DNA of 64,000 bases. Source: Haloarcula marina. GTDB taxonomy: Archaea; Halobacteriota; Halobacteria; Halobacteriales; Haloarculaceae. The stretch covers positions 1,860,001-1,924,000 of the forward strand of contig NZ_CP100404.1 in assembly GCF_024218775.1 (NCBI RefSeq), in the 5' to 3' direction. The translations under genes were made by a program, and so were the position numbers. Of the stretch, positions 1 to 64,000 are shown piece after piece; within the stretch, counting starts at the first letter, position 1; each line of letters opens with the position of its first letter. Under the pieces are notes generated by a model that was not told the origin of the DNA, ran no database searches, and saw only the letters and a list, made by a program, of their open reading frames with translations.

Positions 1-1
1 A

Positions 2-277
<276 letters not shown>

Positions 278-369
278 GGCGGCCCGCCGTCGGTATCACT
301 CGACACACGGTTGCGGGAACGAAGGACGTAAGGAACGGGTAGAGATGGCGTCGCCGACGAGGAGTGGAA

Positions 370-391
370 GAAGGCTGTCCGGACAGCCTTC
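370..391. repeat. Perfect 22-bp palindrome in intergenic DNA
   Basis: The half-site GAAGGCTGTCC is followed directly by its exact reverse complement, giving 22 bases with no spacer and no mismatch. It lies in the 241-base gap between the convergent ends of the CDC48-type gene and the DUF4349 lipoprotein gene. No T-run follows on either side, so a simple intrinsic terminator is not obvious. It could be a binding site for a dimeric protein or form a cruciform. The rest of the gap (278-518) shows no gene. Confidence 0.75.
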
Positions 392-518
392 GGCGGACGA
401 GCGACGCCGTGTGGCCGAGCAGCGAGACGGGCTTAGTCGCTGGCATCGACGTGAAAAGCGCCTTGCCAGCAATCATTACTTTTGTAGCCACCGTTAAAAA
501 AGGCCCGGTGTCGGCCGG

Positions 519-1529
519 TTACTCCTCGCGCTCTCCCCGGTCGGTTTCGTCGGTTTCAGCGGTGGCTTCGTCGTCCGCAGCGATGGGTTCAGCACCCGTC
601 TCGGCCTCGGGGACGCCGTCATCGTCTCCGCTCGACCACGGACGCGGGAACCGTCGGCCTCGCAGGAGTCGCCTGACGCCGAGCGCCGGAATCGCGAGGA
701 CGCCCACCCACGGCGCGACCGCCACCAGCGTCACCAGCGAGGCCCGGCCGAAGACGTACACGTCGTTCACAGAGCGCAGGAACACCGCCGTCAGCGACTG
801 CTGGTGGTACTGGGTCCGAATCTGGTCGATACCGGGGTCCGGTTCCCGGAGCTCCACGCGGAGCGTCGAATACGCCACGCGCTGTTCGAGCGAGCGCTTC
901 TGGGCTTCGAGGCGCTCAATCTCGCCCTGCACCTCGGACAGTTGCTCCTCGATGCGCAGGAGTTCCTCCGTGCTGTTGGCCTGCTCGTAGAACGTGCGCA
1001 GTCTGTCGCGGCGCTGGCGGAGGTTCTCCAGTCGCGCTTCGAGGTCGACCAGTTGGTCGGACACGTCCTGAATCTGCGTCTCCTCGGTCACGACGACGCC
1101 CTCTCGGGCCACGTCTTCCTGCATCGGTTCGTAGTCCTCCGCGGGCACTCGGAGGACGACGTAGCCGCTCCGCCACGTCGCATTTCCGCTCCGATGGAGT
1201 CGCTGGTCCGACTCGCCGACGTAGCCGCCGCGCTGGCGGGCCCGCGAGACGATAGCTGACCGGCTCTGCGAGAAGTTCTCGATTTCGACGACCATCCGCC
1301 CGGTCCTGATTATCGCCCGCTGCTGGACGACGCTGTCTGCCTGCACGCTCGACGCGCCGTCGCCAGAGTTCGCGCGCTGTTGCTCGGCGGCGGCCGATTG
1401 CTGTCCGCCGTCACCGCCGCTCCCGGCCGACATCTGTGACCCGTCGCTGCCACCGGCCCCACCCATACCGGTACACCCGGCGAGCAAGAGGAGGACCACC
1501 GACGCGAGGGCGAGTTTTCTGGAGGACAT
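519..1529 (-). CDS. DUF4349 domain lipoprotein
   Basis: A 336-residue membrane-anchored protein of unknown function. The N-terminus has a lipoprotein signal with lipobox LAGC (Cys about residue 19), followed by a Gly/Ser-rich linker. Residues about 70-255 match the DUF4349 pattern: QRAIIRTGRMVVEIENF, RVPAEDYEPM, then a coiled coil (ENLRQRRDRLRTFYEQAN to IERLEAQKRSLEQRV) and VAYSTLRVELREP. One membrane span near residues 260-290 and an acidic cytoplasmic tail follow. The domain therefore probably lies outside the cell, anchored at both ends. DUF4349 proteins occur in bacteria and haloarchaea without an assigned activity. The ATG at 1529 directly precedes the signal peptide. Confidence 0.85.
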   Translation of the reverse strand: MSSRKLALASVVLLLLAGCTGMGGAGGSDGSQMSAGSGGDGGQQSAAAEQQRANSGDGASSVQADSVVQQRAIIRTGRMVVEIENFSQSRSAIVSRARQRGGYVGESDQRLHRSGNATWRSGYVVLRVPAEDYEPMQEDVAREGVVVTEETQIQDVSDQLVDLEARLENLRQRRDRLRTFYEQANSTEELLRIEEQLSEVQGEIERLEAQKRSLEQRVAYSTLRVELREPDPGIDQIRTQYHQQSLTAVFLRSVNDVYVFGRASLVTLVAVAPWVGVLAIPALGVRRLLRGRRFPRPWSSGDDDGVPEAETGAEPIAADDEATAETDETDRGEREE

Positions 1530-1608
1530 GACGACGGATACTCCTCACCGTTGGGGTATAGTTGCGACGGACGCTCAAAACGGCCTTTTTGTGAAAGAGC
1601 GACTGGTG

Positions 1609-2427
1609 TTATCGGAGCGTCGTCCGGCGGTCGGCCAGCGCCGGGAACTCCTCGCGGACCCGTTCGACTCGGTCGGGCGTTACGTCGGCCGTGACGAGCG
1701 CCGGTTCGTCGGCGGAACTGGCGAGCGTCGTCCCCCACGGGTCGTAGACGGTCGACCGACCGAGCAGTTCCGCGTCGGCGAACTGCCCCACGCCGTTGGT
1801 CGCTGCGACGTACATCTGGTTCTCGACGGCCCGGATACGGCCGAACAGTTTCCAGTGCTCGACGCGAGGGTACGGCCACGCGCTGGGAACGAGCGTAAGG
1901 GTCACGCCGTCGTCCACGAGTTGTCTGAACAGTTCGGGAAATCGGAGGTCGTAGCAGGTGGTGACGCCGATAGTGAACCCACCGAACTCGACGGTCGGAA
2001 TCCGTTCGCCCGGTTCCAGTAGCTCCGTTTCGGCGGACCCGTAGCCGAACAGGTGGTGCTTGCGGTAGACGGCGCGCCGGTGCCCGTCTCGGTCGAAGAA
2101 CACTGCCGTATTCGCGAGGCCCTCGGGCGCGGGCACGTCGACGCCCGCCGCGGCGCTCGCTTCGAGTTCCTCCACGATACTCCCCGCGAGGACGGCCACG
2201 TCGTTCCTGTCTGCCGTCTCGCCGATTCGAGTCAGCGTCTCGCCGGTGACACTTTCCGCTGAGCGGGCGTAGCTATCGAACGCGAAGTAGCCGACGCTGA
2301 ACAACTCGGGGAGAACGACCAGGTCCGCGTCCTCGGCGGCGGCCCGTTCGATGGCGTCGACCGCTCGCTCGACGTTGCCGCTCACGTTGGACGGTTCGAC
2401 GTGTAGCTGTGCGAGTGCGAGCCTCAT
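1609..2427 (-). CDS. Carbon-nitrogen hydrolase (nitrilase superfamily)
   Basis: A 272-residue amidase-type enzyme that hydrolyses a C-N bond, probably releasing ammonia from an amide. The catalytic triad is readable: Glu41 in LPELF, Lys123 in YRKHHLF and Cys158 in TTCYDLRFPE. The pattern resembles the omega-amidase/Nit2 branch, but the substrate cannot be fixed from sequence. The start overlaps the stop of the upstream SRPBCC gene (ATGA at 2424-2427), so the two are probably co-transcribed and translationally coupled. Confidence 0.88.
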   Translation of the reverse strand: MRLALAQLHVEPSNVSGNVERAVDAIERAAAEDADLVVLPELFSVGYFAFDSYARSAESVTGETLTRIGETADRNDVAVLAGSIVEELEASAAAGVDVPAPEGLANTAVFFDRDGHRRAVYRKHHLFGYGSAETELLEPGERIPTVEFGGFTIGVTTCYDLRFPELFRQLVDDGVTLTLVPSAWPYPRVEHWKLFGRIRAVENQMYVAATNGVGQFADAELLGRSTVYDPWGTTLASSADEPALVTADVTPDRVERVREEFPALADRRTTLR

Positions 2428-2852
2428 ACTTCGACTTCGAGATGGTCCCGGAGGGCCTGCTCTAAGTTCTGCATCTCGCCGTCGAGGTTCCGTTTGAAGA
2501 ACCGCTCGACGCCCGGGAGTTTGCCGTCGACGACGAAGCGGTTGGTCAGACGCGTCCCCTCGTCGGTCTCTTCGAGTTCGTGTTCGCCCTGTACCTGCAT
2601 AATCTTCGACCGGCCGACGAACCGGACGTACTCCGGTTCGCGGCGTTCAACGTCCCGGGTCTCGACGCTGATGGTTCGGTCGAGAAGCGGTATCGGCAGG
2701 GAGATGTACCACGTCGCCTGTCGCTCGTCGTGTACGTCCCAGTCCTCGACGACGCTTATGGGGCGCGCCCGCTGGTCTGGGTCGGTGATGAACGCCCACA
2801 CTCGCTCCGGGGGTGCCGACACGGTCATCGTTCGCTCGACCCGGACAGTCAT
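2424..2852 (-). CDS. SRPBCC/START-like ligand-binding family protein
   Basis: A 142-residue protein with the helix-grip fold pattern of the polyketide cyclase/SRPBCC family: an N-terminal strand MTVSAPPERVWAFITDPDQ, repeated beta strands, and a C-terminal helix FKRNLDGEMQNLEQALRDHL. Such proteins bind hydrophobic ligands in a cavity; ligand and partner are unknown here. I chose the ATG at 2852 because the longer frame (to 2936) would overlap the upstream winged-helix gene and adds residues unlike the fold. It overlaps the following nitrilase gene by four bases, suggesting a shared transcript. Confidence 0.8.
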   Translation of the reverse strand: MTVRVERTMTVSAPPERVWAFITDPDQRARPISVVEDWDVHDERQATWYISLPIPLLDRTISVETRDVERREPEYVRFVGRSKIMQVQGEHELEETDEGTRLTNRFVVDGKLPGVERFFKRNLDGEMQNLEQALRDHLEVEV

Positions 2853-2890
2853 ACGATAGGCTGCGTGCCCCTCGTGAATGAATCCACCGA

Positions 2891-3115
2891 CTAGCTCGTC
2901 GTGACGCGCCACGTCGTCGACCGCGCCCGCCCCCACTTCTCTATCTCCACTTCGTCGGCTTCTTCGGCCAGTTTCGGCAGTCGCGCGCCGACCTGCTTGG
3001 CCGAGAGGCCGATTTGCGACGCGATGTGCTTCGCGCGGAAGTACCCCTCCCCGCGCGACACGCTTTCCCGGAGGTAATCCAGAATGCGCCGGTCTTCCTC
3101 GCTGAAATCGACCAT
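2891..3115 (-). CDS. Small winged-helix-like protein (DUF7123-type)
   Basis: A 74-residue protein. Residues about 6-60 (SEEDRRILDYLRESVSRGEGYFRAKHIASQIGLSAKQ, broken here after 37 residues, then VGARLPKLAEEADEVEIEKW) read as a winged helix-turn-helix, with IASQIGLSAKQVGARL as the recognition unit. The C-terminus GRARSTTWRVT is typical of a small haloarchaeal family I recall as DUF7123. It is probably a DNA-binding regulator; target unknown. It lies just upstream of the SRPBCC and nitrilase genes, 38 bases away, and may be in the same operon. Confidence 0.75.
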   Translation of the reverse strand: MVDFSEEDRRILDYLRESVSRGEGYFRAKHIASQIGLSAKQVGARLPKLAEEADEVEIEKWGRARSTTWRVTTS

Positions 3116-3176
3116 AACAGAAGTACGTGCCGAGCGTTTTTAACGGTTCCTTTCACCAGCAGTTACGGCAGGCCGT

Positions 3177-3404
3177 TCAGGCGTCGTAGACGTGGATGGC
3201 GACCAGTGCGAGACCGGCCGCGAGCATCGCCACGCCGAACCCGATACCGCTGTTGAGTAAGAGTCCCGCCGTGTCGAGTTGCTGTGCTTCTCGAATCGCG
3301 TAGTTGTAGCTGTTGACCGCCGCCAGCATCGCCGCGCCCACGGCGACGATTCCGAACAGCAGACCGAGGCCGACACCCATGTCAGTTTGCGACTCCGTAG
3401 CCAT
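3177..3404 (-). CDS. Small two-span membrane protein
   Basis: A 75-residue protein with two hydrophobic segments: GVGLGLLFGIVAVGAAMLAA (about 10-29) and LLLNSGIGFGVAMLAAGLAL (about 48-67), joined by a short polar loop NSYNYAIREAQQLD. It has no motif I recognise. Length, acidic bias and the two clean spans suggest a real haloarchaeal membrane protein. It is separated by 61 bases from the DUF7123-type gene and reads in the same direction. Confidence 0.65.
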   Translation of the reverse strand: MATESQTDMGVGLGLLFGIVAVGAAMLAAVNSYNYAIREAQQLDTAGLLLNSGIGFGVAMLAAGLALVAIHVYDA

Positions 3405-3493
3405 GCGCGTTCGTTTCCGTGTGGCGTACTTAGTTCATTCGGGGCGGGGTCGGGGCAGAGGACATTTATCACCGGCGCGTCGATTGGGTGGCA

Positions 3494-4750
3494 ATGGTAG
3501 GGTTCGGTCGGCTAAAAATCATCGTCGCCCTTGTCGTCCTCGTCGGGGCCGCCGCAGGCGGCGCAGTCGCACTGGGAGTACTCGGTACGCCGAGCGTCGA
3601 GTCAGTAGACAATCACTTCGCCGGGGTTGGCGAGATGACGACGACGGTCAACACCAACCTCACGGTGAACAACCCGAACCCCATCGGGGTACAACTCGGT
3701 GGGACGACGGTCAACTACACCGTCGACATGAACGGCGTCGACATCGCCAGCGGGCAGAAAGAGGGCCTCTCATTGGCGACAGGCAACTCCACGATACCGT
3801 TCTCGACGCAGATGCAGAACGGGCAGATTCCCCCGTGGTGGTACACGCACATCGAGAACGGCGAGACGACGCAGGTGAGCATCGACGCGACAGTCACCTC
3901 CTCGCTGCTGGGCGGTCGCTCGTTCTCGTTGAGTCAAGACCAGACCGTCGAGACGGACATCATCAGCCAGTTCAACTCGACGGAGACGCGACCGGTCAAC
4001 GCGAACCAACCGCTCGTTTCCGACCCCGTCCTCTACATCAACGAGACACGCGGGTCGTGGGACCGGGGCAACCTCACGCGGTCGACGACGCCGCTGGGCC
4101 TGGACTTCACCGTCTACAACCCGAAGCCGTACCCCTACGCCGTCTCGAAAATCGGCTACACGGTGTCGATGAACAACGTCACCGTCGGCGAGGGTGAAAC
4201 CGACCGCGGCTACACGCTCTCGCCCGGCGAGACGGAGACCATCGAAGCGAACGCCGCCATCCAAAACGAGAACTTGGACGACTGGTGGGTCACCCATCTC
4301 CAGCGGAATCAAGTGACCGACCTCTACATCGACTTCTACTTCATCGTGGAGGGCGGCGGCGAGCAGTTCCGCATCGACCTGGACGCTATCGACTACGCGA
4401 AGACCATCGAGACGGACATCTTCGGCAACAAGGCGACGTATCCGACCGGAACCGAGAGCGACGGAACCGAAGCCGACGGCGGGTCTGACACCTCCGAGTC
4501 CACGGCGACGCCCGCCGAGACCGAATCGACCGACGACGGCGGTCTCTTCGACGATACGACCACCACCGATGGCGGCACGCAAACGTCTGAAACGTCGACC
4601 GGTGACGGCATCCTCGGCGACCAGACGGAAACGGAGACGGACACCGGTAGTGCGCCGACCGAGACAGCCACCGACGACCAGAGCGGGACGCCGACGCAAA
4701 CCCCGACGGAGACGGCCACCGACGACGGCCTCCTCGGCATCGGGTTGTAG
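3494..4750 (+). CDS. LEA14-like (WHy domain) secreted or anchored protein
   Basis: A 418-residue protein. An N-terminal hydrophobic segment (IIVALVVLVGAAAGGAVALG) anchors or exports it. Two consecutive LEA type 2/WHy-like domains follow, about residues 40-145 and 185-300. They share the strands TVNNPNP / TVYNPKP and the matching elements WWYTHIENGE / WWVTHLQRNQ. The last 100 residues are a Thr/Asp/Glu/Ser-rich low-complexity tail, typical of cell-surface stalks. LEA14-like domains are linked to desiccation and stress tolerance, but that role is not shown here. An in-frame GTG lies at 3488; the ATG at 3494 better precedes the signal segment. Confidence 0.8.
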   Translation: MVGFGRLKIIVALVVLVGAAAGGAVALGVLGTPSVESVDNHFAGVGEMTTTVNTNLTVNNPNPIGVQLGGTTVNYTVDMNGVDIASGQKEGLSLATGNSTIPFSTQMQNGQIPPWWYTHIENGETTQVSIDATVTSSLLGGRSFSLSQDQTVETDIISQFNSTETRPVNANQPLVSDPVLYINETRGSWDRGNLTRSTTPLGLDFTVYNPKPYPYAVSKIGYTVSMNNVTVGEGETDRGYTLSPGETETIEANAAIQNENLDDWWVTHLQRNQVTDLYIDFYFIVEGGGEQFRIDLDAIDYAKTIETDIFGNKATYPTGTESDGTEADGGSDTSESTATPAETESTDDGGLFDDTTTTDGGTQTSETSTGDGILGDQTETETDTGSAPTETATDDQSGTPTQTPTETATDDGLLGIGL

Positions 4751-4818
4751 TCAGGGCGCGGGGAGGCGTGACCGCCTCGCTCACTCCGCCTCTGGGTCTG
4801 AAAAAGGTGACCGCGACG

Positions 4819-5853
4819 TTACTGAATCGTCGTGTGTTCCGATTCCTCGTCCAGCGCGAGGTTCGTCGCAATCTCGGCATTTCTGACCGCGTACTCGGCG
4901 GTTTGCTGGAGACTGACCAACACTTCACGGACCTGCAGGAGGCTCTGATTGTCCATCTCCGGGAGGTCGTTCAGGATGTCGTGTTCCTTATCGCCGATGT
5001 CGGAGTACCCTTCCCGGACCTGAATCGCGGTGTCGTAGTCCCGTTCGACGGCGGCCTGCACCGCGAGGGCGGTAATCTCGTTGACCTCGTCGGTGAAGTC
5101 GCGGATACGACGCATCGTGGAACTGTCCACGTCGAGCGAGTGTTCGGGCGCTTCGAGGGCGATTTCGGCGATGTCCTCGGCGTTGTCGGCGGTCAGTTCG
5201 AGATTCTTCGCGATGGAGCGGTAGCCGATGAGCGGGAAGCCGTCTTCGAGACCGACCGCCCGTGCGAGGTTGGGGTTCTGGTAGGAGGTGAAGATGAGGC
5301 GCAGGAGGAGGACGAATATCTTGTTAGCCTGTCGCTCTCGGTTCAGCGCACGCTGTGCGAGATCAGGGTTGCCGTGAGCGAGCGCTTTCACCGCCTCGTT
5401 TCGCATCGTCGACCCCGTCGATTCGAGGCGTTCGAGTAGGTTGTCGAGCGTGAAGTCCTCCGGGTCGACCGAACAGCGAATGGTGATTCGACGGGGCGTC
5501 TCCTCGATGACGCCGAGACCCATCAACTGCGTCTCGGCGTTGTAGACGGCGTTGATGTGCGCCGAATCGAGGGTCTGCCCGTCGGGCGCTTCGACGTGGA
5601 TGATGCGCCGTCCGAGGACGTACTGGGCGACGATGGCCCGTTCGACCGCGTCGGCGTTCAGGTTCTCGGCGTGGATGATGGCCTCCGATTCCTCCGTCTG
5701 GACCGATTCGGGCATGACCGTCAGCGTGCCTTTACCGCCCATTCGGAGCGACACCTCGTCGCCCTTCTCCACGTCGTGGGCCGACGCCCACTCCGCCGGG
5801 AGCGTCATCGCGAGCGTCGACGGACCCAACCGCTGCACTTTCCGCGTTTCCAT
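4819..5853 (-). CDS. AbrB-PhoU family phosphate regulator
   Basis: A 344-residue cytoplasmic regulator. Residues 1-45 (METRKVQRLGPSTLAMTLPAEW...GDEVSL) form an AbrB/SpoVT-type swapped-hairpin DNA-binding domain. Residues about 110-330 form helical PhoU-like repeats with acidic metal-binding segments such as DNAEDIAEIALEAPEH. PhoU proteins restrain phosphate uptake and signalling. No pst transporter gene is adjacent, so this copy acts at a distance or on another target. It converges with the LEA14-like gene; the 68-base gap holds a GAGGCG/CGCCTC hairpin and an A/T run that could end transcription from either side. Confidence 0.9.
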   Translation of the reverse strand: METRKVQRLGPSTLAMTLPAEWASAHDVEKGDEVSLRMGGKGTLTVMPESVQTEESEAIIHAENLNADAVERAIVAQYVLGRRIIHVEAPDGQTLDSAHINAVYNAETQLMGLGVIEETPRRITIRCSVDPEDFTLDNLLERLESTGSTMRNEAVKALAHGNPDLAQRALNRERQANKIFVLLLRLIFTSYQNPNLARAVGLEDGFPLIGYRSIAKNLELTADNAEDIAEIALEAPEHSLDVDSSTMRRIRDFTDEVNEITALAVQAAVERDYDTAIQVREGYSDIGDKEHDILNDLPEMDNQSLLQVREVLVSLQQTAEYAVRNAEIATNLALDEESEHTTIQ

Positions 5854-5869
5854 ATTGCCTTGGTTGGAT

Positions 5870-5935
5870 ACGACTGACCTTAATCTTCACTATACAGCCA
5901 TTAATTCGTACAATCGAATACAATCACATGGTTGG
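5870..5935 (-). promoter_or_regulatory. AT-rich promoter region upstream of the PhoU-family gene
   Basis: The 66 bases just upstream of the PhoU start are markedly AT-rich against GC-rich surroundings and contain several TATA-like stretches (for example TATAC and TTAATTCG). The region lies between the PhoU start and the 3' end of the NAD-kinase-like gene. It is the expected place for a haloarchaeal TATA box and BRE; the exact box is not resolved. Confidence 0.5.
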
Positions 5936-5955
5936 GTGGTTAGCGACCTGAACGG

Positions 5956-7029
5956 TCAGGTGACGATTTCGACCAGTCGCCGTTCGTAGCGGCCGACGCG
6001 GACCTGTATCCACCCGGCGAGTTCGGCGTCGAGTTCGGGGTCGCCGGTGTCGACGCGGAGCGTCCCGATGTCGTCGAGTTTCCGCCGCGAGGCGACGACT
6101 TCCACGTCACACCGACGAATTACTGCGGGCGAAATCTGCTGGTTACCGCGCCCGAAGACGAAGCCCTGCCCGCCGATAGGCGAGACGACGACGACGTTCT
6201 CCTCGCCCAGGGCGTCGAGGATGTCGGACTCCGCGCCGTCTTCGACGAGGAGTTCGCCGTCGCGCCACACGTCGACGCCGAGCGTCGTGCCTTCGAAGCC
6301 GAGTCGACGCTTGATTGCGCCGACGGTGCTTCCGGGGCCGAGCACGTAGGTGACGCCCGGTCGGACGCCCTCTGCGACGCCCTCCGCGAGCGTTTCGACG
6401 GTTCCGCCGCCCAACTGTTTCGCGGACTGTCGCTGGTCCGCGACGGGGACGGTGGCGACGGCGCGCAACTCGGTGACGACTTCGCCGCCGCGGAACGCGT
6501 CCTCGTCGATGTCGTTCACCTCGGCGGCTTCCGTCTCCGAGAACGTCGCGGCGATGCGGCCCGCGGCCCGTGGCGAGACGCCGAACACCGAGGAGTACAC
6601 TTTCACGCCCGCCGGGACGCCGAGAATCGGCGTCCCGTCGTCGAGTTCGTCGAGCGTCTCCGCCACGTCGACTGCCGTCCCGTCTCCGCCGACGAACAGT
6701 ACCGCGTCCGCCTCGTGGTCGACGAACGCCCGCACCGCCGCCCGCGTATCGTCGCTCGTCGTCGCCTCGGCGTCCTCGGGTACACCGACGACGACGGGGT
6801 CGAATCCGGCGTCTCGGGCCAGCGACTCGCCCATCGGGTCACCGTAGGTGAGCAGTTCGATATCCCGACCGACGCCCGCCAGCGAGTCGAGGGCTTCCCG
6901 CGCCCGGTCCGGCGCGCGCGGTTCTGCGCCGCGCTCCCGCGCCTCCGCCACCTTGCCGTCGGTTCCCTTCAGGCCGACGCGGCCGCCCATCCCTGCGATG
7001 GGGTTGACCACGACAGCGATTCGTCGCAT
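5956..7029 (-). CDS. ATP-NAD kinase family protein
   Basis: A 357-residue protein with the diacylglycerol/NAD-kinase fold. It opens with IAVVVNPIAGMGGRVGLKGTDG, the start of the archaeal ATP-NAD kinase branch. The nucleotide-binding GGDGT motif is present in VLFVGGDGTAVDVAET, followed by GVPAGVKVYSSVF. Enzymes of this fold phosphorylate NAD or related substrates with ATP or polyphosphate; this longer branch is distinct from the main NadK, so the substrate is uncertain. I chose the ATG at 7029; the frame extends upstream to 7062 but adds residues that look non-conserved. Confidence 0.82.
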   Translation of the reverse strand: MRRIAVVVNPIAGMGGRVGLKGTDGKVAEARERGAEPRAPDRAREALDSLAGVGRDIELLTYGDPMGESLARDAGFDPVVVGVPEDAEATTSDDTRAAVRAFVDHEADAVLFVGGDGTAVDVAETLDELDDGTPILGVPAGVKVYSSVFGVSPRAAGRIAATFSETEAAEVNDIDEDAFRGGEVVTELRAVATVPVADQRQSAKQLGGGTVETLAEGVAEGVRPGVTYVLGPGSTVGAIKRRLGFEGTTLGVDVWRDGELLVEDGAESDILDALGEENVVVVSPIGGQGFVFGRGNQQISPAVIRRCDVEVVASRRKLDDIGTLRVDTGDPELDAELAGWIQVRVGRYERRLVEIVT

Positions 7030-7106
7030 ACCTCCGCTAACGCACCCGGCGGCAAAAGGCACCCGGGAGCGTGTCTTTCAAGCCACCGCCCGCGAAACAC
7101 CCGCCC

Positions 7107-7223
7107 ATGCTCCCACTACTCGCGACGAACGTCCAACCCGGTGTCATCAGCGCCGCTGGCGCGGTCATCACCATCGGCGGCCTCCTGCTGACCTTCGTCT
7201 GGCTTCAGTATCTCTATCGCTGA
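7107..7223 (+). CDS. 38-residue single-span membrane protein
   Basis: A very short reading frame, ATG at 7107 to TGA at 7221-7223. It encodes 38 residues: MLPLLATNVQPG, a hydrophobic helix VISAAGAVITIGGLLLTFVW, and the tail LQYLYR. Third codon positions are mostly G or C and the helix is well formed with a positively charged C-terminal end, as in real small membrane proteins. It reads toward the minus-strand CinA-like gene, leaving only 5 bases between stops. I do not recognise a family; it could be a subunit of a membrane complex or a small regulator. Confidence 0.55.
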   Translation: MLPLLATNVQPGVISAAGAVITIGGLLLTFVWLQYLYR

Positions 7224-7228
7224 GTCCG

Positions 7229-7924
7229 TCAGCCCTCGTCCGGCCGTTCGACGCGTTCGCGGAGCCACGCGGCCGCGTCTTCGGCGACCGACTCGTCCGC
7301 GCTCTCGAATCGCACTGTGACGTACTCGCCGGGGTAGCTCCCGACCTTGACCGGGAATCGGTCTTGCACCTCCGCAAGCCTGTCGAGCAGCGCCGACTCG
7401 GGTTCCGCGGCGTCGACCGTGACGACATGTCGTCGCTCGCCGCTGAACTCGTCGGCCACTTCCTCGAACATCCGCTTCATCTCGCCCGGAACGCCCGGGA
7501 ACACGTAACAGTCCTCGACGACGCATCCCGGCGCGACGCCCTCGTGGTTCGGGAGCACGCGGCTTCCCTCCGGAACGTGACCCGTCCCCTCGGTCAGGTC
7601 GTCGCGCGTGTAGCCGCCGTGTTCTTCGAGCCACGCGATTGCGTCCTCGCTCTCGACGACCTGTCGGCCGAACGCGGCGGCGACGCCGTCGATAGTCACG
7701 TCGTCGTGAGTCGGGCCGAGGCCGCCGGTGACGATGACGGCGTCGTAGTCGGCGTGGTACTCGTTGACGACCCGTGCGATGTCGGCGGTCCGGTCGGGAA
7801 CGACCGTCGTTCGTTCGACGGTCACGCCCCGGTCGGCCAACTGTCGACCGAGCCACGCGGCGTTCGTGTTGACCGTCTCTCCGGCGAGCAGTTCGTCTCC
7901 GACGGTGACCACCGCGACGCGCAT
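7229..7924 (-). CDS. CinA N-terminal / molybdopterin-binding (MoaB/MogA-like) protein
   Basis: A 231-residue protein that begins VAVVTVGDELLAGETVNTNAAWLGRQL, the signature of the CinA N-terminal domain, followed by VTGGLGPTHDDVT, the fold's binding-site motif. CinA-type proteins hydrolyse nucleotide derivatives such as ADP-ribose or FAD; the C-terminal nicotinamide-nucleotide amidase domain of bacterial CinA is absent. An ADP-ribose or FAD pyrophosphatase-like role is possible but inferred. The ATG at 7924 is preferred over 7951 because homology begins there. Confidence 0.85.
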   Translation of the reverse strand: MRVAVVTVGDELLAGETVNTNAAWLGRQLADRGVTVERTTVVPDRTADIARVVNEYHADYDAVIVTGGLGPTHDDVTIDGVAAAFGRQVVESEDAIAWLEEHGGYTRDDLTEGTGHVPEGSRVLPNHEGVAPGCVVEDCYVFPGVPGEMKRMFEEVADEFSGERRHVVTVDAAEPESALLDRLAEVQDRFPVKVGSYPGEYVTVRFESADESVAEDAAAWLRERVERPDEG

Positions 7925-7969
7925 GGACTGCCGTACGGCGCGCCGATACAAATACTGTCGGTCCGCCAG

Positions 7970-8761
7970 TCAGCGCATCCCCGGCGGCGGGCCGCGGTCT
8001 CTGGGGTCGTCGTCGGCGTCCTCCTCCTCCAAGTCGATGCCCGCTTCCTTGCGCTTGCGCTTGACCGCCTGCAGTTGGCGGTAGTAGTACAGCGACCCGC
8101 CCCCGCCGACGAGGACGGCGACGAGGACGAGACCGCCGAAGATGAGCAGGTCGCGTTCGAGGTAGTAGCGGACCTGTATCTGCCGGGCGGTCACCGGTTC
8201 GCTCCACCGGACGGTCATGCGGTTCGTCGAGTCGTCGACGCTAGTCTCGTAGCTCCCGGGACTCACCTGCGAGAGCAGGGGGATACCGACGCGAGCGCCG
8301 GGCGGAAGCGTGACGGTGTAGGTGGCGTCACCGAGATGGGCGGGCGTCGCGTAGGACTTCCCGTTGCGGGGCGCGCTGTAAGCCACCTGTCCGGTGACGT
8401 TGTCGGGGAACACGATGGTCGTCTGACTGCCGCCCTGCGTCGCCGTCAGCGAGGAGTTGGCGGCGCTGATGACCGTCCCGTTCTCGTACCGGAACCGGAG
8501 CGCGCGGATCGGGACGTTCTGCTCGCGGCCGAGGCCGTCGCGGTCGTACACCACGAAGGTCGAGTTGTTCCGGATGTCGTAGACGGCGCGGTACGAGGAG
8601 CGGTCGAGGACGATAGACGCGTCGGCGTCGCTGTCCCAGTCGTAACTGGCGTTTTCGTTGAGACGACCAGGGTCGGCCTCCTGCGGACCGAACAGGCCGG
8701 TACACCCCGACAGCGCGAGGAGCGCGACGACGCCGAGCAGAGCGAGGTAGCGGCGGGACAT
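7970..8761 (-). CDS. DUF5803 family lipoprotein
   Basis: A 263-residue exported protein of unknown function. The signal ends in lipobox LSGC (about residue 19). The middle is a beta-rich extracellular domain, with strands such as ASIVLDRSSYRAVYDI and ATYTVTLPPGARVGIPLLSQVSPGSYE. A membrane span DLLIFGGLVLVAVLVGGGGSLYYY (about 205-228) leads to a short basic then acidic cytoplasmic tail. This layout fits the haloarchaeal family I know as DUF5803. It is 3 bases downstream of the DUF2110 gene, so it probably belongs to the TFE-DUF2110 transcript. Confidence 0.8.
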   Translation of the reverse strand: MSRRYLALLGVVALLALSGCTGLFGPQEADPGRLNENASYDWDSDADASIVLDRSSYRAVYDIRNNSTFVVYDRDGLGREQNVPIRALRFRYENGTVISAANSSLTATQGGSQTTIVFPDNVTGQVAYSAPRNGKSYATPAHLGDATYTVTLPPGARVGIPLLSQVSPGSYETSVDDSTNRMTVRWSEPVTARQIQVRYYLERDLLIFGGLVLVAVLVGGGGSLYYYRQLQAVKRKRKEAGIDLEEEDADDDPRDRGPPPGMR

Positions 8762-8764
8762 CGC

Positions 8765-9436
8765 TCAGGGGACGACGGCGAGCAACTCCGAGGCCATGTA
8801 TTTCCCGATGTCAGCCAGCAGACCCGGAGCGTCGGTGTCTGGGTTGCAAACGATACTCTGTTCGAGGAGGCCGAGTCGCTCGACGGTGACGATGTCCTGT
8901 GCGTGCCCGGCGCGGTTGACCGTCGCGCGGGCGTTCGAGCGCGTGACGCTGTTGGCGTTGACGCGGCCGTTGCCACGGGACCACTCGTACAGGCGGTCGA
9001 CCTCCTCGTCGGCGAGTCGCGGTTCGTCACCGGCGACGAAACGCAGGGGGAGGTGCTGGACGAGGCCGAATCGCTTGCGAATCTGGGCGGGCGACCCCTG
9101 CCCGAGATTGAGGCCGGATGCGGGGACTCGTACGGTCTGTCCGAAGCCAACGTCGAGGACGAATCCGTCGTCGTCCCAGCTATCGAGCGTGCCGACGTAC
9201 GTCTCGCCGTCCTCGTGGGTCGTCACCATCTCGCCGAACTCCTCGCGCAGGAGGTTACGCGCGACGGTGGCGTCCGGGCCGTCGACGGTGACCGCCGGGA
9301 AGTCGTCTTCGCGGTGGCCGACGTCGAACTCCACGTCGAGTTCGCCGAGTTCGTTCGCAACGAGCGACCGCAGGCCGTCTAAGGCGCGGTCACGGGCGTC
9401 GCCCGTGACGTAAACCTTGGAACCGAGAACGACCAT
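8765..9436 (-). CDS. DUF2110 family protein
   Basis: A 223-residue soluble protein of an archaeal family with no assigned activity. Recognisable segments are MVVLGSKVYVTGDARDRALD at the start, VGTLDSWDDDGFVLDVGFGQTVRVP in the middle and IGKYMASELLAVVP at the end. The start codon shares one base with the stop of the TFE gene (TGATG), indicating translational coupling. A constant partner of a basal transcription factor is a candidate for a role in transcription or translation, but this is inference. Confidence 0.85.
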   Translation of the reverse strand: MVVLGSKVYVTGDARDRALDGLRSLVANELGELDVEFDVGHREDDFPAVTVDGPDATVARNLLREEFGEMVTTHEDGETYVGTLDSWDDDGFVLDVGFGQTVRVPASGLNLGQGSPAQIRKRFGLVQHLPLRFVAGDEPRLADEEVDRLYEWSRGNGRVNANSVTRSNARATVNRAGHAQDIVTVERLGLLEQSIVCNPDTDAPGLLADIGKYMASELLAVVP

Positions 9437-9966
9437 CAGGCCTCGGCGTTGGTGTCGACGTTCAGTTCGTCACGGAGTTCCGCGAGTCGCTCCTCCATGG
9501 CGGTGACGAGGCGTGTGTTCTCCATCGCCTCGACCTGATTCCCGCACTGGGGGCACTCGAACCCGAACTCCATTGCCTCGCCGAACTCGAATCGGATGCC
9601 GCAGTGCTCACAGAGGTAGAACTCGTTGTCCATCTCGTACTCGCGGCGCTCTTCGAGTCCTTCGAGGAGGCGGTACATCTCCGATTCCAGTTGCTCGGGA
9701 ATCTCCTCGTACTCGAAGGTCCAGAGGTACGTGAGCCACCCGGAGTCCTCGTCGCGGAGGCGGCGGTACGACGCGAGGTCGTTCTCGTAGAGAATAAAGA
9801 GTGCGCGACGAACGTCGTTGAGTTCGAGGCCGAGTTCCTCCGCCAACTCTTCGTCGGTCACTTCGCCGTCCGGCGGCGCGGCGGCGACCGGCATCCCTTT
9901 CGGTCCGACCAGTTCGTGGAGGTACTTCTGTATCACGGGGTCCTCCAAGAGGTCCTCAAAAGCCAT
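9436..9966 (-). CDS. tfe: Transcription initiation factor TFE, alpha subunit
   Basis: A 176-residue basal transcription factor that helps RNA polymerase open the promoter with TBP and TFB. The N-terminal winged helix (about residues 5-85: LLEDPVIQKYLHELVG, TDEELAEELGLELNDVRRALFILYENDL) is followed by a helix and a C-terminal zinc ribbon with CEHCG and CPQCG pairs (about 117-145). Both cysteine pairs are intact. I chose the ATG at 9966 (MAFEDLLED), which starts at the family homology; the longer frame to 10002 adds unrelated residues. It heads a tightly packed run with DUF2110 and DUF5803. Confidence 0.93.
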   Translation of the reverse strand: MAFEDLLEDPVIQKYLHELVGPKGMPVAAAPPDGEVTDEELAEELGLELNDVRRALFILYENDLASYRRLRDEDSGWLTYLWTFEYEEIPEQLESEMYRLLEGLEERREYEMDNEFYLCEHCGIRFEFGEAMEFGFECPQCGNQVEAMENTRLVTAMEERLAELRDELNVDTNAEA

Positions 9967-10029
9967 TGGCTGTGATTCGGGCCGTGAAGCGTTTAAACCC
10001 ACCGGACCCGTGCGGTGTTCCGCAGCGCG

Positions 10030-10578
10030 CTACTCCTCTCGGTCGTTCGGGTCGACGACTTTCTTTCCCGTCTCCATCGGCACGACGACGCGGTCCGGGT
10101 CCTCCCATTCCCGGTCGAGTTCTCGCCCCTCGTAGAGGCGGTCCAAGAAGACGGCCAACGACGCCACCTCCGAGTGGGGTTGGCTCGTTACGCCGACGTT
10201 GTAGTCCGCACGCTCGTACACCTCGAACGGGACTTTCTCCGCGCCGACGACGACGAGCAGCGGCCCCTCGGCGTGGGCCGCCCGGATGTCCGCCTCCACG
10301 TCCTGTATCTGCTCGCCGTACATCGTCAGGTGGACGACGGTCCCCTCAAAGTCGCGGATGAGGCGCTTCGGTTCCTCGGTCGACTCCACCTCGAACGGCC
10401 CGCCGAAGCGGTCGGTGATGTCGACGACGGTGTCGGTCCGACTGCTGGCCGACCCCGCCATCACGACTCGGTCGGCCCCGAGGGCGCGGGCGGTCAGGCC
10501 GACGTGGGTGGTCATTCGCTCGTCGCGGCCCGGGCGGTGCCCCAATCTGAGGACGGTCACGTGGTTGTCTCCTTGCAT
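10030..10578 (-). CDS. trm56: tRNA (cytidine-56-2'-O)-methyltransferase
   Basis: A 182-residue SPOUT-class methyltransferase that adds a 2'-O-methyl group to C56 in the T-loop of archaeal tRNAs. Family segments are VTVLRLGHRPGRDERMTTHVGLTARALGA at the start and the knotted SAM-binding C-terminal part with VVVGAEKVPFEVYERADYNVGVTSQPHSEVASLAVFLDRL. The start at 10578 is the ATG next to the homologous region. It reads in the same direction as tfe, 63 bases upstream of it. Confidence 0.93.
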   Translation of the reverse strand: MQGDNHVTVLRLGHRPGRDERMTTHVGLTARALGADRVVMAGSASSRTDTVVDITDRFGGPFEVESTEEPKRLIRDFEGTVVHLTMYGEQIQDVEADIRAAHAEGPLLVVVGAEKVPFEVYERADYNVGVTSQPHSEVASLAVFLDRLYEGRELDREWEDPDRVVVPMETGKKVVDPNDREE

Positions 10579-10722
10579 GCGTATCTCCGGACGGTGTGGG
10601 GTCGGCCGCTCGGTTCGCCAGGCCACACCGGATTCGTACCCTACCGTCGCCCACGGAGCTATAAAACGGCGTTGTCATCCCCGTATCGGAACGCTATTTG
10701 AGAACCGCCGTCCAGTAGCCGT

Positions 10723-11649
10723 ATGAACCTCCACGGGAAGCGAATCGTCGTCACCGGCGGTGCGGGCTTCATCGGCACGCACCTCGTCGACAGACTGGTC
10801 GCGGACAACGACATCCTCGTCGTCGACGACTGCTCGAACGGGAACGCCGAATGGGTCCACGACGATGCGGCCTTCGTCGAGGGCGACCTGACCGACGAGT
10901 CGGTGGTCGCCGACGTAGTCACCGAGGACGTGGACCTCGTCGTCCACCTCGCCGCGTCGAAACTCGTCGACACCGACACGCCGCGGAAACAGTTCTCGGA
11001 CAACAGCGCCATCACGTACAACCTCCTCGAACGAATGGACGAAGTCGGCGTCGAAAATCTCGTGTTTACGTCGTCGTCCACCGTGTACGGCGAGGCCCCC
11101 CGGCCGACGCCGGAAGACTACGCGCCGCTAGAACCCATCAGCGTCTACGGTGCGACCAAACTCGCCGAAGAGTCGCTCGTCTCGACGTACGCCCACAGCC
11201 ACGACTTGCAGTCGTGGGTGTTCCGCTTCGCCAACATCGTCGGCCCGCGACTCCGCGGCGCGGTCATCCCCGACTTCGTCGAGAAACTGCGCGAGAACCC
11301 GGAGTCGCTGACGATTCTCGGCGACGGCCGCCAGCAGAAGTCCTACATGCACGTCTCGGAGTGCGTCGACGCGATGGTCTACGCCGTCGAGAACGCTGAC
11401 GCCGACCACAACGTGTTCAACCTCGGGACGCGGACCACCACCTCCGTCGACCGCATCGCCGACATCGTCGCCGACGAGATGGGCATCGACCCCGAGTACG
11501 AGTACACCGGCGGGGACCGGGGCTGGACCGGCGACGTGCCGCGGATGCGCCTCTCCATCGACAAACTCGCCGCCGTCGGGTGGGAACCCGACCAGTCGAG
11601 CGACGACGCCGTGCGCCAGTCTGCCCGCGAACTTATCGACGAACTCTGA
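10723..11649 (+). CDS. NAD-dependent sugar epimerase/dehydratase
   Basis: A 308-residue extended short-chain dehydrogenase acting on nucleotide sugars, such as UDP-glucose 4-epimerases. The NAD-binding GxxGxxG is VTGGAGFIGTHL (about 10-21). The catalytic Ser/Tyr/Lys set is visible in TSSSTVYGEA and SVYGATK (YxxxK). The C-terminal part contains GDGRQQKSYMHVSECVDAM, typical of archaeal GalE-like enzymes. A specific substrate cannot be assigned. It stands alone, with Trm56 divergent and the PEBP gene convergent three bases away. Confidence 0.88.
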   Translation: MNLHGKRIVVTGGAGFIGTHLVDRLVADNDILVVDDCSNGNAEWVHDDAAFVEGDLTDESVVADVVTEDVDLVVHLAASKLVDTDTPRKQFSDNSAITYNLLERMDEVGVENLVFTSSSTVYGEAPRPTPEDYAPLEPISVYGATKLAEESLVSTYAHSHDLQSWVFRFANIVGPRLRGAVIPDFVEKLRENPESLTILGDGRQQKSYMHVSECVDAMVYAVENADADHNVFNLGTRTTTSVDRIADIVADEMGIDPEYEYTGGDRGWTGDVPRMRLSIDKLAAVGWEPDQSSDDAVRQSARELIDEL

Positions 11650-11651
11650 GG

Positions 11652-12110
11652 TCAGTTCCGGGGATAGGTCCCGGTCAGTTCCGCCTTCCCGACCATGTGC
11701 CCGCTCGCGGCGTCGTACACGTCCTCCTTGCTCGCACCGCGCGGCAGGTCCAACCGCTCGTCCAGCGCGTACAGCAGGAACCGATAAGTGTGTTCGCGGT
11801 CCGGTGGGTTCGGGCCGCCCCACCCGACTTCGCCGAAGTCGTTGTGTCCCTCCGTCGCCCCTTCCGGAACAGTCCCCGCCGGAATCTCCGCCGTCTCGGG
11901 GTCGATGTTCCAGACGACCCAGTGGTCCCAGATTTTCCCGGCTGGCTTCTCGGCGTCCGGGTCGTCCACGACGAGGACTAGCGACTTTGTGGCCTCGGGA
12001 ACGTTCCGAATCCGGAGCGGCGGACTCGTGTTCCCCGCCTGATAGCCGTGTTCGTGGGGGATACGCTCGCCGTCGTCGAACGCTGGACTGGTGAGTTCGA
12101 GGTCGGCCAT
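11652..12110 (-). CDS. YbhB/YbcL-type phosphatidylethanolamine-binding protein (PEBP)
   Basis: A 152-residue protein of the Raf-kinase-inhibitor-like family. The ligand-pocket signature is complete: LVLVVDDPDAEKPAGKIWDHWVVWNI, then EVGWGGPNPPDREHTYRFLLYALD. The family has a conserved anion-binding pocket; bacterial and archaeal members have no established substrate. Homology begins at MADLELTSPAF, so the ATG at 12110 is used. It converges with the epimerase gene and is divergent from the DUF2797 gene. Confidence 0.9.
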   Translation of the reverse strand: MADLELTSPAFDDGERIPHEHGYQAGNTSPPLRIRNVPEATKSLVLVVDDPDAEKPAGKIWDHWVVWNIDPETAEIPAGTVPEGATEGHNDFGEVGWGGPNPPDREHTYRFLLYALDERLDLPRGASKEDVYDAASGHMVGKAELTGTYPRN

Positions 12111-12185
12111 AGCTAGCAGTTGACACCGTATCGACAAAAACCTCGTCCCGGTACCCCTTTTGCCGTCCGTCGACTACCGCCGAGC

Positions 12186-12938
12186 GTGCAGGTCGTCGGG
12201 TACCGCGCTCGCGTCGAATCGAACGCCGCCCTCCTCCTCGCGGACGAGGGAGCGGTCAGCGTCGAGCGACTGGACCCGGGGACCGACCTCTCCTACACGC
12301 TGGGCGAGCGACACTGCGCGGGGGCCGTCGACGGCGAGGACCACTTCGCCTGCGCGAACGACCCCGCGCCGTACTGCCCAGAACACACGAGTCGTTGGCC
12401 GTGTGCCCGCTGTACGGGCGACTGCGACAAGCCGTTAGACTCCTGCGACGAGGAACACGCCATCTACCTCGCGGCGTTCGCACCCGACACCGTGAAAGTC
12501 GGCGTCACCCGGTCGTGGCGCTTGGAGACGCGACTCAGAGAGCAGGGCGCAGACCGCGCGGCCCACATCCGAACCGTCGCCGACGGTCGCATCGCGCGGC
12601 AAATCGAGGCCGACATCGCCGCCCACCTCCGGGACAGAGTTCGAGTCCCGAGGAAGATTTCGGGGTTCGCCGACGCGGTAGACGACTCGACGTGGTCGGC
12701 GCTCCTCGACGAGTACGACCCGCTTTCGACGTTCGACTTCGACTACGGATTCGAGTTGGCGAGTCGACCGATGGCCGAAACGCTCGCGACGGGAACCGTG
12801 CGCGGTACGAAAGGACGCGTCGCCGTCCTCGACAATAACGGCAGTACCTACGCCGTGGACCTCCGGAACCTCGTCGGCTACGAACTTACCGACGGGGGCA
12901 CCGACCGGCAGTTACAGTCCAGTCTCGGCGCGTTCTGA
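12186..12938 (+). CDS. DUF2797 family protein (GIY-YIG-like core)
   Basis: A 250-residue protein. An N-terminal beta domain is followed by a Cys-rich segment with spaced cysteines (CAGAVDGEDHFAC, YCPEH, CARCTGDCDKPLDSCDEEH) that probably binds zinc. Next is AIYLAAFAPDTVKVGVTRSWRLETRLREQGA, which resembles a GIY-YIG nuclease core. The GTG at 12186 is preferred because upstream codons run into the promoter region shared with the PEBP gene. Nuclease activity is a guess from similarity only. Confidence 0.8.
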   Translation: MQVVGYRARVESNAALLLADEGAVSVERLDPGTDLSYTLGERHCAGAVDGEDHFACANDPAPYCPEHTSRWPCARCTGDCDKPLDSCDEEHAIYLAAFAPDTVKVGVTRSWRLETRLREQGADRAAHIRTVADGRIARQIEADIAAHLRDRVRVPRKISGFADAVDDSTWSALLDEYDPLSTFDFDYGFELASRPMAETLATGTVRGTKGRVAVLDNNGSTYAVDLRNLVGYELTDGGTDRQLQSSLGAF

Positions 12939-13001
12939 CTTGAATCCGCCGCCGACCGGTCGCACACAAAACATTTACCGAACGGTCGCGCGCACAGAGA
13001 C

Positions 13002-14015
13002 GTGCGACGCGAAGCCCTCCTCGCTGTCGGCATCGCCGCCCTCGCCGTGGCGATGGTCGTCAGCGCCACAGCGGTCCCCGGAGTCCTCTCGGAACCGACT
13101 GAGGACGTTCGTCCGAGTCGGTTGGACGTCCGAGAGTCCTACGTCGACGCCCGCAACGTCACCGGCGAGACGGTGACGCTCTCGCTGTCATCCCGCCTCC
13201 AACACCGCGGCGGGACGGCCGAGAACGTCACGGTGGTGACGCGGGCAATCGACGCCGACACCGGTCTCGTAAAGACGACAGAACAACAGTCCCTCGGCAA
13301 CGTCAGCGGCGACCGAGACGTGCCGTTCACGGCGAACGTCACCGTCGCGCGAGACGGTGACTACCACATCGAGACGACGGTGTACGCCGACGGACGAGTG
13401 CGGACCGGGCAGCGCCGGACCGTCCGGAACGTCGGCGCACTCACCCCCGCTTACGCCACCTCGACCGTCTCGTTCCACCGGTTCGAGAACACGAACACGC
13501 CTCTGCGGGCCATTTCCTACCGCATCGTCGCCGTCGAGGACAACGAGACGACCCTGAACGTGACGGCCTATCTCACCAACAGCGGTGACGACCCAGCGGG
13601 TGGCCTCGCCCTCCGGATGCGTGCCAGACAGGCCGAGTCGAACGTCATCGCCGACGAATCGACGCTCCGCATCGGCCAGATACGGCCCGGCAGGACGCAG
13701 ACGGTCAACACGCAGTTGACCGTTCCCGACGACTACAACTACTGGCTTGACGGCATCCTCCAGTCCGACGGCGTCATCGTCGCGACGGAGAGCGCCCCGG
13801 CCAACCTCGACCCGCAGGAGACCCTGACGGAAAACGAGACGACCCGAGACGTGGGCTTCCAGTCGGGCGACTTCGAGGAAGCCACCGAGGCACCGATGGA
13901 GGAACCGACCGAAGAACCGACTACCGTCGAAGGAAGCGGCCCGGGATTCACTGCGCTGGCGGCGCTCGCCGCGCTCCTCCTCGCGGTGGGCGGACTCGCA
14001 CGGAGGAAGCTATGA
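13002..14015 (+). CDS. Secreted surface protein with PGF-CTERM-like anchor (DUF7490-type)
   Basis: A 337-residue exported protein starting at GTG. Residues about 5-28 form a signal peptide (LLAVGIAALAVAMVVSATAVPG). Two similar beta-sandwich segments (about 40-150 and 155-270) are rich in N-x-S/T sequons. A Glu/Thr-rich linker leads to GPGFTALAALAALLLAVGGLARRKL, here split as GPGF plus a hydrophobic span plus basic end: the PGF-CTERM tripartite signal processed by archaeosortase A and lipid-linked in haloarchaea. Function unknown. Its stop overlaps the next gene's start (ATGA), so the two are probably expressed together. Confidence 0.82.
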   Translation: MRREALLAVGIAALAVAMVVSATAVPGVLSEPTEDVRPSRLDVRESYVDARNVTGETVTLSLSSRLQHRGGTAENVTVVTRAIDADTGLVKTTEQQSLGNVSGDRDVPFTANVTVARDGDYHIETTVYADGRVRTGQRRTVRNVGALTPAYATSTVSFHRFENTNTPLRAISYRIVAVEDNETTLNVTAYLTNSGDDPAGGLALRMRARQAESNVIADESTLRIGQIRPGRTQTVNTQLTVPDDYNYWLDGILQSDGVIVATESAPANLDPQETLTENETTRDVGFQSGDFEEATEAPMEEPTEEPTTVEGSGPGFTALAALAALLLAVGGLARRKL

Positions 14016-14350
14016 CAGAGACAGACACCGACGACAGCGACCAGACCGACGCCGCGGACGAACAGCCAGTGACGGTGACCGATACCGCTGACCGACCCGT
14101 CGGGAACAACGGTGACGACGGCGACAGCGACGACGGCCGCTCCGTCGTCGAGTACCTCCAGTGGGGGGCGCTGGCCGTCCTCGCTATCGTCGCGGTGTTC
14201 GCCACCTTCCGCTTTTACTTTGCGGTGTCGGCGACGGTGGAGACGTTCGTCACCTACCGCTACCGGTCGCTGTTCATGGCCGGGTTCAACCTCGTCGTGC
14301 TCCTCGCCTGCGGTATCGGCATCTCCGCCGTGGTCCGCCGCCTGTCCTGA
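14012..14350 (+). CDS. Acidic small membrane protein with two spans
   Basis: A 112-residue protein. Residues 1-45 are highly acidic and disordered (runs of Asp, Thr, Gly). Two hydrophobic helices follow: LQWGALAVLAIVAVFATFRFYF (about 50-70) and SLFMAGFNLVVLLACGIGIS (about 86-105). It shares ATGA with the PGF-CTERM gene, implying coupled translation and perhaps physical association. No recognised domain. Because of the overlap the start at 14012 is well supported. Confidence 0.7.
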   Translation: MTETDTDDSDQTDAADEQPVTVTDTADRPVGNNGDDGDSDDGRSVVEYLQWGALAVLAIVAVFATFRFYFAVSATVETFVTYRYRSLFMAGFNLVVLLACGIGISAVVRRLS

Positions 14351-14390
14351 CACGACAATCCTTTTCCGCGGGCCAACCGAATCGGGTGGT

Positions 14391-14816
14391 ATGGCAGACG
14401 ACGAACCCGAAACCACCGACGAGGCGTCGGAATCGAGCGAGAACGGCGACGACGAGAAATCCTTCCGCGAACGCGTCGAAGAGATTCGACAGAAGCGCGC
14501 CGAAGAGCGCGAGGAAGGCGAAGAAGGCGAGATGAGCCGCGAAGAACGAATGGAAGAGATGATGGGCGGCGGCCCCGGCGGTCCCGGCGGCATGGGCGGC
14601 GGCGGCGGCAACCCCTTCGCGCAGATGATGGGCGGCATGATGGGCGGCGGCCCCGGCGGTCCCGGCGGCATGGGCGGCGGTCCGCCCGGCCGCGGCCCCG
14701 AAGAAGAGAGCGGGAGCGACAACGAGGAACTCACCCGCGAGATGCGGAAACTCCGCGACGAAGTCCACGACGTGCGGCGCGCGCTGGACCGCATCGCCGA
14801 CGCCCTCGAAGACTGA
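14391..14816 (+). CDS. Acidic protein with Gly/Met/Pro repeats and coiled-coil ends
   Basis: A 141-residue protein of unknown function. Residues 1-50 are Glu/Asp-rich with a charged helix (FRERVEEIRQKRAEEREEGE). The centre has two copies of MMGGGPGGPGGMGGG separated by a short NPFAQ segment. Residues about 108-141 form an amphipathic coiled coil (ELTREMRKLRDEVHDVRRALDRIADALED). The frame is open further upstream, but ATG 14391 follows the previous gene's stop by 40 bases and begins the acidic pattern. It may form oligomers through its ends, with a flexible Gly/Met-rich spacer. Confidence 0.65.
   Translation: MADDEPETTDEASESSENGDDEKSFRERVEEIRQKRAEEREEGEEGEMSREERMEEMMGGGPGGPGGMGGGGGNPFAQMMGGMMGGGPGGPGGMGGGPPGRGPEEESGSDNEELTREMRKLRDEVHDVRRALDRIADALED
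14559..14680. repeat. Two exact 44-bp direct repeats inside a coding region
   Basis: Bases 14559-14602 and 14637-14680 are identical over 44 bases, 78 bases apart from start to start. They encode the two Met/Gly/Pro-rich blocks of the acidic repeat protein. The spacing is a multiple of three, so gain or loss of a unit by slippage would keep the frame. Confidence 0.9.
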
Positions 14817-14895
14817 CGGCGTCGCGACTGCCGTTTTTACGTCGTTTTTCGACAGTCAGGAGTCACGCCGTCGAGAACCGGACGGCGACGCGCGC

Positions 14896-15246
14896 TCAGT
14901 TCTGGTACGCGAGGTTCATGACCCACTGCGAGAAGGTGTCGTCGTGCGGGTCGACTTCCTCGTCGCCGATGAACGGCGATAGCTGGTCGCCCGCCATCAG
15001 CAGCGAGAAATCGAGGTCGCGGGCGGCTGGCGTCAGGTAGTATGTGTTGTGTCCCTCGTAGACCGTCTCCTCGCGCTGGATGAGGTCCTTCTCGAACAGG
15101 GACTCGACGATGCGACTGCCCTTCCGGGAGGAGACATCTAACTCCTTCCAGAAATCGCTCTGATGGATGCCGCCGGACTCGCGGATGAGTTCCAGTCCGG
15201 CGTACTCGTCCTCAGAGAGGTCCGCCTCCGACGCTGCCGAGCTCAT
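14896..15246 (-). CDS. Winged helix-turn-helix transcriptional regulator
   Basis: A 116-residue protein with a MarR/TrmB-like winged helix: EYAGLELIRESGGIHQSDFWKELDVSSRKGSRIVESLFEKDLIQRE (helix-turn-helix about 25-55), followed by a beta wing TVYEGHNTYYLTP. The C-terminal half may mediate dimer contacts. Two in-frame ATGs lie at 15246 and 15252; I use 15246 (MSSAASEADL). Target genes are unknown; it is next to the NRDE-family gene on the same strand. Confidence 0.78.
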   Translation of the reverse strand: MSSAASEADLSEDEYAGLELIRESGGIHQSDFWKELDVSSRKGSRIVESLFEKDLIQREETVYEGHNTYYLTPAARDLDFSLLMAGDQLSPFIGDEEVDPHDDTFSQWVMNLAYQN

Positions 15247-15273
15247 ATACATTGCCTAGCGACGGTCGGCCGC

Positions 15274-16011
15274 TTAAATCTGACTTTCGACCGGGCGGTA
15301 CTCGGTCGTGCAGGGTGGTCCGGCCGCGAAGTCGTACCGCTGGCGCTCGCCGAGGGCGACGAGCGACGACGAGCGCGTGCCGAAGCCGTCGCCGTGGATG
15401 CAGACGCCGTAGTCGTGGTCGGCGATGGTCTCTCCCGCGCGGTCCAGCCACGCGTCCACCTGCTCGCCGGGTTCGACCTGCATCGCCTCGCGCAGTCGGT
15501 CAGCGTTTTCGGCCTGCCGTTCGCCCACGTCGGGGCGGTGGCTCGGGATGCGGTAGTCGCCGTCAGCGCCGACGTTGACGACGACGTGGACGCCGGGTTC
15601 GAGATTGCGGGCGGCCAGCAGGCCGTCCCACTCCAGGAGGATGGCTGCGTTCTCGTCGACCAAGAGGAGGTTGAAGCCGTCGTACTCGGCCTCCCGGGCC
15701 GCCTGCTCGACGGCGCGGGCCGCGTCTTCCGCCGTCTCGTGACCGAGGCAGTCACGGACCAACAGACCTCGCGAGCGCTCGGCGGCGAGTTCGGCGTCGA
15801 CCCAGCGGTTCGTGACGGCAGCGAGAACGCCGTGTTCGTTGTAGCCCAGCCACGTGCCGCTGGCTTCAGCGTCGGCCGGGGCGACCACGCGCGCGCCCCA
15901 GTGGCGCACCGCCGGGGGTTCCGACGGTCGGTCGACCCGTTCGTCACGGTTCGCGGCGAACGCTATCGGCGCGTCGTCGAACACCTGCCACGCGAGGACG
16001 ATGGTACACAC
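15274..16011 (-). CDS. NRDE family protein (TANGO2-like)
   Basis: A 245-residue protein with the defining Asn-Arg-Asp-Glu motif in AFAANRDERVDRPSEPP (about residues 18-34), preceded by MCTIVLAWQ with Cys2 at the N-terminus, then GTWLGYNEHGVLAAVTNR and CIHGDGFGTRSSSLVAL. The Cys2 start resembles N-terminal nucleophile hydrolases. Eukaryotic TANGO2 has been tied to haem and lipid handling; the archaeal substrate is unknown. It reads with the wHTH gene 27 bases downstream. Confidence 0.88.
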   Translation of the reverse strand: MCTIVLAWQVFDDAPIAFAANRDERVDRPSEPPAVRHWGARVVAPADAEASGTWLGYNEHGVLAAVTNRWVDAELAAERSRGLLVRDCLGHETAEDAARAVEQAAREAEYDGFNLLLVDENAAILLEWDGLLAARNLEPGVHVVVNVGADGDYRIPSHRPDVGERQAENADRLREAMQVEPGEQVDAWLDRAGETIADHDYGVCIHGDGFGTRSSSLVALGERQRYDFAAGPPCTTEYRPVESQI

Positions 16012-16056
16012 GGGCGTTCGTAGACGCCGCGCGTAGAAAACGACTGTGCCCGGGCG

Positions 16057-17562
16057 TCACGCCGCGCTGTCGCCACCTACGGCCAGCAACTCACGGACCG
16101 CGTTACGGTCGACGGTCCCCGACGCCGTCCGCGGCAGCGCCTCGACCACCCGAACCGTTTTCGGAACCTCGTAGGGCGCGAGGTCCGCTCGGCAGTGGTC
16201 TCGGACTGTCGCCGGGTCGATATCGCCGACGACGGCGGCCGCCACGCGCTCGCCCCACTCCTCGTCGGGGAGGCCTACCACGGCGGCGTCCCTTACCCCG
16301 GGAAGTCCCTCGATAGCGGCCGCGACTGCCCCCGCGTCGACGTTCTCGCCGCCGGTCACGATGCGGTCGTCGACGCGGCCGACCACCCACAACCGGCCGT
16401 CCTCGTCGCGAAACCCCACGTCGCCGGTGTGGAAGCCGTGCGGACCGAACGCCTCGGCGGTGCGTGCGTCGTCGAGGTAGCCCGGCGTGACCGTCGGTCC
16501 GTCGACGACGATTTCGCCCCGCGTTCCCGCGACTGCGGGGCCGTCCTCGGAGAGGATAGTCACGACCGTACAGACGAGCGGTTGACCGACGGTCCCGCGG
16601 TGTTCGAACGCCGTGTCGGGCCGCGCCGTCGTAATCTGCGAGGCCGCTTCGGTCATGCCGTAGGTCGGACAGACTGGGACGCCGCGCTCGCGGCAGCGGT
16701 CGACGAGGTCCGGACTGGCGGGGCCGCCGCCCAACAGCACGAACCGGAGCGCCTCGTCGGGGGTCCACCCCGAATCGAGCATCCGGCCGAGCATCGTCGG
16801 CACGAGCGAGACGCCGGTCACGCCGTAATCGGCCAGCACCCCGCCCGTCGCGGCGGTGTCGAACTGCCGCTGGACGACGACGCTGGCTCCGTAGAGCGCG
16901 GTCCGAACGAACGGCGCCAGGCCGCCCATGTGGTACGTCGGCAGACAGACGAGCCAGCGGTCGCCCGGCGAGACGCCCAGCCTGAACGCGGACGCCGTCG
17001 CGCTGGCGACGAGGTTGCCGACGGTCAGGCGGACGCCCTTCGGACGGCTCGTCGTCCCCGACGTGAACAGGACGACGGCCGTCTCGTCGCGCGCTAGTTC
17101 GACCGGTTCGACCGACGACGGCGATTCGGGAGGCCTCAGCGATGCCACCCCGTCCCTCGCCGGGTCGTCGACGGACACGACAGAACAGTCGGCGATGCGG
17201 GTTGCCAGCGACTCGGTGTCAGATTCACAGACGAGGAGGTCCGCGTCGAGCGCCGCGAGTTGCCGGGCGAGCGCGTCCGCCTCGAGGTCCACGTTCAACG
17301 GGGCCAGCGTGGCACCGCACCGCATAGCGCCGAACAGCAGACTACCGACTTCCGGCCGCGTGTTAACGAGCGTCGCGACGCGCGCACCGTCGTCGGACAG
17401 GTGCGGCCGGACTCCGGCGGCTATCTCGTCGGCCGCCGCGTCGTACTCGCGGTAGGTCAGTGAAGACCCGTCGTCGGCGTCGACGAGCGCAGTCCTCTCG
17501 GGCGTCGCCGCGGCGCGGTGTGACAGGAGGTCCCGGGTGGGCCACTCCAGAGACTCACGCAT
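16057..17562 (-). CDS. menE: o-Succinylbenzoate-CoA ligase
   Basis: A 501-residue AMP-forming acyl-CoA synthetase. The adenylation motif is VVLFTSGTTSRPKGVRLT (about 167-184), with TYGMTEAASQITT and YLDDARTAEAFGPHGFHTGDVGFRDEDGRLWVVGRVDDRI (A5/A7 regions, quoted here in parts of one stretch). In menaquinone synthesis it activates o-succinylbenzoate with CoA and ATP for ring closure by MenB. The assignment rests on the family plus the neighbouring menC and menA; alone it could be a generic acyl-CoA ligase. Its start overlaps the menC stop by 8 bases. Confidence 0.9.
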   Translation of the reverse strand: MRESLEWPTRDLLSHRAAATPERTALVDADDGSSLTYREYDAAADEIAAGVRPHLSDDGARVATLVNTRPEVGSLLFGAMRCGATLAPLNVDLEADALARQLAALDADLLVCESDTESLATRIADCSVVSVDDPARDGVASLRPPESPSSVEPVELARDETAVVLFTSGTTSRPKGVRLTVGNLVASATASAFRLGVSPGDRWLVCLPTYHMGGLAPFVRTALYGASVVVQRQFDTAATGGVLADYGVTGVSLVPTMLGRMLDSGWTPDEALRFVLLGGGPASPDLVDRCRERGVPVCPTYGMTEAASQITTARPDTAFEHRGTVGQPLVCTVVTILSEDGPAVAGTRGEIVVDGPTVTPGYLDDARTAEAFGPHGFHTGDVGFRDEDGRLWVVGRVDDRIVTGGENVDAGAVAAAIEGLPGVRDAAVVGLPDEEWGERVAAAVVGDIDPATVRDHCRADLAPYEVPKTVRVVEALPRTASGTVDRNAVRELLAVGGDSAA

Positions 17563-18607
17563 CTGCCCTCACCTCCCGAGGGTCCACGCCGAGGCCGTCC
17601 GAGTGCGGAACTGTCATTCGCCCACCCGCTACTGTCGCCGGGTCCGGCGCGAGGTCGGTCGACAGTCGGTCGCCCGTGGCGAGGCCGCAGGGGCGAACGT
17701 TCGGTATCGCCGCGGCGACGTGGAGCGCGGCGAGTCGACCGAGGACGCCGTCGATGGTCGTCGTCACGACCGGTTCGACCCCCTGCTCGCGAGCGCGCAT
17801 CGCCAGCGTGTGAGCGTTACCGGGACCGCCGAGGACCATCGGCTTCAGTATCAGCACGTCGGCGGCGTCCGCGGCGAGGACGGAATCGACGCGGCGGTGG
17901 GCCACTGACTCGTCGAGTGCCACGTCGACCGGGCCGCCGCGGAGAGCGGCGTGGCCGTCGAGGTCGTCGGCCGAGAGGGGTTGCTCGACGTACTCCACGC
18001 CGAACTCGGCGAACCGTTCGAGAGCGTCGCGCGCGTCTTCTCGGGACCACGCGCCGTTCGCGTCCGCACGGAGCGTGACATCGTCGCCGACGCGCACTCG
18101 CACCGCGCGGAGGCGGTCGGCGTCGTCGTCGACCGAGCGCGCGCCGACCTTCAGTTTACAGCACTCGAAGCCCGCGTCGACGGCTTCGGCGACCGCTGTC
18201 GCCGTCGTCGCCGGGTCGCCGTCGCCGACGGTGGCGTTGACTGGGACCGACTCGCAGTGTACGTCGGCGTCGAACCACTGGTACAGCGGGACACCCTCGG
18301 CGCGGGCGTCGGCATCCAGGAGGGCCGTCGCCACGCCGTGCCGCGCGGCCGGGACTTCGCCAGCGTCGAGCGCCAGCATCGCCCCGGTGTGGCCGCCGTC
18401 GGCTTCGGCGTCTGCGGCGCGAGCGAGCGCCTCTTCACAACCGTCGAGCGATTCGGTCCACCCGGGAAGCGGGGTTGCTTCGCCGAGACCGGTCTCGCCG
18501 CGGTGGTCGTAGCGAACGACGAACCCGGAGCGCTCCTCGATGCGTCCGGCGGCCGTCGACAGCGGACTCGACAGCGGGAGCGAGAACGGCGTCGTGCGTA
18601 TCGTCAT
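17555..18607 (-). CDS. menC: o-Succinylbenzoate synthase
   Basis: A 350-residue enolase-superfamily enzyme that dehydrates SHCHC to o-succinylbenzoate. The barrel shows the Lys pair in CCKLKVG, the metal ligands RADANGAW, EQPLSADDL and ALDESVA, and the second Lys in VLILKPMVLGG. Homology begins at MTIRTTPFSLPLSSPLSTA, so the ATG at 18607 is used, not the far upstream frame opening. ATGA overlap with menA and overlap with menE make a tight menA-menC-menE unit. Confidence 0.93.
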   Translation of the reverse strand: MTIRTTPFSLPLSSPLSTAAGRIEERSGFVVRYDHRGETGLGEATPLPGWTESLDGCEEALARAADAEADGGHTGAMLALDAGEVPAARHGVATALLDADARAEGVPLYQWFDADVHCESVPVNATVGDGDPATTATAVAEAVDAGFECCKLKVGARSVDDDADRLRAVRVRVGDDVTLRADANGAWSREDARDALERFAEFGVEYVEQPLSADDLDGHAALRGGPVDVALDESVAHRRVDSVLAADAADVLILKPMVLGGPGNAHTLAMRAREQGVEPVVTTTIDGVLGRLAALHVAAAIPNVRPCGLATGDRLSTDLAPDPATVAGGRMTVPHSDGLGVDPREVRADA

Positions 18608-19563
18608 AGCACCTGCGGGAGCGCGAGTCCGGCGGCGAAGAGGAGCGAGTGGGCGAAGAGAAGTTTGCCGACGCGTTCGAGCGTCGGGTTCAGCGCCTCG
18701 CCGTCCGTTCGCGTGAAGACGGTTCGTGTCGTCTGCCCAGCGAGCGGGAGCGTGAGCCACGGTGCGAGCGCCCACGGGCTGTATGCCGGGTCCAGCGCGA
18801 ACAGCACAGGGACCACGTAGGCCATGCCCACGAGGAGGACGTACTCGACGCGGCTCCAGCGATACCCGAGGTAGACGGCCAGCGTCTTCTTCCCGGCGGC
18901 CATGTCCGTCTCGCGGTCGCGGACGTTGTTGACGACGAGGATGGCCGTCGAGAGGCCAGCGGCGGTTAGGCTCCCGACGACGACGGCGACGGGGAGGCTC
19001 TCCGGCGGGAGCGTGGTCGGGAACGTCCCGACGGCGGGCATGTTGGCGACGGCTTGGACGTAGTACGTTCCGGTGACGGCGACGACGCCGAAGTAGACGA
19101 ACACGAACAGGTCGCCGAGGCCCCGATAGCCGTAGGGCAGGGGGCCGCCGGTGTAGAGGACTCCCGCGGCGATACCGGTCAGACCGACCACGACGATGGG
19201 GAGGCCACCGATGGCGACGAGGTAGACGCCGACGACGACGGCGAGGGCGTAGGTCAACACCATCGCCCGTCTGACCGAGGACGGGTCGATGAGTCCGCCC
19301 GCCGTGACGCGGGTGAACCCCTCGCGTTCGTCCGTGTCCGCGCCCTTCACGGCGTCGTAGTAGTCGTTCGCGAAGTTCGTCCCGACCTGTAGTAAGAGCG
19401 CCCCCAAGAGGGCCGCCACCGCCGGGAGGAGTTCGAACACGCCAGCGTGTACTGCCAGCCCAGTCCCGACGACGACGGGAGCGGCCCCCGCGGGGAGCGT
19501 CTGCGGCCGGGCGGCCATCACCCACGCTTCCCGCTTCGAAACGTCGGCCGTCGCTGTACTCAT
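18604..19563 (-). CDS. menA: 1,4-Dihydroxy-2-naphthoate polyprenyltransferase
   Basis: A 319-residue UbiA-type membrane enzyme that attaches the polyprenyl tail to dihydroxynaphthoate, making demethylmenaquinone. The first Asp-rich prenyl-diphosphate site is NFANDYYDAVKGADTDER (about 65-82), and the second is NNVRDRETDMAAGKKTLAV (about 195-213). About eight to nine hydrophobic spans are visible. The N-terminal segment AARPQTLPAGAAPVVVGTG is typical of MenA. It is the first gene of menA-menC-menE; the next block starts with menB beyond an oppositely oriented kinase. Confidence 0.94.
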   Translation of the reverse strand: MSTATADVSKREAWVMAARPQTLPAGAAPVVVGTGLAVHAGVFELLPAVAALLGALLLQVGTNFANDYYDAVKGADTDEREGFTRVTAGGLIDPSSVRRAMVLTYALAVVVGVYLVAIGGLPIVVVGLTGIAAGVLYTGGPLPYGYRGLGDLFVFVYFGVVAVTGTYYVQAVANMPAVGTFPTTLPPESLPVAVVVGSLTAAGLSTAILVVNNVRDRETDMAAGKKTLAVYLGYRWSRVEYVLLVGMAYVVPVLFALDPAYSPWALAPWLTLPLAGQTTRTVFTRTDGEALNPTLERVGKLLFAHSLLFAAGLALPQVL

Positions 19564-19897
19564 TGGTCGTTGCTCGGGCCGCCACTCTCAAAGCGACTGT
19601 GGTTCACGGGGCCACGGTTTCCTCACTTCGGCCGCCGGAACCACACAAACCGCAATACAGCGACGAGCCCCACAGCCAGCACATATTTACGTTCATGCGC
19701 GTTTGAACCTGCATGGTCTTTGCTTGTAGACGCCGTCTGCCGCCGGGCGGTCCGGAACGCCACGAGACAACACGTGGGCCGTTCCGCCACGTACGCGGCG
19801 TTTCGGGATTCTTTCACCCGATTCTCGACGGTGTCAGCCGACACGCGTTGTCGGGGTCGACCACCGCCTTGACGGGGGACCAACTCGCCGCGTCACC
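19564..19897. other. Intergenic region between menA and the LOV kinase
   Basis: A 334-base divergent gap with no convincing gene. A TATA-like stretch (CATATTTACG, about 19682-19691) could drive rightward transcription toward the LOV kinase, which would give a leader of roughly 190 bases. Short frames here encode basic, non-haloarchaeal peptides. Confidence 0.5.
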
Positions 19898-21736
19898 GTG
19901 CCTGACGACCGGACCGAACAAGTCACGCTGATGGACGACCAGACACACTCGGTCGTCAGGGCTATCGACCAGTCGCCCGATGTCGTGCTCCTCCTCGTCG
20001 ACGACGAGCACAGGGCTACGCTGGCCGACCAACTCTCCGAGGCAGATATCACCGTCGTCAGCGACGACACCTCGACGCTGCCCGCCTTCGACGTCTGTAT
20101 CGTCGACACCGAGAGCTACCCGGCAGTCGGCGAGCAACTGCGACGGCGGAAAGCCGACGCTGACCCGGTCTTGCTTCCGGTGTTGCTCGTCCTCGAACCG
20201 GGGGTCTCGGAAACGCGTGCGCGGGAGTTGGTCGACGACATCGACGATTTCCTCACACTTCCGACCACCGAGCGGTTGCTTCTCGGTCGTATCCGGGCGC
20301 ACCTGCAGGCACGTCGGCAGTCCAAGCACTCGTCGCTGTTCAGGCGGGCGATGGACAAAGCGGTCAACGGTATCACTATCGCGGACGCCGGGGACGACGA
20401 GAAACTCGTCTACGCGAACGACGCGTTCCTCGAAACGACCGGCTACGAGCGCGAGGAAGTGCTCGGCCGGAACTGTCGGTTCCTGCAGGGACCGGACACC
20501 GACCGGTCGACGGTCGAGGAGATACGGGCGGCCCTCGATTCGGGAACATCCGTCGAAGTCGAGATTCTGAACTACCGAAAAGACGGCTCCGAGTTCTGGA
20601 ACCACCTCAGCGTCACCCCGGTGTTCGAAAACGGCGACCTAACCCACTACCTCGGGTTTCAGCAGGACGTGACCGACCGAATCGAACGGAGTCGAGAACT
20701 AAACCGATACGAGGAAATCGTCCGTGCGGCCGGGGACCCCATCTATTCGCTCGACGCGGACCTCCGGGTCACGCTGTTGAACGAGGCGACAGCGCGGTTC
20801 AGCGAGACGGACCAGGCGGACCTCGTGGGTCGACACGTCCGCGAAGTGTTCGGCGCGCCACACGCGGCGCAGTTGGCCGACGCCCTCCTCTCGCTCGCCA
20901 ACGACGACCAGATGGGGACGACGATAGAGACGGCCGTCACCGACGCGAAGGGGCGAAAGCGGCGGTACCAGACCGCACTGGCGGTGATGCCCGCCGACGA
21001 GTTCGACGGCGTCGTCTGCGTCAGCCGCGACGTGACAGAGCACAGGGAGCGGGAGTACCGCCTCTCGGTCCTCGACCGCGTCCTCAGACACAACCTCCGA
21101 AACAAACTCCACGTAGTGCTGGCACAGGCCGAGTTGGCCCGAGAGCAGACCGACGACGAAGCGATACGGAACGCCACGACGACAATCGAACGCGCGGCCG
21201 AAGAGCTACTGAACCTCGGCGAGACGGCCCGCGCCTTTCACGATACGCTCGACCCCCGGTGGGGCGAGGAAGTCAGCGCCGTCGACGTGGCTACCCACAC
21301 TCGCCACGTCGTCGACGAAGCGCGTCTCAGCTACGAGGACGCGGCGTTCGTGACAGACATCCCGGGGACCCTCTGGGCGCGGACCCACAACGCCTTCGAA
21401 CTCGCGATGAGCGAGATTCTCGACAACGCCGCGACCTACGGCGGCGACGGCGTGGAGGTCGCAGTGACGCTCGAAACGACCGGCGACGACGAAACCGTGG
21501 TGGTCACGGTCGCGGACGACGGCCCGGGGATTCCCGACGTGGAGAAAGACGCGCTCACCTCGGGCGTCGAGTCGGACCTCCAGCACACGTCCGGTCTGGG
21601 CCTCTGGTTCGTCAGATGGTTAGCCATCAACAGCGGCGGGTCGTTCACTATCGACGACAACGACCCGGCGGGGGCCGTCGTCGAACTGCGCCTCCCCGTC
21701 GCGGCCCCGCCCGAAGAGGAAGTGTCGGGTCAGTAG
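19898..21736 (+). CDS. LOV-PAS sensor histidine kinase
   Basis: A 612-residue soluble kinase. Residues about 25-140 resemble a receiver domain. Residues about 150-265 form a PAS domain with GRNCRFLQGPDT, the LOV photosensor core; Cys193 is positioned to form the light-induced flavin adduct, and RKDGSEFWNHLSVTPV supplies flavin-contact strands. A second PAS (about 275-385) precedes the phosphoacceptor His398 in VLRHNLRNKLHVVL. An HATPase domain has EILDNAATYGG, DDGPGIP and SGLGLWFVRW. Start is GTG 19898; ATG 19931 is an alternative. It is likely a blue-light-responsive kinase, set between menA and menB on the opposite strand. Confidence 0.88.
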   Translation: MPDDRTEQVTLMDDQTHSVVRAIDQSPDVVLLLVDDEHRATLADQLSEADITVVSDDTSTLPAFDVCIVDTESYPAVGEQLRRRKADADPVLLPVLLVLEPGVSETRARELVDDIDDFLTLPTTERLLLGRIRAHLQARRQSKHSSLFRRAMDKAVNGITIADAGDDEKLVYANDAFLETTGYEREEVLGRNCRFLQGPDTDRSTVEEIRAALDSGTSVEVEILNYRKDGSEFWNHLSVTPVFENGDLTHYLGFQQDVTDRIERSRELNRYEEIVRAAGDPIYSLDADLRVTLLNEATARFSETDQADLVGRHVREVFGAPHAAQLADALLSLANDDQMGTTIETAVTDAKGRKRRYQTALAVMPADEFDGVVCVSRDVTEHREREYRLSVLDRVLRHNLRNKLHVVLAQAELAREQTDDEAIRNATTTIERAAEELLNLGETARAFHDTLDPRWGEEVSAVDVATHTRHVVDEARLSYEDAAFVTDIPGTLWARTHNAFELAMSEILDNAATYGGDGVEVAVTLETTGDDETVVVTVADDGPGIPDVEKDALTSGVESDLQHTSGLGLWFVRWLAINSGGSFTIDDNDPAGAVVELRLPVAAPPEEEVSGQ

Positions 21737-22632
21737 TGCCACGGCACGTCGCTGAAGTCCGGATTCCGGCCTTCGTTGAACGCGTCGCGCCCCTCCTGGG
21801 CTTCGTCGGTCATGTACGCGAGTCGCGTCGCTTCCCCGGCGAACACCTGCTGGCCGACCATCCCGTCCGAATCGAGGTTGAAGGCGTACTTCAGCATCCG
21901 CATCGCCGTCGGCGACTTCTCGTTCATCCGCTCGGCCCACTCGATAGCGGTGTCCTCTAACTCGTCGTGGGGGACCACTTCGTTGACCATCCCCATCTCC
22001 GCGGCTTCCTCGCCGTCGTAGGTCTTCCCGAGGAAGAACACCTCTCGGGCCTTCTTCTGGCCGACCTGTCGGGCGAGGTACGCCGACCCGAACCCGCCGT
22101 CGAACGACCCCACGTCAGGGTCGGTCTGGAGGAACTTCGCGTGTTCCGCACTGGCGATAGTGAGGTCACAGACGACGTGCAGCGAGTGCCCGCCGCCGAC
22201 GGCCCATCCGGGGACGACGGCGACGACCGGTTTGGGGATGTGGCGAATCTGTCGCTGGACTTCGAGGATGTGGAGCCGCCCGACGTTCTCCGGAGCGTCC
22301 GGGTCACCGATATCTTCGTCTGCCCGATACTCGTAGCCGCTCTCGCCTCGGATGCTCTGGTCGCCGCCCGAGCAGAACGCCCACCCGCCGTCTTTCGGCG
22401 ACGGACCGTTGCCGGTGATGAGGACACAGCCAACGTCGGTCAGGCGCTTCGCGTGGTCGAGCGCCGCGGACAGTTCGTCGACCGTCTCGGGGCGGAACGC
22501 GTTGCGTTTCTCCGGTCGGTCGAACGCGATGCGGACCGCGCCCGTCTCCGTCGACCGGTGGTAGGTGATGTCGGCGAAGTCGAACCGCTCGATTGGCTCC
22601 CACCGCGAGGGGTCGAATAGCTCCGAAACCAT
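21730..22632 (-). CDS. menB: 1,4-Dihydroxy-2-naphthoyl-CoA synthase
   Basis: A 300-residue crotonase-fold enzyme that cyclises o-succinylbenzoyl-CoA. MenB-specific features are the long insertion CSGGDQSIRGESGYEYRADEDI..GRLHILEVQRQIRHIPKPVVA and the segment VGSFDGGFGSAYLARQVGQKKAREVFFLG. C-terminal NPDFSDVPWHY is also typical. I use ATG 22632; the frame extends to 22683 but starts inside the divergent promoter region. The gene overlaps the tail of the LOV kinase by 7 bases at their convergent ends. Confidence 0.95.
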   Translation of the reverse strand: MVSELFDPSRWEPIERFDFADITYHRSTETGAVRIAFDRPEKRNAFRPETVDELSAALDHAKRLTDVGCVLITGNGPSPKDGGWAFCSGGDQSIRGESGYEYRADEDIGDPDAPENVGRLHILEVQRQIRHIPKPVVAVVPGWAVGGGHSLHVVCDLTIASAEHAKFLQTDPDVGSFDGGFGSAYLARQVGQKKAREVFFLGKTYDGEEAAEMGMVNEVVPHDELEDTAIEWAERMNEKSPTAMRMLKYAFNLDSDGMVGQQVFAGEATRLAYMTDEAQEGRDAFNEGRNPDFSDVPWHY

Positions 22633-22712
22633 ACCGTGGCTGACGGCGGCGGCCGCAAAAAGATTCCCAGTCAGGCACAACACTTTCTTTCGAGACGGTC
22701 CAATTCGAGACG

Positions 22713-23018
22713 ATGCCCTCCACCACGAACCAGCGAAGCATCAAGACGGGACTCGCCGTCCTCTCGGTGCTCGCGATGGCGTACAGCCTCATCATCGTCC
22801 AGCAGATACTCCTCGGTCTGCTCGCCGTCGCGGCGCTCTGGGGCGTGTACCTGTTCTGGCGATTCGTCCTCGCCCTCGGTCGCATCGCCTCGGCGCTCGA
22901 ACGTGTGGCGCTGGAGCTGGCCGACGGCGGGTTCGAAGAGGACCGGACAGAGAGACGCGAACGGACCGACGGGGCGAGCACCGAATCGGCGGCGCGACCC
23001 CTCGAACCCGAGCGCTGA
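22713..23018 (+). CDS. Small membrane protein, one to two spans
   Basis: A 101-residue protein. Residues about 12-52 contain continuous hydrophobic sequence (LAVLSVLAMAYSLIIV and ILLGLLAVAALWGVYLFW), probably a helical hairpin. A helix FVLALGRIASALERVALELADGG and a charged Glu/Arg-rich tail follow. No family recognised. It is divergent from menB and 56 bases upstream of the J-domain membrane protein, so they may be co-expressed. Confidence 0.65.
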   Translation: MPSTTNQRSIKTGLAVLSVLAMAYSLIIVQQILLGLLAVAALWGVYLFWRFVLALGRIASALERVALELADGGFEEDRTERRERTDGASTESAARPLEPER

Positions 23019-23074
23019 TACTGGGGAGCGAGAATTTATGCTCTCGCTTCCGGAACGTTCCACGAACGGGCGCC

Positions 23075-23995
23075 ATGGCTGAGACGTTCTACGACGTTCT
23101 CGGCGTCGACGACGACGCCTCGCGTTCGGAAATCGAGGCGGCCTACCGAGAACGTCTCAAGGAGACGCATCCGGATGTCAGCGACGCGAGCGATGCCGAG
23201 GCCGCCACGAAGCGCCTCATCGAGGCCCGGGACGTGTTGGTCGACGCCGACGAGCGAGCGCGATACGACCGCCTCGGTCACGATGCCTACGTCGGCGACG
23301 AATCGTCGGGGAGTCGGGTCGCCTCGGCGGCCCGGGAAGCGGGCTACGGCGACGCAGAGCGCAGGGCGGACGACGACGCAACCGGGCACTCGGCGTCGCG
23401 GTCCCGACGGCGCACTGCCGACCGCGCCCGGCGAGAACGGCGAGCGAGCGAACGGGTGCGCGACGACCGGGCGTCCCGCGAGTCGGCCGCGGAAACGGAG
23501 ACGGACGCCGACGCGCGGGCGGCGTCGGCCGCGAACGAGCGAACGACCGCGACTGGCGAGGAACGCGTCTCCGTGGGTACAGGCACCCACAACACCGCCA
23601 GGTCGCCCGCGTGGGCGTCCGGGCGGGGGTACCGAGTCCGGCAGACAGTCCACACGGGACCGGACTACGACTCGCTGGTTCCGAGCGGTCGAGAACTCTC
23701 CTTGCTGGGCATCACCTTCGCGCTGTACCCCGTGCTGTTGTTCAGCGCACTGATGCCGCCGTTCCCGCTGTACCTCAACCTCATCGTCGCTTTCTGCGCC
23801 GTCGTCGTCGTCGGCTATCTCCAGTCGATGCCCCGCGTCGCACTGTTGGTGTTCGGGACGTGGAGTCTGCTCACGCCCCTCGTCCTCGCCGTGTTGGGTG
23901 TGGGATTCCTCTCCCTCGTCGGTTTCGTCGCCCTCTGCGGGACGTGGCTCCCGTTCGGCTTCTCGATTCTGACGGCCGTCGTCCTCCGGTTGTAG
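23075..23995 (+). CDS. J-domain membrane protein
   Basis: A 306-residue protein. Residues 1-70 form a DnaJ J-domain: TFYDVLGVDDDASRSEIEAAY, the HPD motif in KETHPDVSDAS, and ERARYDRLGHDAYVG. A long charged Arg/Glu/Asp-rich linker (about 80-195) leads to a C-terminal membrane domain of about four helices (from LSLLGITFALYPVLLFSAL to the end). It lacks the zinc-finger and substrate domains of DnaJ, so it probably recruits Hsp70 (DnaK) to the membrane. It sits on the plus strand between menD and menB and ends one base before menD on the opposite strand. Confidence 0.85.
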   Translation: MAETFYDVLGVDDDASRSEIEAAYRERLKETHPDVSDASDAEAATKRLIEARDVLVDADERARYDRLGHDAYVGDESSGSRVASAAREAGYGDAERRADDDATGHSASRSRRRTADRARRERRASERVRDDRASRESAAETETDADARAASAANERTTATGEERVSVGTGTHNTARSPAWASGRGYRVRQTVHTGPDYDSLVPSGRELSLLGITFALYPVLLFSALMPPFPLYLNLIVAFCAVVVVGYLQSMPRVALLVFGTWSLLTPLVLAVLGVGFLSLVGFVALCGTWLPFGFSILTAVVLRL

Positions 23996-25786
23996 TCACC
24001 GGGTGTCGTCGGCGATTTTCGAGCGCGTCCGCGCGGTCAGGTCATCGCGAACCGCGTGGCTCCGCGCGCTGTCGAACTGGAATTCGATGACTTGCGTGCC
24101 GTCGCGTTCGACGGACGAATCGAAGGCGTCGCGGAACGCATCGCGGCCGTCGACCCGGGCAAATTCGAGGTCGTAGAGGTCCCCGGTCGGCCCGAAATCG
24201 AGGCCGTGGGGCGTCTTGAACTGCGGTTCGAAGGCGTCGTGGTCCTCGATAGGGAGGATGTGGAAGATGCCGCCGCCGTCGTTGTTCACGAGGACGATAG
24301 TCGCGTCGACGCCGCACCGTCCGAGCGCCAACAGGCCGTTCATGTCGTGGTAGTACGCGAGGTCACCGGTGACGAGGACGAGGGGGTCGTCCGTCGCGCT
24401 CCCCGCCCCGAGCGCCGTCGACGTGATGCCGTCGATACCGCTGGCTCCGCGGTTCCCCAGCATCGTGAGGTCGGCCGTCCGCGGTTCGCCGAAGCGGTCC
24501 AAATCGCGGACCGGCATGCTGTTGGAGACGAACACCGTCGCCGGGTCCGGTGCGGCGTCGGTCACGTCGGACAGCACGCCGCCCTCCCAGTAGGTCTCCT
24601 CGCGACCGCCGCGAACCCCCTCCCAGTGGTCGCGTTCGGCGGCCGCGAATCGCTCGGCCCATCGCTCGCCGCCCGTCCCGTCGACACGCGCGGCGAGTTC
24701 TTCTGCGAGAGCGTCTTCGTCGGCCACCAGGAGGTCGCTGGCCGTGAACTCCGCCTCGGTCCACCCGCCGGACGGGTCGACGACGAACTGCCGACAGTCG
24801 GCGTCGCGGAGGGAGTGTCTGAGCGGCTTCGAGGTTGGCGACGCGCCGAAGCGGAGGACAACGTCGGGGTCCGGCCACGCCGCCGTGGCGTCCGACCCGA
24901 GGTAGGCGTCGTAGCCACCGCAGACGGGCACGTCGAGTCGGTCGACGTGCGGGCCGAAGCGGAGGTCCGAGAGCGGGTCCGCGAGCACTGGGAACCCCGT
25001 CGCTTCGGCGAGCGGTTCCAGCGCGGCGGCACTGAGGCCGTCATCGGCGGGACCGGTCACGAGGAGTCCCCTGTCAGCCGATTCCACGGCGGCGGCGACG
25101 CCATCGAGAGCGTCGTCCGTGAGTTCCGGCAGTCCTTGCGAGGTAGCGACGAACGGTCCGTCTCTCCCGTTTGCCGCCAGCGTGTCGCCGTCGGCCCAGT
25201 CCTCGGGAACGCCGTCCGGGTCGTCCTCGGGGACCGGCGTTGGCTCCAGCGGCTTGCGGAATCGACAGTTGAGGTGGACCGGCCCGGAGTCGCTCCCGGT
25301 GGCCTTCGAGAGCGCCCGCGCCGCCGTCGTCCGGAGCATCCGCACCTTCCGCGGTTCGGCCTCCGGTTCCGGCAGGTCACGGTACCACCGGACTGCGTCG
25401 CCGTACAGTTTCTCTTGGTCGACGGTCTGGTTCGCACCGCTGTCGGTGAGTTCGGGGGGTCGGTCCGCGGTCAGCAAGAGCATCGGGACGCCCGACTGAG
25501 TGGCCTCGACGACCGCGGGGTGGAAGTTCGCCGCCGCCGTCCCCGAGGTACAGACCAGAGGGGTCGGCGTCCCGGTCCGGCGTGCCCGACCGAGCGCGAA
25601 GAACGCCGAGGACCGCTCGTCCAAGTGGGAGAACACCTCGATGTCGGGGTGTTCGGCGAAGGCGACGGTCAGGGGCGTCGACCGGCTTCCCGGCGACAGG
25701 CACGCGGCGTCGACGCCCGCTGCGACGAGTTCCTCGACCAGCGTCTCGGCCCACAGCGTGTTGACGTTCGGGTACACGCGGTTCAC
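23996..25786 (-). CDS. menD: 2-Succinyl-5-enolpyruvyl-6-hydroxy-3-cyclohexene-1-carboxylate synthase
   Basis: A 596-residue thiamin-diphosphate enzyme condensing isochorismate with 2-oxoglutarate. The N-terminal part has NVNTLWAETLVEELVAAGVD, CLSPGSRSTPLTVAF and VCTSGTAAANFHPAVVEA, all characteristic of MenD. The ThDP motif GDLAYYHDMNGLLAL..NNDGGGIF lies near residues 495-530. GTG 25786 is used because homology starts at VNRVYPNVNTLW, and it overlaps the menF stop as GTGA. menF and menD are therefore coupled. Confidence 0.95.
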   Translation of the reverse strand: MNRVYPNVNTLWAETLVEELVAAGVDAACLSPGSRSTPLTVAFAEHPDIEVFSHLDERSSAFFALGRARRTGTPTPLVCTSGTAAANFHPAVVEATQSGVPMLLLTADRPPELTDSGANQTVDQEKLYGDAVRWYRDLPEPEAEPRKVRMLRTTAARALSKATGSDSGPVHLNCRFRKPLEPTPVPEDDPDGVPEDWADGDTLAANGRDGPFVATSQGLPELTDDALDGVAAAVESADRGLLVTGPADDGLSAAALEPLAEATGFPVLADPLSDLRFGPHVDRLDVPVCGGYDAYLGSDATAAWPDPDVVLRFGASPTSKPLRHSLRDADCRQFVVDPSGGWTEAEFTASDLLVADEDALAEELAARVDGTGGERWAERFAAAERDHWEGVRGGREETYWEGGVLSDVTDAAPDPATVFVSNSMPVRDLDRFGEPRTADLTMLGNRGASGIDGITSTALGAGSATDDPLVLVTGDLAYYHDMNGLLALGRCGVDATIVLVNNDGGGIFHILPIEDHDAFEPQFKTPHGLDFGPTGDLYDLEFARVDGRDAFRDAFDSSVERDGTQVIEFQFDSARSHAVRDDLTARTRSKIADDTR

Positions 25787-27120
25787 TCCAGTTCGTCCAG
25801 CATCGGCCGGTACTTGAGTTGCACCTCGTCCCACTCCCGGTCGGGGTCGCTGTCAGCGACGATGCCAGCCCCGGCGAACAGCGTCGCCGTGCGCTCGGCG
25901 GCGACGGCCGAGCGAATGCCCACCGCGAACGTGCCGTTTCCGGCGGCGTCGACCCAACCGATCGGGGCGGCGTACCAGCCACGGTCGAACGCCTCCGTCT
26001 CGCGGATGGTTCGGAGGGCTTCGTCCGGCGGGAGACCACCGACGGCTGGCGTCGGGTGCAGGGCCTCCACGAGGTCCAAGACGTGTCCGTCCCGGGCGAG
26101 TTCGGCGGTGATAGACGTTCGCAGGTGTTGGACCGTCGCCAACCGGCGGACGGTTCGGTCGCCGATGCGGACCGAGGAGGCGAACGGCTCCAGTTGGTCG
26201 CGAATCGCGTTGGCGACCAGTTCGTGCTCGTGGGTGTCCTTCTCGCTCTCGAGGAGTTCGGCGGCCAGCCACTCGTCTTCGGCAGGCGTATCGCCGCGGC
26301 CGGTGGACCCGGCCAGCGCTTCCGTTCTGACGGTTCGGCCTCGGAGGGAGACGAGGCGTTCCGGCGTCGCGCCGAAGAACGTGCCGCCGTCGGCTGGCGA
26401 GAGCATAAATCGATAACAGTTGGGGTACGTCTCGGCGAGTCGGTCCAGCGCGCCCGGGACCGAGAGTTCGCGGCGCAGGCGCACGCGCAACGCCTGCGCG
26501 AGAACGACCTTCTGAAGGTTTCCCCGGGCGACGCTCTCGACGGCCGCGTTCACCTGCTCTCGCCACGTCTTTTGCGAGGGCGTCCGCTCGCGCGATTCGA
26601 CGCCCGGCGGCTGGGTCCGGTCGGGCGTCGGGCCCTCGCGCAGGCGTTCACGCCACGCTTCCAGCCGTCGCTCTGCCGTCGCCGCTGCGTCGTCGCCGGT
26701 CGCCGTCACCGTCAGCCACGTCCCAGTCTCGGTGGCCGTGACCTGCACTTCGGGCAGGAAGAAGGACGCACCCGGAAACGACGCCCACGGCGAGTGTTCG
26801 CCGTCGTGGTCGCCGTCGTGGAAGGCGAAGCCGCCGAACAGGCGGGGACGGGCGGCGCTGGGGAGCGTGCCCGGCGTCTCACAGCGGTCGAACAGCGCCG
26901 TCGCCTCGCGTTTCACGTCGGCGAATCGCGAGTTTCCGTCGGCGGTCACCGTCGCCACCGCGCCACAAGCGGCGACCGACTCGGCGTCGGTCCCCCACGC
27001 GAATCGCGGACGGATGTCGGCGTCGAGGACAGCCCGCGGCGTGCCACGCTCGATTCGGCACCCGCGTGTGACGACCCCCGTCGTCCCCACCGTCGTCTCG
27101 TCGCCACGCAATGGTTCCAT
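25783..27120 (-). CDS. menF: Isochorismate synthase
   Basis: A 445-residue chorismate-utilising enzyme that isomerises chorismate to isochorismate, the first committed step to menaquinone. The C-terminal catalytic domain has NLQKVVLAQALRV, the GATPERLVSLRGRTVRTEALAGST segment, KDTHEHELVANAIRDQLEPF, and HPTPAVGGLPPDEAL. ATG 27120 is preferred over an adjacent in-frame GTG at 27123. It leads the menF-menD pair. Confidence 0.93.
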   Translation of the reverse strand: MEPLRGDETTVGTTGVVTRGCRIERGTPRAVLDADIRPRFAWGTDAESVAACGAVATVTADGNSRFADVKREATALFDRCETPGTLPSAARPRLFGGFAFHDGDHDGEHSPWASFPGASFFLPEVQVTATETGTWLTVTATGDDAAATAERRLEAWRERLREGPTPDRTQPPGVESRERTPSQKTWREQVNAAVESVARGNLQKVVLAQALRVRLRRELSVPGALDRLAETYPNCYRFMLSPADGGTFFGATPERLVSLRGRTVRTEALAGSTGRGDTPAEDEWLAAELLESEKDTHEHELVANAIRDQLEPFASSVRIGDRTVRRLATVQHLRTSITAELARDGHVLDLVEALHPTPAVGGLPPDEALRTIRETEAFDRGWYAAPIGWVDAAGNGTFAVGIRSAVAAERTATLFAGAGIVADSDPDREWDEVQLKYRPMLDELE

Positions 27121-27256
27121 CACCGTGGTCTTAGGATTCCGTCCCTTTGAGCCTGACTATACCTGCGACTCGCGACGCCCACTAGGGCGAGCGAGTTCGA
27201 GTGTTTCCAGAAGATGGAATTATACTGGTGATAAAGAGAATATAGGATGTTCTGTA

Positions 27257-27273
27257 GAAAAAATTATTTTTTC
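27257..27273. repeat. A/T inverted repeat in an AT-rich island
   Basis: GAAAAAA, a TTA centre, and TTTTTTC form a 7-bp perfect inverted repeat. It lies in an AT-rich island (about 27216-27306) between menF and the ribbon-helix-helix gene, very unlike the GC-rich surroundings. Candidate operator or bent promoter DNA. Confidence 0.6.
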
Positions 27274-27298
27274 GAAATCCGTAGCTACCCCCGCCAGT

Positions 27299-27306
27299 TT
27301 TAAATA
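27299..27306 (+). promoter_or_regulatory. TATA box for the ribbon-helix-helix gene
   Basis: The stretch TTTAAATA ends 28 bases before the ATG at 27335. This is the usual haloarchaeal TATA position for transcription starting at or just before the start codon. Confidence 0.6.
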
Positions 27307-27334
27307 CGGCTTACTCAAAGGTGGCAACGTTGCG

Positions 27335-27550
27335 ATGCCAAAGGTAGAGATCAACATCCCGGAACACTTGGAGATGCAAATCGCTCAGCTAGTCGAGCAG
27401 GGCGAGTTCCTCAACCGCGAGGAAGCCATCGAAGACCTCCTCTCGACCGGGCTGAAAGCGTACAAGACATCTGGGCCGACCGACGAAGACGAGGAACCGG
27501 GCTTCGAGGACGACGGTATGATGGGTCACGACGACGAGTACGTCTTCTGA
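27335..27550 (+). CDS. Ribbon-helix-helix (CopG/DUF7120-like) protein
   Basis: A 71-residue protein. MPKVEINIPEHLEMQIAQLVE and GEFLNREEAIEDLLSTGLKAYK (together about residues 1-45) read as the beta strand and two helices of a ribbon-helix-helix DNA-binding domain. The C-terminus is acidic and ends FEDDGMMGHDDEYVF. Such proteins bind DNA as dimers and often repress their own gene. The AT-rich inverted repeat upstream is a plausible self-operator. ATG at 27335 follows a good TATA box. Confidence 0.8.
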   Translation: MPKVEINIPEHLEMQIAQLVEQGEFLNREEAIEDLLSTGLKAYKTSGPTDEDEEPGFEDDGMMGHDDEYVF

Positions 27551-27623
27551 TTCGGAGCGTGGCCGTCTGGGACCGTTTCTCAAGCAATTCTTATACTGGT
27601 GTACGTTCATAGCACTCACAACA

Positions 27624-27905
27624 ATGCACAAAGACGAGCTTCTGGAGTTACACGAGCAGATGGTCACGATTATGGAGTTCTTCCGTGACGAGATGGACAC
27701 CGTCGACCCGGAACTGTTCGACCCGTATCAGGGACTCGACGTTCGCCCGTCCGACGTTCACAAGTCCAAGAGCGAGCACAAACACGCCGTCTTCGTCCTC
27801 GGGAACGCGCTGGCGACGGCGATGAGCGAGGACGAATTCTCGGACGCCGGGCGCGTCGGCAAGCGGATGCAGGAACTCGCCGAGGACGCAGAGCGCAAAC
27901 TGTAG
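27624..27905 (+). CDS. UPF0058 family protein
   Basis: A 93-residue helical protein with the full-length family pattern: MHKDELLELHEQMVTIMEFF, PYQGLDVRPSDVHKSKSEHKHAVFVLG and GKRMQELAEDAERKL. Conserved His and Asp/Glu residues suggest metal binding; the role is unknown. A TATA-like TTCTTATACT about 25-35 bases before the ATG suggests its own leaderless promoter. Confidence 0.85.
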   Translation: MHKDELLELHEQMVTIMEFFRDEMDTVDPELFDPYQGLDVRPSDVHKSKSEHKHAVFVLGNALATAMSEDEFSDAGRVGKRMQELAEDAERKL

Positions 27906-27936
27906 CTTGCAGTCCCCGACTTCGACTCTCTCTTCT

Positions 27937-28455
27937 CTACGCTGCGTCGTCCATTAGCTCTGTGAATATCTCCGGGTCCGTCCGGAACTTCAGGACGTTG
28001 TGGACCACCGAGTTGCGGACGTTCTGGACGACGTTGCCGTGGTGCTTGTAGAACTCGTGAATCCACCGCGACTCGGCGGCCCGCGTTGGGAACATCATCA
28101 CCGACTTCCACTGGTACTCGCCGTCGGAGAGGAAGTAAAACAGCGTGTGCTCGTCGTCGCGGATGGCGACCATCGCGTCGTGCCACTCCTCTGCGAAGTG
28201 TTCCGGATTGAACTTGAACTCGAACAGGGCGAAGTTGAACAGCGCCTCGTTCGGGACGATGGCCTCCCGGAACACCTCCTCTTCGCGCATCTTGCGGATT
28301 GACTCGCTGACCGTGACGTGCGAGACGTCGATGCCGTACTTCTCGTCGAGTATCTCGGCGAGTTCCCGGGACGACCGCTGTGGCTCCGCCGCGAGTTCCC
28401 GCAGGACGTACACGTCCCGCTGTTTGAAGTCCCAGTCGGGTGTCTCGGTTACCAT
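27937..28455 (-). CDS. Winged helix-turn-helix regulator
   Basis: A 172-residue regulator. Residues about 10-60 (WDFKQRDVYVLRELAAEPQRSSRELAEILDEKYGIDVSHVTV, given here only to its helix-turn-helix) form an Lrp-like DNA-binding domain. The C-terminal part (about 70-170) is an alpha/beta sensory domain rich in aromatics, with EFKFNPEHFAEEWHDAM and a striking NVVQNVRNSVVHNVLKF helix. It is 43 bases downstream of, and parallel to, the R2lox-like oxidase gene, so it may control it. Ligand unknown. Confidence 0.78.
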   Translation of the reverse strand: MVTETPDWDFKQRDVYVLRELAAEPQRSSRELAEILDEKYGIDVSHVTVSESIRKMREEEVFREAIVPNEALFNFALFEFKFNPEHFAEEWHDAMVAIRDDEHTLFYFLSDGEYQWKSVMMFPTRAAESRWIHEFYKHHGNVVQNVRNSVVHNVLKFRTDPEIFTELMDDAA

Positions 28456-28498
28456 ACTGAATATTCCTCGCGGCGATAGTTGATGATTCCGCCTAGCA

Positions 28499-29398
28499 TC
28501 ATTCTTCGATGGCGACCAGCGTCTCTACGTCGGGGAGCGGTTCTGTGTCGTCGGTTATCTGGGCCATGCGCTCGGTGTGTTTCTCGGCGGCGTACGTCTG
28601 GAGGTCACCGGCCGACGGACCGGACGTCTCGTCGCTGGCGTCGGCGCTGATACCGTCCGTCGTCGTCCGCTGGACCAGCGGCAGTAACTCGGTGACGGTG
28701 TCGTGGAGCAGTTGCGGGTCGACGCCCCCGGCGACCAACCGCTTCAAGCGAGACATCCCGAAGCCGACGTGGCGGCCTTCGTCGCTGCGAATCGACTCGA
28801 TGCCCTCGGTGAACCCGGGGAGGGTCGGCAAGTCGGATTCCGCCGGTCCGAAACTGCGTTGGAGGCCCCAGTAGGCCGTCTGAGCGAGGATGCCTTCGAT
28901 GGTCAAGTGGTAGTGGCAGTAGGCGACGGCGCGGTTCGCGGGCGTGTCGTCGTCCAGCAGTCGGTGCATCGCCTCGTCGGTCCGCGCCAGCAGTTCGTCG
29001 TAGGCGTCGTTTATCCAGCGGTCGTCGGTCGGCGAGGTGCGCGCCACTCCGCGGGCGTCCTCCACGGGGTGAATCACGTCGCGCCAGTACCGCTCGAAGA
29101 AGTCCAAGTGCCGCGCCTCCTCGTACAGTTGTGTGCTGAGGTAGGCCTGGGCCTCCGCGTCCTCTATGACGACTGCGAGGGGAGCCAGGTCCTCCGTGAC
29201 CGCGCGCTCGCCCGCCCCGAACTTCGCCACCGTCGCCCGGAAGTTGTCGAACGTCTTCGGATGGGCGTCGACGAGCGGGTGTATATCGCCCTCAGTGTCG
29301 ATAGCCGCCGGGTCCCAGTGTCGTTCGACAGCGTTGCGGTAGTAGCGGAACGACCGTTCCTCCCGGTCGACCGCCAATCGAAACCTATCGTCTGCCAT
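28499..29398 (-). CDS. R2-like ligand-binding oxidase (R2lox-type di-metal protein)
   Basis: A 299-residue ferritin-like helical protein related to the small subunit of ribonucleotide reductase. The metal ligands can be read: Glu64 (GERAVTE), Glu94 and His97 (YEEARHLDFF), Glu168 (LTIEGIL) and Glu207/His210 (DEGRHVGF). Val67 (Glu64+3) and Tyr163 (Glu168-5) sit at the positions that form the Val-Tyr ether crosslink in Mn/Fe R2lox proteins. No large reductase subunit is nearby. I infer an R2lox-type oxidase acting on an unknown ligand; annotation as RNR beta is the main alternative. Confidence 0.78.
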   Translation of the reverse strand: MADDRFRLAVDREERSFRYYRNAVERHWDPAAIDTEGDIHPLVDAHPKTFDNFRATVAKFGAGERAVTEDLAPLAVVIEDAEAQAYLSTQLYEEARHLDFFERYWRDVIHPVEDARGVARTSPTDDRWINDAYDELLARTDEAMHRLLDDDTPANRAVAYCHYHLTIEGILAQTAYWGLQRSFGPAESDLPTLPGFTEGIESIRSDEGRHVGFGMSRLKRLVAGGVDPQLLHDTVTELLPLVQRTTTDGISADASDETSGPSAGDLQTYAAEKHTERMAQITDDTEPLPDVETLVAIEE

Positions 29399-29456
29399 AC
29401 ACCCCCGTCAACCCCATTCGAAATAAGGGTTGACAATACGTCCCGGCCAAGTCGGC

Positions 29457-30251
29457 CTATCGGCCCTCGAACTCGGGGTCCCGTTGCTCCATGAACGCCG
29501 TCGCCCCCTCCTCGTGGTCGTCGGTGGTGAAGGCGAGACCCTGTGCGGTCGCCTCGCGGTCCAGCGCCTGTTCGAACGTCGACTCCGGTCCGCGGTCGAT
29601 GAGGCGCTTCGCCTGCGTGAGCGCGACGGTCGGCCCCTCGGCGATTGTGTCGACCACGTTCTCGACGGCGTCGTCGAACGACTCGTCTTCGAACAGGCGC
29701 GTGAAGATGCCGAGTTCCCGGGCGGTGTCGGCGTCGAGCAGTTCGCCGGTAAAGACGAGTTCCTTCGCCTTGTTCGGGCCGACGATGCGCGGCAGGAAGT
29801 ACGAGACGCCGGAGTCGATAGCCAGTCCGACGCGGCGGAACCCGAACCCGATTTTCGCGTCGGGGCTGGCGAGTTGGACGTCACAGGCCAACGCGAGGCC
29901 CGCCCCCGCGCCGAACGTCGCACCGTCTATCTTCGCCACCACCGGCAGGCGACAGTCGTGGACGGCCTCGATAGCGCCGTGGATGACGTCGACGACGAGT
30001 TCGACCCGGTCGGCGGGCGGTTGCTCCGACGCCACGCCCTCTATCATCGCGCCCACGTTGCCCCCGGCGCAGAACGCCGGGCCAGCGCCTTCGAGGACGA
30101 CACAGCGGGCGTCGCTGTCGGCGATTGTCTCGAAGCGTTCGATGAGACGCTCCGCCGTGTCGGCGGCGAGGGCGTTCCGCACGTCCGGTCGATTGAGCGT
30201 CACCCTCGCCACGTCGTCTTCGATGGTCAGGAGGACGGCATCGTCTGACAT
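29457..30251 (-). CDS. Enoyl-CoA hydratase/isomerase family protein
   Basis: A 264-residue crotonase-fold enzyme. The oxyanion-hole segments are GPAFCAGGNVGAMIEG (about 57-72) and IDGATFGAGAGLALACDV (about 104-121). The position usually holding the second catalytic Glu reads FGFRRVGLAIDSG, with no clear Glu, so it may be an isomerase, a hydrolase or use another mechanism. ATG 30251 begins the homology (MSDDAVLLTIEDDVARVTLNRP). It is divergent from the photolyase gene. Confidence 0.87.
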   Translation of the reverse strand: MSDDAVLLTIEDDVARVTLNRPDVRNALAADTAERLIERFETIADSDARCVVLEGAGPAFCAGGNVGAMIEGVASEQPPADRVELVVDVIHGAIEAVHDCRLPVVAKIDGATFGAGAGLALACDVQLASPDAKIGFGFRRVGLAIDSGVSYFLPRIVGPNKAKELVFTGELLDADTARELGIFTRLFEDESFDDAVENVVDTIAEGPTVALTQAKRLIDRGPESTFEQALDREATAQGLAFTTDDHEEGATAFMEQRDPEFEGR

Positions 30252-30346
30252 ACGGTGGACCACCGAGCGCCGCGAAATAACCCTTCCGCCGCCGTCCCGA
30301 ACTCTGTTGGGTACGGCTTTTTGCGTCGCGGCGACCACCCAACGGT

Positions 30347-31750
30347 ATGCGCCTTCACTGGCATCGGCGAGACTTGCGCGCGGCCGACAACGCGGGGGTG
30401 GCCCGAGCGAGGGCAGCGGACCCGGTCGTTCCTGTGTTCGTCTTCGACCGGGACGTGCTTGCACACGCGGGGCCGCCCCGCGTCGCGTTCATGCTCGACG
30501 CGCTGGCCGCACTGCGGTCGTGGTACAGAGACCGCGGGAGTGACCTCGTCGTCGCCCACGGCGACCCGCGGGAAGTCCTCCCAGAACTCGCCGACGAGTA
30601 CGACGCCGAAAAAGTGACGTGGGGCAAGGACTACTCCGGCCTCGCCACCCATCGGGACGCCGCGGTTCGACAGGCGCTGAACGAGGCCGACGTGGCCCGC
30701 GAGGCCGTCCAGAACGCCGTCCTCCACGAACCAGGCGAGATAACGACCAACGACGGCGACCCGTACAGCGTCTTCACCTACTTCGGCCGGAAGTGGCACG
30801 ACCGGGAGAAGGAAGCCCCCTACGACCCGCCCGCCGCCGACGCCCTCGCCGACGTAGACGGCGACTCGCTACCGACGCTCGCGGACCTCGGTTTCGACGA
30901 CCCGGAGGCCGACGTGCCGTCCGCCGGGACCGAATCGGCGCGGGAACTCCTCGATGCCTTCCTCGAGGACGGCATCTACCGCTACGAACAGCGTCGCGAT
31001 TACCCCGCCGACGAGTGTACGTCGCGCCTCTCGGCGCACCTGAAGTTCGGCACTATCGGCATTCGGGAGGTGTACGAGCGCACCGACGAAGCCCGGAGCG
31101 CCGTCGAACCCGGCGGCGAAGACGACGAGTCGGTCGCGGAGTTCCAGTCCCAACTCGCCTGGCGGGAGTTCTACACCCAGGTCCTATTCGCTAACCAGAA
31201 CGTCGTCACGGAGAACTACAAGGCGTACGAACACGACATCCAGTGGAACGAGGACGAGGAGGCGTTGCAGGCGTGGAAAGACGGCGAGACGGGATACCCC
31301 ATCGTCGACGCCGGGATGCGCCAACTCCGCGAGGAGGCGTTCATGCACAATCGCGTCCGGATGATCGTCGCGTCGTTTCTCACGAAGGACCTGTTGCTCG
31401 ACTGGCGGCACGGGTACGACTGGTTCCGCGAGAAACTCGTCGACCACGACACCGCCAACGACAACGGTGGGTGGCAGTGGGCCGCCTCGACGGGGACCGA
31501 CGCCCAACCGTACTTCCGCATCTTCAACCCGATGACGCAGGGCGAGCGATACGACCCCGACGCCGAGTACATCAAACGCTACGTCCCGGAACTCGCAGAC
31601 CTCGCCCCCGAGATAATCCACGGGTGGCACGAGGCGTCGCTCACACAGCGCCGCAACGCCGCGCCGGAGTATCCCGACCCGATAGTCGACCACAGCGAGC
31701 GGCGTGAGGAGGCGATAGCGATGTTCGAGCGAGCGAGGGGCGACGACTGA
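30347..31750 (+). CDS. phr: Deoxyribodipyrimidine photolyase (class I CPD photolyase family)
   Basis: A 467-residue flavoprotein that uses blue light to split UV-made pyrimidine dimers. The N-terminal alpha/beta antenna domain begins MRLHWHRRDLRAADNAG. The FAD domain has TSRLSAHLKFGTIGIREVY, QLAWREFYTQVLF, GYPIVDAGMRQL and the active-site run DTANDNGGWQWAASTGTD then PYFRIFNPMTQGERYDPD. All are intact and length is normal for the family. It resembles haloarchaeal Phr2; a cryptochrome-like role cannot be excluded. Confidence 0.93.
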   Translation: MRLHWHRRDLRAADNAGVARARAADPVVPVFVFDRDVLAHAGPPRVAFMLDALAALRSWYRDRGSDLVVAHGDPREVLPELADEYDAEKVTWGKDYSGLATHRDAAVRQALNEADVAREAVQNAVLHEPGEITTNDGDPYSVFTYFGRKWHDREKEAPYDPPAADALADVDGDSLPTLADLGFDDPEADVPSAGTESARELLDAFLEDGIYRYEQRRDYPADECTSRLSAHLKFGTIGIREVYERTDEARSAVEPGGEDDESVAEFQSQLAWREFYTQVLFANQNVVTENYKAYEHDIQWNEDEEALQAWKDGETGYPIVDAGMRQLREEAFMHNRVRMIVASFLTKDLLLDWRHGYDWFREKLVDHDTANDNGGWQWAASTGTDAQPYFRIFNPMTQGERYDPDAEYIKRYVPELADLAPEIIHGWHEASLTQRRNAAPEYPDPIVDHSERREEAIAMFERARGDD

Positions 31751-31885
31751 GCGATAGCGACCCGTGGCCCGGGCGACGACTGACGCGAGAGTCGAGCGAC
31801 GCGAATCGTTCGGGTGAACGACCGACGAACCGGTTAGCTTGAACCCGAGCGTTTTTGTCGGTCCCTGAACGGTATCGAGACGACG

Positions 31886-33352
31886 ATGCTGGGGGTGGTG
31901 TTCCTGACGGCGCTCGGAGTGGCCGCGCTGGCGTGCGGAGCGGTCGCCGTACTCACGGCCCGCCACCGGTCGATGCCGGGCGCGACGCCGCTGTTCGCCG
32001 TCTCGATGGCGGAACTCTGGTGGATACTCACGTACGCTGGCGAGATGCTCGCCCCCACCCCGTCGACGACGTTCCTGCTCGCCCGCGTGGAGTGGGTTGG
32101 CGTCGTCGTGCTGCCAGTCGCTTGGACGGCGTTCGTCCTCGAATACACGGGCCGCGGGGCCTATCTGACTCGGCGGACGGTCGCAGCCCTCTCGGTCATC
32201 CCGGCGGTCACGCTCGCCAGTGCGCTGTCGGCCTACGACGGCCTCATCAGGCAGTCGGTCCGCACGACAGCGCACGCCGACTTGACCGTCCTCACCGGCG
32301 AGTTCGGCCCGGTCCTGTGGTTGTTCGCGCTGTACACGTGGCTGCTGGTCGCCGGGAGTGCGATACTGCTCCTCGAGTTCGTCGTCGACCGCCGCTCGCT
32401 GTATCAGGCGCGGGCGCTCTCGCTCATGGGGGCGGCCGTCGCGCCACTGGTCGCGAGTTACGCCTTCGCGACCGACATCCTCGCGGCGACGGTGGTGGAC
32501 CCGACCCCCATCGCGTTCGCCCTGTCGAGTTCGCTCGCGCTGGTCGCTATCTTGGAGTACGACATGCTCGACAGGGCGCCCGTCGCCAGCCACCTCGCCT
32601 CCGAGACGGCGGTCGAGGCCATCGACGACCCCGTGTTCGTCGTCGACGCCAGCGGCGTCGTCGTCGACTGCAACCCGGCAGCGCTCTCGGTTACCGAGAT
32701 GGGGCGAGAGGAGTTGTTGGGTCGGACGAGGGGCGAAGTGGAACTGATTCGCGCCGTGGAGGACACCGACGGTGAGACTACGCTGACTCGGGAGACAGAC
32801 GCGGAGACGACCCACTACGACGTTCGGACCGCGGCGATAGACGGGACAGCGGAGCACGAGTTCGGCGAGGTAATCACGCTCCGGGACGTGACCGAGCGCC
32901 GCGAGCGGAAAGAACGGTTGGACGCACTCACCGAAGTCCTCCGGGCGACGATACAGGAGGAGATGACCACCGTCCAACGCGTCGCCGACGACGGCGAGGA
33001 CGCGGTCAGCGACGTGGAGACGCTCAAAGAACGGGCCTCGGTGGCGTTGGACGTGAGCGACCGGGCGGCGGAGTTGGCGACGATGGTGTCTCCGGAGGAG
33101 GAACCGCCTGCCGACATCGTTCCCATCATCCACGAGGAGATAGCCGCCGCGCGTGAGTGGAAGCCAGACGTGACGTTCGTGCTGGAAGCGAGTCTCGGCG
33201 AGTGGGCCCACTGTAGCGGGTTGTTCGAACCGGTGTTTCGCGTCTCGCTACGCCACGCCGCCGCCCGGTCGGTTGGTTCGTCTTCGCACTCCAGTACACA
33301 AGGCGAAACGAGCAGTCTGCGGGTCGGTGACCCCGGTTCCGTCGCCGACTGA
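31886..33352 (+). CDS. 7TM-PAS sensor protein lacking a kinase domain
   Basis: A 488-residue protein. Residues 1-225 are the seven-helix N-terminal domain of haloarchaeal histidine kinases (including AFVLEYTGRGAYLTRRT). A PAS domain (about 240-350) follows. The expected phosphoacceptor helix reads LTEVLRATIQEEMTTVQR, without His, and the dimer region runs into LFEPVFRVSLRHAAAR. The ATPase motifs (N, G1, G2 boxes) are missing; the last 28 residues are a Ser-rich tail unlike any kinase. It is either a degenerate kinase or a sensor signalling by another route. A different frame near the end encodes GWFVFALQYT, a 7TM-domain motif, suggesting a recombination scar. Confidence 0.75.
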   Translation: MLGVVFLTALGVAALACGAVAVLTARHRSMPGATPLFAVSMAELWWILTYAGEMLAPTPSTTFLLARVEWVGVVVLPVAWTAFVLEYTGRGAYLTRRTVAALSVIPAVTLASALSAYDGLIRQSVRTTAHADLTVLTGEFGPVLWLFALYTWLLVAGSAILLLEFVVDRRSLYQARALSLMGAAVAPLVASYAFATDILAATVVDPTPIAFALSSSLALVAILEYDMLDRAPVASHLASETAVEAIDDPVFVVDASGVVVDCNPAALSVTEMGREELLGRTRGEVELIRAVEDTDGETTLTRETDAETTHYDVRTAAIDGTAEHEFGEVITLRDVTERRERKERLDALTEVLRATIQEEMTTVQRVADDGEDAVSDVETLKERASVALDVSDRAAELATMVSPEEEPPADIVPIIHEEIAAAREWKPDVTFVLEASLGEWAHCSGLFEPVFRVSLRHAAARSVGSSSHSSTQGETSSLRVGDPGSVAD

Positions 33353-33427
33353 CCGGTCCGTGAAACCCACCGCCTCCTAAACGTTTAACCGTCGTCCGCG
33401 CTTCGCCTAATGTGGAGGCGATAATAC

Positions 33428-34039
33428 ATGTCTGAACATTCCGAACCCGAGCTACCACCGCTGCCGTACGAGTACGACGCCCTCGAGCCGCATATCTCCG
33501 AGCAGGTGCTCACGTGGCACCACGACACCCACCATCAGGGCTACGTAAACGGCCTCGCGTCGGCCGAGGAGACACTCGCGGAGAACCGCGAGTCGGGCGA
33601 CCACTCCTCGACCGGCGGTGCGCTGGGGAGCGTCACCCACAACGGCTGTGGACACTATCTCCACACGCTGTTCTGGGAGAACATGGACCCCAACGGCGGC
33701 GGCGAACCCGAAGGCGAACTCCGCGACCGCATCGAGGAGGACTTCGGTTCGTACGACGGCTGGAAGGCCGAGTTCGAGGCCGCCGCGTCGGCCGCCGGTG
33801 GCTGGGCACTGCTGGTCTACGACCCCGTCGCGAAGCAACTTCGCAACGTCAAGGTCGACAAGCACGACCAGGGTGCGCTCTGGGGCGCTCACCCCGTTCT
33901 GGCCCTCGACGTCTGGGAGCACTCGTACTACTACGACTACGGTCCGGCCCGCGGCGACTTCATCTCCGCGTTCTTCGAAGTCGTCGACTGGGACGAAGTC
34001 GCCGACCAGTACCAGACCGCAGTCGGTCACTTCGAGTAA
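33428..34039 (+). CDS. sod: Fe/Mn superoxide dismutase
   Basis: A 203-residue enzyme that dismutates superoxide. All four metal ligands are in place: His31 (LTWHHDTHH), His79 (HYLHTLFW), Asp161 and His165 (DVWEHSYYYDYG). Length and the GALWGAHPVLALDVWEH block match haloarchaeal Mn-SODs. An upstream TAAACGTTTAACC stretch about 40 bases before the ATG is a likely promoter element. It lies between two 7TM sensor genes. Confidence 0.95.
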   Translation: MSEHSEPELPPLPYEYDALEPHISEQVLTWHHDTHHQGYVNGLASAEETLAENRESGDHSSTGGALGSVTHNGCGHYLHTLFWENMDPNGGGEPEGELRDRIEEDFGSYDGWKAEFEAAASAAGGWALLVYDPVAKQLRNVKVDKHDQGALWGAHPVLALDVWEHSYYYDYGPARGDFISAFFEVVDWDEVADQYQTAVGHFE

Positions 34040-34100
34040 CGACTCCCCACCAGCGATTTTTTCGTGCCGCCGACCCGCTCAGTGGCATCTCTCGCACCCG

Positions 34101-35765
34101 TCACTGACGAGGGCTCGAGACGGCGACTGTCTCGACGCCGGTCACCTCTAGACGGAATCCGCCGTCGTCGCTCTCACTGACCGCCACGTCCCACCCGTGA
34201 CTGCCCGCGACGTGGTCGACGATTGCGAGGCCGAGGCCGGTACCGGCGTCCGATGTGGTGTACCCGTAGTCGAAGACGGTTCCCCGTTCGTCCGGCGGGA
34301 CGCCCGGCCCGTCGTCGGCGATACCGAACCCGCCGTCCGTCGCCGTCACGGTCACCGACACGTCGCGGGCCCCGTGTTCGACGCTGTTCCGGAACGCGTT
34401 CTCGAACAGTCGGAGGAGTTGGTCCCTGTCCGCGACGACCCTTCGGTCTGTCTCGACAGTTAGGCTCGCGTCTACGGTATCGACGGTTGCCCACGCCGTC
34501 TCCGCGACGTCCGACAGCGAGAGCGGTGAGGTGTCCAGCGCCGCGTCGTCGCGTGCGAGTGCCAACACCTCGTCGATGAGGTGTTCCATCCGTTGGTGTG
34601 CCCTGCGAAGTCTATCGAAGTGTTCTGTGTCGCCAGTCTCCTCGGCCAGCGAGACGCTCGCGCTGGCGACGTTCAGGGGATTCCTGAGGTCGTGGCTGAC
34701 GACGCCCGCGAACTGGTCTAGCTGACTGTTCCGCCGTTCGAGTTCGCGCTGTCGGGCCTTCTGGTCGGTAATCTCGTGGACGAGGAACACTCGTCCGAGC
34801 AGTTGCCCCCGGTCGTCGTACAGCGGCGAGGCCTGGACGTCGAAGTAGCGCTCACTCTGTTCCATGACGCACTCGTGTTCGCTGCTATCGGTGAGTCGTC
34901 TGTACTGGTCGTAGAGGGACGGCCACGACGACAGCGCCGTCTCGACCGACGTGCCGACGACGGTATCGTCCTCGAGCAGGGCCATCGCCCTGTCGTTTGC
35001 CTCGATAATCGTCTCGTCAGTGTCGATGACGAAGACCCCGCTGTTGAGCGACTCGACGACGGCGCGGTGCGCGACCGGCGAGATATCCAGGAGGCCCGCC
35101 TTGACGACCGACCACGTCAACGCGACGCCGGTCACGGCGAACGCGACGGGCGTCGGGTCGAAACCGAGGCCGCCGAACAGGTAGAGGCCGTTGCCGAACC
35201 ACGGCACGAAGATGGCGACGACCAACCCGTACACCTGTCGCTGTCTGAGCGAGTTCGAGGTCAGTGCGAACTCGATGATGAGCGCGCTGGCCACCGCGAC
35301 GAGGAGGTACGAGTACGCGGCGTGTGCCCAGAACACGGGTCCCGACTGCAGTTCCCACCCGAGCATCGTCGTCGACGACGGGCCGACCACCGTATACAGT
35401 GGCCCAGTCGGGTCGAAAACAGAGAACCAGAACAGGACAACTGGCTCCACGGCCAGCGCCGCGTACGTCCAGCGGCCCAGATACCGGTCCCGTCCGGTGT
35501 ACGTCAGCGCGAAGACGAACAGACCAGCCACGACGATGACGATACCGGCGTACCACGCACGGGACCAGACCAGCGCCCACCGCGTCCCGCGTGTCACGAT
35601 GGCGGCGAACGCACAGGCACACCAGATGGACTGTCCGGCCAGTAGGACCGCCAACGGTGTCGCGCCGTCGTGGTGCTTCTGTTGCCAGACGAAGGCGGCG
35701 AGTGCCGCGACGAACACGCCAATCGCCAGCAGGGATATCGCGTAGACGACGTACAACGACACCAT
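34101..35765 (-). CDS. 7TM-PAS sensor histidine kinase
   Basis: A 554-residue membrane kinase. Residues 1-220 form the 7TM sensor with FVFALTYTGRDRYLGRWT. A PAS domain spans about 230-340. The phosphoacceptor is in FAGVVSHDLRNPLNVASAS, and the ATPase domain has FENAFRNSVEHG, IADDGPGVPPDERGTVF and GTGLGLAIVDHVA. It is complete, unlike the related protein at 31886-33352. No response regulator is adjacent. The signal is unknown; it converges with SOD, 61 bases apart. Confidence 0.92.
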   Translation of the reverse strand: MVSLYVVYAISLLAIGVFVAALAAFVWQQKHHDGATPLAVLLAGQSIWCACAFAAIVTRGTRWALVWSRAWYAGIVIVVAGLFVFALTYTGRDRYLGRWTYAALAVEPVVLFWFSVFDPTGPLYTVVGPSSTTMLGWELQSGPVFWAHAAYSYLLVAVASALIIEFALTSNSLRQRQVYGLVVAIFVPWFGNGLYLFGGLGFDPTPVAFAVTGVALTWSVVKAGLLDISPVAHRAVVESLNSGVFVIDTDETIIEANDRAMALLEDDTVVGTSVETALSSWPSLYDQYRRLTDSSEHECVMEQSERYFDVQASPLYDDRGQLLGRVFLVHEITDQKARQRELERRNSQLDQFAGVVSHDLRNPLNVASASVSLAEETGDTEHFDRLRRAHQRMEHLIDEVLALARDDAALDTSPLSLSDVAETAWATVDTVDASLTVETDRRVVADRDQLLRLFENAFRNSVEHGARDVSVTVTATDGGFGIADDGPGVPPDERGTVFDYGYTTSDAGTGLGLAIVDHVAGSHGWDVAVSESDDGGFRLEVTGVETVAVSSPRQ

Positions 35766-35846
35766 CTTTCGAGAACAATCCGGCCAGTATTATAGTCGTT
35801 TGGACGGTTCGAGGGATTTACCGGCCCCCTCGGCGTAGCCCCGCGT

Positions 35847-36116
35847 ATGCCAGCCGAAAAGGCGGAATTCGACGACGTGCGGTCGTTCGAGTTGTACGAA
35901 CCGGCGGACGTACTCGACCCGGAGCTACTGTACACCATTCCCGAAATCGCGCGCCTCTTGCAGGGCTTGCCCGCCGACGCGGAACTGAGCGACTTCAACG
36001 AGTCCGTCTTCATCGACTGGGCCATCCCGTGGATGATTTTCAACCAAGACGACCTCGTGTTCGCCGAACCGGAGGCCGACGACGTGGTCGGTCTGTACGG
36101 CCTCGCCGACGAATGA
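35847..36116 (+). CDS. DUF5827-type small acidic protein
   Basis: An 89-residue acidic protein with a haloarchaeal pattern: SFELYEPADVLDPELLYTIPEIARLLQGLP and FIDWAIPWMIFNQDDLVFAEP. I recall this family as DUF5827, with no known activity. Its stop overlaps the next gene's ATG (ATGA at 36113-36116), so it is probably a partner of the BioD-like ATPase. Confidence 0.75.
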   Translation: MPAEKAEFDDVRSFELYEPADVLDPELLYTIPEIARLLQGLPADAELSDFNESVFIDWAIPWMIFNQDDLVFAEPEADDVVGLYGLADE

Positions 36117-36931
36117 ATCTGCTCGTCGCCGGGAGCGACCGGGTCGACGCCGGGAAGACGACGTTTTCGGTCGGCTTGCTTGCCCACACCGGCGCACGCG
36201 GGTTCAAGCCCCGAGCGGGCAACAACTACTGGTTCGACCACGACGACTACCAGTACGCCACCGAACAGGGGCGTCTGTTCGGGAAGGACGCGAAGCGACT
36301 CGCCGCGGCATCGACCGGCGACGTGCGCCCCGAGTCGATAAACCCGATTCACCGCCTGTGGCACCCATCAGCGGGTGCCGGGACCGGCATCCTCGGCCGC
36401 GAGGACCAGCAGTTCGTCGTCGACCGGGTGGGCGACTTGAACGGGGTCGGCGAGTTCGTCCGGAACGGGACCGTCGACCTGCCCGAGGGCCTGGTCGACC
36501 GCCTGCCGGTCGAGGACGCCCCGCGTGTCACCTCCCTCCCGGACTTCAACGACCTGATGGGCGTGATGCACGCCGACGCACTCGATTCGCTCGCCGAGGA
36601 TATCGCGATGACCGAACGCGCGGTTGTAGAGTCCTACAGCGACGTGGCGCGACCGCTCGCGGGGTTCGAACCGGACGCCGTCGCCGTCGTCGAACCCGGC
36701 CGTGCCCGTTTCTACGACGGGGCGCGGTACACCAAAGCCTGCGAGATTGCGACCGGCGGGCCGAACGACGGCCAGTTAGAGGAACGGGTCGGGAAGGTCG
36801 TGGACCTCATCGACCGAACGAGCGCCGTCCGACTCCCGGCACTCGACGGTGAGACACGGGCCGACCCCGAGGCGGTCGCTGACGCGTACGCGCACGCCTA
36901 CGATGCGCTGTTGGCGACAGCGTTCGACTAG
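36113..36931 (+). CDS. P-loop ATPase, BioD-like
   Basis: A 272-residue protein with an N-terminal phosphate loop LLVAGSDRVDAGKTTFSVGLLAH, a GxDxxxxGKT form like dethiobiotin synthetase and related P-loop proteins. The middle carries NNYWFDHDDYQYATEQGRLFG, likely a substrate-facing loop; a later strand AVAVVEPGRARFY resembles a GTPase-like specificity segment. The exact activity is unknown. It is coupled by ATGA to the DUF5827-type gene and overlaps the DUF302 gene stop by 4 bases on the opposite strand. Confidence 0.75.
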   Translation: MNLLVAGSDRVDAGKTTFSVGLLAHTGARGFKPRAGNNYWFDHDDYQYATEQGRLFGKDAKRLAAASTGDVRPESINPIHRLWHPSAGAGTGILGREDQQFVVDRVGDLNGVGEFVRNGTVDLPEGLVDRLPVEDAPRVTSLPDFNDLMGVMHADALDSLAEDIAMTERAVVESYSDVARPLAGFEPDAVAVVEPGRARFYDGARYTKACEIATGGPNDGQLEERVGKVVDLIDRTSAVRLPALDGETRADPEAVADAYAHAYDALLATAFD

Positions 36932-37368
36932 AGGTTCGAGAACGCCTCGTCGACCAACTCGCCGGTGTCGGCGATAATGTCGGCCATCACCTCGTCGTCG
37001 GGGGCCATCCCCAGCAGGCGGGCGGCCCGCATGATGCTGATGTGGTACACCGTCTGGACGCCGGGTTCCTCCTGCCAGACGACCACGTTACAGGGGAACA
37101 GCGCGCCGATGCGATTGTCGGAGGCGTCCAACGCGCGGTCGGCCATGTTCGGGTTGCACGCGCCGAGGACGTAGTACGGGTCCCGGTTGGCACCGATTTT
37201 CTCGTTGAGCAACTCCGAGGGGGAGAACTCGGTGGCGATGCCGAACCCGGCGTCGGTGAACACCTCGCGGACGTGGTCGACAGCCTCCTCGTGGGTCATC
37301 TCCAGCGTGGCTCGCTCCTCGCCGATGTCCTCGCTATCGAGCGCAGTCGGGTCGATTGGCAGTGCCAT
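36928..37368 (-). CDS. DUF302 domain protein
   Basis: A 146-residue protein spanning one DUF302 domain: MTHEEAVDHVREVFTDAGFGIATEF, KIGANRDPYYVLGACNPNMADRALD and RIGALFPCNVVVWQEEPGVQTVYHI. The CNP and PCNVVV residues are the conserved heart of the family. The domain forms swapped dimers in solved structures; biochemical role unknown. Its start is 42 bases upstream of the MBL gene's stop in the same direction. Confidence 0.88.
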   Translation of the reverse strand: MALPIDPTALDSEDIGEERATLEMTHEEAVDHVREVFTDAGFGIATEFSPSELLNEKIGANRDPYYVLGACNPNMADRALDASDNRIGALFPCNVVVWQEEPGVQTVYHISIMRAARLLGMAPDDEVMADIIADTGELVDEAFSNL

Positions 37369-37410
37369 ATGCGAGACGACGGCCGATTCGAGTAAAGGTG
37401 TTTGGCCGAA

Positions 37411-37986
37411 TCAGAAACGGGCGGCCTGCAACGCAAACTCGATGTCGCGGTACGGCGCGTCGGTGACGCTCGGACCGTGGCCGGTGTGCATCGCTTCGAG
37501 ACCCTCGTCGACGGTGTCGAGGACGCGGTCGATACTCTCGACGAGCAGGTCTCGGTCGCCCTCTTCGAGGTCGGTCCGGCCGAAACTGCCGTTGGCGAAG
37601 ACGAGGTCACCGGCGAAGAGGACGCTCTCGGCGGCCGAGTAAAAGCAGAGGTGGTCGTTCTTGTGGCCCGGCGTGTGGAGCGCGGTGTACTGCGAGTCAC
37701 CGAGTTGAACCGTCTCCGAATCTGCGATGGCGTTGTCGACGCCGTCTTGGTCCGTATCGTGTCCCCAGACTTCGACGCCGAATTCCTCGACTACCGAATC
37801 GAGATTCCCGACGTGGTCGTAGTGGGTGTGCGTGAGGACGACGGCGTCGAGACCGTCGGCGTGAGTCCGGACTTTCTCGGTCACGTCGAACTCGTTGCCC
37901 ACGTCCACGAGGACGGTCCGCGCGCCGTCGACCAGAAACACGTTACTCGTAAACGATTGGACGCCCTGCGCGAGGTTCCGAATCAT
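37411..37986 (-). CDS. MBL-fold metallo-hydrolase
   Basis: A 191-residue glyoxalase II-like metallo-beta-lactamase protein. Metal ligands are in LTHTHYDHVGN (HxHxDH), HTPGHKNDHLCFY (third His), FAGDLVFANGSFGR (Asp) and MHTGHGP (last His). This set fits the two-metal hydrolase core; the C-terminal substrate domain of glyoxalase II is absent. Substrate unknown, possibly a thioester or persulfide. Confidence 0.9.
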   Translation of the reverse strand: MIRNLAQGVQSFTSNVFLVDGARTVLVDVGNEFDVTEKVRTHADGLDAVVLTHTHYDHVGNLDSVVEEFGVEVWGHDTDQDGVDNAIADSETVQLGDSQYTALHTPGHKNDHLCFYSAAESVLFAGDLVFANGSFGRTDLEEGDRDLLVESIDRVLDTVDEGLEAMHTGHGPSVTDAPYRDIEFALQAARF

Positions 37987-38106
37987 GCCTGCGAGGTTCC
38001 CCGGGGAGCGGGATGTGTCTGTCGTTCTATCCCCGAATATCGCTGTCGATTACAGCACCCACAGGGCTATGTATGTGGATGCGAAAACGGGGATAGTAAG
38101 AACAGC

Positions 38107-38691
38107 ATGTCTGAATCGGACCCGCCTGTCGTGCTTATCGTCGAAGATGAACCGGACGTCGCAGAGACGTACAAACTGTGGCTACAGGCAGAGTACGAGG
38201 TCCGTATGGCGCAGAACGGGGACGAAGGGCTGGACCTACTCGACGAGACGGTCGACGTAGTTCTCCTGGACCGGATGATGCCGGGACTCTCTGGGGACGA
38301 GGTGCTGACCCGCATCCGCGAACGTGACCTCGGGTGTCGGGTCGCCATGGTGACCGCCGTCGAACCGGACTTCGACATTCTCGAGATGGGGTTCGACGCG
38401 TACCTCTCGAAACCGATTCGCAGCGAGCAACTCCACAACACGGTGACGAACCTCCTGGAGCGGTCTGAGTACGACTCGCTCCTGCAGGCGTACTACGCGC
38501 TGGTCGAGAAGCAGGCGACGCTGGAAGCGACGAAGTCGACGGCGGAACTGGCCGAGAGCGAACAGTACGACGAACTCACGAAGGAGATACAGGAGATGCG
38601 CGAGGGGTTGTCCGACACGCTGGGGGGTATCGGGGACGACGACGACTTCATCGCGACGCTCCGTGGATTGAGCAATGGCGAAGAGAACTGA
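38107..38691 (+). CDS. HalX-domain response regulator
   Basis: A 194-residue response regulator. The receiver has the acidic pair Glu13/Asp14 (LIVEDEPDVA), phosphoacceptor Asp55 (VLLDRMMPG), Thr/Ala in MVTAVEP and Lys in YLSKPI. The C-terminal HalX domain (about 125-175) is helical and coiled-coil (YDSLLQAYYALVEKQATLEATK, read in parts). HalX regulators lack a DNA-binding domain and pair with haloarchaeal kinases. The RecA-like gene starts 14 bases after its stop. Confidence 0.9.
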   Translation: MSESDPPVVLIVEDEPDVAETYKLWLQAEYEVRMAQNGDEGLDLLDETVDVVLLDRMMPGLSGDEVLTRIRERDLGCRVAMVTAVEPDFDILEMGFDAYLSKPIRSEQLHNTVTNLLERSEYDSLLQAYYALVEKQATLEATKSTAELAESEQYDELTKEIQEMREGLSDTLGGIGDDDDFIATLRGLSNGEEN

Positions 38692-38704
38692 GGGGGCCGA
38701 AAGT

Positions 38705-39364
38705 ATGTACGATCTCTCTACCGTCCTCGACTTCGACGCACTACAGTCAGTTCGCCCGGGGTCCAGCATCCTCATCTCTGGCCCCGCGATGAGCGGCAAG
38801 GAACGCCTCGCCTACGACGTACTTGCCGACGGCGCTCGTGACGGTGACGGGGCCGTCGTGGTGACCACCAGCGACCAGGCCAAGACCGTCGTCAGCGACT
38901 TCCGTGACCTCGTCCCCGAACTGGAAGAGTCCCAACTCGGCGTCATCGACTGCCGCGGCGAAGGCGGGACCGACAGCGGGTCCGTAGACGGAGCCTACGT
39001 CCATCAAGTGTCTTCGCCCGGCGACCTGACCGGCATCGGTATCGGCATCACGAAGGCGCTGGAGGGACTCCACAACTCCGGCCGGGAGCGGGGGCGACTC
39101 GCGCTCGTCTCGCTGTCGACGATGCTCACCTACACGGACAAGAAGACCGTGTTCAAATTCTGTCACGTCCTCTCCTCGCGACTCGACTCCGCCGGGTACA
39201 TCGGCGTGTTCACTATCGATTCCAGCGCCCACGACGAACAGACGATTCAGGTCATCAAGCAGGCGTTCGACGGCCTCATCGAACTGCGCGACGTGGAAAC
39301 CGGCGGCCGCGAAGCGCGGGTGCTGGGACTTTCGGGCGAACCGACGGCGTGGAAGCAATTGTAA
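38705..39364 (+). CDS. RecA/RAD55-superfamily ATPase-like protein
   Basis: A 219-residue protein with a RecA-like fold. The phosphate-loop region is ILISGPAMSGKERLAYDVL, followed by DGAVVVTTSDQAKTVVSDF and a Walker B-like strand LALVSLSTMLTYTDKKTVFKF. It resembles haloarchaeal RAD55/KaiC-like and DUF7504 proteins that accompany signalling genes. Start is ATG 38705; an in-frame ATG at 38675 would overlap the HalX gene. Placement suggests a role in the same signalling pathway. Confidence 0.8.
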   Translation: MYDLSTVLDFDALQSVRPGSSILISGPAMSGKERLAYDVLADGARDGDGAVVVTTSDQAKTVVSDFRDLVPELEESQLGVIDCRGEGGTDSGSVDGAYVHQVSSPGDLTGIGIGITKALEGLHNSGRERGRLALVSLSTMLTYTDKKTVFKFCHVLSSRLDSAGYIGVFTIDSSAHDEQTIQVIKQAFDGLIELRDVETGGREARVLGLSGEPTAWKQL

Positions 39365-39427
39365 GTCGGAGCTCTCGACCCCGTTCGGTGAAGGAAGAAC
39401 TTTGAGGGTCGGGCGTTCCCATCCGGT

Positions 39428-40171
39428 ATGGAAGTCACGCTGTTGGAGGCGACGGAGGACCCCGAGGACCTCGTCTGCAAAGCGGCGCGCAACGATTACA
39501 GCGCCGAGTTCGTCGGCGGGCAGTCGCTGGAAGCGACGATGGAAGACGTAGACGGCGATACCCTCGAAGAGAAGAAGGAAACGCTCATCGGTCACCTGCT
39601 GAAACACGGGCACTACGGCCCGTTCGAGCACCCGCAGATTACGTTCGCCGTCGAGGGCGTCTCCCGGTCGTGTATGGCCCAGATTACGCGCCACCGGCAC
39701 GTCTCCTTCGACGTGCAATCGATGCGATACGTCTCGTTCGACGACGTGGACCCCGCCGACGTTCGCGAGGGCGAGATGGTCGTTGTCCCGCCGTCGGCCA
39801 CCGACCCCGACTGGGTCGGCCGCAACCAGAAGACCGACGCCGTCGACGAGGAGACGGTCGGGGAACGCGCCGAGATTTTCCGAGACACTATCGAGAACGC
39901 GGTGCAGTCCTATCAGGACCTCTTGGACCTCGGAATGCCGCCCGAAGACGCCCGGTTCGTCCTCCCCATCGGGACGGAAGTGAACATGGTCATGTCGATG
40001 AACGCCCGGATGTTGATGCACGTCGCGGACATGCGCGCCGCGGCCGACGCCCAGTGGGAGATTCGGGAGTTGACCGAGGACTTACTCGACATCGCGGCCG
40101 AGTGGTGTCCGCTCACTTTCGACTACTACGAGTCCGAAATGAAGAATCGGAAGAATCGACTCGCTCCCTGA
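39428..40171 (+). CDS. thyX: FAD-dependent thymidylate synthase
   Basis: A 247-residue flavoenzyme making dTMP from dUMP with methylene-tetrahydrofolate and NADPH. The ThyX motif RHRxxSxxxxSxR is intact at residues 88-100 (RHRHVSFDVQSMR). Also typical are HGHYGPFEHPQITFAVEG and LPIGTEVNMVMSMNAR. Length is normal. It stands alone, with a GACAATATTGTC palindrome 19 bases after its stop. Confidence 0.96.
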   Translation: MEVTLLEATEDPEDLVCKAARNDYSAEFVGGQSLEATMEDVDGDTLEEKKETLIGHLLKHGHYGPFEHPQITFAVEGVSRSCMAQITRHRHVSFDVQSMRYVSFDDVDPADVREGEMVVVPPSATDPDWVGRNQKTDAVDEETVGERAEIFRDTIENAVQSYQDLLDLGMPPEDARFVLPIGTEVNMVMSMNARMLMHVADMRAAADAQWEIRELTEDLLDIAAEWCPLTFDYYESEMKNRKNRLAP

Positions 40172-40189
40172 CAGGTCGGCGCACTGACG

Positions 40190-40201
40190 GACAATATTGT
40201 C
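40190..40201. repeat. 12-bp perfect palindrome after thyX
   Basis: GACAATATTGTC is its own reverse complement, centred on AT-rich bases between thyX and the substrate-binding protein gene. It may be an operator for the downstream gene, whose TATA box lies about 47 bases further on, or part of the thyX termination region. Confidence 0.5.
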
Positions 40202-40247
40202 GATAGCCAGCCACACCGATGCCGTACAGCGTCTCTTTACGGGCAAC

Positions 40248-40253
40248 ATATTT
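40248..40253 (+). promoter_or_regulatory. TATA-like box for the substrate-binding protein gene
   Basis: ATATTT ends 28 bases before the ATG at 40282, the expected haloarchaeal TATA spacing for a leaderless transcript. Confidence 0.5.
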
Positions 40254-40262
40254 CTACTAGTG

Positions 40263-40278
40263 GGTCCAACCGTGGACC
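40263..40278. repeat. Inverted repeat at the start of the substrate-binding protein gene
   Basis: GGTCCA, a four-base centre ACCG, and TGGACC form a perfect 6-bp inverted repeat ending 3 bases before the ATG. It overlaps the likely transcription start set by the TATA box at 40248, so it could be a repressor site or hairpin in a very short leader. Confidence 0.55.
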
Positions 40279-40281
40279 AGT

Positions 40282-41625
40282 ATGGGACCTGATACCAATC
40301 GGCGAACGTTCCTCAAGCGCACCGGCGCGCTCACCAGCCTCAGCCTCGTCGGGCTCTCAGGCTGTTCGACACAACCGAGCGACGGCGGCGACGGCGGAGA
40401 TGGCGGTGGCGGCGACGGCGGAGATGGCGGTGGCGGCGAGACGCCGGACGTGCTGATGATCGTTGGGTACCCACAGAGCGGTGTCCAACTGTTCAAGGAC
40501 TTCTACTCGGATTACGGCGACGACACCGTCGACATCCTCGTCACGGACGGGTTGCAGGACGGCAGTCTCCCCGGCGACGTGGGCAACGACATGTCCAACG
40601 TGCAGGGGACAGCGCCGTCCGCGGCCGGTCCGGGCGTCGATTTCTTCGGCGACCTGTTCCTGGAGGAGTTCGACTACGAGGAAGTGGGCGTGTTCACTTC
40701 CCAAGCCTACGACGCTTCGGCGGTCCAGATTCTCGCCAACCTGATGGCCGGGGAGAACGACGGCACGGCCATCCGCGACCACATGCGCGTCGTCGCCAAC
40801 CCCGGCGGGACGGCCTACGGACCGTCGGAACTCCCCGAAGCGGCCGAAGCGGCCGCCGCCGGGGAGAACATCCAGTACGAAGGGGCCTCCAGCAACGTCA
40901 ACTTCGACGAGGCTGGCGACATTACCTCCGCGCAGTATCAGGTGTTCGGCTTCTCCGAGGACGGCGTCGAGACGAGAGATACCGTCGATTTCGGTGGTTC
41001 CGGAGAGATTCCACAGCCAGAACCACAGGGGAGCGGCAGCGGCGCTGACCGGACGGTCCGACTCGGCATCCTGCAACCGGAGACCGGTGACCTCGGTCCG
41101 CTCGGCGTGGCGATTCGCGACGGCGCACTGCTGCCCGCGATTCAACTCCGCGACAGCATCGACCAGACCATCGAGACGCAGGTCGGTGACACCCAGTCGA
41201 CGGCGCAGGCGGCCGTCAACGCCGCGAACTCGCTGGTAAGCGCCGGGTTCCCCTCGATTACGGGTCCCGCTGGCTCCGAAGCGACGATTCAGACCGCCCG
41301 GAACGTCTACGTCGACAATCAGGTCGTCGGGTGCTCGCCGTCGGCCACCTCGCCCGATATAACCGACGTGGACGACGACGACTTCCTGTTCCGGACGCCG
41401 CCGAGCGACGCGCTGCAGGGACAGGTGCTCGCACAGGTGGCGACCGAAGAACTCGGCGCGTCGACGGCGTCGACGCTGTACCTCAACAACAGCTACGGCC
41501 AAGCCCTCCAGGAGAGCTTCGTCACCGCGTTCGAAGATGTGGGCGGGAGCATCGTCCAACAGGTCGGCTTCGAGTCACAGCAGTCCTCGTACACCTCGCA
41601 ACTCAACAGCGCGCTGAACCAGTAG
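40282..41625 (+). CDS. Circularly permuted branched-chain-type ABC substrate-binding lipoprotein
   Basis: A 447-residue exported protein. Tat-like RRTFLKR and lipobox LSGC lead to an Asp/Gly-rich linker. The periplasmic-binding domain (Peripla_BP_6/LivJ type) is in swapped order. Residues 54-235 (TPDVLMIVGYPQSG... FTSQAYDASAVQIL... VFGFSEDG) correspond to the usual C-terminal half. After a PQPEPQGSGSGADR linker, residues 254-447 (TVRLGILQPETGDLG... SYTSQLNSALNQ) correspond to the usual N-terminal half. The halves together are complete, about 375 residues. It faces livF on the opposite strand 27 bases away and is the likely binding protein of that transporter. Confidence 0.85.
   Translation: MGPDTNRRTFLKRTGALTSLSLVGLSGCSTQPSDGGDGGDGGGGDGGDGGGGETPDVLMIVGYPQSGVQLFKDFYSDYGDDTVDILVTDGLQDGSLPGDVGNDMSNVQGTAPSAAGPGVDFFGDLFLEEFDYEEVGVFTSQAYDASAVQILANLMAGENDGTAIRDHMRVVANPGGTAYGPSELPEAAEAAAAGENIQYEGASSNVNFDEAGDITSAQYQVFGFSEDGVETRDTVDFGGSGEIPQPEPQGSGSGADRTVRLGILQPETGDLGPLGVAIRDGALLPAIQLRDSIDQTIETQVGDTQSTAQAAVNAANSLVSAGFPSITGPAGSEATIQTARNVYVDNQVVGCSPSATSPDITDVDDDDFLFRTPPSDALQGQVLAQVATEELGASTASTLYLNNSYGQALQESFVTAFEDVGGSIVQQVGFESQQSSYTSQLNSALNQ
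40384..40431. repeat. 24-bp tandem repeat, two exact copies
   Basis: Bases 40384-40407 and 40408-40431 are identical and encode the Asp/Gly-rich linker after the lipobox of the substrate-binding protein. Both units are a multiple of three, so copy number can change without a frameshift. The linker directly precedes the permutation joint. Confidence 0.9.
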
Positions 41626-41652
41626 TCCGAGAAATCCGCTTTTCGCTCGTCG

Positions 41653-42408
41653 CTATCCGCCGAGGAAGTCCTGTCTGACCTGCTGGTCGTGGAGGAGGGT
41701 GTCGCCGGTGTCCTGATACCGGTTCTGTCCCTGCACGAGGACGTAGCCCCGGTCACAGCGCCGCAGCGCCTCCTTCGCGTTCTGCTCGACCATCAGGACG
41801 GCCGTCCCGTCGTCGTTGATGCCGTCGATGCGGTCGAACATCTCTTCGACGAGGTCCGGGGCCAACCCCGCGGACGGTTCGTCGAGCAACAGGAGGTCCG
41901 GGTCGAGCATCAGCGCGCGGCCCATCGCCAGCATCTGCTGTTGGCCGCCCGAGAGCGTGCCCGCTTTCTGGGTCGAGCGCTCTTCGAGAATCGGGAACCG
42001 GTCGTAGACGGCGCGAATCTGGTCTTCGGGAACTTCGTCTAGGATGTACGCCCCCATCTCCAAGTTCTCGCGGACGCTCAGCGACCCGAACACGTTGTCG
42101 TTCTGGGGGACGAAGCCGATGCCCTCGTGGATGATTTGGTCGGGCCGCCGCTGGGCGATGTCCGTGCCGTCGAAGACCACCTCGCCGCCCATGTACGTCG
42201 TCAGACCGAAGACGGACTTCATCACCGTCGACTTGCCCGCGCCGTTCGGGCCGACGATGACGACGTACTCGCTCTCACCAACGTCCATGTCGACGCCGTC
42301 GAGCACTTGCAGGTCGCCGTACCCGGCGTCTAAGTCCCGTACCGCGAGCAGGCTCTCGGACGGGTCTCCCAACGTCACGTCGGCGGACCGCTGGGCCTGC
42401 TGGCTCAT
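41653..42408 (-). CDS. livF: Branched-chain amino acid-type ABC transporter ATPase
   Basis: A 251-residue cytoplasmic ABC ATPase. Walker A is VGPNGAGKSTVMKSVFG, the signature is LSGGQQQMLAMGRALM, and Walker B is LLLDEPSAGLAP. VFGSLSVRENLEMGAYI and LMVEQNAKEALRRCDRGYVLVQG identify the LivF subgroup. It is the last gene of livH-livM-livG-livF, sharing ATGA with livG. Confidence 0.93.
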   Translation of the reverse strand: MSQQAQRSADVTLGDPSESLLAVRDLDAGYGDLQVLDGVDMDVGESEYVVIVGPNGAGKSTVMKSVFGLTTYMGGEVVFDGTDIAQRRPDQIIHEGIGFVPQNDNVFGSLSVRENLEMGAYILDEVPEDQIRAVYDRFPILEERSTQKAGTLSGGQQQMLAMGRALMLDPDLLLLDEPSAGLAPDLVEEMFDRIDGINDDGTAVLMVEQNAKEALRRCDRGYVLVQGQNRYQDTGDTLLHDQQVRQDFLGG

Positions 42409-43259
42409 ACGTCACCTCCGAGGTACGCCTCGAGAACGCGTTCGTCCGACTGAATCGTTGCCGCGTCCCCTTCCGCGAGGACGCTCCCCTGATGCATCAC
42501 GATGATGTGTTCGCAGTGGTTCATGATGACGTCCATGTCGTGTTCGACCAGCAGGAAGGTCAGCCCCTGCTGGCGCAGTTCGTCGATGCGGTCCAGCAGT
42601 TTCTCCTCTAACGTTGGGTTGACCCCGGCCAGCGGTTCGTCAAGCAGGACCATCTCGGGGTCTGTCATCAGGACGCGAGCCATCTCCAGCAGTTTGCGCT
42701 GCCCTCCGGAGAGCGTCCCGGCGTTCTCGTGGGCGAGGTGGTCGATTTCGAAGAACTCCAGCGTCTCCCACGCGTCCTCGACGACGCCCATCTCGTCCTG
42801 CTGGACCTGTTCGCGCAGGCCCGGCACGACGGAGCGAATCGCCGACTCTCCCATCTGGCCGGGCGGCGCGAGCATCACGTTCTCCAAGACGGTCATCTCC
42901 GAGAGTTCGCGGGCGATTTGGAACGTGCGGACGAGGCCGCGTTCGGCCAGCGTGTAGGGCGCGAATCCGGTCACGTCCTGCCCGTCGAAGGTGACGGTCC
43001 CGGCGGTGGGTTCGTGGATACCCGTGATGCAGTTGAACGTCGTCGACTTTCCCGCCCCGTTCGGGCCGATGAGGCCCGTGAACGACCCCTGCTGGACCTT
43101 GAACGAGGCCCCGTCGATGGCGGTAACTCCACCGAACTCCTTCCGGAGGCCCTCGACTTCGAGTAGCGGTGATTCGACGGCCTCGCTCGTCGTCGGCACG
43201 TCGGACTCGGGCGTCTGTTCCGTCCCTGCAACCTCGGCTTCGGCGCTGGTGTTACTCAT
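42405..43259 (-). CDS. livG: Branched-chain amino acid-type ABC transporter ATPase
   Basis: A 284-residue ABC ATPase with an acidic N-terminal extension of about 30 residues. Walker A is IGPNGAGKSTTFNCITG, the signature LSGGQRKLLEMARVLM, and Walker B VLLDEPLAGVNP. RGLVRTFQIARELSEMTVLENVMLA and LVEHDMDVIMNHCEHIIVMHQG identify LivG. It works with LivF to power import through LivH-LivM. Its start overlaps livM by 8 bases. Confidence 0.93.
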   Translation of the reverse strand: MSNTSAEAEVAGTEQTPESDVPTTSEAVESPLLEVEGLRKEFGGVTAIDGASFKVQQGSFTGLIGPNGAGKSTTFNCITGIHEPTAGTVTFDGQDVTGFAPYTLAERGLVRTFQIARELSEMTVLENVMLAPPGQMGESAIRSVVPGLREQVQQDEMGVVEDAWETLEFFEIDHLAHENAGTLSGGQRKLLEMARVLMTDPEMVLLDEPLAGVNPTLEEKLLDRIDELRQQGLTFLLVEHDMDVIMNHCEHIIVMHQGSVLAEGDAATIQSDERVLEAYLGGDV

Positions 43260-44535
43260 CGTCCGACCCCCCGTCAGCGGCGCGCGGCCGCGTCAAGTCG
43301 ACGCTCGCGGCCGGTTCGTTCCGGTGGCCCATCAGGCCGTCCGGTTGGCGCTGGATGATGTAGATGAGCACGACGCCGATGAGGACGAACCGGAGCGTGC
43401 TGACGTTGCTCACCGTGTACGCGACGATGGGCGTCACGTCCAGCGACCCGAGCGCGGCGATGGCCTCGACGATGTTACCGGGCGAACTCGTCCCGAACGT
43501 CGGGAAGTACTCCCCGAGTCGTGCCGGGAGGTAGAACAACAGCGCCGCGAACGTGGCCGCGCCGAGGATGCTCCCCGTGTTGGACCCGGAGCCACCGAGG
43601 ATGAGCGCGGCGAACACGTAGAACGTTATCGCCGGGCGAAACTGCGCGGGGCTGATGTAGCCCGCGCTCCCGCGGAACAAGACGCCCGCCAACCCCATCA
43701 GCGCACAGCCAATCATGAACGCCTTGATTTTGAACAGGCGGGTGTCCTTGCCCAGCGACTGCGTGACCTGTTCGTCCTCGCGGATGGCCTTCAAGACGCG
43801 ACCGAAGGGCGAGTTGACGAGTCGGCTGAGAACCCAGTAGCTTCCGGCGACGACGACCAACAGACAGAGGCCGTAGACGATGTTGACGACGTTCGGTCCG
43901 GAGATGCCGACGCTCTCGGCGGCCGCGACCAGCGGTGCGCCGAGGCCGTTGACGAGGTTCGCCACGATGTCGTCGGGGGCTGGGAACGCGATACCCGTCG
44001 CCCCGCCGGTGCCGAACCGCTTTCCGAACAGTTCAACCTCGGCGACGCCGTTCCAGTTGACGAACAGCCGGATAATCTCCGAGAGGGCGACGGTGACGAT
44101 TGCGAGGTAGTCCGCACGAAGGCGGAGGGCAGGGAGGGCGGCGATGCCCCCGACGATGGCGGCCATCACCATGCCGCCGAGTGCGCCGAGCCACAGGGGG
44201 AGGCCGAAGCCCGGAACGCCAGCGGACCCGGGGTCCGCGGGTGCCGTCAGAATCGCGGTGGTGTACGCGCCGACAGCCATGAACCCGGCGACGCCGATGT
44301 TGAACAGACCGGTGTACCCCCACTGGAGGTTCAGCGCCAGCGTCAGGATGGCGTACGCGCCGACGAGGACGGTCACGCTCCCGATGAATCCGGCGGCGAG
44401 GTTCGCTCCCTGCTCACCGCCGACGCTGAACGCGAAGGCGGCGAGAAGCACCCAGATACCGAGGATGAACAACCCGACGAGCGCGGCGTCGGGGAGTTCG
44501 TCCACCCGCGTCCGAACGTCGTCCATCGCGCTCAT
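43252..44535 (-). CDS. livM: Branched-chain amino acid-type ABC transporter permease
   Basis: A 427-residue integral membrane protein with about ten spans. The segments GYTGLFNIGVAGFMAVGAYTTAIL and RADYLAIVTVALSEIIRLFVNW, and the coupling loop FGRVLKAIREDEQVTQSLGKDTRLFKIKAFM, are typical of LivM. A long soluble C-terminal tail continues past the last span. ATGA overlap with livH. Confidence 0.93.
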   Translation of the reverse strand: MSAMDDVRTRVDELPDAALVGLFILGIWVLLAAFAFSVGGEQGANLAAGFIGSVTVLVGAYAILTLALNLQWGYTGLFNIGVAGFMAVGAYTTAILTAPADPGSAGVPGFGLPLWLGALGGMVMAAIVGGIAALPALRLRADYLAIVTVALSEIIRLFVNWNGVAEVELFGKRFGTGGATGIAFPAPDDIVANLVNGLGAPLVAAAESVGISGPNVVNIVYGLCLLVVVAGSYWVLSRLVNSPFGRVLKAIREDEQVTQSLGKDTRLFKIKAFMIGCALMGLAGVLFRGSAGYISPAQFRPAITFYVFAALILGGSGSNTGSILGAATFAALLFYLPARLGEYFPTFGTSSPGNIVEAIAALGSLDVTPIVAYTVSNVSTLRFVLIGVVLIYIIQRQPDGLMGHRNEPAASVDLTRPRAADGGSDDE

Positions 44536-45644
44536 GCCGTCGTCACCCCCCCGAAGATGCCGGACGGGCGGAGCAACAGGACGACGATGAGCACCACGAA
44601 CACCGCGGCGCGAGTCAGTCCCGACGGCAACCAGATGAGGGCGAGGCTGTCGACCAGTCCGATGAGGACGCCGCCCGCCATCGCGCCGTAGATAGAGCCG
44701 ATGCCGCCGACGATAACCGCGGCGAAGATGAGCAAGAGGAGAATCCAGCCGAAGTTAAACGAGATAGTGCCGCTTTCGAGAACGAGGAGATAGCCGCTGA
44801 CACCTGCGAGCGCGCCCCCGAGAATCCACGTCAGGCGGATGACGCGCTCGGTGGGAATCCCCGTGACGCGCGCTAAGTCTTCGTTGTCGGCCATCGCCCG
44901 CATCGCCTTGCCCAGTTTCGTCCGCTGGAGCAGGACGTGGACGGCGAGCATGAGGACGACGGAGACGACCAGCAGCGTCAGTTCGTTGTCGGTGATGGCG
45001 ACGCCCGCGGCCAACTGCAGGCGCGCGCCGCTTGAGGCGACGCCGCTGGTTTGGGTCCCGAAGACGAACGCGACGAGATAGCGAAGCGCCAGCGCGACGC
45101 CGATAGAGGCGATGAGCAAGGAGATGTTGCCCGAGTCCCGCATCGGGCGGTAGGTGAATCGGTCGACGAGGAAGACGACGCCGACGGTGCCGACGCCCGC
45201 CACGATAAGTCCGAGGAGGACGGGGCCGAACGTCGAGACGAGGCTCAGTTGCGGGCCGCCGTTGAACAGGAACAGGTCCGCGATGGGGGCGGTGCCGAGA
45301 CCAGCGACGACGTAGGCGGCCACCCATCCGAGGAACGCGCCGACGGTGACGGTGTCACCGTGTGCGAAGTTGGCGAAGTCGAGGATGCTGTACGTCATCG
45401 AGAGACCGATACCCGCGAGGCCGACGGCGAGGCCGACGAGGATTCCGTCTAAGACCATCGACGCCAGCGACCCGACGGTCAGTGACCCGCCTATCATTCG
45501 GAAGCCAAACGCGTACACGGTGGTCCCTATCAGTTTCGTCGCGAGGTCGGCTACAAGATACACGAGAACGACGGCGACGACACCGGTTCCGGGCCGTTCG
45601 ACCGCGAACCGTCGACCGTCGGAGACTGTTTCGGCGATACCCAT
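44532..45644 (-). CDS. livH: Branched-chain amino acid-type ABC transporter permease
   Basis: A 370-residue membrane permease with about eight to nine spans. IGLSMTYSILDFANFAHGDTVTVGAFLGW and the coupling loop KLGKAMRAMADNEDLARVTGIPTERVIRLTW mark the LivH subgroup. ATG 45644 starts the homologous protein; the reading frame runs on upstream across other genes as antisense shadow. It is the first gene of the operon; a TTATTTACG stretch about 30 bases upstream (near 45674-45682) is a likely TATA box. Confidence 0.93.
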   Translation of the reverse strand: MGIAETVSDGRRFAVERPGTGVVAVVLVYLVADLATKLIGTTVYAFGFRMIGGSLTVGSLASMVLDGILVGLAVGLAGIGLSMTYSILDFANFAHGDTVTVGAFLGWVAAYVVAGLGTAPIADLFLFNGGPQLSLVSTFGPVLLGLIVAGVGTVGVVFLVDRFTYRPMRDSGNISLLIASIGVALALRYLVAFVFGTQTSGVASSGARLQLAAGVAITDNELTLLVVSVVLMLAVHVLLQRTKLGKAMRAMADNEDLARVTGIPTERVIRLTWILGGALAGVSGYLLVLESGTISFNFGWILLLLIFAAVIVGGIGSIYGAMAGGVLIGLVDSLALIWLPSGLTRAAVFVVLIVVLLLRPSGIFGGVTTA

Positions 45645-45737
45645 GCTTGGGGTTGCTTCGACGCTGGAACGTAAATAACTCTCCGATGGTTTTCGCGTCG
45701 AATCGCTGGCAAGAACGCCGGAGACCGGCGTCGTGTG

Positions 45738-45754
45738 CGACAGGTTAACTGTCG
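45738..45754. repeat. Inverted repeat upstream of the FAD/Fe-S dehydrogenase
   Basis: CGACAG, a five-base centre GTTAA, and CTGTCG form a perfect 6-bp inverted repeat 20-36 bases before the ATG at 45774. The AT-rich centre is where the TATA box should be, so a protein bound here would block TBP. Confidence 0.55.
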
Positions 45755-45773
45755 GGCGCGTGAAGTCGAACGT

Positions 45774-48700
45774 ATGGGCGCACTCGAGAAGGGACCGAGC
45801 GACGACCCGGCCGGTGACGAGCGAGCGGATTACGACTACCAGACCGGAACCGTCGCCCGTCCCGCACTCGTCGCGGACATCGCCGACAGCATCGACGGCG
45901 ACGTACGGTTCGACGACTACTCCCGGCAGTTGTACGCCACCGACGCCAGTGCCTACGAGGTGACGCCGATTGGCGTCGTCTTTCCGGAGTCGACTTCGGA
46001 CGTTGCGGCCGTGGTCGACTACTGTGCACGGCGGGAGATTCCGGTCCTGCCGCGCGGCGGCGGGACGAGTCTCGCTGGGCAGACGGTCAACGAGGCCGTC
46101 GTACTCGATTTCTCGAAGCGGATGGACGCGCTCCTGTCGGTCGACCCGGACGCTGCACTGGCGACTGCGCAGGTGGGCACTACGCTCGGCGACTTGAACG
46201 CCGAACTCGCACCGCACGGCCTGAAGTTCGCGCCGGACCCCGCGTGGGGCGACAAATCCGCGCTCGGCGGCGCAATCGGCAACAACTCCACCGGCGCGCA
46301 CTCCCTCCAGTACGGCAAGACCGACCACTACGTCGAGGAGTGCGAAGTCGTCCTCGCTGACGGCACGGTGACGACGTTCGGCGAGGTATCGGTCGAGACA
46401 CTCCGCGACGAAGGCGACCCCGACGGCACCCTCGAAGCGCGTATCTACGACGCCGTCGCCCGGGTCGTCGACGACGAACACGACGCCGTCGAATCGGCGT
46501 TCCCGGACCTCAAACGGAACGTCTCCGGCTACAACCTCGACCGCCTCGTCGCGGAGGCCGACGGCGAGTACGGCGAGGCGGGGACGGTCAATCTCGCCCG
46601 ACTGCTCGCGGGCAGCGAGGGGACGCTGGCCGTCGTCACCGAGGCCACCGTCTCGCTCGAACCGATACCGGAGACGAAGGCGCTGGCCCTCCTCACCTAC
46701 GACGACCTCGTCGCGGCGATGGAGGACGTGGCCCCGATTCTGGAACACGACCCCGCTGCCGTCGAGGTGTTGGACGACGTGCTGTTGGACCTCGCGGGGG
46801 ACACCGAGGAGTTCGGCGAGTTGGTCGACGAAATCGTCCCCGAGGGGACCGGCGCGGTGTTGCTCGTGGAGTTCTACGCCGAGAACGACCCGCAGGGAAA
46901 ACAGAAGGTGGCGGACTTGCTGGCCGACCGAGTCGCCGACGTGACGACGACGGGGGTCCCACAGGCGGACGCGGAGGGACTGACCGACGCTCCGCGGCGT
47001 GCCTTCCACGGCATGGAGGCCCACGACGAGGACAAGCGTGCGCGCTTCTGGAAGCTCCGGAAGTCCGGCCTGCCGATTCTGCTCGGCCGGACCAGCGACG
47101 CGAAACACATCAGTTTCATCGAGGACGCCGCCGTCCCGCCCGAGAACCTCCCGGAGTACGTCGAGGACTTCCAGGAGGTGCTGGACGACGCGGGGACCTT
47201 CGCCTCCTTCTACGCCCACGCCGGGCCGGGGTGTCTCCACATCCGTCCGCTCGTGAACACGAAGACTGTCGACGGCGTCGAGCAGATGGCGGCCATCGCC
47301 GACGGCGCGACGGACCTCGTCACGAAGTACGGCGGGAGCGTCTCGGGAGAACACGGTGACGGGCGCGCACGCACGCAGTGGAATCACAAACTGTACGGTG
47401 ACGAGGTCTGGGGCGTCTTTCAGGACCTGAAGACGGCGTTCGACCCCGATTGGCTCCTCAACCCCGGGCAGGTCGTCGGCGTCGACGAGGCGACCATAGC
47501 GGCCGGTGAAGCCCCGCTGCGGGCGCGCACCGTCGACATGACCGAGAATCTGCGGTTCTCGCCGGAGTACGACTTCGAGTACGACTTCGAACCCGAACTC
47601 TCGTGGGACAACGAGAACGGGATGCAGGGGATGGTCGAACTCTGTCACGGGTGTGGCGGATGTCGCGGCCCGCAGGAGACGACCGGCGGCGTGATGTGTC
47701 CGACCTATCGAGCGGCCGACGAGGAGATTACCGCCACGCGGGGCCGGGCGAACATGCTCCGGCAGGCGATGAGCGGTGACCTGCCGGAGGACCCGACGGA
47801 CGACGAGTTCGTCTCAGAGGTGATGGACCTCTGTATCGGCTGTAAGGGGTGTGCGAAGGACTGCCCGAGCGAAGTCGACATGGCGAAACTGAAGACGGAA
47901 GTCGAGCACGCCCACCATCAGGAACACGGGGCAAGCCTCCGCGACAAGGTTTTCGCCAACGTCGAGACGCTGAGTCGGGTCGGAAGCGCTCTCGCGCCCG
48001 TCTCGAACTTGGCCCAGAAGCTCCCGGGGAGCGACTACGTCACCGAAACGGTGCTCGGCATCGCCCGCGAGCGGGACCTCCCGACGTTCCGGCGGGAATC
48101 CTTCGTCGACTGGTGGGCTGACCGCGGACCGCAGGTCCCCGAAGCGGCGGCCGAGCGCCGCGCCCTGCTGTTCCCCGACACCTACAACAACTACAGCCAC
48201 CCCGCGGTGCTGAAAGCCGCCGTCGCCGTCCTCGAAGCGGCGGGGGTGCACGTCGCCGTTCCCGACGACGTGACCGCGTCGGGCCGGGCAGCACACTCGA
48301 AGGGGTTCATCGAGACGGCCCGCGAGCGCGCGGCGACAAACGTCGGAGCCCTCGAACGGTCTGTCCGGGACGGCTGGGACGTGGTCGTCGTCGAACCGTC
48401 CGACGCCGTGATGTTCCAGTCGGATTACCTCGACGTGTTGGGCCACGACCACGACGCGGCGACCACCGTCGCGGCTAACACATTCGGCGTCTGCGAGTAC
48501 CTCGACCGGTTCGCGCTGGACGCGAGCGTCGACTGGAACGGGGCCGCCGACTCGCTGACCTACCACGGCCACTGCCACCAAAAGGCGACGAAGAAAGACC
48601 ACCACGCCGTCGGCGTCCTCCGCCGCGCTGGCTACGAAGTCGACCCGCTGGACTCCGGGTGTTGCGGGATGGCCGGAAGCTTCGGCTACGAGCGCGAGCA

Positions 48701-48881
48701 CTACTCGATGAGCAAGGCCATCGCGAGAATCCTCTACGACCAAGTCGACGAGAGCGACGGCGACACCGTGGTCGCGCCCGGTGCATCCTGTCGAACCCAG
48801 TTGGGCGACCGACCAGGCGCCGAAGAACCGCCACATCCCATCGAAAAACTCGCAGACGCCGTCGGCCCGGCGACGCGGTAA
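45774..48881 (+). CDS. FAD-linked oxidase/Fe-S protein fusion (D-lactate/glycolate dehydrogenase type)
   Basis: A 1035-residue enzyme fusing a GlcD-like half and a GlcF-like half. Residues about 60-290 are the FAD-binding PCMH domain (PVLPRGGGTSLAGQTV, ALGGAIGNNSTGAHSLQYG), and about 320-570 the FAD oxidase C domain (SGEHGDGRARTQW). Then a ferredoxin pair (CHGCGGCRG..C, CIGCKGCAKDCP) and two CCG-type domains (HGHCHQKA.., DSGCCGMAGSFGYEREHY). It oxidises a D-2-hydroxyacid and passes electrons to the quinone pool, inferred to be menaquinone. ATG 45774 is used. Confidence 0.9.
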   Translation: MGALEKGPSDDPAGDERADYDYQTGTVARPALVADIADSIDGDVRFDDYSRQLYATDASAYEVTPIGVVFPESTSDVAAVVDYCARREIPVLPRGGGTSLAGQTVNEAVVLDFSKRMDALLSVDPDAALATAQVGTTLGDLNAELAPHGLKFAPDPAWGDKSALGGAIGNNSTGAHSLQYGKTDHYVEECEVVLADGTVTTFGEVSVETLRDEGDPDGTLEARIYDAVARVVDDEHDAVESAFPDLKRNVSGYNLDRLVAEADGEYGEAGTVNLARLLAGSEGTLAVVTEATVSLEPIPETKALALLTYDDLVAAMEDVAPILEHDPAAVEVLDDVLLDLAGDTEEFGELVDEIVPEGTGAVLLVEFYAENDPQGKQKVADLLADRVADVTTTGVPQADAEGLTDAPRRAFHGMEAHDEDKRARFWKLRKSGLPILLGRTSDAKHISFIEDAAVPPENLPEYVEDFQEVLDDAGTFASFYAHAGPGCLHIRPLVNTKTVDGVEQMAAIADGATDLVTKYGGSVSGEHGDGRARTQWNHKLYGDEVWGVFQDLKTAFDPDWLLNPGQVVGVDEATIAAGEAPLRARTVDMTENLRFSPEYDFEYDFEPELSWDNENGMQGMVELCHGCGGCRGPQETTGGVMCPTYRAADEEITATRGRANMLRQAMSGDLPEDPTDDEFVSEVMDLCIGCKGCAKDCPSEVDMAKLKTEVEHAHHQEHGASLRDKVFANVETLSRVGSALAPVSNLAQKLPGSDYVTETVLGIARERDLPTFRRESFVDWWADRGPQVPEAAAERRALLFPDTYNNYSHPAVLKAAVAVLEAAGVHVAVPDDVTASGRAAHSKGFIETARERAATNVGALERSVRDGWDVVVVEPSDAVMFQSDYLDVLGHDHDAATTVAANTFGVCEYLDRFALDASVDWNGAADSLTYHGHCHQKATKKDHHAVGVLRRAGYEVDPLDSGCCGMAGSFGYEREHYSMSKAIARILYDQVDESDGDTVVAPGASCRTQLGDRPGAEEPPHPIEKLADAVGPATR

Positions 48882-48931
48882 GTCGCCCTATTCATAGCGC
48901 TTTTATGCTGTCCTTGGGTCATATGACGTAG

Positions 48932-50110
48932 ATGTTCCGCCCGGTCGTCGGCGTCCTCGCCGTCGTCTTGCTGGTCGCACCCGCCGTGAGTCCGGCCGCG
49001 GCCGTGACCGACACGGCCAGCCTCCAGACGCCCGATGGGTTCGAAGAGACGACGTTCCGCGTCACGGTGTACGCGAACGGCTCTGCGACGTGGGCCATCG
49101 AGCACCAGACGCCCCTCCGAAACGAGTCCGAAGAACAGCAGTTCCAGGCCTTCGCCGATTCGTTCGAGCGGAACGAGACGGACCTCTACACGAACTTCGT
49201 CGAACAGGCGGGTCTGCTGACCCAGTACGGGACTAACACGACGGGCCGGGAGATGTCGGCCCGGAACTTCCAGCGCACCGCGACGACGAATCCGGTCCAG
49301 AACACGGGGACCGTCCGGATGTCGTTCCTCTGGGAGGGGTTCGCCACCACGCGCGGCGACCGCGTCGTCGTCAGCGACGTGTTCGAGGGCGGCTTCTACA
49401 TCGGCCCGGACCAGTCGTTCGTCGTCGAGCGCGGACCGACGCTCGCGTTCGTTCAGGCCCAACCACCGCCGGACTCGCGGAGTCGCCCGGACTCGTTGGC
49501 CCGCAGCGAGAGCGTCAGTTGGGTCGGCGAAACGTCGTTCGCGGACCGGCGGCCCTACGTCGAACTCGGCCCCCGGTCGGCCGTCGTCCCCGACACGCCC
49601 ACCGAGGGCGCGCCGCCGACAGCGCAGGCGACGACACAGACCGACGTCGCGGCCGGTCCCGACGACGATACCAGCGGCGTCCTCTGGCAGATACTCGTTG
49701 GCGCGCTCGTCCTCGCTCTCGGCGTCGTCGTCGCGGCTATCTGGCGATCCGGCGTCGCCGCGACGGCCATCCACGGCGGAACGACCGGCGGCGGTAGCGC
49801 GGCACAGACGCCAGAACCGGACAGCGACCCCAACGGAGGCGTCGCCCGAGAGGCCGACCCAGCGGTCTCCGACGAGGAACTGCTGAGCGACAACGACCGC
49901 GTCATCCAACTCTTGGAGGAGAACGGCGGGCGGATGAAGCAGGTCGACATCGTCGACACCACCGGGTGGTCGAAGTCGAAGGTCAGCATGCTCCTCTCGG
50001 AGATGGAAGACGACGGCGAGATAAGCAAACTCCGCGTCGGCCGAGAGAACATCATCAGCATCGCCGGACAGGAACCCGACGCCGCCGGGTCGCCGTTCGA
50101 AGAGGAGTGA
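48932..50110 (+). CDS. Membrane-bound winged-helix protein with extracellular sensor domain
   Basis: A 392-residue protein. It has a signal peptide (VVGVLAVVLLVAPAVSPAAA), an extracellular beta-rich domain (about 30-215, DUF7345-like) and one membrane span (ILVGALVLALGVVVAAIW, about 253-270). The cytoplasmic winged helix (about 325-380: DRVIQLLEENGGRMKQVDIVDTTGWSKSKVSMLLSEMEDDGEISK, read in parts) resembles DUF7343. The layout indicates a one-component sensor that binds DNA from the membrane. Ligand and targets unknown. Confidence 0.83.
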   Translation: MFRPVVGVLAVVLLVAPAVSPAAAVTDTASLQTPDGFEETTFRVTVYANGSATWAIEHQTPLRNESEEQQFQAFADSFERNETDLYTNFVEQAGLLTQYGTNTTGREMSARNFQRTATTNPVQNTGTVRMSFLWEGFATTRGDRVVVSDVFEGGFYIGPDQSFVVERGPTLAFVQAQPPPDSRSRPDSLARSESVSWVGETSFADRRPYVELGPRSAVVPDTPTEGAPPTAQATTQTDVAAGPDDDTSGVLWQILVGALVLALGVVVAAIWRSGVAATAIHGGTTGGGSAAQTPEPDSDPNGGVAREADPAVSDEELLSDNDRVIQLLEENGGRMKQVDIVDTTGWSKSKVSMLLSEMEDDGEISKLRVGRENIISIAGQEPDAAGSPFEEE

Positions 50111-50144
50111 GAAACCCCCACAGGGCGGGGCTGAAGCGCAATCA

Positions 50145-50153
50145 TTATACGTA
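50145..50153 (+). promoter_or_regulatory. TATA-like box for tRNA-Glu(CUC)
   Basis: CATTATACG ends 25 bases before the mature 5' end of the tRNA gene, the usual archaeal box A position. Confidence 0.5.
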
Positions 50154-50177
50154 TCTCTCGTCTTGACGTAACTGTAC

Positions 50178-50252
50178 GCTCTGTTGGTGTAGTCCGGCCA
50201 ATCATATCACCCTCTCACGGTGATGACCAGGGTTCGAATCCCTGACGGAGCA
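50178..50252 (+). tRNA. tRNA-Glu (anticodon CUC)
   Basis: A 75-base cloverleaf. The acceptor stem pairs GCTCTGT with ACGGAGC, followed by discriminator A. The anticodon stem TCACC/GGTGA encloses the loop CTCTCAC, placing CTC in the anticodon. The T arm is CAGGG-TTCGAAT-CCCTG. CCA is not encoded. No intron is seen. Confidence 0.93.
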
Positions 50253-50350
50253 CTCCCACTTTCCTTCCGCTGTTCGACGCACGACCCGCTGGTCCGTGGT
50301 CCCCGTTCGCTCACCGGAGGACTTTCACCGTCGCGCGCTTTGCCGTCGGT

Positions 50351-50905
50351 ATGTCGATGCACGTCCTCCCGACGCTCGCGACAATCGTTGCACTCCTCTG
50401 TTGTAGCGCGTTCTTCTCCAGTAGCGAGATGGCGGTCTTTGCCGTCTCTCGCGAGTGGGTCGCGACGGCGGCAGCGACAGACCCGCGGGCGGCGGCCCTG
50501 TCGGACGTGCTGTCGAATCCGCACCGGTTACTCGTCACGGTGCTGGTCGGTAACAACGTCGTCAACATCGCGATGTCGAGCCTCCTGACGACACTGCTCG
50601 TCGATCGGTTCGACCCCAGCGTCGCCGTCGTAGTGACCACCGCCGTCGCCAGCACCGTCGTCCTCGTCTGCGGGGAGATACTTCCGAAGTCCTACGGCTT
50701 GGGGCACGCCCAGTCGTACTCGCTGCGCGTGGTCAAACCGCTTCGGTACGTCGAACTCCTCCTCTACCCCATCGTCGCCGTGTTCGACACGCTCACGCGG
50801 ACCGTCTCCGCGCGTATCGGTGGCATCCAGCAACTCGAACAACCGTACGAAAACGACGAAACACCGGTCGGGGCGACAGAGCGGACCGGACCGCAGAACA
50901 AGTAA
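50351..50905 (+). CDS. DUF21 (CNNM) transmembrane-domain protein without CBS domains
   Basis: A 184-residue membrane protein matching the DUF21/CNNM domain: LCCSAFFSSSEMAVFAVSREWV, LLVTVLVGNNVVNIAMSSLLTTLLV and VVLVCGEILPKSYGL. Three to four spans are visible. Full-length relatives (CorC/HlyC type, Mg2+ or Na+ transport) continue into CBS and CorC domains; here the protein ends in an acidic tail about 40 residues after the membrane domain. Whether it is a natural short form or a truncated gene is not settled. Confidence 0.82.
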   Translation: MSMHVLPTLATIVALLCCSAFFSSSEMAVFAVSREWVATAAATDPRAAALSDVLSNPHRLLVTVLVGNNVVNIAMSSLLTTLLVDRFDPSVAVVVTTAVASTVVLVCGEILPKSYGLGHAQSYSLRVVKPLRYVELLLYPIVAVFDTLTRTVSARIGGIQQLEQPYENDETPVGATERTGPQNK

Positions 50906-50932
50906 TCGGCAGACAGTCCGCGAGAGCGCGCG

Positions 50933-51118
50933 TTACTCCCCGTCCCACTCGGCGCGGCAGTCCTCGTCGCAGAAGTGGGCCGTCTGGACGCTATCGTCCG
51001 CTATCCACGTGATGACCCGATGTGTAACCTCGTTGGCGATGGGTGCGCCACATACCTCGCAGTTCGGTGCGTCCTCCTCGTCGATATCCTCGTGGTGATC
51101 TGAAGTGGGGTCGACCAT
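50933..51118 (-). CDS. Small zinc-finger protein (DUF7576-like)
   Basis: A 61-residue protein. Two cysteine pairs, CEVCGAPI and FCDEDC (residues about 20-54), with an intervening His, fit a treble-clef/TRASH-like zinc site. The N-terminus is acidic and disordered. It belongs to the abundant class of haloarchaeal micro-zinc-finger proteins; function unknown. It converges with the DUF21 gene. Confidence 0.78.
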   Translation of the reverse strand: MVDPTSDHHEDIDEEDAPNCEVCGAPIANEVTHRVITWIADDSVQTAHFCDEDCRAEWDGE

Positions 51119-51184
51119 CTTGTTTGAGCGTCGGAGTCACCATACTTAATCCCACATAATCGCCGCTGGCCCGAGACAGTGTAT

Positions 51185-52366
51185 CTATCTGTCCCGAGTG
51201 ACACTTTCGCCGGGCGTCGTCGTCGCCCCCGTCGAGAGGACGACACCGGCGTTGAGACTCGTGTTGATGGCCGTCCGGACGCCGTCGCCCGCGACGATGC
51301 CGAACTTCCGTCGGCCCGTCGAGACGCGGTCCCCCTTCACGGTCATCTTCACCGGCGCGCCGTCGTGGCGGAGATTCGCGACTTGCGTGCCCGCGCCGAG
51401 GTTCACGTCCGTACTCAGGACGCTGTCGCCGAGGTACGAGACGTGCGGAACGTTCGAGTCGGCCATCACGACGCTGTTCTTCACTTCGACGCCGTGGCCG
51501 ACGTGCGAATCCTCACCGAGCATCGTCGCGCCGCGGACGTACGCGTTCGGACCGACGTGCGCGCCCGACCGGAGGAGCGCCGGGCCTTCGACGACGACGC
51601 CGGGTTCCACGACCGCCCCGTCCTCGACGACGACGGTTCCCCGAAGGTCGGCGTCGCCCCTCACGTCGCCGTCGATGCGCCGGTCCATCTCGGCGAGTTT
51701 CCACTCGTTCGCTTCGAGCAGTTCCCACGGGCGGCCCACGTCCAACCACCGGTCCACCTCGACGGCGGTGACGGTTCGCTCCTCGATGACCCGGGCGACC
51801 ACGTCGGTAATCTCTCGCTCGCCGCGGTCGCTCAACGGGACTTCCAGCCACTCGCTCGCTTCCTCGGGGAAGACGTACGCGCCAGCGTTGGCGAGTTCGG
51901 TCGGCGGGTCCGCGGGTTTCTCGACGATTTCCGTCACGATGTCGCCGTCCGTCGAGAGGACGCCGTAGTTCGACGGGTCGGGGACGCGGTAGGCGGCGAC
52001 GGAGGGCGCGGCGTCAAACAGCGCCGAGAGACTCGACGCGTCGTAGAGGTTATCGCCGTTCAGCACCGCGAAGGGGCCGTCGAGATGCTCGCGCGCCGCG
52101 TCGACGGCGTCGGCCGTCCCGAGTTGCTCCTCCTGCACCGCGAACGACACGGGGACGCCGCGATACTCCTCGCCGAAGTACGCGCGGACGGCGTCGGCCT
52201 CGTACCCGACGACGAAAATCAGTTCGTCGGCCCCTGCGGAGATGGCTGTATCGGCCGTATGGGCGACGAGCGGACGGTCGGCCACCGGGAGCATCGGTTT
52301 CGGCGTGTTCGCCGTGAGCGGTCGCATCCGGGTGCCTTCGCCCGCCGTCAGAAGGACTGCTTGCAT
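51185..52366 (-). CDS. GlmU-like sugar-1-phosphate nucleotidyltransferase/acyltransferase
   Basis: A 393-residue bifunctional-type enzyme. Residues 1-230 form a nucleotidyltransferase: MQAVLLTAGEGTRMRPLTANTPKPMLPVADRPL, then GDNLYDASSL and VVEK-like TEIVEKPADPP. Residues about 240-393 form a left-handed beta helix of hexapeptide repeats (GTVVVEDGAVVEPGVVVEGPALLRSGAHVGPNAYVRG, read in parts), ending GVVLSTGATTTPGESV. It probably makes an activated sugar such as UDP-GlcNAc or dTDP-glucose for glycosylation. ATG 52366 begins the family homology. Confidence 0.9.
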   Translation of the reverse strand: MQAVLLTAGEGTRMRPLTANTPKPMLPVADRPLVAHTADTAISAGADELIFVVGYEADAVRAYFGEEYRGVPVSFAVQEEQLGTADAVDAAREHLDGPFAVLNGDNLYDASSLSALFDAAPSVAAYRVPDPSNYGVLSTDGDIVTEIVEKPADPPTELANAGAYVFPEEASEWLEVPLSDRGEREITDVVARVIEERTVTAVEVDRWLDVGRPWELLEANEWKLAEMDRRIDGDVRGDADLRGTVVVEDGAVVEPGVVVEGPALLRSGAHVGPNAYVRGATMLGEDSHVGHGVEVKNSVVMADSNVPHVSYLGDSVLSTDVNLGAGTQVANLRHDGAPVKMTVKGDRVSTGRRKFGIVAGDGVRTAINTSLNAGVVLSTGATTTPGESVTRDR

Positions 52367-52669
52367 GGCGTATCGGTCTCGCGGCCCGGAAAAATAGTTG
52401 ACGGCGAGACACGTGAGAACACACAGCACGAAATCAGTCCGAGTGCCGACACAGCGCTGGCCAGTAATGTGAGGATACCCGGTTTGTGGGTTCGAACGCC
52501 CACATTTCGGCCGGTTCGTGAACCGAGAAAGCGCCCGACTCCACCGGAGTAAGCCCACCGACAGACGGTAACGGGACGCCGTGAACGGTTGAACGTTCGC
52601 GGTCCTTCTTGGCCCACGCCGTCGAAGCGACGAACGCCCTCACAGCACCGCTGTAGGAGCGTGATACCG
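52367..52669. other. Intergenic region without a convincing gene
   Basis: A 303-base divergent gap between the GlmU-like gene and the Cys-rich secreted protein gene. Open frames here are short and read as antisense or basic peptides. A T-arm-like GTGGGTTCGAACGCCCAC occurs near 52484-52503, without the rest of a tRNA. Confidence 0.55.
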
Positions 52670-53308
52670 ATGACGGATTCGACTGCCGGAGACGAGCGTG
52701 AACTGACGCGACGTGACGTCTTGGCTCGTGGCGTCGGCATCGGCGGCGCACTTGCCGTCGCTGGACCGATATTGAGCGAACGGGCCGCCGCACAGACCGA
52801 CCGCCCCCCTGCACAGAACGAGCAAGCCGCCGTCGGCTACTACAACACGAACCGCTACCCCGGCGGGCCGAAGTCTCAACCCTGGCAGTTCGGCTACTCG
52901 ACCGGACTCACGCCCAGATTCACCTGCGACGACCCGAACCAGGCGATCGACGTGGTCTGTTTCAGCATCCGCTACTGCGACGGCACGCGGGCGACGTGCT
53001 GCGTTCCGGAGAGCTACGTCACGTCGATAGACCGCGAGGCGTGGTACGCGTTCGAGTCGACGACCGAAGCCTGCGGGACGAACCGAAACAGGCTCAGGGT
53101 CCGGTTCGCGCCGACCACCGACTGTCGGGAGACCGAGACGCCGACTGACGACTGGACTCCGACCGACGACGGCACCCCGGACGACAACGGCACTCCCGAC
53201 GATGCCCCGGACCGCACCGGAACGCCGAACGGGACCAACACGCCAAGCGACACCAGAACGCCGAACGGGACTGTGACACCAGACACCGACAGGACTCCCG
53301 ATAACTGA
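52670..53308 (+). CDS. Tat-exported Cys-rich protein with Thr/Pro/Asp repeat tail
   Basis: A 212-residue secreted protein. The twin-arginine signal LTRRDVLARGVGIGGALAVAG ends near AAAQ (about residue 42). The mature part (about 45-150) holds seven cysteines, including FTCDD, VVCFSIRYCDGT and TCC, suggesting disulfides or a metal site. Residues about 155-212 are a low-complexity stalk of TPxD/TPNG units, typical of glycosylated surface regions. No family is recognised. An unusual GTCGGCTACTACAAC (VGYYN) start of the core and a W-rich QPWQFGYSTG segment may aid searches. Confidence 0.7.
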   Translation: MTDSTAGDERELTRRDVLARGVGIGGALAVAGPILSERAAAQTDRPPAQNEQAAVGYYNTNRYPGGPKSQPWQFGYSTGLTPRFTCDDPNQAIDVVCFSIRYCDGTRATCCVPESYVTSIDREAWYAFESTTEACGTNRNRLRVRFAPTTDCRETETPTDDWTPTDDGTPDDNGTPDDAPDRTGTPNGTNTPSDTRTPNGTVTPDTDRTPDN

Positions 53309-53362
53309 CTGCGACACACCCCCGCACAGCAGTCGCTCACGAACTTGCTCGCGACAGAAATG

Positions 53363-53437
<75 letters not shown>

Positions 53438-53460
53438 GCATTCTATCGTCTCGGGTGCAT

Positions 53461-53470
53461 CAATTTAATC
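53461..53470 (-). promoter_or_regulatory. TATA-like box for tRNA-Glu(UUC)
   Basis: On the minus strand the stretch GATTAAATTG lies 24-33 bases upstream of the tRNA 5' end at 53437, as expected for archaeal box A. Confidence 0.55.
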
Positions 53471-53623
53471 CCATCGAAATAGCCCCTCTCTGTGCCGCGG
53501 TGGCACGCGCCCATCAGTCGGCCGACAAACCGACAGCAAGCAGAACTGTCGGCGGGCCGCAATCGGAAAAAATACCGGCCGAGAATCTACTGATTCCGCC
53601 GCGGTAGCGGTGAAACGCCCGGC

Positions 53624-55588
53624 TTACTTCCCTTCGAAGTTCGGTTCCCCATCGCCCATGAACGCCGTGATGCCCTCCATCACGTCCTCCGTTCCGATGA
53701 GGTGGCCGAACGCTTGGGATTCGACTTCGAGTCCGGCGTCCGTGTCGTCGCGGCCAGCGTGCATCGCGCGCTTGGTGTAGCGCTGCGCGACCGGCGGCCC
53801 GGCGGCGAGGTCGGCGGCCAGTTCGAACGCGCGGTCGTCGAGTTCGTCGTTGCCGACGACTTCGTTGACGAAGCCGAAGTCGGCCATCTCCGCGGCGTCG
53901 TAGCGCTCGGCGGTGAAGATTATCTCCTTCGCGCGGCCCTCGCCGACGATGTTGGCGAGGCGGACGGTCCCGCCCCATCCGGGCAGGAGGCCGAGGTTAT
54001 GTTCCGGTTGGCCGAGTTCGGAGCGCTCGGAGGCGACGCGGAGGTCGGCACAGGTCGCCAGTTCCATCCCGCCGCCGAGGGCGTAGCCGTCGATACCGGC
54101 GACGACCGGCATCGGGCACTCCTCGAGTTTGCCGAAGGTCTCTTGGCCGTTCTTCGAGAGTTCGACGGCTTCCAGTGGCGTCGCGTTCGAGGCCATCGAC
54201 TGCACGTCGGCCCCGGCCGAGAACGCCTTGTCACCGGCCCCGGTCAGGAGAATCGAGCGCACCTCGTCGTCCTCGCTGAGCAGGTCTATCGCCTCGCCCA
54301 GTTCCGCGAGCAGGTCCGGGCTGACGGTGTTCATCCGGTGGGGGCGGTCGAGTTCGATGTGACCGACCATCTCGCCGGGGTACGAGACGGTGATGTTCTC
54401 GAACTCGGCGGCGTCCTCGTCGTCGCTACCGTAGAAGCCGCCCGATTCGGCGGCCTCGCGGAGGCCGTCGGCGACTTCGTAGCGTTCCTCGCCGGTCTCG
54501 TCGTGGACTGCTTCGAGCGTCTCGACGAGCGTTTCGAGGCCCGCCTTGTCGGCCAGTTTCGCGGGGCCTTCGGGGAACCCGCCGCCGAGCATCACGGCCT
54601 CGTCGATGTCGGCCACGGGGGCCACGTCGTTCTCGACGAGTTTGCCGACTTCGTTCGCCATCACGGCGAGCAGGCGGTGTTCCACGTCCTCGCGGCCCGC
54701 GTCGGTCGGGATGTCCGCGCCGCCGTTCTCGTAGTCGTAGAAGCCTTTGCCGGTCTTCTTCCCGAGTTCCTCGGCCTCGACTTTCTGTTCGAGGAGCGGA
54801 CACGGGGCGTAGGGTTCGCCGAGGACTTCGTGCATGTACTCCAAGACGTGGAGGCCAACGTCGTTCCCGACCTGGTCGGAGAGTTCGAACGACCCCATCG
54901 GAAGGCCCATGTCGAACTTCGTCGTCGAGTCGACTTCGGCGATGGAGGCCACGTCGTCGTGGACTATCCAGCACGCCTCGTTCATCAGGGGGACGAGGAT
55001 GCGGTTGACGATGAATCCCGGCGAGTCTTTGCGGACGCGGACGGGCGATTTCCCGAAGTCCTCGGCGAGTTGCTCGATGGTGTCGAGCGTCTCGTCACTC
55101 GTGTGCGCGCCCGTGATGACTTCGACGAGTTGCATCCGCACCGGCGGGTTGAAGAAGTGCATGCCGCAGAACTGCTCGGGCCGCTCTGTCACCTCGGAGA
55201 GTTCCGTGATGGAGAGGCTGGAGGTGTTCGTCGCGAAGATGGCCTCGTCCGGGGCGTGTTCCTCAACGTCGGTGTAGACGTCCTTCTTTATCTCCATCTT
55301 CTCGGGGACCGCCTCGATGACCACGTCGACGTCGCCGACGGCTTCGGCCACGTCCACGAGCGGGGTCACGCGGTCGAGCGCGGCGTCGGCCTCATCCTGC
55401 GTGAGTTGGTCCTTCTCGGCCAGTTTGTTCAGCGACCACTCGATGTTGTCGTACCCGCTCTGGACGAACTCGTCTTTGATGTCGCGCATCCGAACCTCGT
55501 AGCCCGCGAGGGCGGCCACTTCGGCGATACCGTGGCCCATGTTGCCCGCGCCGAGCACTGCAACCGTCTCGATGTCCTCGAAATCCAT
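53624..55588 (-). CDS. 3-Hydroxyacyl-CoA dehydrogenase/enoyl-CoA hydratase fusion
   Basis: A 654-residue beta-oxidation enzyme. Residues about 1-290 are the NAD-dependent dehydrogenase (VAVLGAGNMGHGIAEVAALAG, ATNTSSLSITELS, GMHFFNPPVRMQLVEVI), with C-terminal helical domains to about 395. Residues about 400-654 are the crotonase (FSAGADVQSMAS, IDGYALGGGMELATCADLRVA, PEHNLGLLPGWGGTVRL). The order dehydrogenase-then-hydratase is opposite to bacterial FadB. It interconverts enoyl-, hydroxyacyl- and ketoacyl-CoA. Start ATG 55588. Confidence 0.93.
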   Translation of the reverse strand: MDFEDIETVAVLGAGNMGHGIAEVAALAGYEVRMRDIKDEFVQSGYDNIEWSLNKLAEKDQLTQDEADAALDRVTPLVDVAEAVGDVDVVIEAVPEKMEIKKDVYTDVEEHAPDEAIFATNTSSLSITELSEVTERPEQFCGMHFFNPPVRMQLVEVITGAHTSDETLDTIEQLAEDFGKSPVRVRKDSPGFIVNRILVPLMNEACWIVHDDVASIAEVDSTTKFDMGLPMGSFELSDQVGNDVGLHVLEYMHEVLGEPYAPCPLLEQKVEAEELGKKTGKGFYDYENGGADIPTDAGREDVEHRLLAVMANEVGKLVENDVAPVADIDEAVMLGGGFPEGPAKLADKAGLETLVETLEAVHDETGEERYEVADGLREAAESGGFYGSDDEDAAEFENITVSYPGEMVGHIELDRPHRMNTVSPDLLAELGEAIDLLSEDDEVRSILLTGAGDKAFSAGADVQSMASNATPLEAVELSKNGQETFGKLEECPMPVVAGIDGYALGGGMELATCADLRVASERSELGQPEHNLGLLPGWGGTVRLANIVGEGRAKEIIFTAERYDAAEMADFGFVNEVVGNDELDDRAFELAADLAAGPPVAQRYTKRAMHAGRDDTDAGLEVESQAFGHLIGTEDVMEGITAFMGDGEPNFEGK

Positions 55589-55860
55589 GACATATATCCC
55601 CACTGTCGGCCCACGTTTCAACGTTTCTCTCGTCACAAAACCACGACAGAGTTTACATTCGATAATATACATTAATGCCGGGACACCGACGCGACCCGAC
55701 GGGGCCACCGACGCGAGGGCGAAACTCGCCCGTAGACGGGGTTTCGACCGGGTCAAAGCTCGGCTTATCGGCGGCGAAGTCGCTCGGTAATCGAGACACT
55801 GCGGGCTTTCCCGCTGTACGGCCGTCCTAACTAAGCGCCGGTCGAGTGTGGGTTCCGACG

Positions 55861-56301
55861 ATGGCGAGACAATCACCGTTAGACAACATGGAGTCGTGGC
55901 TCGAACAGATGAGTCGGCAGTTCGAGGAGGCCGCCGAGCGGTGGGGCGGCGGGTTCGAGACGTGGGCACCGGACGGGCAACTGCCGCAGGTCGACCTCGT
56001 CGACGCGGAGACGGAGTTCGTCGTCACCGCCGACCTGCCCGGTTTCGACAAGGACGAACTGGAAGTGCTCATCACGGACCAGACACTCATAATCGAGGGC
56101 GAACACAGCCACGAGACAGACGAAGAATCGGAGAACTACATCCACAGGGAACGCTCGCAACGCTCGGTATCGCGGCGGCTTCGCCTCCCGGAACCGGTCG
56201 ACGAGGACGACGTTTCGGCGTCGATGGACAAGGGGGTCCTTACCGTCCGCATCGCGAAGGCGGAACCGACGACCGACGGCCACCGCATCGACATCGAGTG
56301 A
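55861..56301 (+). CDS. Hsp20/alpha-crystallin family small heat-shock protein
   Basis: A 146-residue chaperone. The alpha-crystallin domain (about 42-135) begins PQVDLVDAETEFVVTADLPGFDKDELEV and ends with ASMDKGVLTVRIAK, whose GVLTVRI matches the conserved A-x-x-x-(N/K)GVL motif. It binds unfolding proteins and forms oligomers. A GCGGG-CTTT-CCCGC hairpin lies about 45-60 bases upstream. The 272-base gap before it also holds the AT-rich promoter of the dehydrogenase/hydratase fusion (about 55650-55680). Confidence 0.92.
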   Translation: MARQSPLDNMESWLEQMSRQFEEAAERWGGGFETWAPDGQLPQVDLVDAETEFVVTADLPGFDKDELEVLITDQTLIIEGEHSHETDEESENYIHRERSQRSVSRRLRLPEPVDEDDVSASMDKGVLTVRIAKAEPTTDGHRIDIE

Positions 56302-56515
56302 GGCCGTTCGGGGAATCGGCGGCGCCCTACGAACTACCACCTGTTTTATGCCCGTTCGTCCGGGAGTCTCTGCTATGCGCCACAGGAGCACTCGTGACTA
56401 CTGGGCCGCACGGACCGGACAGCGACTCGTCGCCGCGTCCGGTCGCTGTTGTTGAGTGTGCCGCTCTTTTTCGGCCGAGAGGCATCGGTAACCGACCCCC
56501 CGACAAGATAGCACG

Positions 56516-57079
56516 ATGTTCGACACACTCAGCGACGACGTTCGTACCGCACTCGCCAAAGACCCCGCCGCGACCAGCGGCCTCGAAGTGGCCCTCACGT
56601 ACCCCGGCCTCCACGCCGTCTGGCTGTATCGCCTCGCCAGCGCGCTGTTAGCGCGGGACCACACCCTCACCGCCCGTCTGCTCTCGCATCTGGCGCGCCT
56701 GCTCACCGGCGTCGAGATTCACCCCGGTGCTGACGTGGGCGAGCGACTGTTCATCGACCACGGGATGGGAACCGTCATCGGCGAGACGGCCGATATCGGC
56801 GACGACGTGCTACTGTACCACGGCGTGACGCTCGGCGGTGCATCGATGCGACGCGAGAAACGCCACCCCACGCTCGAAGACGGGGTGACGGTCGGCGCGA
56901 ACGCGACGCTCGTCGGTCCGATAACCGTCGGCGAGAACGCCACGGTCGGGGCCGGTGCGGTGGTGGTCGACGACGTGCCGCCGGAGAGCACTGTCGTCGG
57001 CAACCCCGCCCGGCCCATCGGTGAGGAGGCCAGCGACGAGGCCGCCGCCACCGAGGACCCCCCGGCGGTCGAGGACTGA
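56516..57079 (+). CDS. cysE: Serine O-acetyltransferase
   Basis: A 187-residue hexapeptide-repeat enzyme making O-acetylserine for cysteine synthesis. Family motifs: [64 protein letters not shown] (quoted as one family segment in part) and [21 protein letters not shown]. The short form without the long N-terminal helical domain is typical of archaea and some bacteria. It is followed 45 bases later by the DNA glycosylase gene. Confidence 0.93.
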
Positions 57080-57124
57080 CGACAGACAGACTCTTTCTCC
57101 CGGGACCGCTACGGTACCACGACG

Positions 57125-57733
57125 ATGGACTCCGCATTCGAGACGCTTCGCGAGGACCCGGACATCGGGCCGCTGGTCGACCGGCACGGCGAACTCACGC
57201 TGGACCCCGCCGAGGACTTGTTCGAGCGGTTGGTGGTCTCCATCCTCCGTCAGCAGGTGTCGATGGCGTCGGCCGCCGCGACTCGCGAGCGCCTGTTCGA
57301 CGCCGTCGAAGTGACGCCCGCGGGCGTCCTCGCGGCGGACGACGAGGTGCTCAGGGACGCCGGACTCTCGCGTCAGAAGACCCGCTACGTCAACGCGGTG
57401 GCGACGGCTTTCGACGAGCACGGGTACAGCATCGACTACTTCGAGGGGATGGACGACGACGCCGTGCGAAACGACCTGACCGACATCACCGGCGTCGGCG
57501 ACTGGACCGCCGATATGCAACTGATGTTCTCGCTCGGCCGCGAGGACGTGTTCCCGGTCGGTGACCTCGGCATCCGCAAGGGATTCACTACCCTCATCGG
57601 CGAGGGCTACAACCGCGCGGAGATGGTGGAATACGCAGAACGGTGGCGACCGTATCGGAGTTACGCGAGCCTCTACCTCTGGCGAGTCGAGGAGGACGTC
57701 GCCGAGAGCGTCGATGAAGTCGCCGACGAGTAG
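57125..57733 (+). CDS. DNA-3-methyladenine glycosylase, AlkA/HhH-GPD family
   Basis: A 202-residue base-excision repair enzyme. The helix-hairpin-helix ITGVGDWTAD spans about 121-130, and the catalytic Asp147 is in FPVGDLGIRKG. LVVSILRQQVSMASAAATRERL matches the start of the domain. The fold removes alkylated bases from DNA. The N-terminal AlkA domain of E. coli is absent, as is usual for archaeal and yeast Mag-like forms. The gene ends one base before the opposite-strand RimK fusion. Confidence 0.9.
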   Translation: MDSAFETLREDPDIGPLVDRHGELTLDPAEDLFERLVVSILRQQVSMASAAATRERLFDAVEVTPAGVLAADDEVLRDAGLSRQKTRYVNAVATAFDEHGYSIDYFEGMDDDAVRNDLTDITGVGDWTADMQLMFSLGREDVFPVGDLGIRKGFTTLIGEGYNRAEMVEYAERWRPYRSYASLYLWRVEEDVAESVDEVADE

Positions 57734-59086
57734 CTATTCTTCGGCCTGCTCTTCCTCTTCTGCGTCCGTGTCGTACTCGTCGTCGATGCGGCGGTTCACG
57801 TCGACCTGATAGTGTTTGAGGATGTCCCGACCGAGCAAGAGCGGGTAGTCCATGTGCGAGCGGTCTTCGACGCTCGCGGTGACGGTGTGTTGCGTCCCAC
57901 CGATACCGACGACGAGGTCCACGACCGGGCGCGAGCGGCCCGATTTCACGCTCCCTGACTTTATCTTCACGATGTCCAGAATCGGGCCGGTTCCGATTTC
58001 GGCCGCGAGTTCCGCGTCGATGCTGGTTCGGGTGGCCCCGGTGTCTGACTTCCCCAGGACCGTCTTGTGCCCGCGCGTCCCCGAGACGACGACTTCCTCG
58101 ATGTAGCCGATGGTGACGTTCTCCGGCGGGACGGTCGTCGATTTCCGCGGCGTCGCGGTGGGTCGCGAGTCGTCGAGACGGTCCGAGAGGCGTTCGACTT
58201 CGGCGTCGTCGACGCTCCCGCCCGCGCGTTCGACGGCCAGTTGGACGATGTAGGGCGCGGGGCTGATACCGCTGGCTTTGAACAGGCCCCGGAACCCGGC
58301 GGTCGGGTTGACTTCGAGAACGTAGTAGCCGTCCTCGCCCTGCACGATGTCGACGCCGGCGTAGTCGAGGCCGACAGCGTCAGCGGAATCGAGGGCCATC
58401 TGTCGGACCTGGTCGGGCAGGCGGCCGGTCATGTCTTCGACTTCCCCGCCGAGAGCGACGTTGGTCCGCCACTCGCCTTCGGGGGCGTAGCGGTTCATCG
58501 CCGCGACGACTTGGTCGCCGACGACGTACACCCGCAGGTCGTGGTGTCGCTGGTCGTCGTGTTCGAGGAACTCTTGGAGGAAGGCGTGACGCTCGCCGAC
58601 CTGGGCGTTCACCGGGTCGTTCAGGTCGACCATCCACGTCCCGCCGCCGTGTGTCCCGATAGCCGTCTTGTAGACCGCTCGCTCGCCGAAGCGTTCACGC
58701 TCCTTGTTGAGGCGCTGGTTCGACAGCGCCAGCACGGCGTCGGGAATCGGTACGCCAGCGTTCGCCAGCGCCGCCGCCGTGGCGAATTTATGCAGCGCGG
58801 TCATCGCCGCGGTCGGTTCGTTCAGCATCGGGGCGACGCGGTTGAGGGTCAGCGCGAGGCCCGCGCCTTCCATCGGTTCCTCGTCGCTGGAGAGCAGCAG
58901 ACGGTTCGCGATAACGTCGACGTCGGGGTCGAGGGTAACTTTGCCGTCCTCGGTCATAACGGCGGTGTTCTCCTCGCGGAGCCACGCCGTGTCGTAGCCA
59001 AGTTCCTCCGCGGCGTTCAGAATCGCCTTCGATTCCTTGCTGGAGTGGAGGCTCAACACGCCGACGGTGATGTCTTCGTCGCTCAT
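57734..59086 (-). CDS. RimK-type ATP-grasp ligase fused to a retropepsin-like domain
   Basis: A 450-residue two-domain protein. Residues about 1-290 form a RimK-like ATP-grasp ligase (YKTAIGTHGGGTWMV, YAGVDIVQGEDGYYVLEVNPTAGFRGLFKASG), which joins glutamate or other amino acids to a peptide or protein. Residues about 310-440 form a RimB/retropepsin-like domain ('ATP-dependent zinc protease' group) with Asp348-Thr-Gly in GKSDTGATRTSID and LLLGRDILKHYQVDV. The tail is Glu/Asp-rich. Substrate unknown; genes for an AstE-like deacylase and CDGSH protein follow, so a shared peptide-modification pathway is possible. Confidence 0.85.
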   Translation of the reverse strand: MSDEDITVGVLSLHSSKESKAILNAAEELGYDTAWLREENTAVMTEDGKVTLDPDVDVIANRLLLSSDEEPMEGAGLALTLNRVAPMLNEPTAAMTALHKFATAAALANAGVPIPDAVLALSNQRLNKERERFGERAVYKTAIGTHGGGTWMVDLNDPVNAQVGERHAFLQEFLEHDDQRHHDLRVYVVGDQVVAAMNRYAPEGEWRTNVALGGEVEDMTGRLPDQVRQMALDSADAVGLDYAGVDIVQGEDGYYVLEVNPTAGFRGLFKASGISPAPYIVQLAVERAGGSVDDAEVERLSDRLDDSRPTATPRKSTTVPPENVTIGYIEEVVVSGTRGHKTVLGKSDTGATRTSIDAELAAEIGTGPILDIVKIKSGSVKSGRSRPVVDLVVGIGGTQHTVTASVEDRSHMDYPLLLGRDILKHYQVDVNRRIDDEYDTDAEEEEQAEE

Positions 59087-59166
59087 ACCTGGGATTCACG
59101 TGGCGACAGGAAAACCCTGATGGGTCGATTGTCCGTGAGTGAGAGAGTGACTGTGATAGGCCCGCT

Positions 59167-59835
59167 TCACTCGGAGTCGAATCCGATTTCGGCGTGCGTG
59201 CCGTCACAGAAGGGTTTGTTCGCCGAACCGCCACAGCGACAAAGCCATGCCTCGGTTCTCGACTCCCGGCCGCTCCCCGAGACGAGGTCGAAGGGTCCGT
59301 CCAAGCGGAAGGGGCCGTCTTCCGTCGCGGTGATGGTGAGTTCGTCGGCTTGGGTCCCGGCGGCCGCCGTCGCTGCGTCGTCATCGGCGCTCACGTCGTC
59401 CGGCCGCCACTCCACCCCGACGGCGTCGAAGACGCGGGCGTGACTGTTGTCACAGAGCGGTTTGTTCATCGAGTGGCCGCACCGACACAGCGCAAGCCGT
59501 GTATCTTCGAGCAGCGTCTCGCCCTCTTCGTCGGTCACCGTCGCGTCGCCCCGGACGTACACGGGACCCTGCGCCGTCGCGGTGACGGTGTTCCGGTCGG
59601 GAACTGGCTCTGGTGTCCCGTCCGCGCGTTCGTAGTGGAGCGCCCCAGTGGGACAGCGCTCGACCACGTCGGCCACGGCGTCGGGCGACGCCTCGTTGGG
59701 GTCGACCCACGGACGTTTCGAGGTGTCGAAGACGGCGGGCAGGCCCTCAACGCACTCCCTGACGTGGATACAGCGGTTCGAGTCGAACGTCACGTCGACG
59801 TCCTCGCCGTCGTAGTGGTGGATGTCCTCCTCCAT
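59167..59835 (-). CDS. Double CDGSH iron-sulfur protein with N-terminal Fe-S-like domain
   Basis: A 222-residue protein of three modules. Residues about 10-70 contain CIHVREC and RCPTGAL, the divergent 4Fe-4S 'mono-cluster' (Fer4_19) domain. Two CDGSH sites follow: CRCGHSMNKPLCDNSH (about 117-132) and CRCGGSANKPFCDGTH (about 199-214), each with three Cys and one His for a 2Fe-2S cluster. Electron-transfer or redox sensing is likely; partners are unknown. It is divergent from the AstE-like gene. Confidence 0.88.
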   Translation of the reverse strand: MEEDIHHYDGEDVDVTFDSNRCIHVRECVEGLPAVFDTSKRPWVDPNEASPDAVADVVERCPTGALHYERADGTPEPVPDRNTVTATAQGPVYVRGDATVTDEEGETLLEDTRLALCRCGHSMNKPLCDNSHARVFDAVGVEWRPDDVSADDDAATAAAGTQADELTITATEDGPFRLDGPFDLVSGSGRESRTEAWLCRCGGSANKPFCDGTHAEIGFDSE

Positions 59836-59916
59836 GAGGTGGTGTCACGCGGTAACAACTTACGTGTTTGTACCGCCGCCAGACACCCTTTTACGAGCGG
59901 TCCCGCTTATCAGGGT

Positions 59917-60954
59917 ATGAACGAGGACGAACCGTTCACCTACGACGGTGGACGGGTAGACCCGGGCGAGACGCAGAACGTCCGGTACACGGTGAGCGAG
60001 ACGTATATGGGCGACCCGGTCCGGATGCCGGTCACCATCGTCAACGGTGAGCGGCCGGGACCGACGGGGTTTCTCTCGGCGGCGGCGCACGGCGACGAAC
60101 TGAACGGCATCGAAGTCGTTCGGGAGGTGGCCCACGAGTGGGACCACACCGAACTGGCCGGGACGCTGGTCTGTCTCCCGGTGTTGAACGTGCCCGCGTT
60201 CCTGGCACAGGAGCGGTATCTCCCCATCTACGACCGCGACCTCAACCGCTCGTTCCCGGGGAACCCGGACTCGACGAGCGCGAAGCGGATGGCCCACCGC
60301 ATCTTCCGGAACTTCCTGGAACCCTGTGACTTCGGCCTGGACTTCCACACGTCGACGCGCGGTCGGACGAACATGCTCCACGTCAGGGCCGACATGGACG
60401 ACGAACCGGTGGCCCGCGTCGCCAACGCCTTCGCCTCGAACGTCATCATCTCGTCGGAGGGGCCCAGCGGGTCACTCAGGCGAGAGGTCAGCGCCGCGGA
60501 CGCGCCGACAATCACCATCGAGATGGGCGAAGCCCACCGGTTCCAGCGACCGCTCATCGACAGCGCGCTCGAAAGCGTCCGGTCGGTACTGGCGGAGTTC
60601 GAGATGCTGCCGTCGGAAGTCGTCCAGTGGCCGGGGTGGCGCACCGTCATCGACAACAGCGACGAGAAAACGTGGATTCGCGCCGACGCTGGCGGCCTCG
60701 TGGACATGCATCACGAACGCGGTGCGCTCGTCTACGAGGACGACATCATCTGCACCATCGCGAACCCGTTCAAAACGGAGGACACCACGGTCAGGGCTCC
60801 CTTCACGGGGTTGCTCGTCGGCGTATTGGAGAACCCGCTCGTCTATCCCGGCAACCCGCTCTGTCACCTCGTGCGCCTCGATAACCGGACGCGGCGGGCG
60901 CTCGAACGGAGTCAGGAGTTCCCCGGCGACGGGGGCGTCGGTTCGCCGCCGTAA
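59917..60954 (+). CDS. AstE-like deacylase (succinylglutamate desuccinylase/aspartoacylase family)
   Basis: A 345-residue zinc amidohydrolase of the M14-like family. Zinc and catalytic residues are visible in AAAHGDELNGIEVV (His and Glu), DLNRSFPG and FGLDFHTSTRGR (His), with TITIEMGEAHRF as the later Glu. The C-terminal beta-barrel part (VRAPFTGLLVGVLENPLVYPGNPLCHLV) is typical. It removes an acyl or amino-acyl group from an unknown amide. It is near the RimK fusion; such trios recur in other genomes, a family-level observation I use only as a hint. Confidence 0.87.
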   Translation: MNEDEPFTYDGGRVDPGETQNVRYTVSETYMGDPVRMPVTIVNGERPGPTGFLSAAAHGDELNGIEVVREVAHEWDHTELAGTLVCLPVLNVPAFLAQERYLPIYDRDLNRSFPGNPDSTSAKRMAHRIFRNFLEPCDFGLDFHTSTRGRTNMLHVRADMDDEPVARVANAFASNVIISSEGPSGSLRREVSAADAPTITIEMGEAHRFQRPLIDSALESVRSVLAEFEMLPSEVVQWPGWRTVIDNSDEKTWIRADAGGLVDMHHERGALVYEDDIICTIANPFKTEDTTVRAPFTGLLVGVLENPLVYPGNPLCHLVRLDNRTRRALERSQEFPGDGGVGSPP

Positions 60955-61014
60955 CAGTCGACCTAGATGCCTAGGCAGTAACGTAATGTAGTACTGACAA
61001 CTACAACTTCGGTG

Positions 61015-61308
61015 ATGAGCGATGTGCCACTGGACATACTCGCCAAGGAACGTCGTCGGATGGTGCTCCGACGACTAGACGACGCACGAGACCCGTCTTC
61101 GGGGCTGTCTGTCCCCGGGGACTTCTACGACGGGACCGCGCCCCGTGCGGAACAGATAGCACTCCACCACGTAGACCTCCCGAAACTCGCCGACGCAGGC
61201 GCAATCAACTGGGACCGGCACGACGGCGTGGTGTATCCCGGCCCGGAGTTCGAGGGATTCGCCGAACTACTCCGCAGGATATCGACAGCGCCGAACCGGC
61301 ACAAGTAG
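61015..61308 (+). CDS. Small winged-helix-like protein (DUF7344-type)
   Basis: A 97-residue protein. The start VPLDILAKERRRMVLRRLDDA and later IALHHVDLPKLADAGAINWDRHDGVVYPGPEF read as a compact winged helix, a pattern I associate with haloarchaeal DUF7344 proteins. The ATG at 61015 follows an in-frame GTG at 61012. A palindrome-like CTAGATGCCTAG lies about 50 bases upstream, and the GTACTGACAACTACAAC region is the presumed promoter. Function unknown. Confidence 0.65.
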   Translation: MSDVPLDILAKERRRMVLRRLDDARDPSSGLSVPGDFYDGTAPRAEQIALHHVDLPKLADAGAINWDRHDGVVYPGPEFEGFAELLRRISTAPNRHK

Positions 61309-61656
61309 GAATACGCCCGAACATCGAGCGGTCAGTCCCCGACGCCGTCGCTGGGTACGACTGATTCGGCCCGCGACCGCACGCCAATAGCGACGGAGGT
61401 GTTCCGACAGTTCTTTACCACCCCTAGTTACACCCTTAAAGTGAAGAACCTACCACCACAGCATCGGCATCTACGCGTCGCCGTGGTGGTGACGACAGCG
61501 GAACACACATACACATACACATACGATGCCCACGATACCGCCCAACACAAAGGATATTTTTCACCGGCCCGGACGGTTCAGTGTGCTCGCTGAACGAAGG
61601 CCGAACAGACCACACATCGACCGCCCCGCGACCACGTCTCTCGGGGGGACGTCGGC
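61309..61656. other. Intergenic region with a hexanucleotide repeat
   Basis: A 348-base gap. It contains three exact ACACAT units (61505-61522), an AT-rich GATATTTTTCA (about 61549-61560) that may serve the HalOD1 gene, and short frames coding basic peptides that I do not accept as genes. Confidence 0.6.
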
Positions 61657-61902
61657 GTGAAGAAAACGGATTCGACGCCGCCGTCGGTGCTCGTCGTCGA
61701 CGCAATCGCGGAAGTCGAGGGCGTCGAACCGATAGACCTCGATTTCGTCTTGGAGGACCAAATCGACACCGAGGCACTGGACGACTTGTTCGCCCACGAC
61801 AGCCCACCGAAAACCGTCGAGTTCAACGTCGGAAGCCACCACGTCATCGTCACCGATGACGCGGTGCGCGTCGACGGTCGGGCGACGCTGGAACGCGCCT
61901 GA
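61657..61902 (+). CDS. HalOD1 output domain protein
   Basis: An 81-residue protein beginning at GTG. PSVLVVDAIAEVEGVEPIDLDFVLEDQIDTEALDDLF (about 9-45, read in parts) followed by TVEFNVGSHHVIVTDDAVRVDG matches the small alpha/beta HalOD1 output domain found alone or fused to haloarchaeal regulators. It is probably a signalling adapter or output module. A TATA-like GATATTTTT lies about 100 bases upstream, longer than the usual leaderless spacing. Confidence 0.78.
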   Translation: MKKTDSTPPSVLVVDAIAEVEGVEPIDLDFVLEDQIDTEALDDLFAHDSPPKTVEFNVGSHHVIVTDDAVRVDGRATLERA

Positions 61903-62006
61903 ACACCGGTCGAACACGTAATCTAATAGAGGTATTTTCCGACGGTAGCGGCGATACACGCACGCGGTAGTAACTACTATCTGTCCCCGGACTAACCCCC
62001 GAGTGT

Positions 62007-62402
62007 ATGAGTCAGTCTTACAACCGCGGCACCGTCGAGGACTTCGGACGGTGGCGGGAGTTCTCGGCCGGGATGTGGGCCTGGATATTCCACAAGTTCA
62101 CCGGCTGGGTTCTCGTGGGGTATCTGTTTACCCACATCGCCGTCCTCAGTACGTCCCTCGGTGGCGCCGAACTCTATACGAACACACTGCAGGGGCTCGA
62201 AGCCCTGCTCATCGTTCGCTTCCTCGAAGTCGGACTGCTCGCCGTCGCCGTCTTCCACATTCTGAACGGCATTCGCCTGCTGATGGTGGACCTCGGTGTC
62301 GGCCTCGAAGCACAGGACAAGAGCTTCTACGCGTCGCTGCTGCTGACCGGCGCCATCGTCGTCGGTAGCATCCCGACGTTCCTCGGGGGGCCGTTGGCGT
62401 AA
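62007..62402 (+). CDS. sdhC: Succinate dehydrogenase, cytochrome b subunit (SdhC)
   Basis: A 131-residue membrane anchor with three spans. [22 protein letters not shown] supplies the first haem-ligand region (two His), and [16 protein letters not shown] the second. It anchors the catalytic pair and passes electrons to menaquinone. Its stop overlaps sdhD's ATG (TAATG), and the order sdhC-D-B-A is complete. A TAGTAACTACTATC stretch about 30 bases upstream is the likely promoter. Confidence 0.93.
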
Positions 62403-62767
62403 TGGCCGAACACTACTCGTCCTTCGAGCGGGGCGGCCGTCGCTGGCTCCTGCAGCGTCTGACGGCGGTGTTCCTCATCGGCGTCCTCGCGTTCCACTTC
62501 ATGCTGTTGCACTTCGTCAACCACGCGGCGGACATCACCTTCGCTGGGACGCAGGCGCGGATGGGACAGATTAGCTACTTCGCGACGATGTGGCTATTCC
62601 TCGTGACGGCGACGTTCCACGGCGTCAACGGCGTCTACAACGCCCTCGTCAATCAGGGCATCAGCGGATCACAGAAGACCGCAGTGAAGTACGTCCTCGT
62701 CGTCGCGGGCCTGCTTCTCGTCGCCCAGGGCACGCGGGTCGCACTCGCGATGAACGGGTTCCTCTAA
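62402..62767 (+). CDS. sdhD: Succinate dehydrogenase, membrane anchor subunit (SdhD)
   Basis: A 121-residue anchor with three spans. The start RRWLLQRLTAVFLIGVLAFHFMLLHFVNHA carries the quinone-site Arg and His residues, followed by FLVTATFHGVNGVYNALVNQG. It starts inside the sdhC stop codon and ends 3 bases before sdhB. Together with SdhC it forms the quinone-binding membrane part. Confidence 0.92.
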   Translation: MAEHYSSFERGGRRWLLQRLTAVFLIGVLAFHFMLLHFVNHAADITFAGTQARMGQISYFATMWLFLVTATFHGVNGVYNALVNQGISGSQKTAVKYVLVVAGLLLVAQGTRVALAMNGFL

Positions 62768-62770
62768 ACA

Positions 62771-63655
62771 ATGAGTACACAGATAGAACAACAGGAGACC
62801 GAGACGGAAGAACAGGAGGCCGAACCAGAGGTGGAGTCGCCGGGCGACCGCCGCCGGGCGGCGAAACGACAACGACAGACCGAACGGGACATCCAGCGTG
62901 AGACGGAGGAGGAGACGCTGGACGACGAGGAGACGGTCACCCTGAAAGTGTTCCGCTACGACCCCGAAGTCGAGGGGAAGCAGGAACCGCGATTCGACGA
63001 CTTCGCCGTCCCCTTCCACAAGGGGATGACCGTGCTCGACGCGCTTATCTACGCCCGGGACCGCTACGACTCCTCGCTCACGTTCCGCCACTCCTGCCGA
63101 CAGGCGGTGTGTGGTTCGGACGCGCTGTTCGTCAACGGCAGGCAGCGACTCGGTTGTAAGACCCAGCTATCGGACCTGGAGGACCCGGTCCGCATCGAAC
63201 CGCTCCCCCACCAAGAGGTCGTCAAGGACCTCGTCGTGGACATGGAGCACTTCTACGACCAGATGGAGGCCGTCGAACCGTACTTCGACGCCGACGAACT
63301 CCCCGAGGACAGCCTCGAAGAGCAGCGCCAGACCCGAGAGAACCGCGAGAAAGTGAAGATGTCGACGCGGTGTATCTGGTGCGGCGCGTGCATGTCCTCG
63401 TGTAACATCGCGGCCGGGGACAACGAGTACCTCGGCCCGGCCGCCATCAACAAGGCCTACCGGTTCGCGATGGACGAGCGCGAAGGCGAGAACCGCAAGC
63501 AAGAACGCCTCCGCATCATCGAGCAGGAACACGGCGTCTGGCGGTGCCAGACCCAGTTCTCCTGTACTGAAGTGTGCCCGAAGGACATCCCCCTGACCGA
63601 GCACATCCAAGAGTTGAAGCGCGAAGCGGTGAAGAACAACCTCAAGTTCTGGTAG
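62771..63655 (+). CDS. sdhB: Succinate dehydrogenase, iron-sulfur subunit (SdhB)
   Basis: A 294-residue electron-transfer subunit. An acidic extension of about 55 residues (with DRRRAAKRQRQTERD) is specific to haloarchaea. The 2Fe-2S site is SCRQAVCGSDALFVNGR then GC; the 4Fe-4S/3Fe-4S sites are CIWCGACMSSC and CTEVCPKDIP. All cysteines are present. It lies between sdhD and sdhA. Confidence 0.95.
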   Translation: MSTQIEQQETETEEQEAEPEVESPGDRRRAAKRQRQTERDIQRETEEETLDDEETVTLKVFRYDPEVEGKQEPRFDDFAVPFHKGMTVLDALIYARDRYDSSLTFRHSCRQAVCGSDALFVNGRQRLGCKTQLSDLEDPVRIEPLPHQEVVKDLVVDMEHFYDQMEAVEPYFDADELPEDSLEEQRQTRENREKVKMSTRCIWCGACMSSCNIAAGDNEYLGPAAINKAYRFAMDEREGENRKQERLRIIEQEHGVWRCQTQFSCTEVCPKDIPLTEHIQELKREAVKNNLKFW

Positions 63656-63695
63656 TCCTAAGCGACGCCAGACACGCTACTACTTTCCACACACT

Positions 63696-64000
63696 ATGTA
63701 CGAACACGACGTTATCGTGGTCGGCGCGGGTGGCGCTGGCCTCCGTGCGGCTATCGCAGCGGACGAAGAGGGCGCAGACGTCGCCCTCGTGACGAAACTC
63801 CATCCGGTCCGCAGTCACACGGGCGCGGCAGAGGGAGGCATCAACGCCTCGCTCCGGGAGGGCGACTCCTGGGACCTGCACGCCTACGACACGATGAAAG
63901 GCTCCGACTACCTCGGGGACGCCCCGGCGATAGACACCTTCGCCAAGACGGCCCCCGAGGAAGTCATCCAACTCGAACACTGGGGGATGCCGTTCTCCCG
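63696..64000 (+). CDS. sdhA: Succinate dehydrogenase flavoprotein (SdhA), N-terminal fragment
   Basis: The ATG at 63696 opens a frame running past the right edge; 101 codons are visible. VIVVGAGGAGLRAAIAADEEG is the FAD-binding GxGxxG, and SHTGAAEGGINASLREGDSW holds the His that takes covalent FAD in this family. LEHWGMPFSR matches the continuing N-terminal domain. It oxidises succinate to fumarate. Confidence 0.95.
   Translation, partial: MYEHDVIVVGAGGAGLRAAIAADEEGADVALVTKLHPVRSHTGAAEGGINASLREGDSWDLHAYDTMKGSDYLGDAPAIDTFAKTAPEEVIQLEHWGMPFS

Follow-up and report, generated by a model that had tools for sequence, protein, structure and literature searches.

The closest described relatives of the protein reported here are LivJ and the leucine-binding proteins, the substrate-binding proteins (SBPs) of HAAT ABC importers (PF13458, Peripla_BP_6; PDB entries 3td9, 1usg, and 1z15), with which it shares a sequence family. 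It is encoded in a 64,000-nucleotide stretch of the Haloarcula marina genome (contig NZ_CP100404.1), referred to below as the window. The window SBP resembles the LivJ family in its lipoprotein secretion, in its LivFGMH partner genes, and in the presence of both halves of the fold, which can be aligned. It differs in that the halves are swapped at a loop in lobe 2 and the old termini are joined by a new linker, a topology that would place the tether on the other lobe. The window SBP is very probably a naturally permuted lipoprotein SBP of a LivFGHM-type (HAAT) importer, and the SBP gene of this locus was probably permuted independently three or four times at the same loop within Halobacteriales.

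The protein and its locus

The SBP gene is present as a single copy within its own genome; its parts and its four transporter partners are given in Table 1. As in secreted, membrane-tethered LivJ-type SBPs, the sequence contains a twin-arginine pair and a lipobox cysteine (Cys28), with a weak TAT_signal_seq score of 14.7, just below the cut-off of 16.7.

Table 1. Features of the permuted SBP gene and the adjoining liv genes (positions in the window)
Feature	Position	Strand	Basis
Circularly permuted LivJ-type (Peripla_BP_6) substrate-binding lipoprotein, 447 aa	40282..41625	+	ORF, profile and PDB matches, full-length conservation
Twin-arginine signal and lipobox (NRRTFLK...VGLSGC, Cys28)	40282..40365	+	Sequence; RR and C kept in relatives
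Gly/Asp-rich tether, residues 29-53	40366..40440	+	Sequence; length varies among relatives
C-terminal half of SBP fold, now first (residues 54-236, PDVLMIVGYP...TVDFGG)	40441..40989	+	Profile match and alignment
New linker, old C-terminus to old N-terminus (residues ~237-253, SGEIPQPEPQGSGSGAD)	40990..41040	+	Not present as a unit in ordinary-order orthologues
N-terminal half of SBP fold, now last (residues 254-447, ...SSYTSQLNSALNQ)	41041..41622	+	Profile match and alignment
LivF-type ATPase, convergent with SBP gene	41653..42408	-	LivF best match, below equivalog cut-off; synteny
LivG-type ATPase	42405..43259	-	NCBIfam match, synteny
LivM-type permease	43252..44535	-	NCBIfam match, synteny
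LivH/UrtB-type permease	44532..45644	-	NCBIfam match, synteny

The best NCBIfam names of the four partners are LivF, LivG, LivM, and LivH/UrtB, all scoring under the equivalog cut-offs. The order SBP> <livF <livG <livM <livH is common to permuted and ordinary SBPs, and is also found at an ordinary homologue from outside Halobacteriales. A complete livFGMH set adjoins the SBP gene at 38 of an initial 42 loci and at 73 loci overall. Ordinary-order haloarchaeal orthologues (for example, loci L094, L092, L101, and L103) have the same neighbors in the same orientation and are mostly 45-63% identical to the permuted SBP in each half, but run N-to-C and lack the linker. Given this common locus arrangement, permuted and ordinary SBPs are positional orthologues rather than unrelated paralogues. 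Family, partners, and selection suggest that the window SBP functions as an ordinary lipoprotein SBP supplying LivHMGF; an amino acid or related compound is the ligand expected at the level of the family.

Diverging from the liv genes, positions 45735-48881 (+ strand) encode a 1048-residue fused FAD oxidase and iron-sulphur protein, whose best NCBIfam match, below cut-off, is the D-2-hydroxyglutarate dehydrogenase YdiJ. Its presence might point to a hydroxy-acid substrate, but in most other clades it is not next to the locus.

Order of the two halves

Pfam places positions 1-186 of the 343-position Peripla_BP_6 profile at residues 258-444 of the native window SBP, so that the N-terminal half of the family sits at the C-terminus of this protein. 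When the sequence is rejoined (residues 254-447 followed by 54-236), profile positions 1-311 of 343 are covered in one continuous match, and the score rises from 69.4 bits in native order to 83.2 bits (curated cut-off, 31.7). The rejoined sequence likewise gives one continuous match to ANF_receptor (24-351 of 353). PDB entry 3td9_A aligns to it in a single stretch spanning the junction (E 4e-14), while the unrotated protein is matched only half-wise (E 3e-10). Ordinary-order orthologues show the same two matches in the reverse arrangement, and 2-4 residues bridge the junction.

Half-by-half alignment with these orthologues shows that permuted and ordinary cores can be aligned across both halves, and thus that nothing has been lost. 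The window SBP passes the profile cut-off of LivJ-type proteins and contains segments of both lobes; its halves do not follow the ordinary N-to-C order, and it is therefore a permuted variant rather than a plain Peripla_BP_6 member. The first-pass annotation had proposed exchanged halves, apparently complete retention of the domain, restoration of the usual order on rejoining, and a linker at residues 236-253, all of which are borne out here, the linker to within a residue. It did not extend to the wide occurrence of the permuted form, to the ordinary orthologues at the same locus, or to the probable recurrence of the permutation at one loop. Profile matches and conservation suggest that the two halves form one continuous fold. 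AlphaFold2 models from two runs, with alignments restricted to sequences of the genus, have pLDDT values of 30 and 32, too low for the models to be usable.

Distribution, cut site, and number of origins

Of 31 congeneric genomes, 27 have a full-length permuted homologue, and such homologues are also present in several other families. Across Halobacteriales the permuted SBP is present in 159 of 392 sampled genomes, as counted from genome-table E-values (best E < 1e-85). Independently sequenced named strains have the same order, among them Halomicroarcula sp. SYNS111, with a complete chromosome. Values of dN/dS for each half are 0.04-0.26 in close pairs. With the order swapped, nothing lost, the old termini joined, and the arrangement conserved under selection, the data support a natural circular permutation that is real, in frame, and maintained by purifying selection. 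Outside Halobacteriales, none of the matches in 393 genomes of the phylum has the permuted order, all being ordinary. The permuted form was not found in the viral contigs searched, and a homologue on a bacterial plasmid (Tistrella) is of ordinary order.

Several variants of the gene were observed. Many Haloarcula species have a second, ordinary-order relative of the window SBP (second copies in genomes G012, G016, G027, and G028); on plasmid pHsi540 of Haloarcula sinaiiensis such a relative (L152, 5947-7146) adjoins an aminotransferase gene and its own liv genes, all in one direction. Tandem pairs of permuted SBP genes occur in one family, f17 (L077, 7688-10635; L078, 7499-10284; also genomes G065, G122, G184, G192, G197, G215, and G219). 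In L077 and L078 the lipobox cysteine is missing from one member of the pair, which may be secreted without a tether or anchored in another way. The same cysteine is absent from a permuted SBP of clade B (L054, 1396-2724) that has a Tat-like signal. A clade A permuted gene (L089, genome G189, 8146-9551) is broken within the N half by an insertion of ~1.4 kb, which encodes a 388-residue ORF that appears transposase-like by eye.

The cut is the same in all clades: the permuted chain begins no more than a few residues from PDxxxxxGYP and ends 2-5 residues past SYxSxLxxAL, motifs separated in ordinary proteins by only 2-4 residues. Based on alignment with 3td9 and the leucine-binding protein and on general knowledge of the fold, we take this to be a helix-to-next-strand loop inside lobe 2, facing away from the ligand. 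The new linkers vary in sequence and length from clade to clade, with those of clades C and D being alike (EPPGEGSDSGRT and EPQGDGSESGRT, respectively). With the exception of clade A, most end in a GR/DR-T stretch resembling the tether of ordinary proteins.

Permuted sequences were rejoined into ordinary order before trees were built. In the SBP tree (72 rows) permuted genes fall into four clades, A-D, separated by ordinary genes; the window SBP belongs to clade D. The four clades stay apart in separate trees of the N and C halves, and the same scatter of permuted loci is seen in a concatenated LivF+G+M+H tree that includes no SBP sequence. The scatter persists in trees of 102 SBPs and of 72 transporter loci. 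Starred branches of the SBP tree force three to four changes of order; in the best-supported SBP tree (75 rows) they force four, the bootstrap 5-95% range also being four. Clade A and its ordinary sisters have a common GFPQSG motif where other clades have GYP. The N half of clade A is 61% identical to these sisters and 48-51% identical to other permuted clades, and both of its halves are nearer to the sisters than to the other permuted clades.

AU tests rejected a single clade uniting the permuted genes, a grouping based on gene order independently of the tree (p=0.0036, SBP; p=4e-7, LivFGMH). Among subgroups picked after inspection of the tree, A+B was rejected (p=0.008 and 4.5e-5), B+C+D was weakly rejected (p=0.027), and the tests gave no firm rejection of C+D (p=0.067, 0.42, and 0.047). 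The number of origins is graded here because the union of C and D is not firmly rejected and their linkers are alike: we have high confidence that the permutation arose at least twice and good confidence in three independent origins, while a fourth is possible and clades C and D may represent one event.

An early haloarchaeon could instead have acquired the permutation once, with later reversals to ordinary order or mutual replacement of permuted and ordinary genes at the locus. One event is the simplest source of an identical cut everywhere, and a P/G...GRT pattern common to the linkers of C, D, and in part B fits it. We nevertheless consider it improbable: by parsimony a single gain would require nine reversals in both trees, where four gains otherwise suffice, the one-clade constraint is rejected for SBP and transporter alike, and replacement of the SBP alone would not give a matching scatter of the linked transporter genes. 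Gene conversion offers a way round the trees, if a permuted gene of single origin spread and its halves were then overwritten by local ordinary copies, leaving an appearance of polyphyly. Haloarchaea are polyploid and probably recombine frequently, and some species have ordinary paralogues elsewhere in the genome. Conversion would, however, have to cover nearly the whole length of both halves and leave the two concordant both mutually and with transporter genes that had escaped it, and we regard it as less probable still.

The constant cut would also be accounted for by fission and fusion, one of the two standard models of circular permutation (PMC3320104), in which the SBP was split once at the loop into two genes that were later re-fused in either order. 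Ordinary order would then have to be rebuilt many times, and a split SBP was not seen at the sampled loci, where the sole interrupted gene is the one holding the transposase-like insert; the chance of this model being correct is very small. An assembly artefact or a collapsed tandem duplication, the errors against which the first-pass annotation had cautioned, and likewise a decaying gene, can be set aside with near certainty. No point in their favor was found; the gene is single copy, its halves are under purifying selection, and its order recurs in dozens of independently assembled genomes, one of them the complete chromosome noted above. The reading preferred here is recurrent permutation at one orthologous locus.

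Proposed route and comparison with known systems

For recurrent permutation, the following topology is proposed. In ordinary relatives the chain runs from the N half to the C half. The permuted chain, after its Tat/lipobox signal and Gly/Asp tether, enters the fold in the short lobe 2 loop that links a helix (SYTSxLxxALxx) to a strand (PDxxxxxGYP), proceeds through the old C-terminus, the new linker, and the old N-terminus, and ends just past the same helix. The halves would be expected to come together as the two-lobed clamp typical of the family and pass substrate to LivHM, with the membrane tether joining the far pole of lobe 2 where ordinary proteins have it on lobe 1.

Each event most likely began with a tandem duplication and the in-frame fusion of the copies, so that the C-terminal tail of the first ran into the Gly-rich tether of the second; the product would then have been trimmed. 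The GR/DR-T linker ends would fit such a fusion of tail to tether. This route is unproven, since duplicated or split intermediates and relics were not found near the permuted genes at the sampled loci. When the surroundings of permuted genes were searched for leftover C or N halves, the hits proved to be tandem permuted paralogues or chance matches; the one at L054 lies opposite a phosphoglycerate kinase-like frame.

Repeated hits on one loop are improbable unless bias or selection acts; candidate causes are foldability, the position of the tether, and a bias in the DNA. A tentative proposal, which we advance with rather less than even confidence, is that this loop of one orthologous SBP was permuted on four independent occasions, favored because the lipid tether thereby moves off lobe 1 and onto lobe 2, or because local DNA (codons of the Gly/Asp-rich tether and tail) eases rearrangement. 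The locus would then constitute a natural replicate experiment.

No earlier report of a natural circularly permuted ABC SBP was found in the open-access papers searched, which is no proof of novelty. Linear homology tools assign only half of the permuted SBP to its family, and such cases can therefore stay hidden. The window SBP provides a natural example for which same-locus ordinary orthologues of related species serve as controls.

Circular permutation of a type I periplasmic-binding fold has also been described for engineered halves of the Thermotoga ribose-binding protein (PMC9815098). However, those are designed single lobes, whereas the window SBP is a natural full-length permutant. Permuted SBPs of this kind supply biosensor design with ready-made clamps of a type that is built there by hand. 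The same kind of rearrangement is known from swaposins, DNA methyltransferases, and transhydrogenases (reviewed in PMC3320104), and for the transhydrogenases independent fusions in different orders have been proposed (PMC3320104). In contrast to these systems, the haloarchaeal SBP would have been re-cut several times at the same loop, at one orthologous locus, and within one archaeal order. If three or four origins hold, it offers a rare replicated case for asking why one loop is used again and again.
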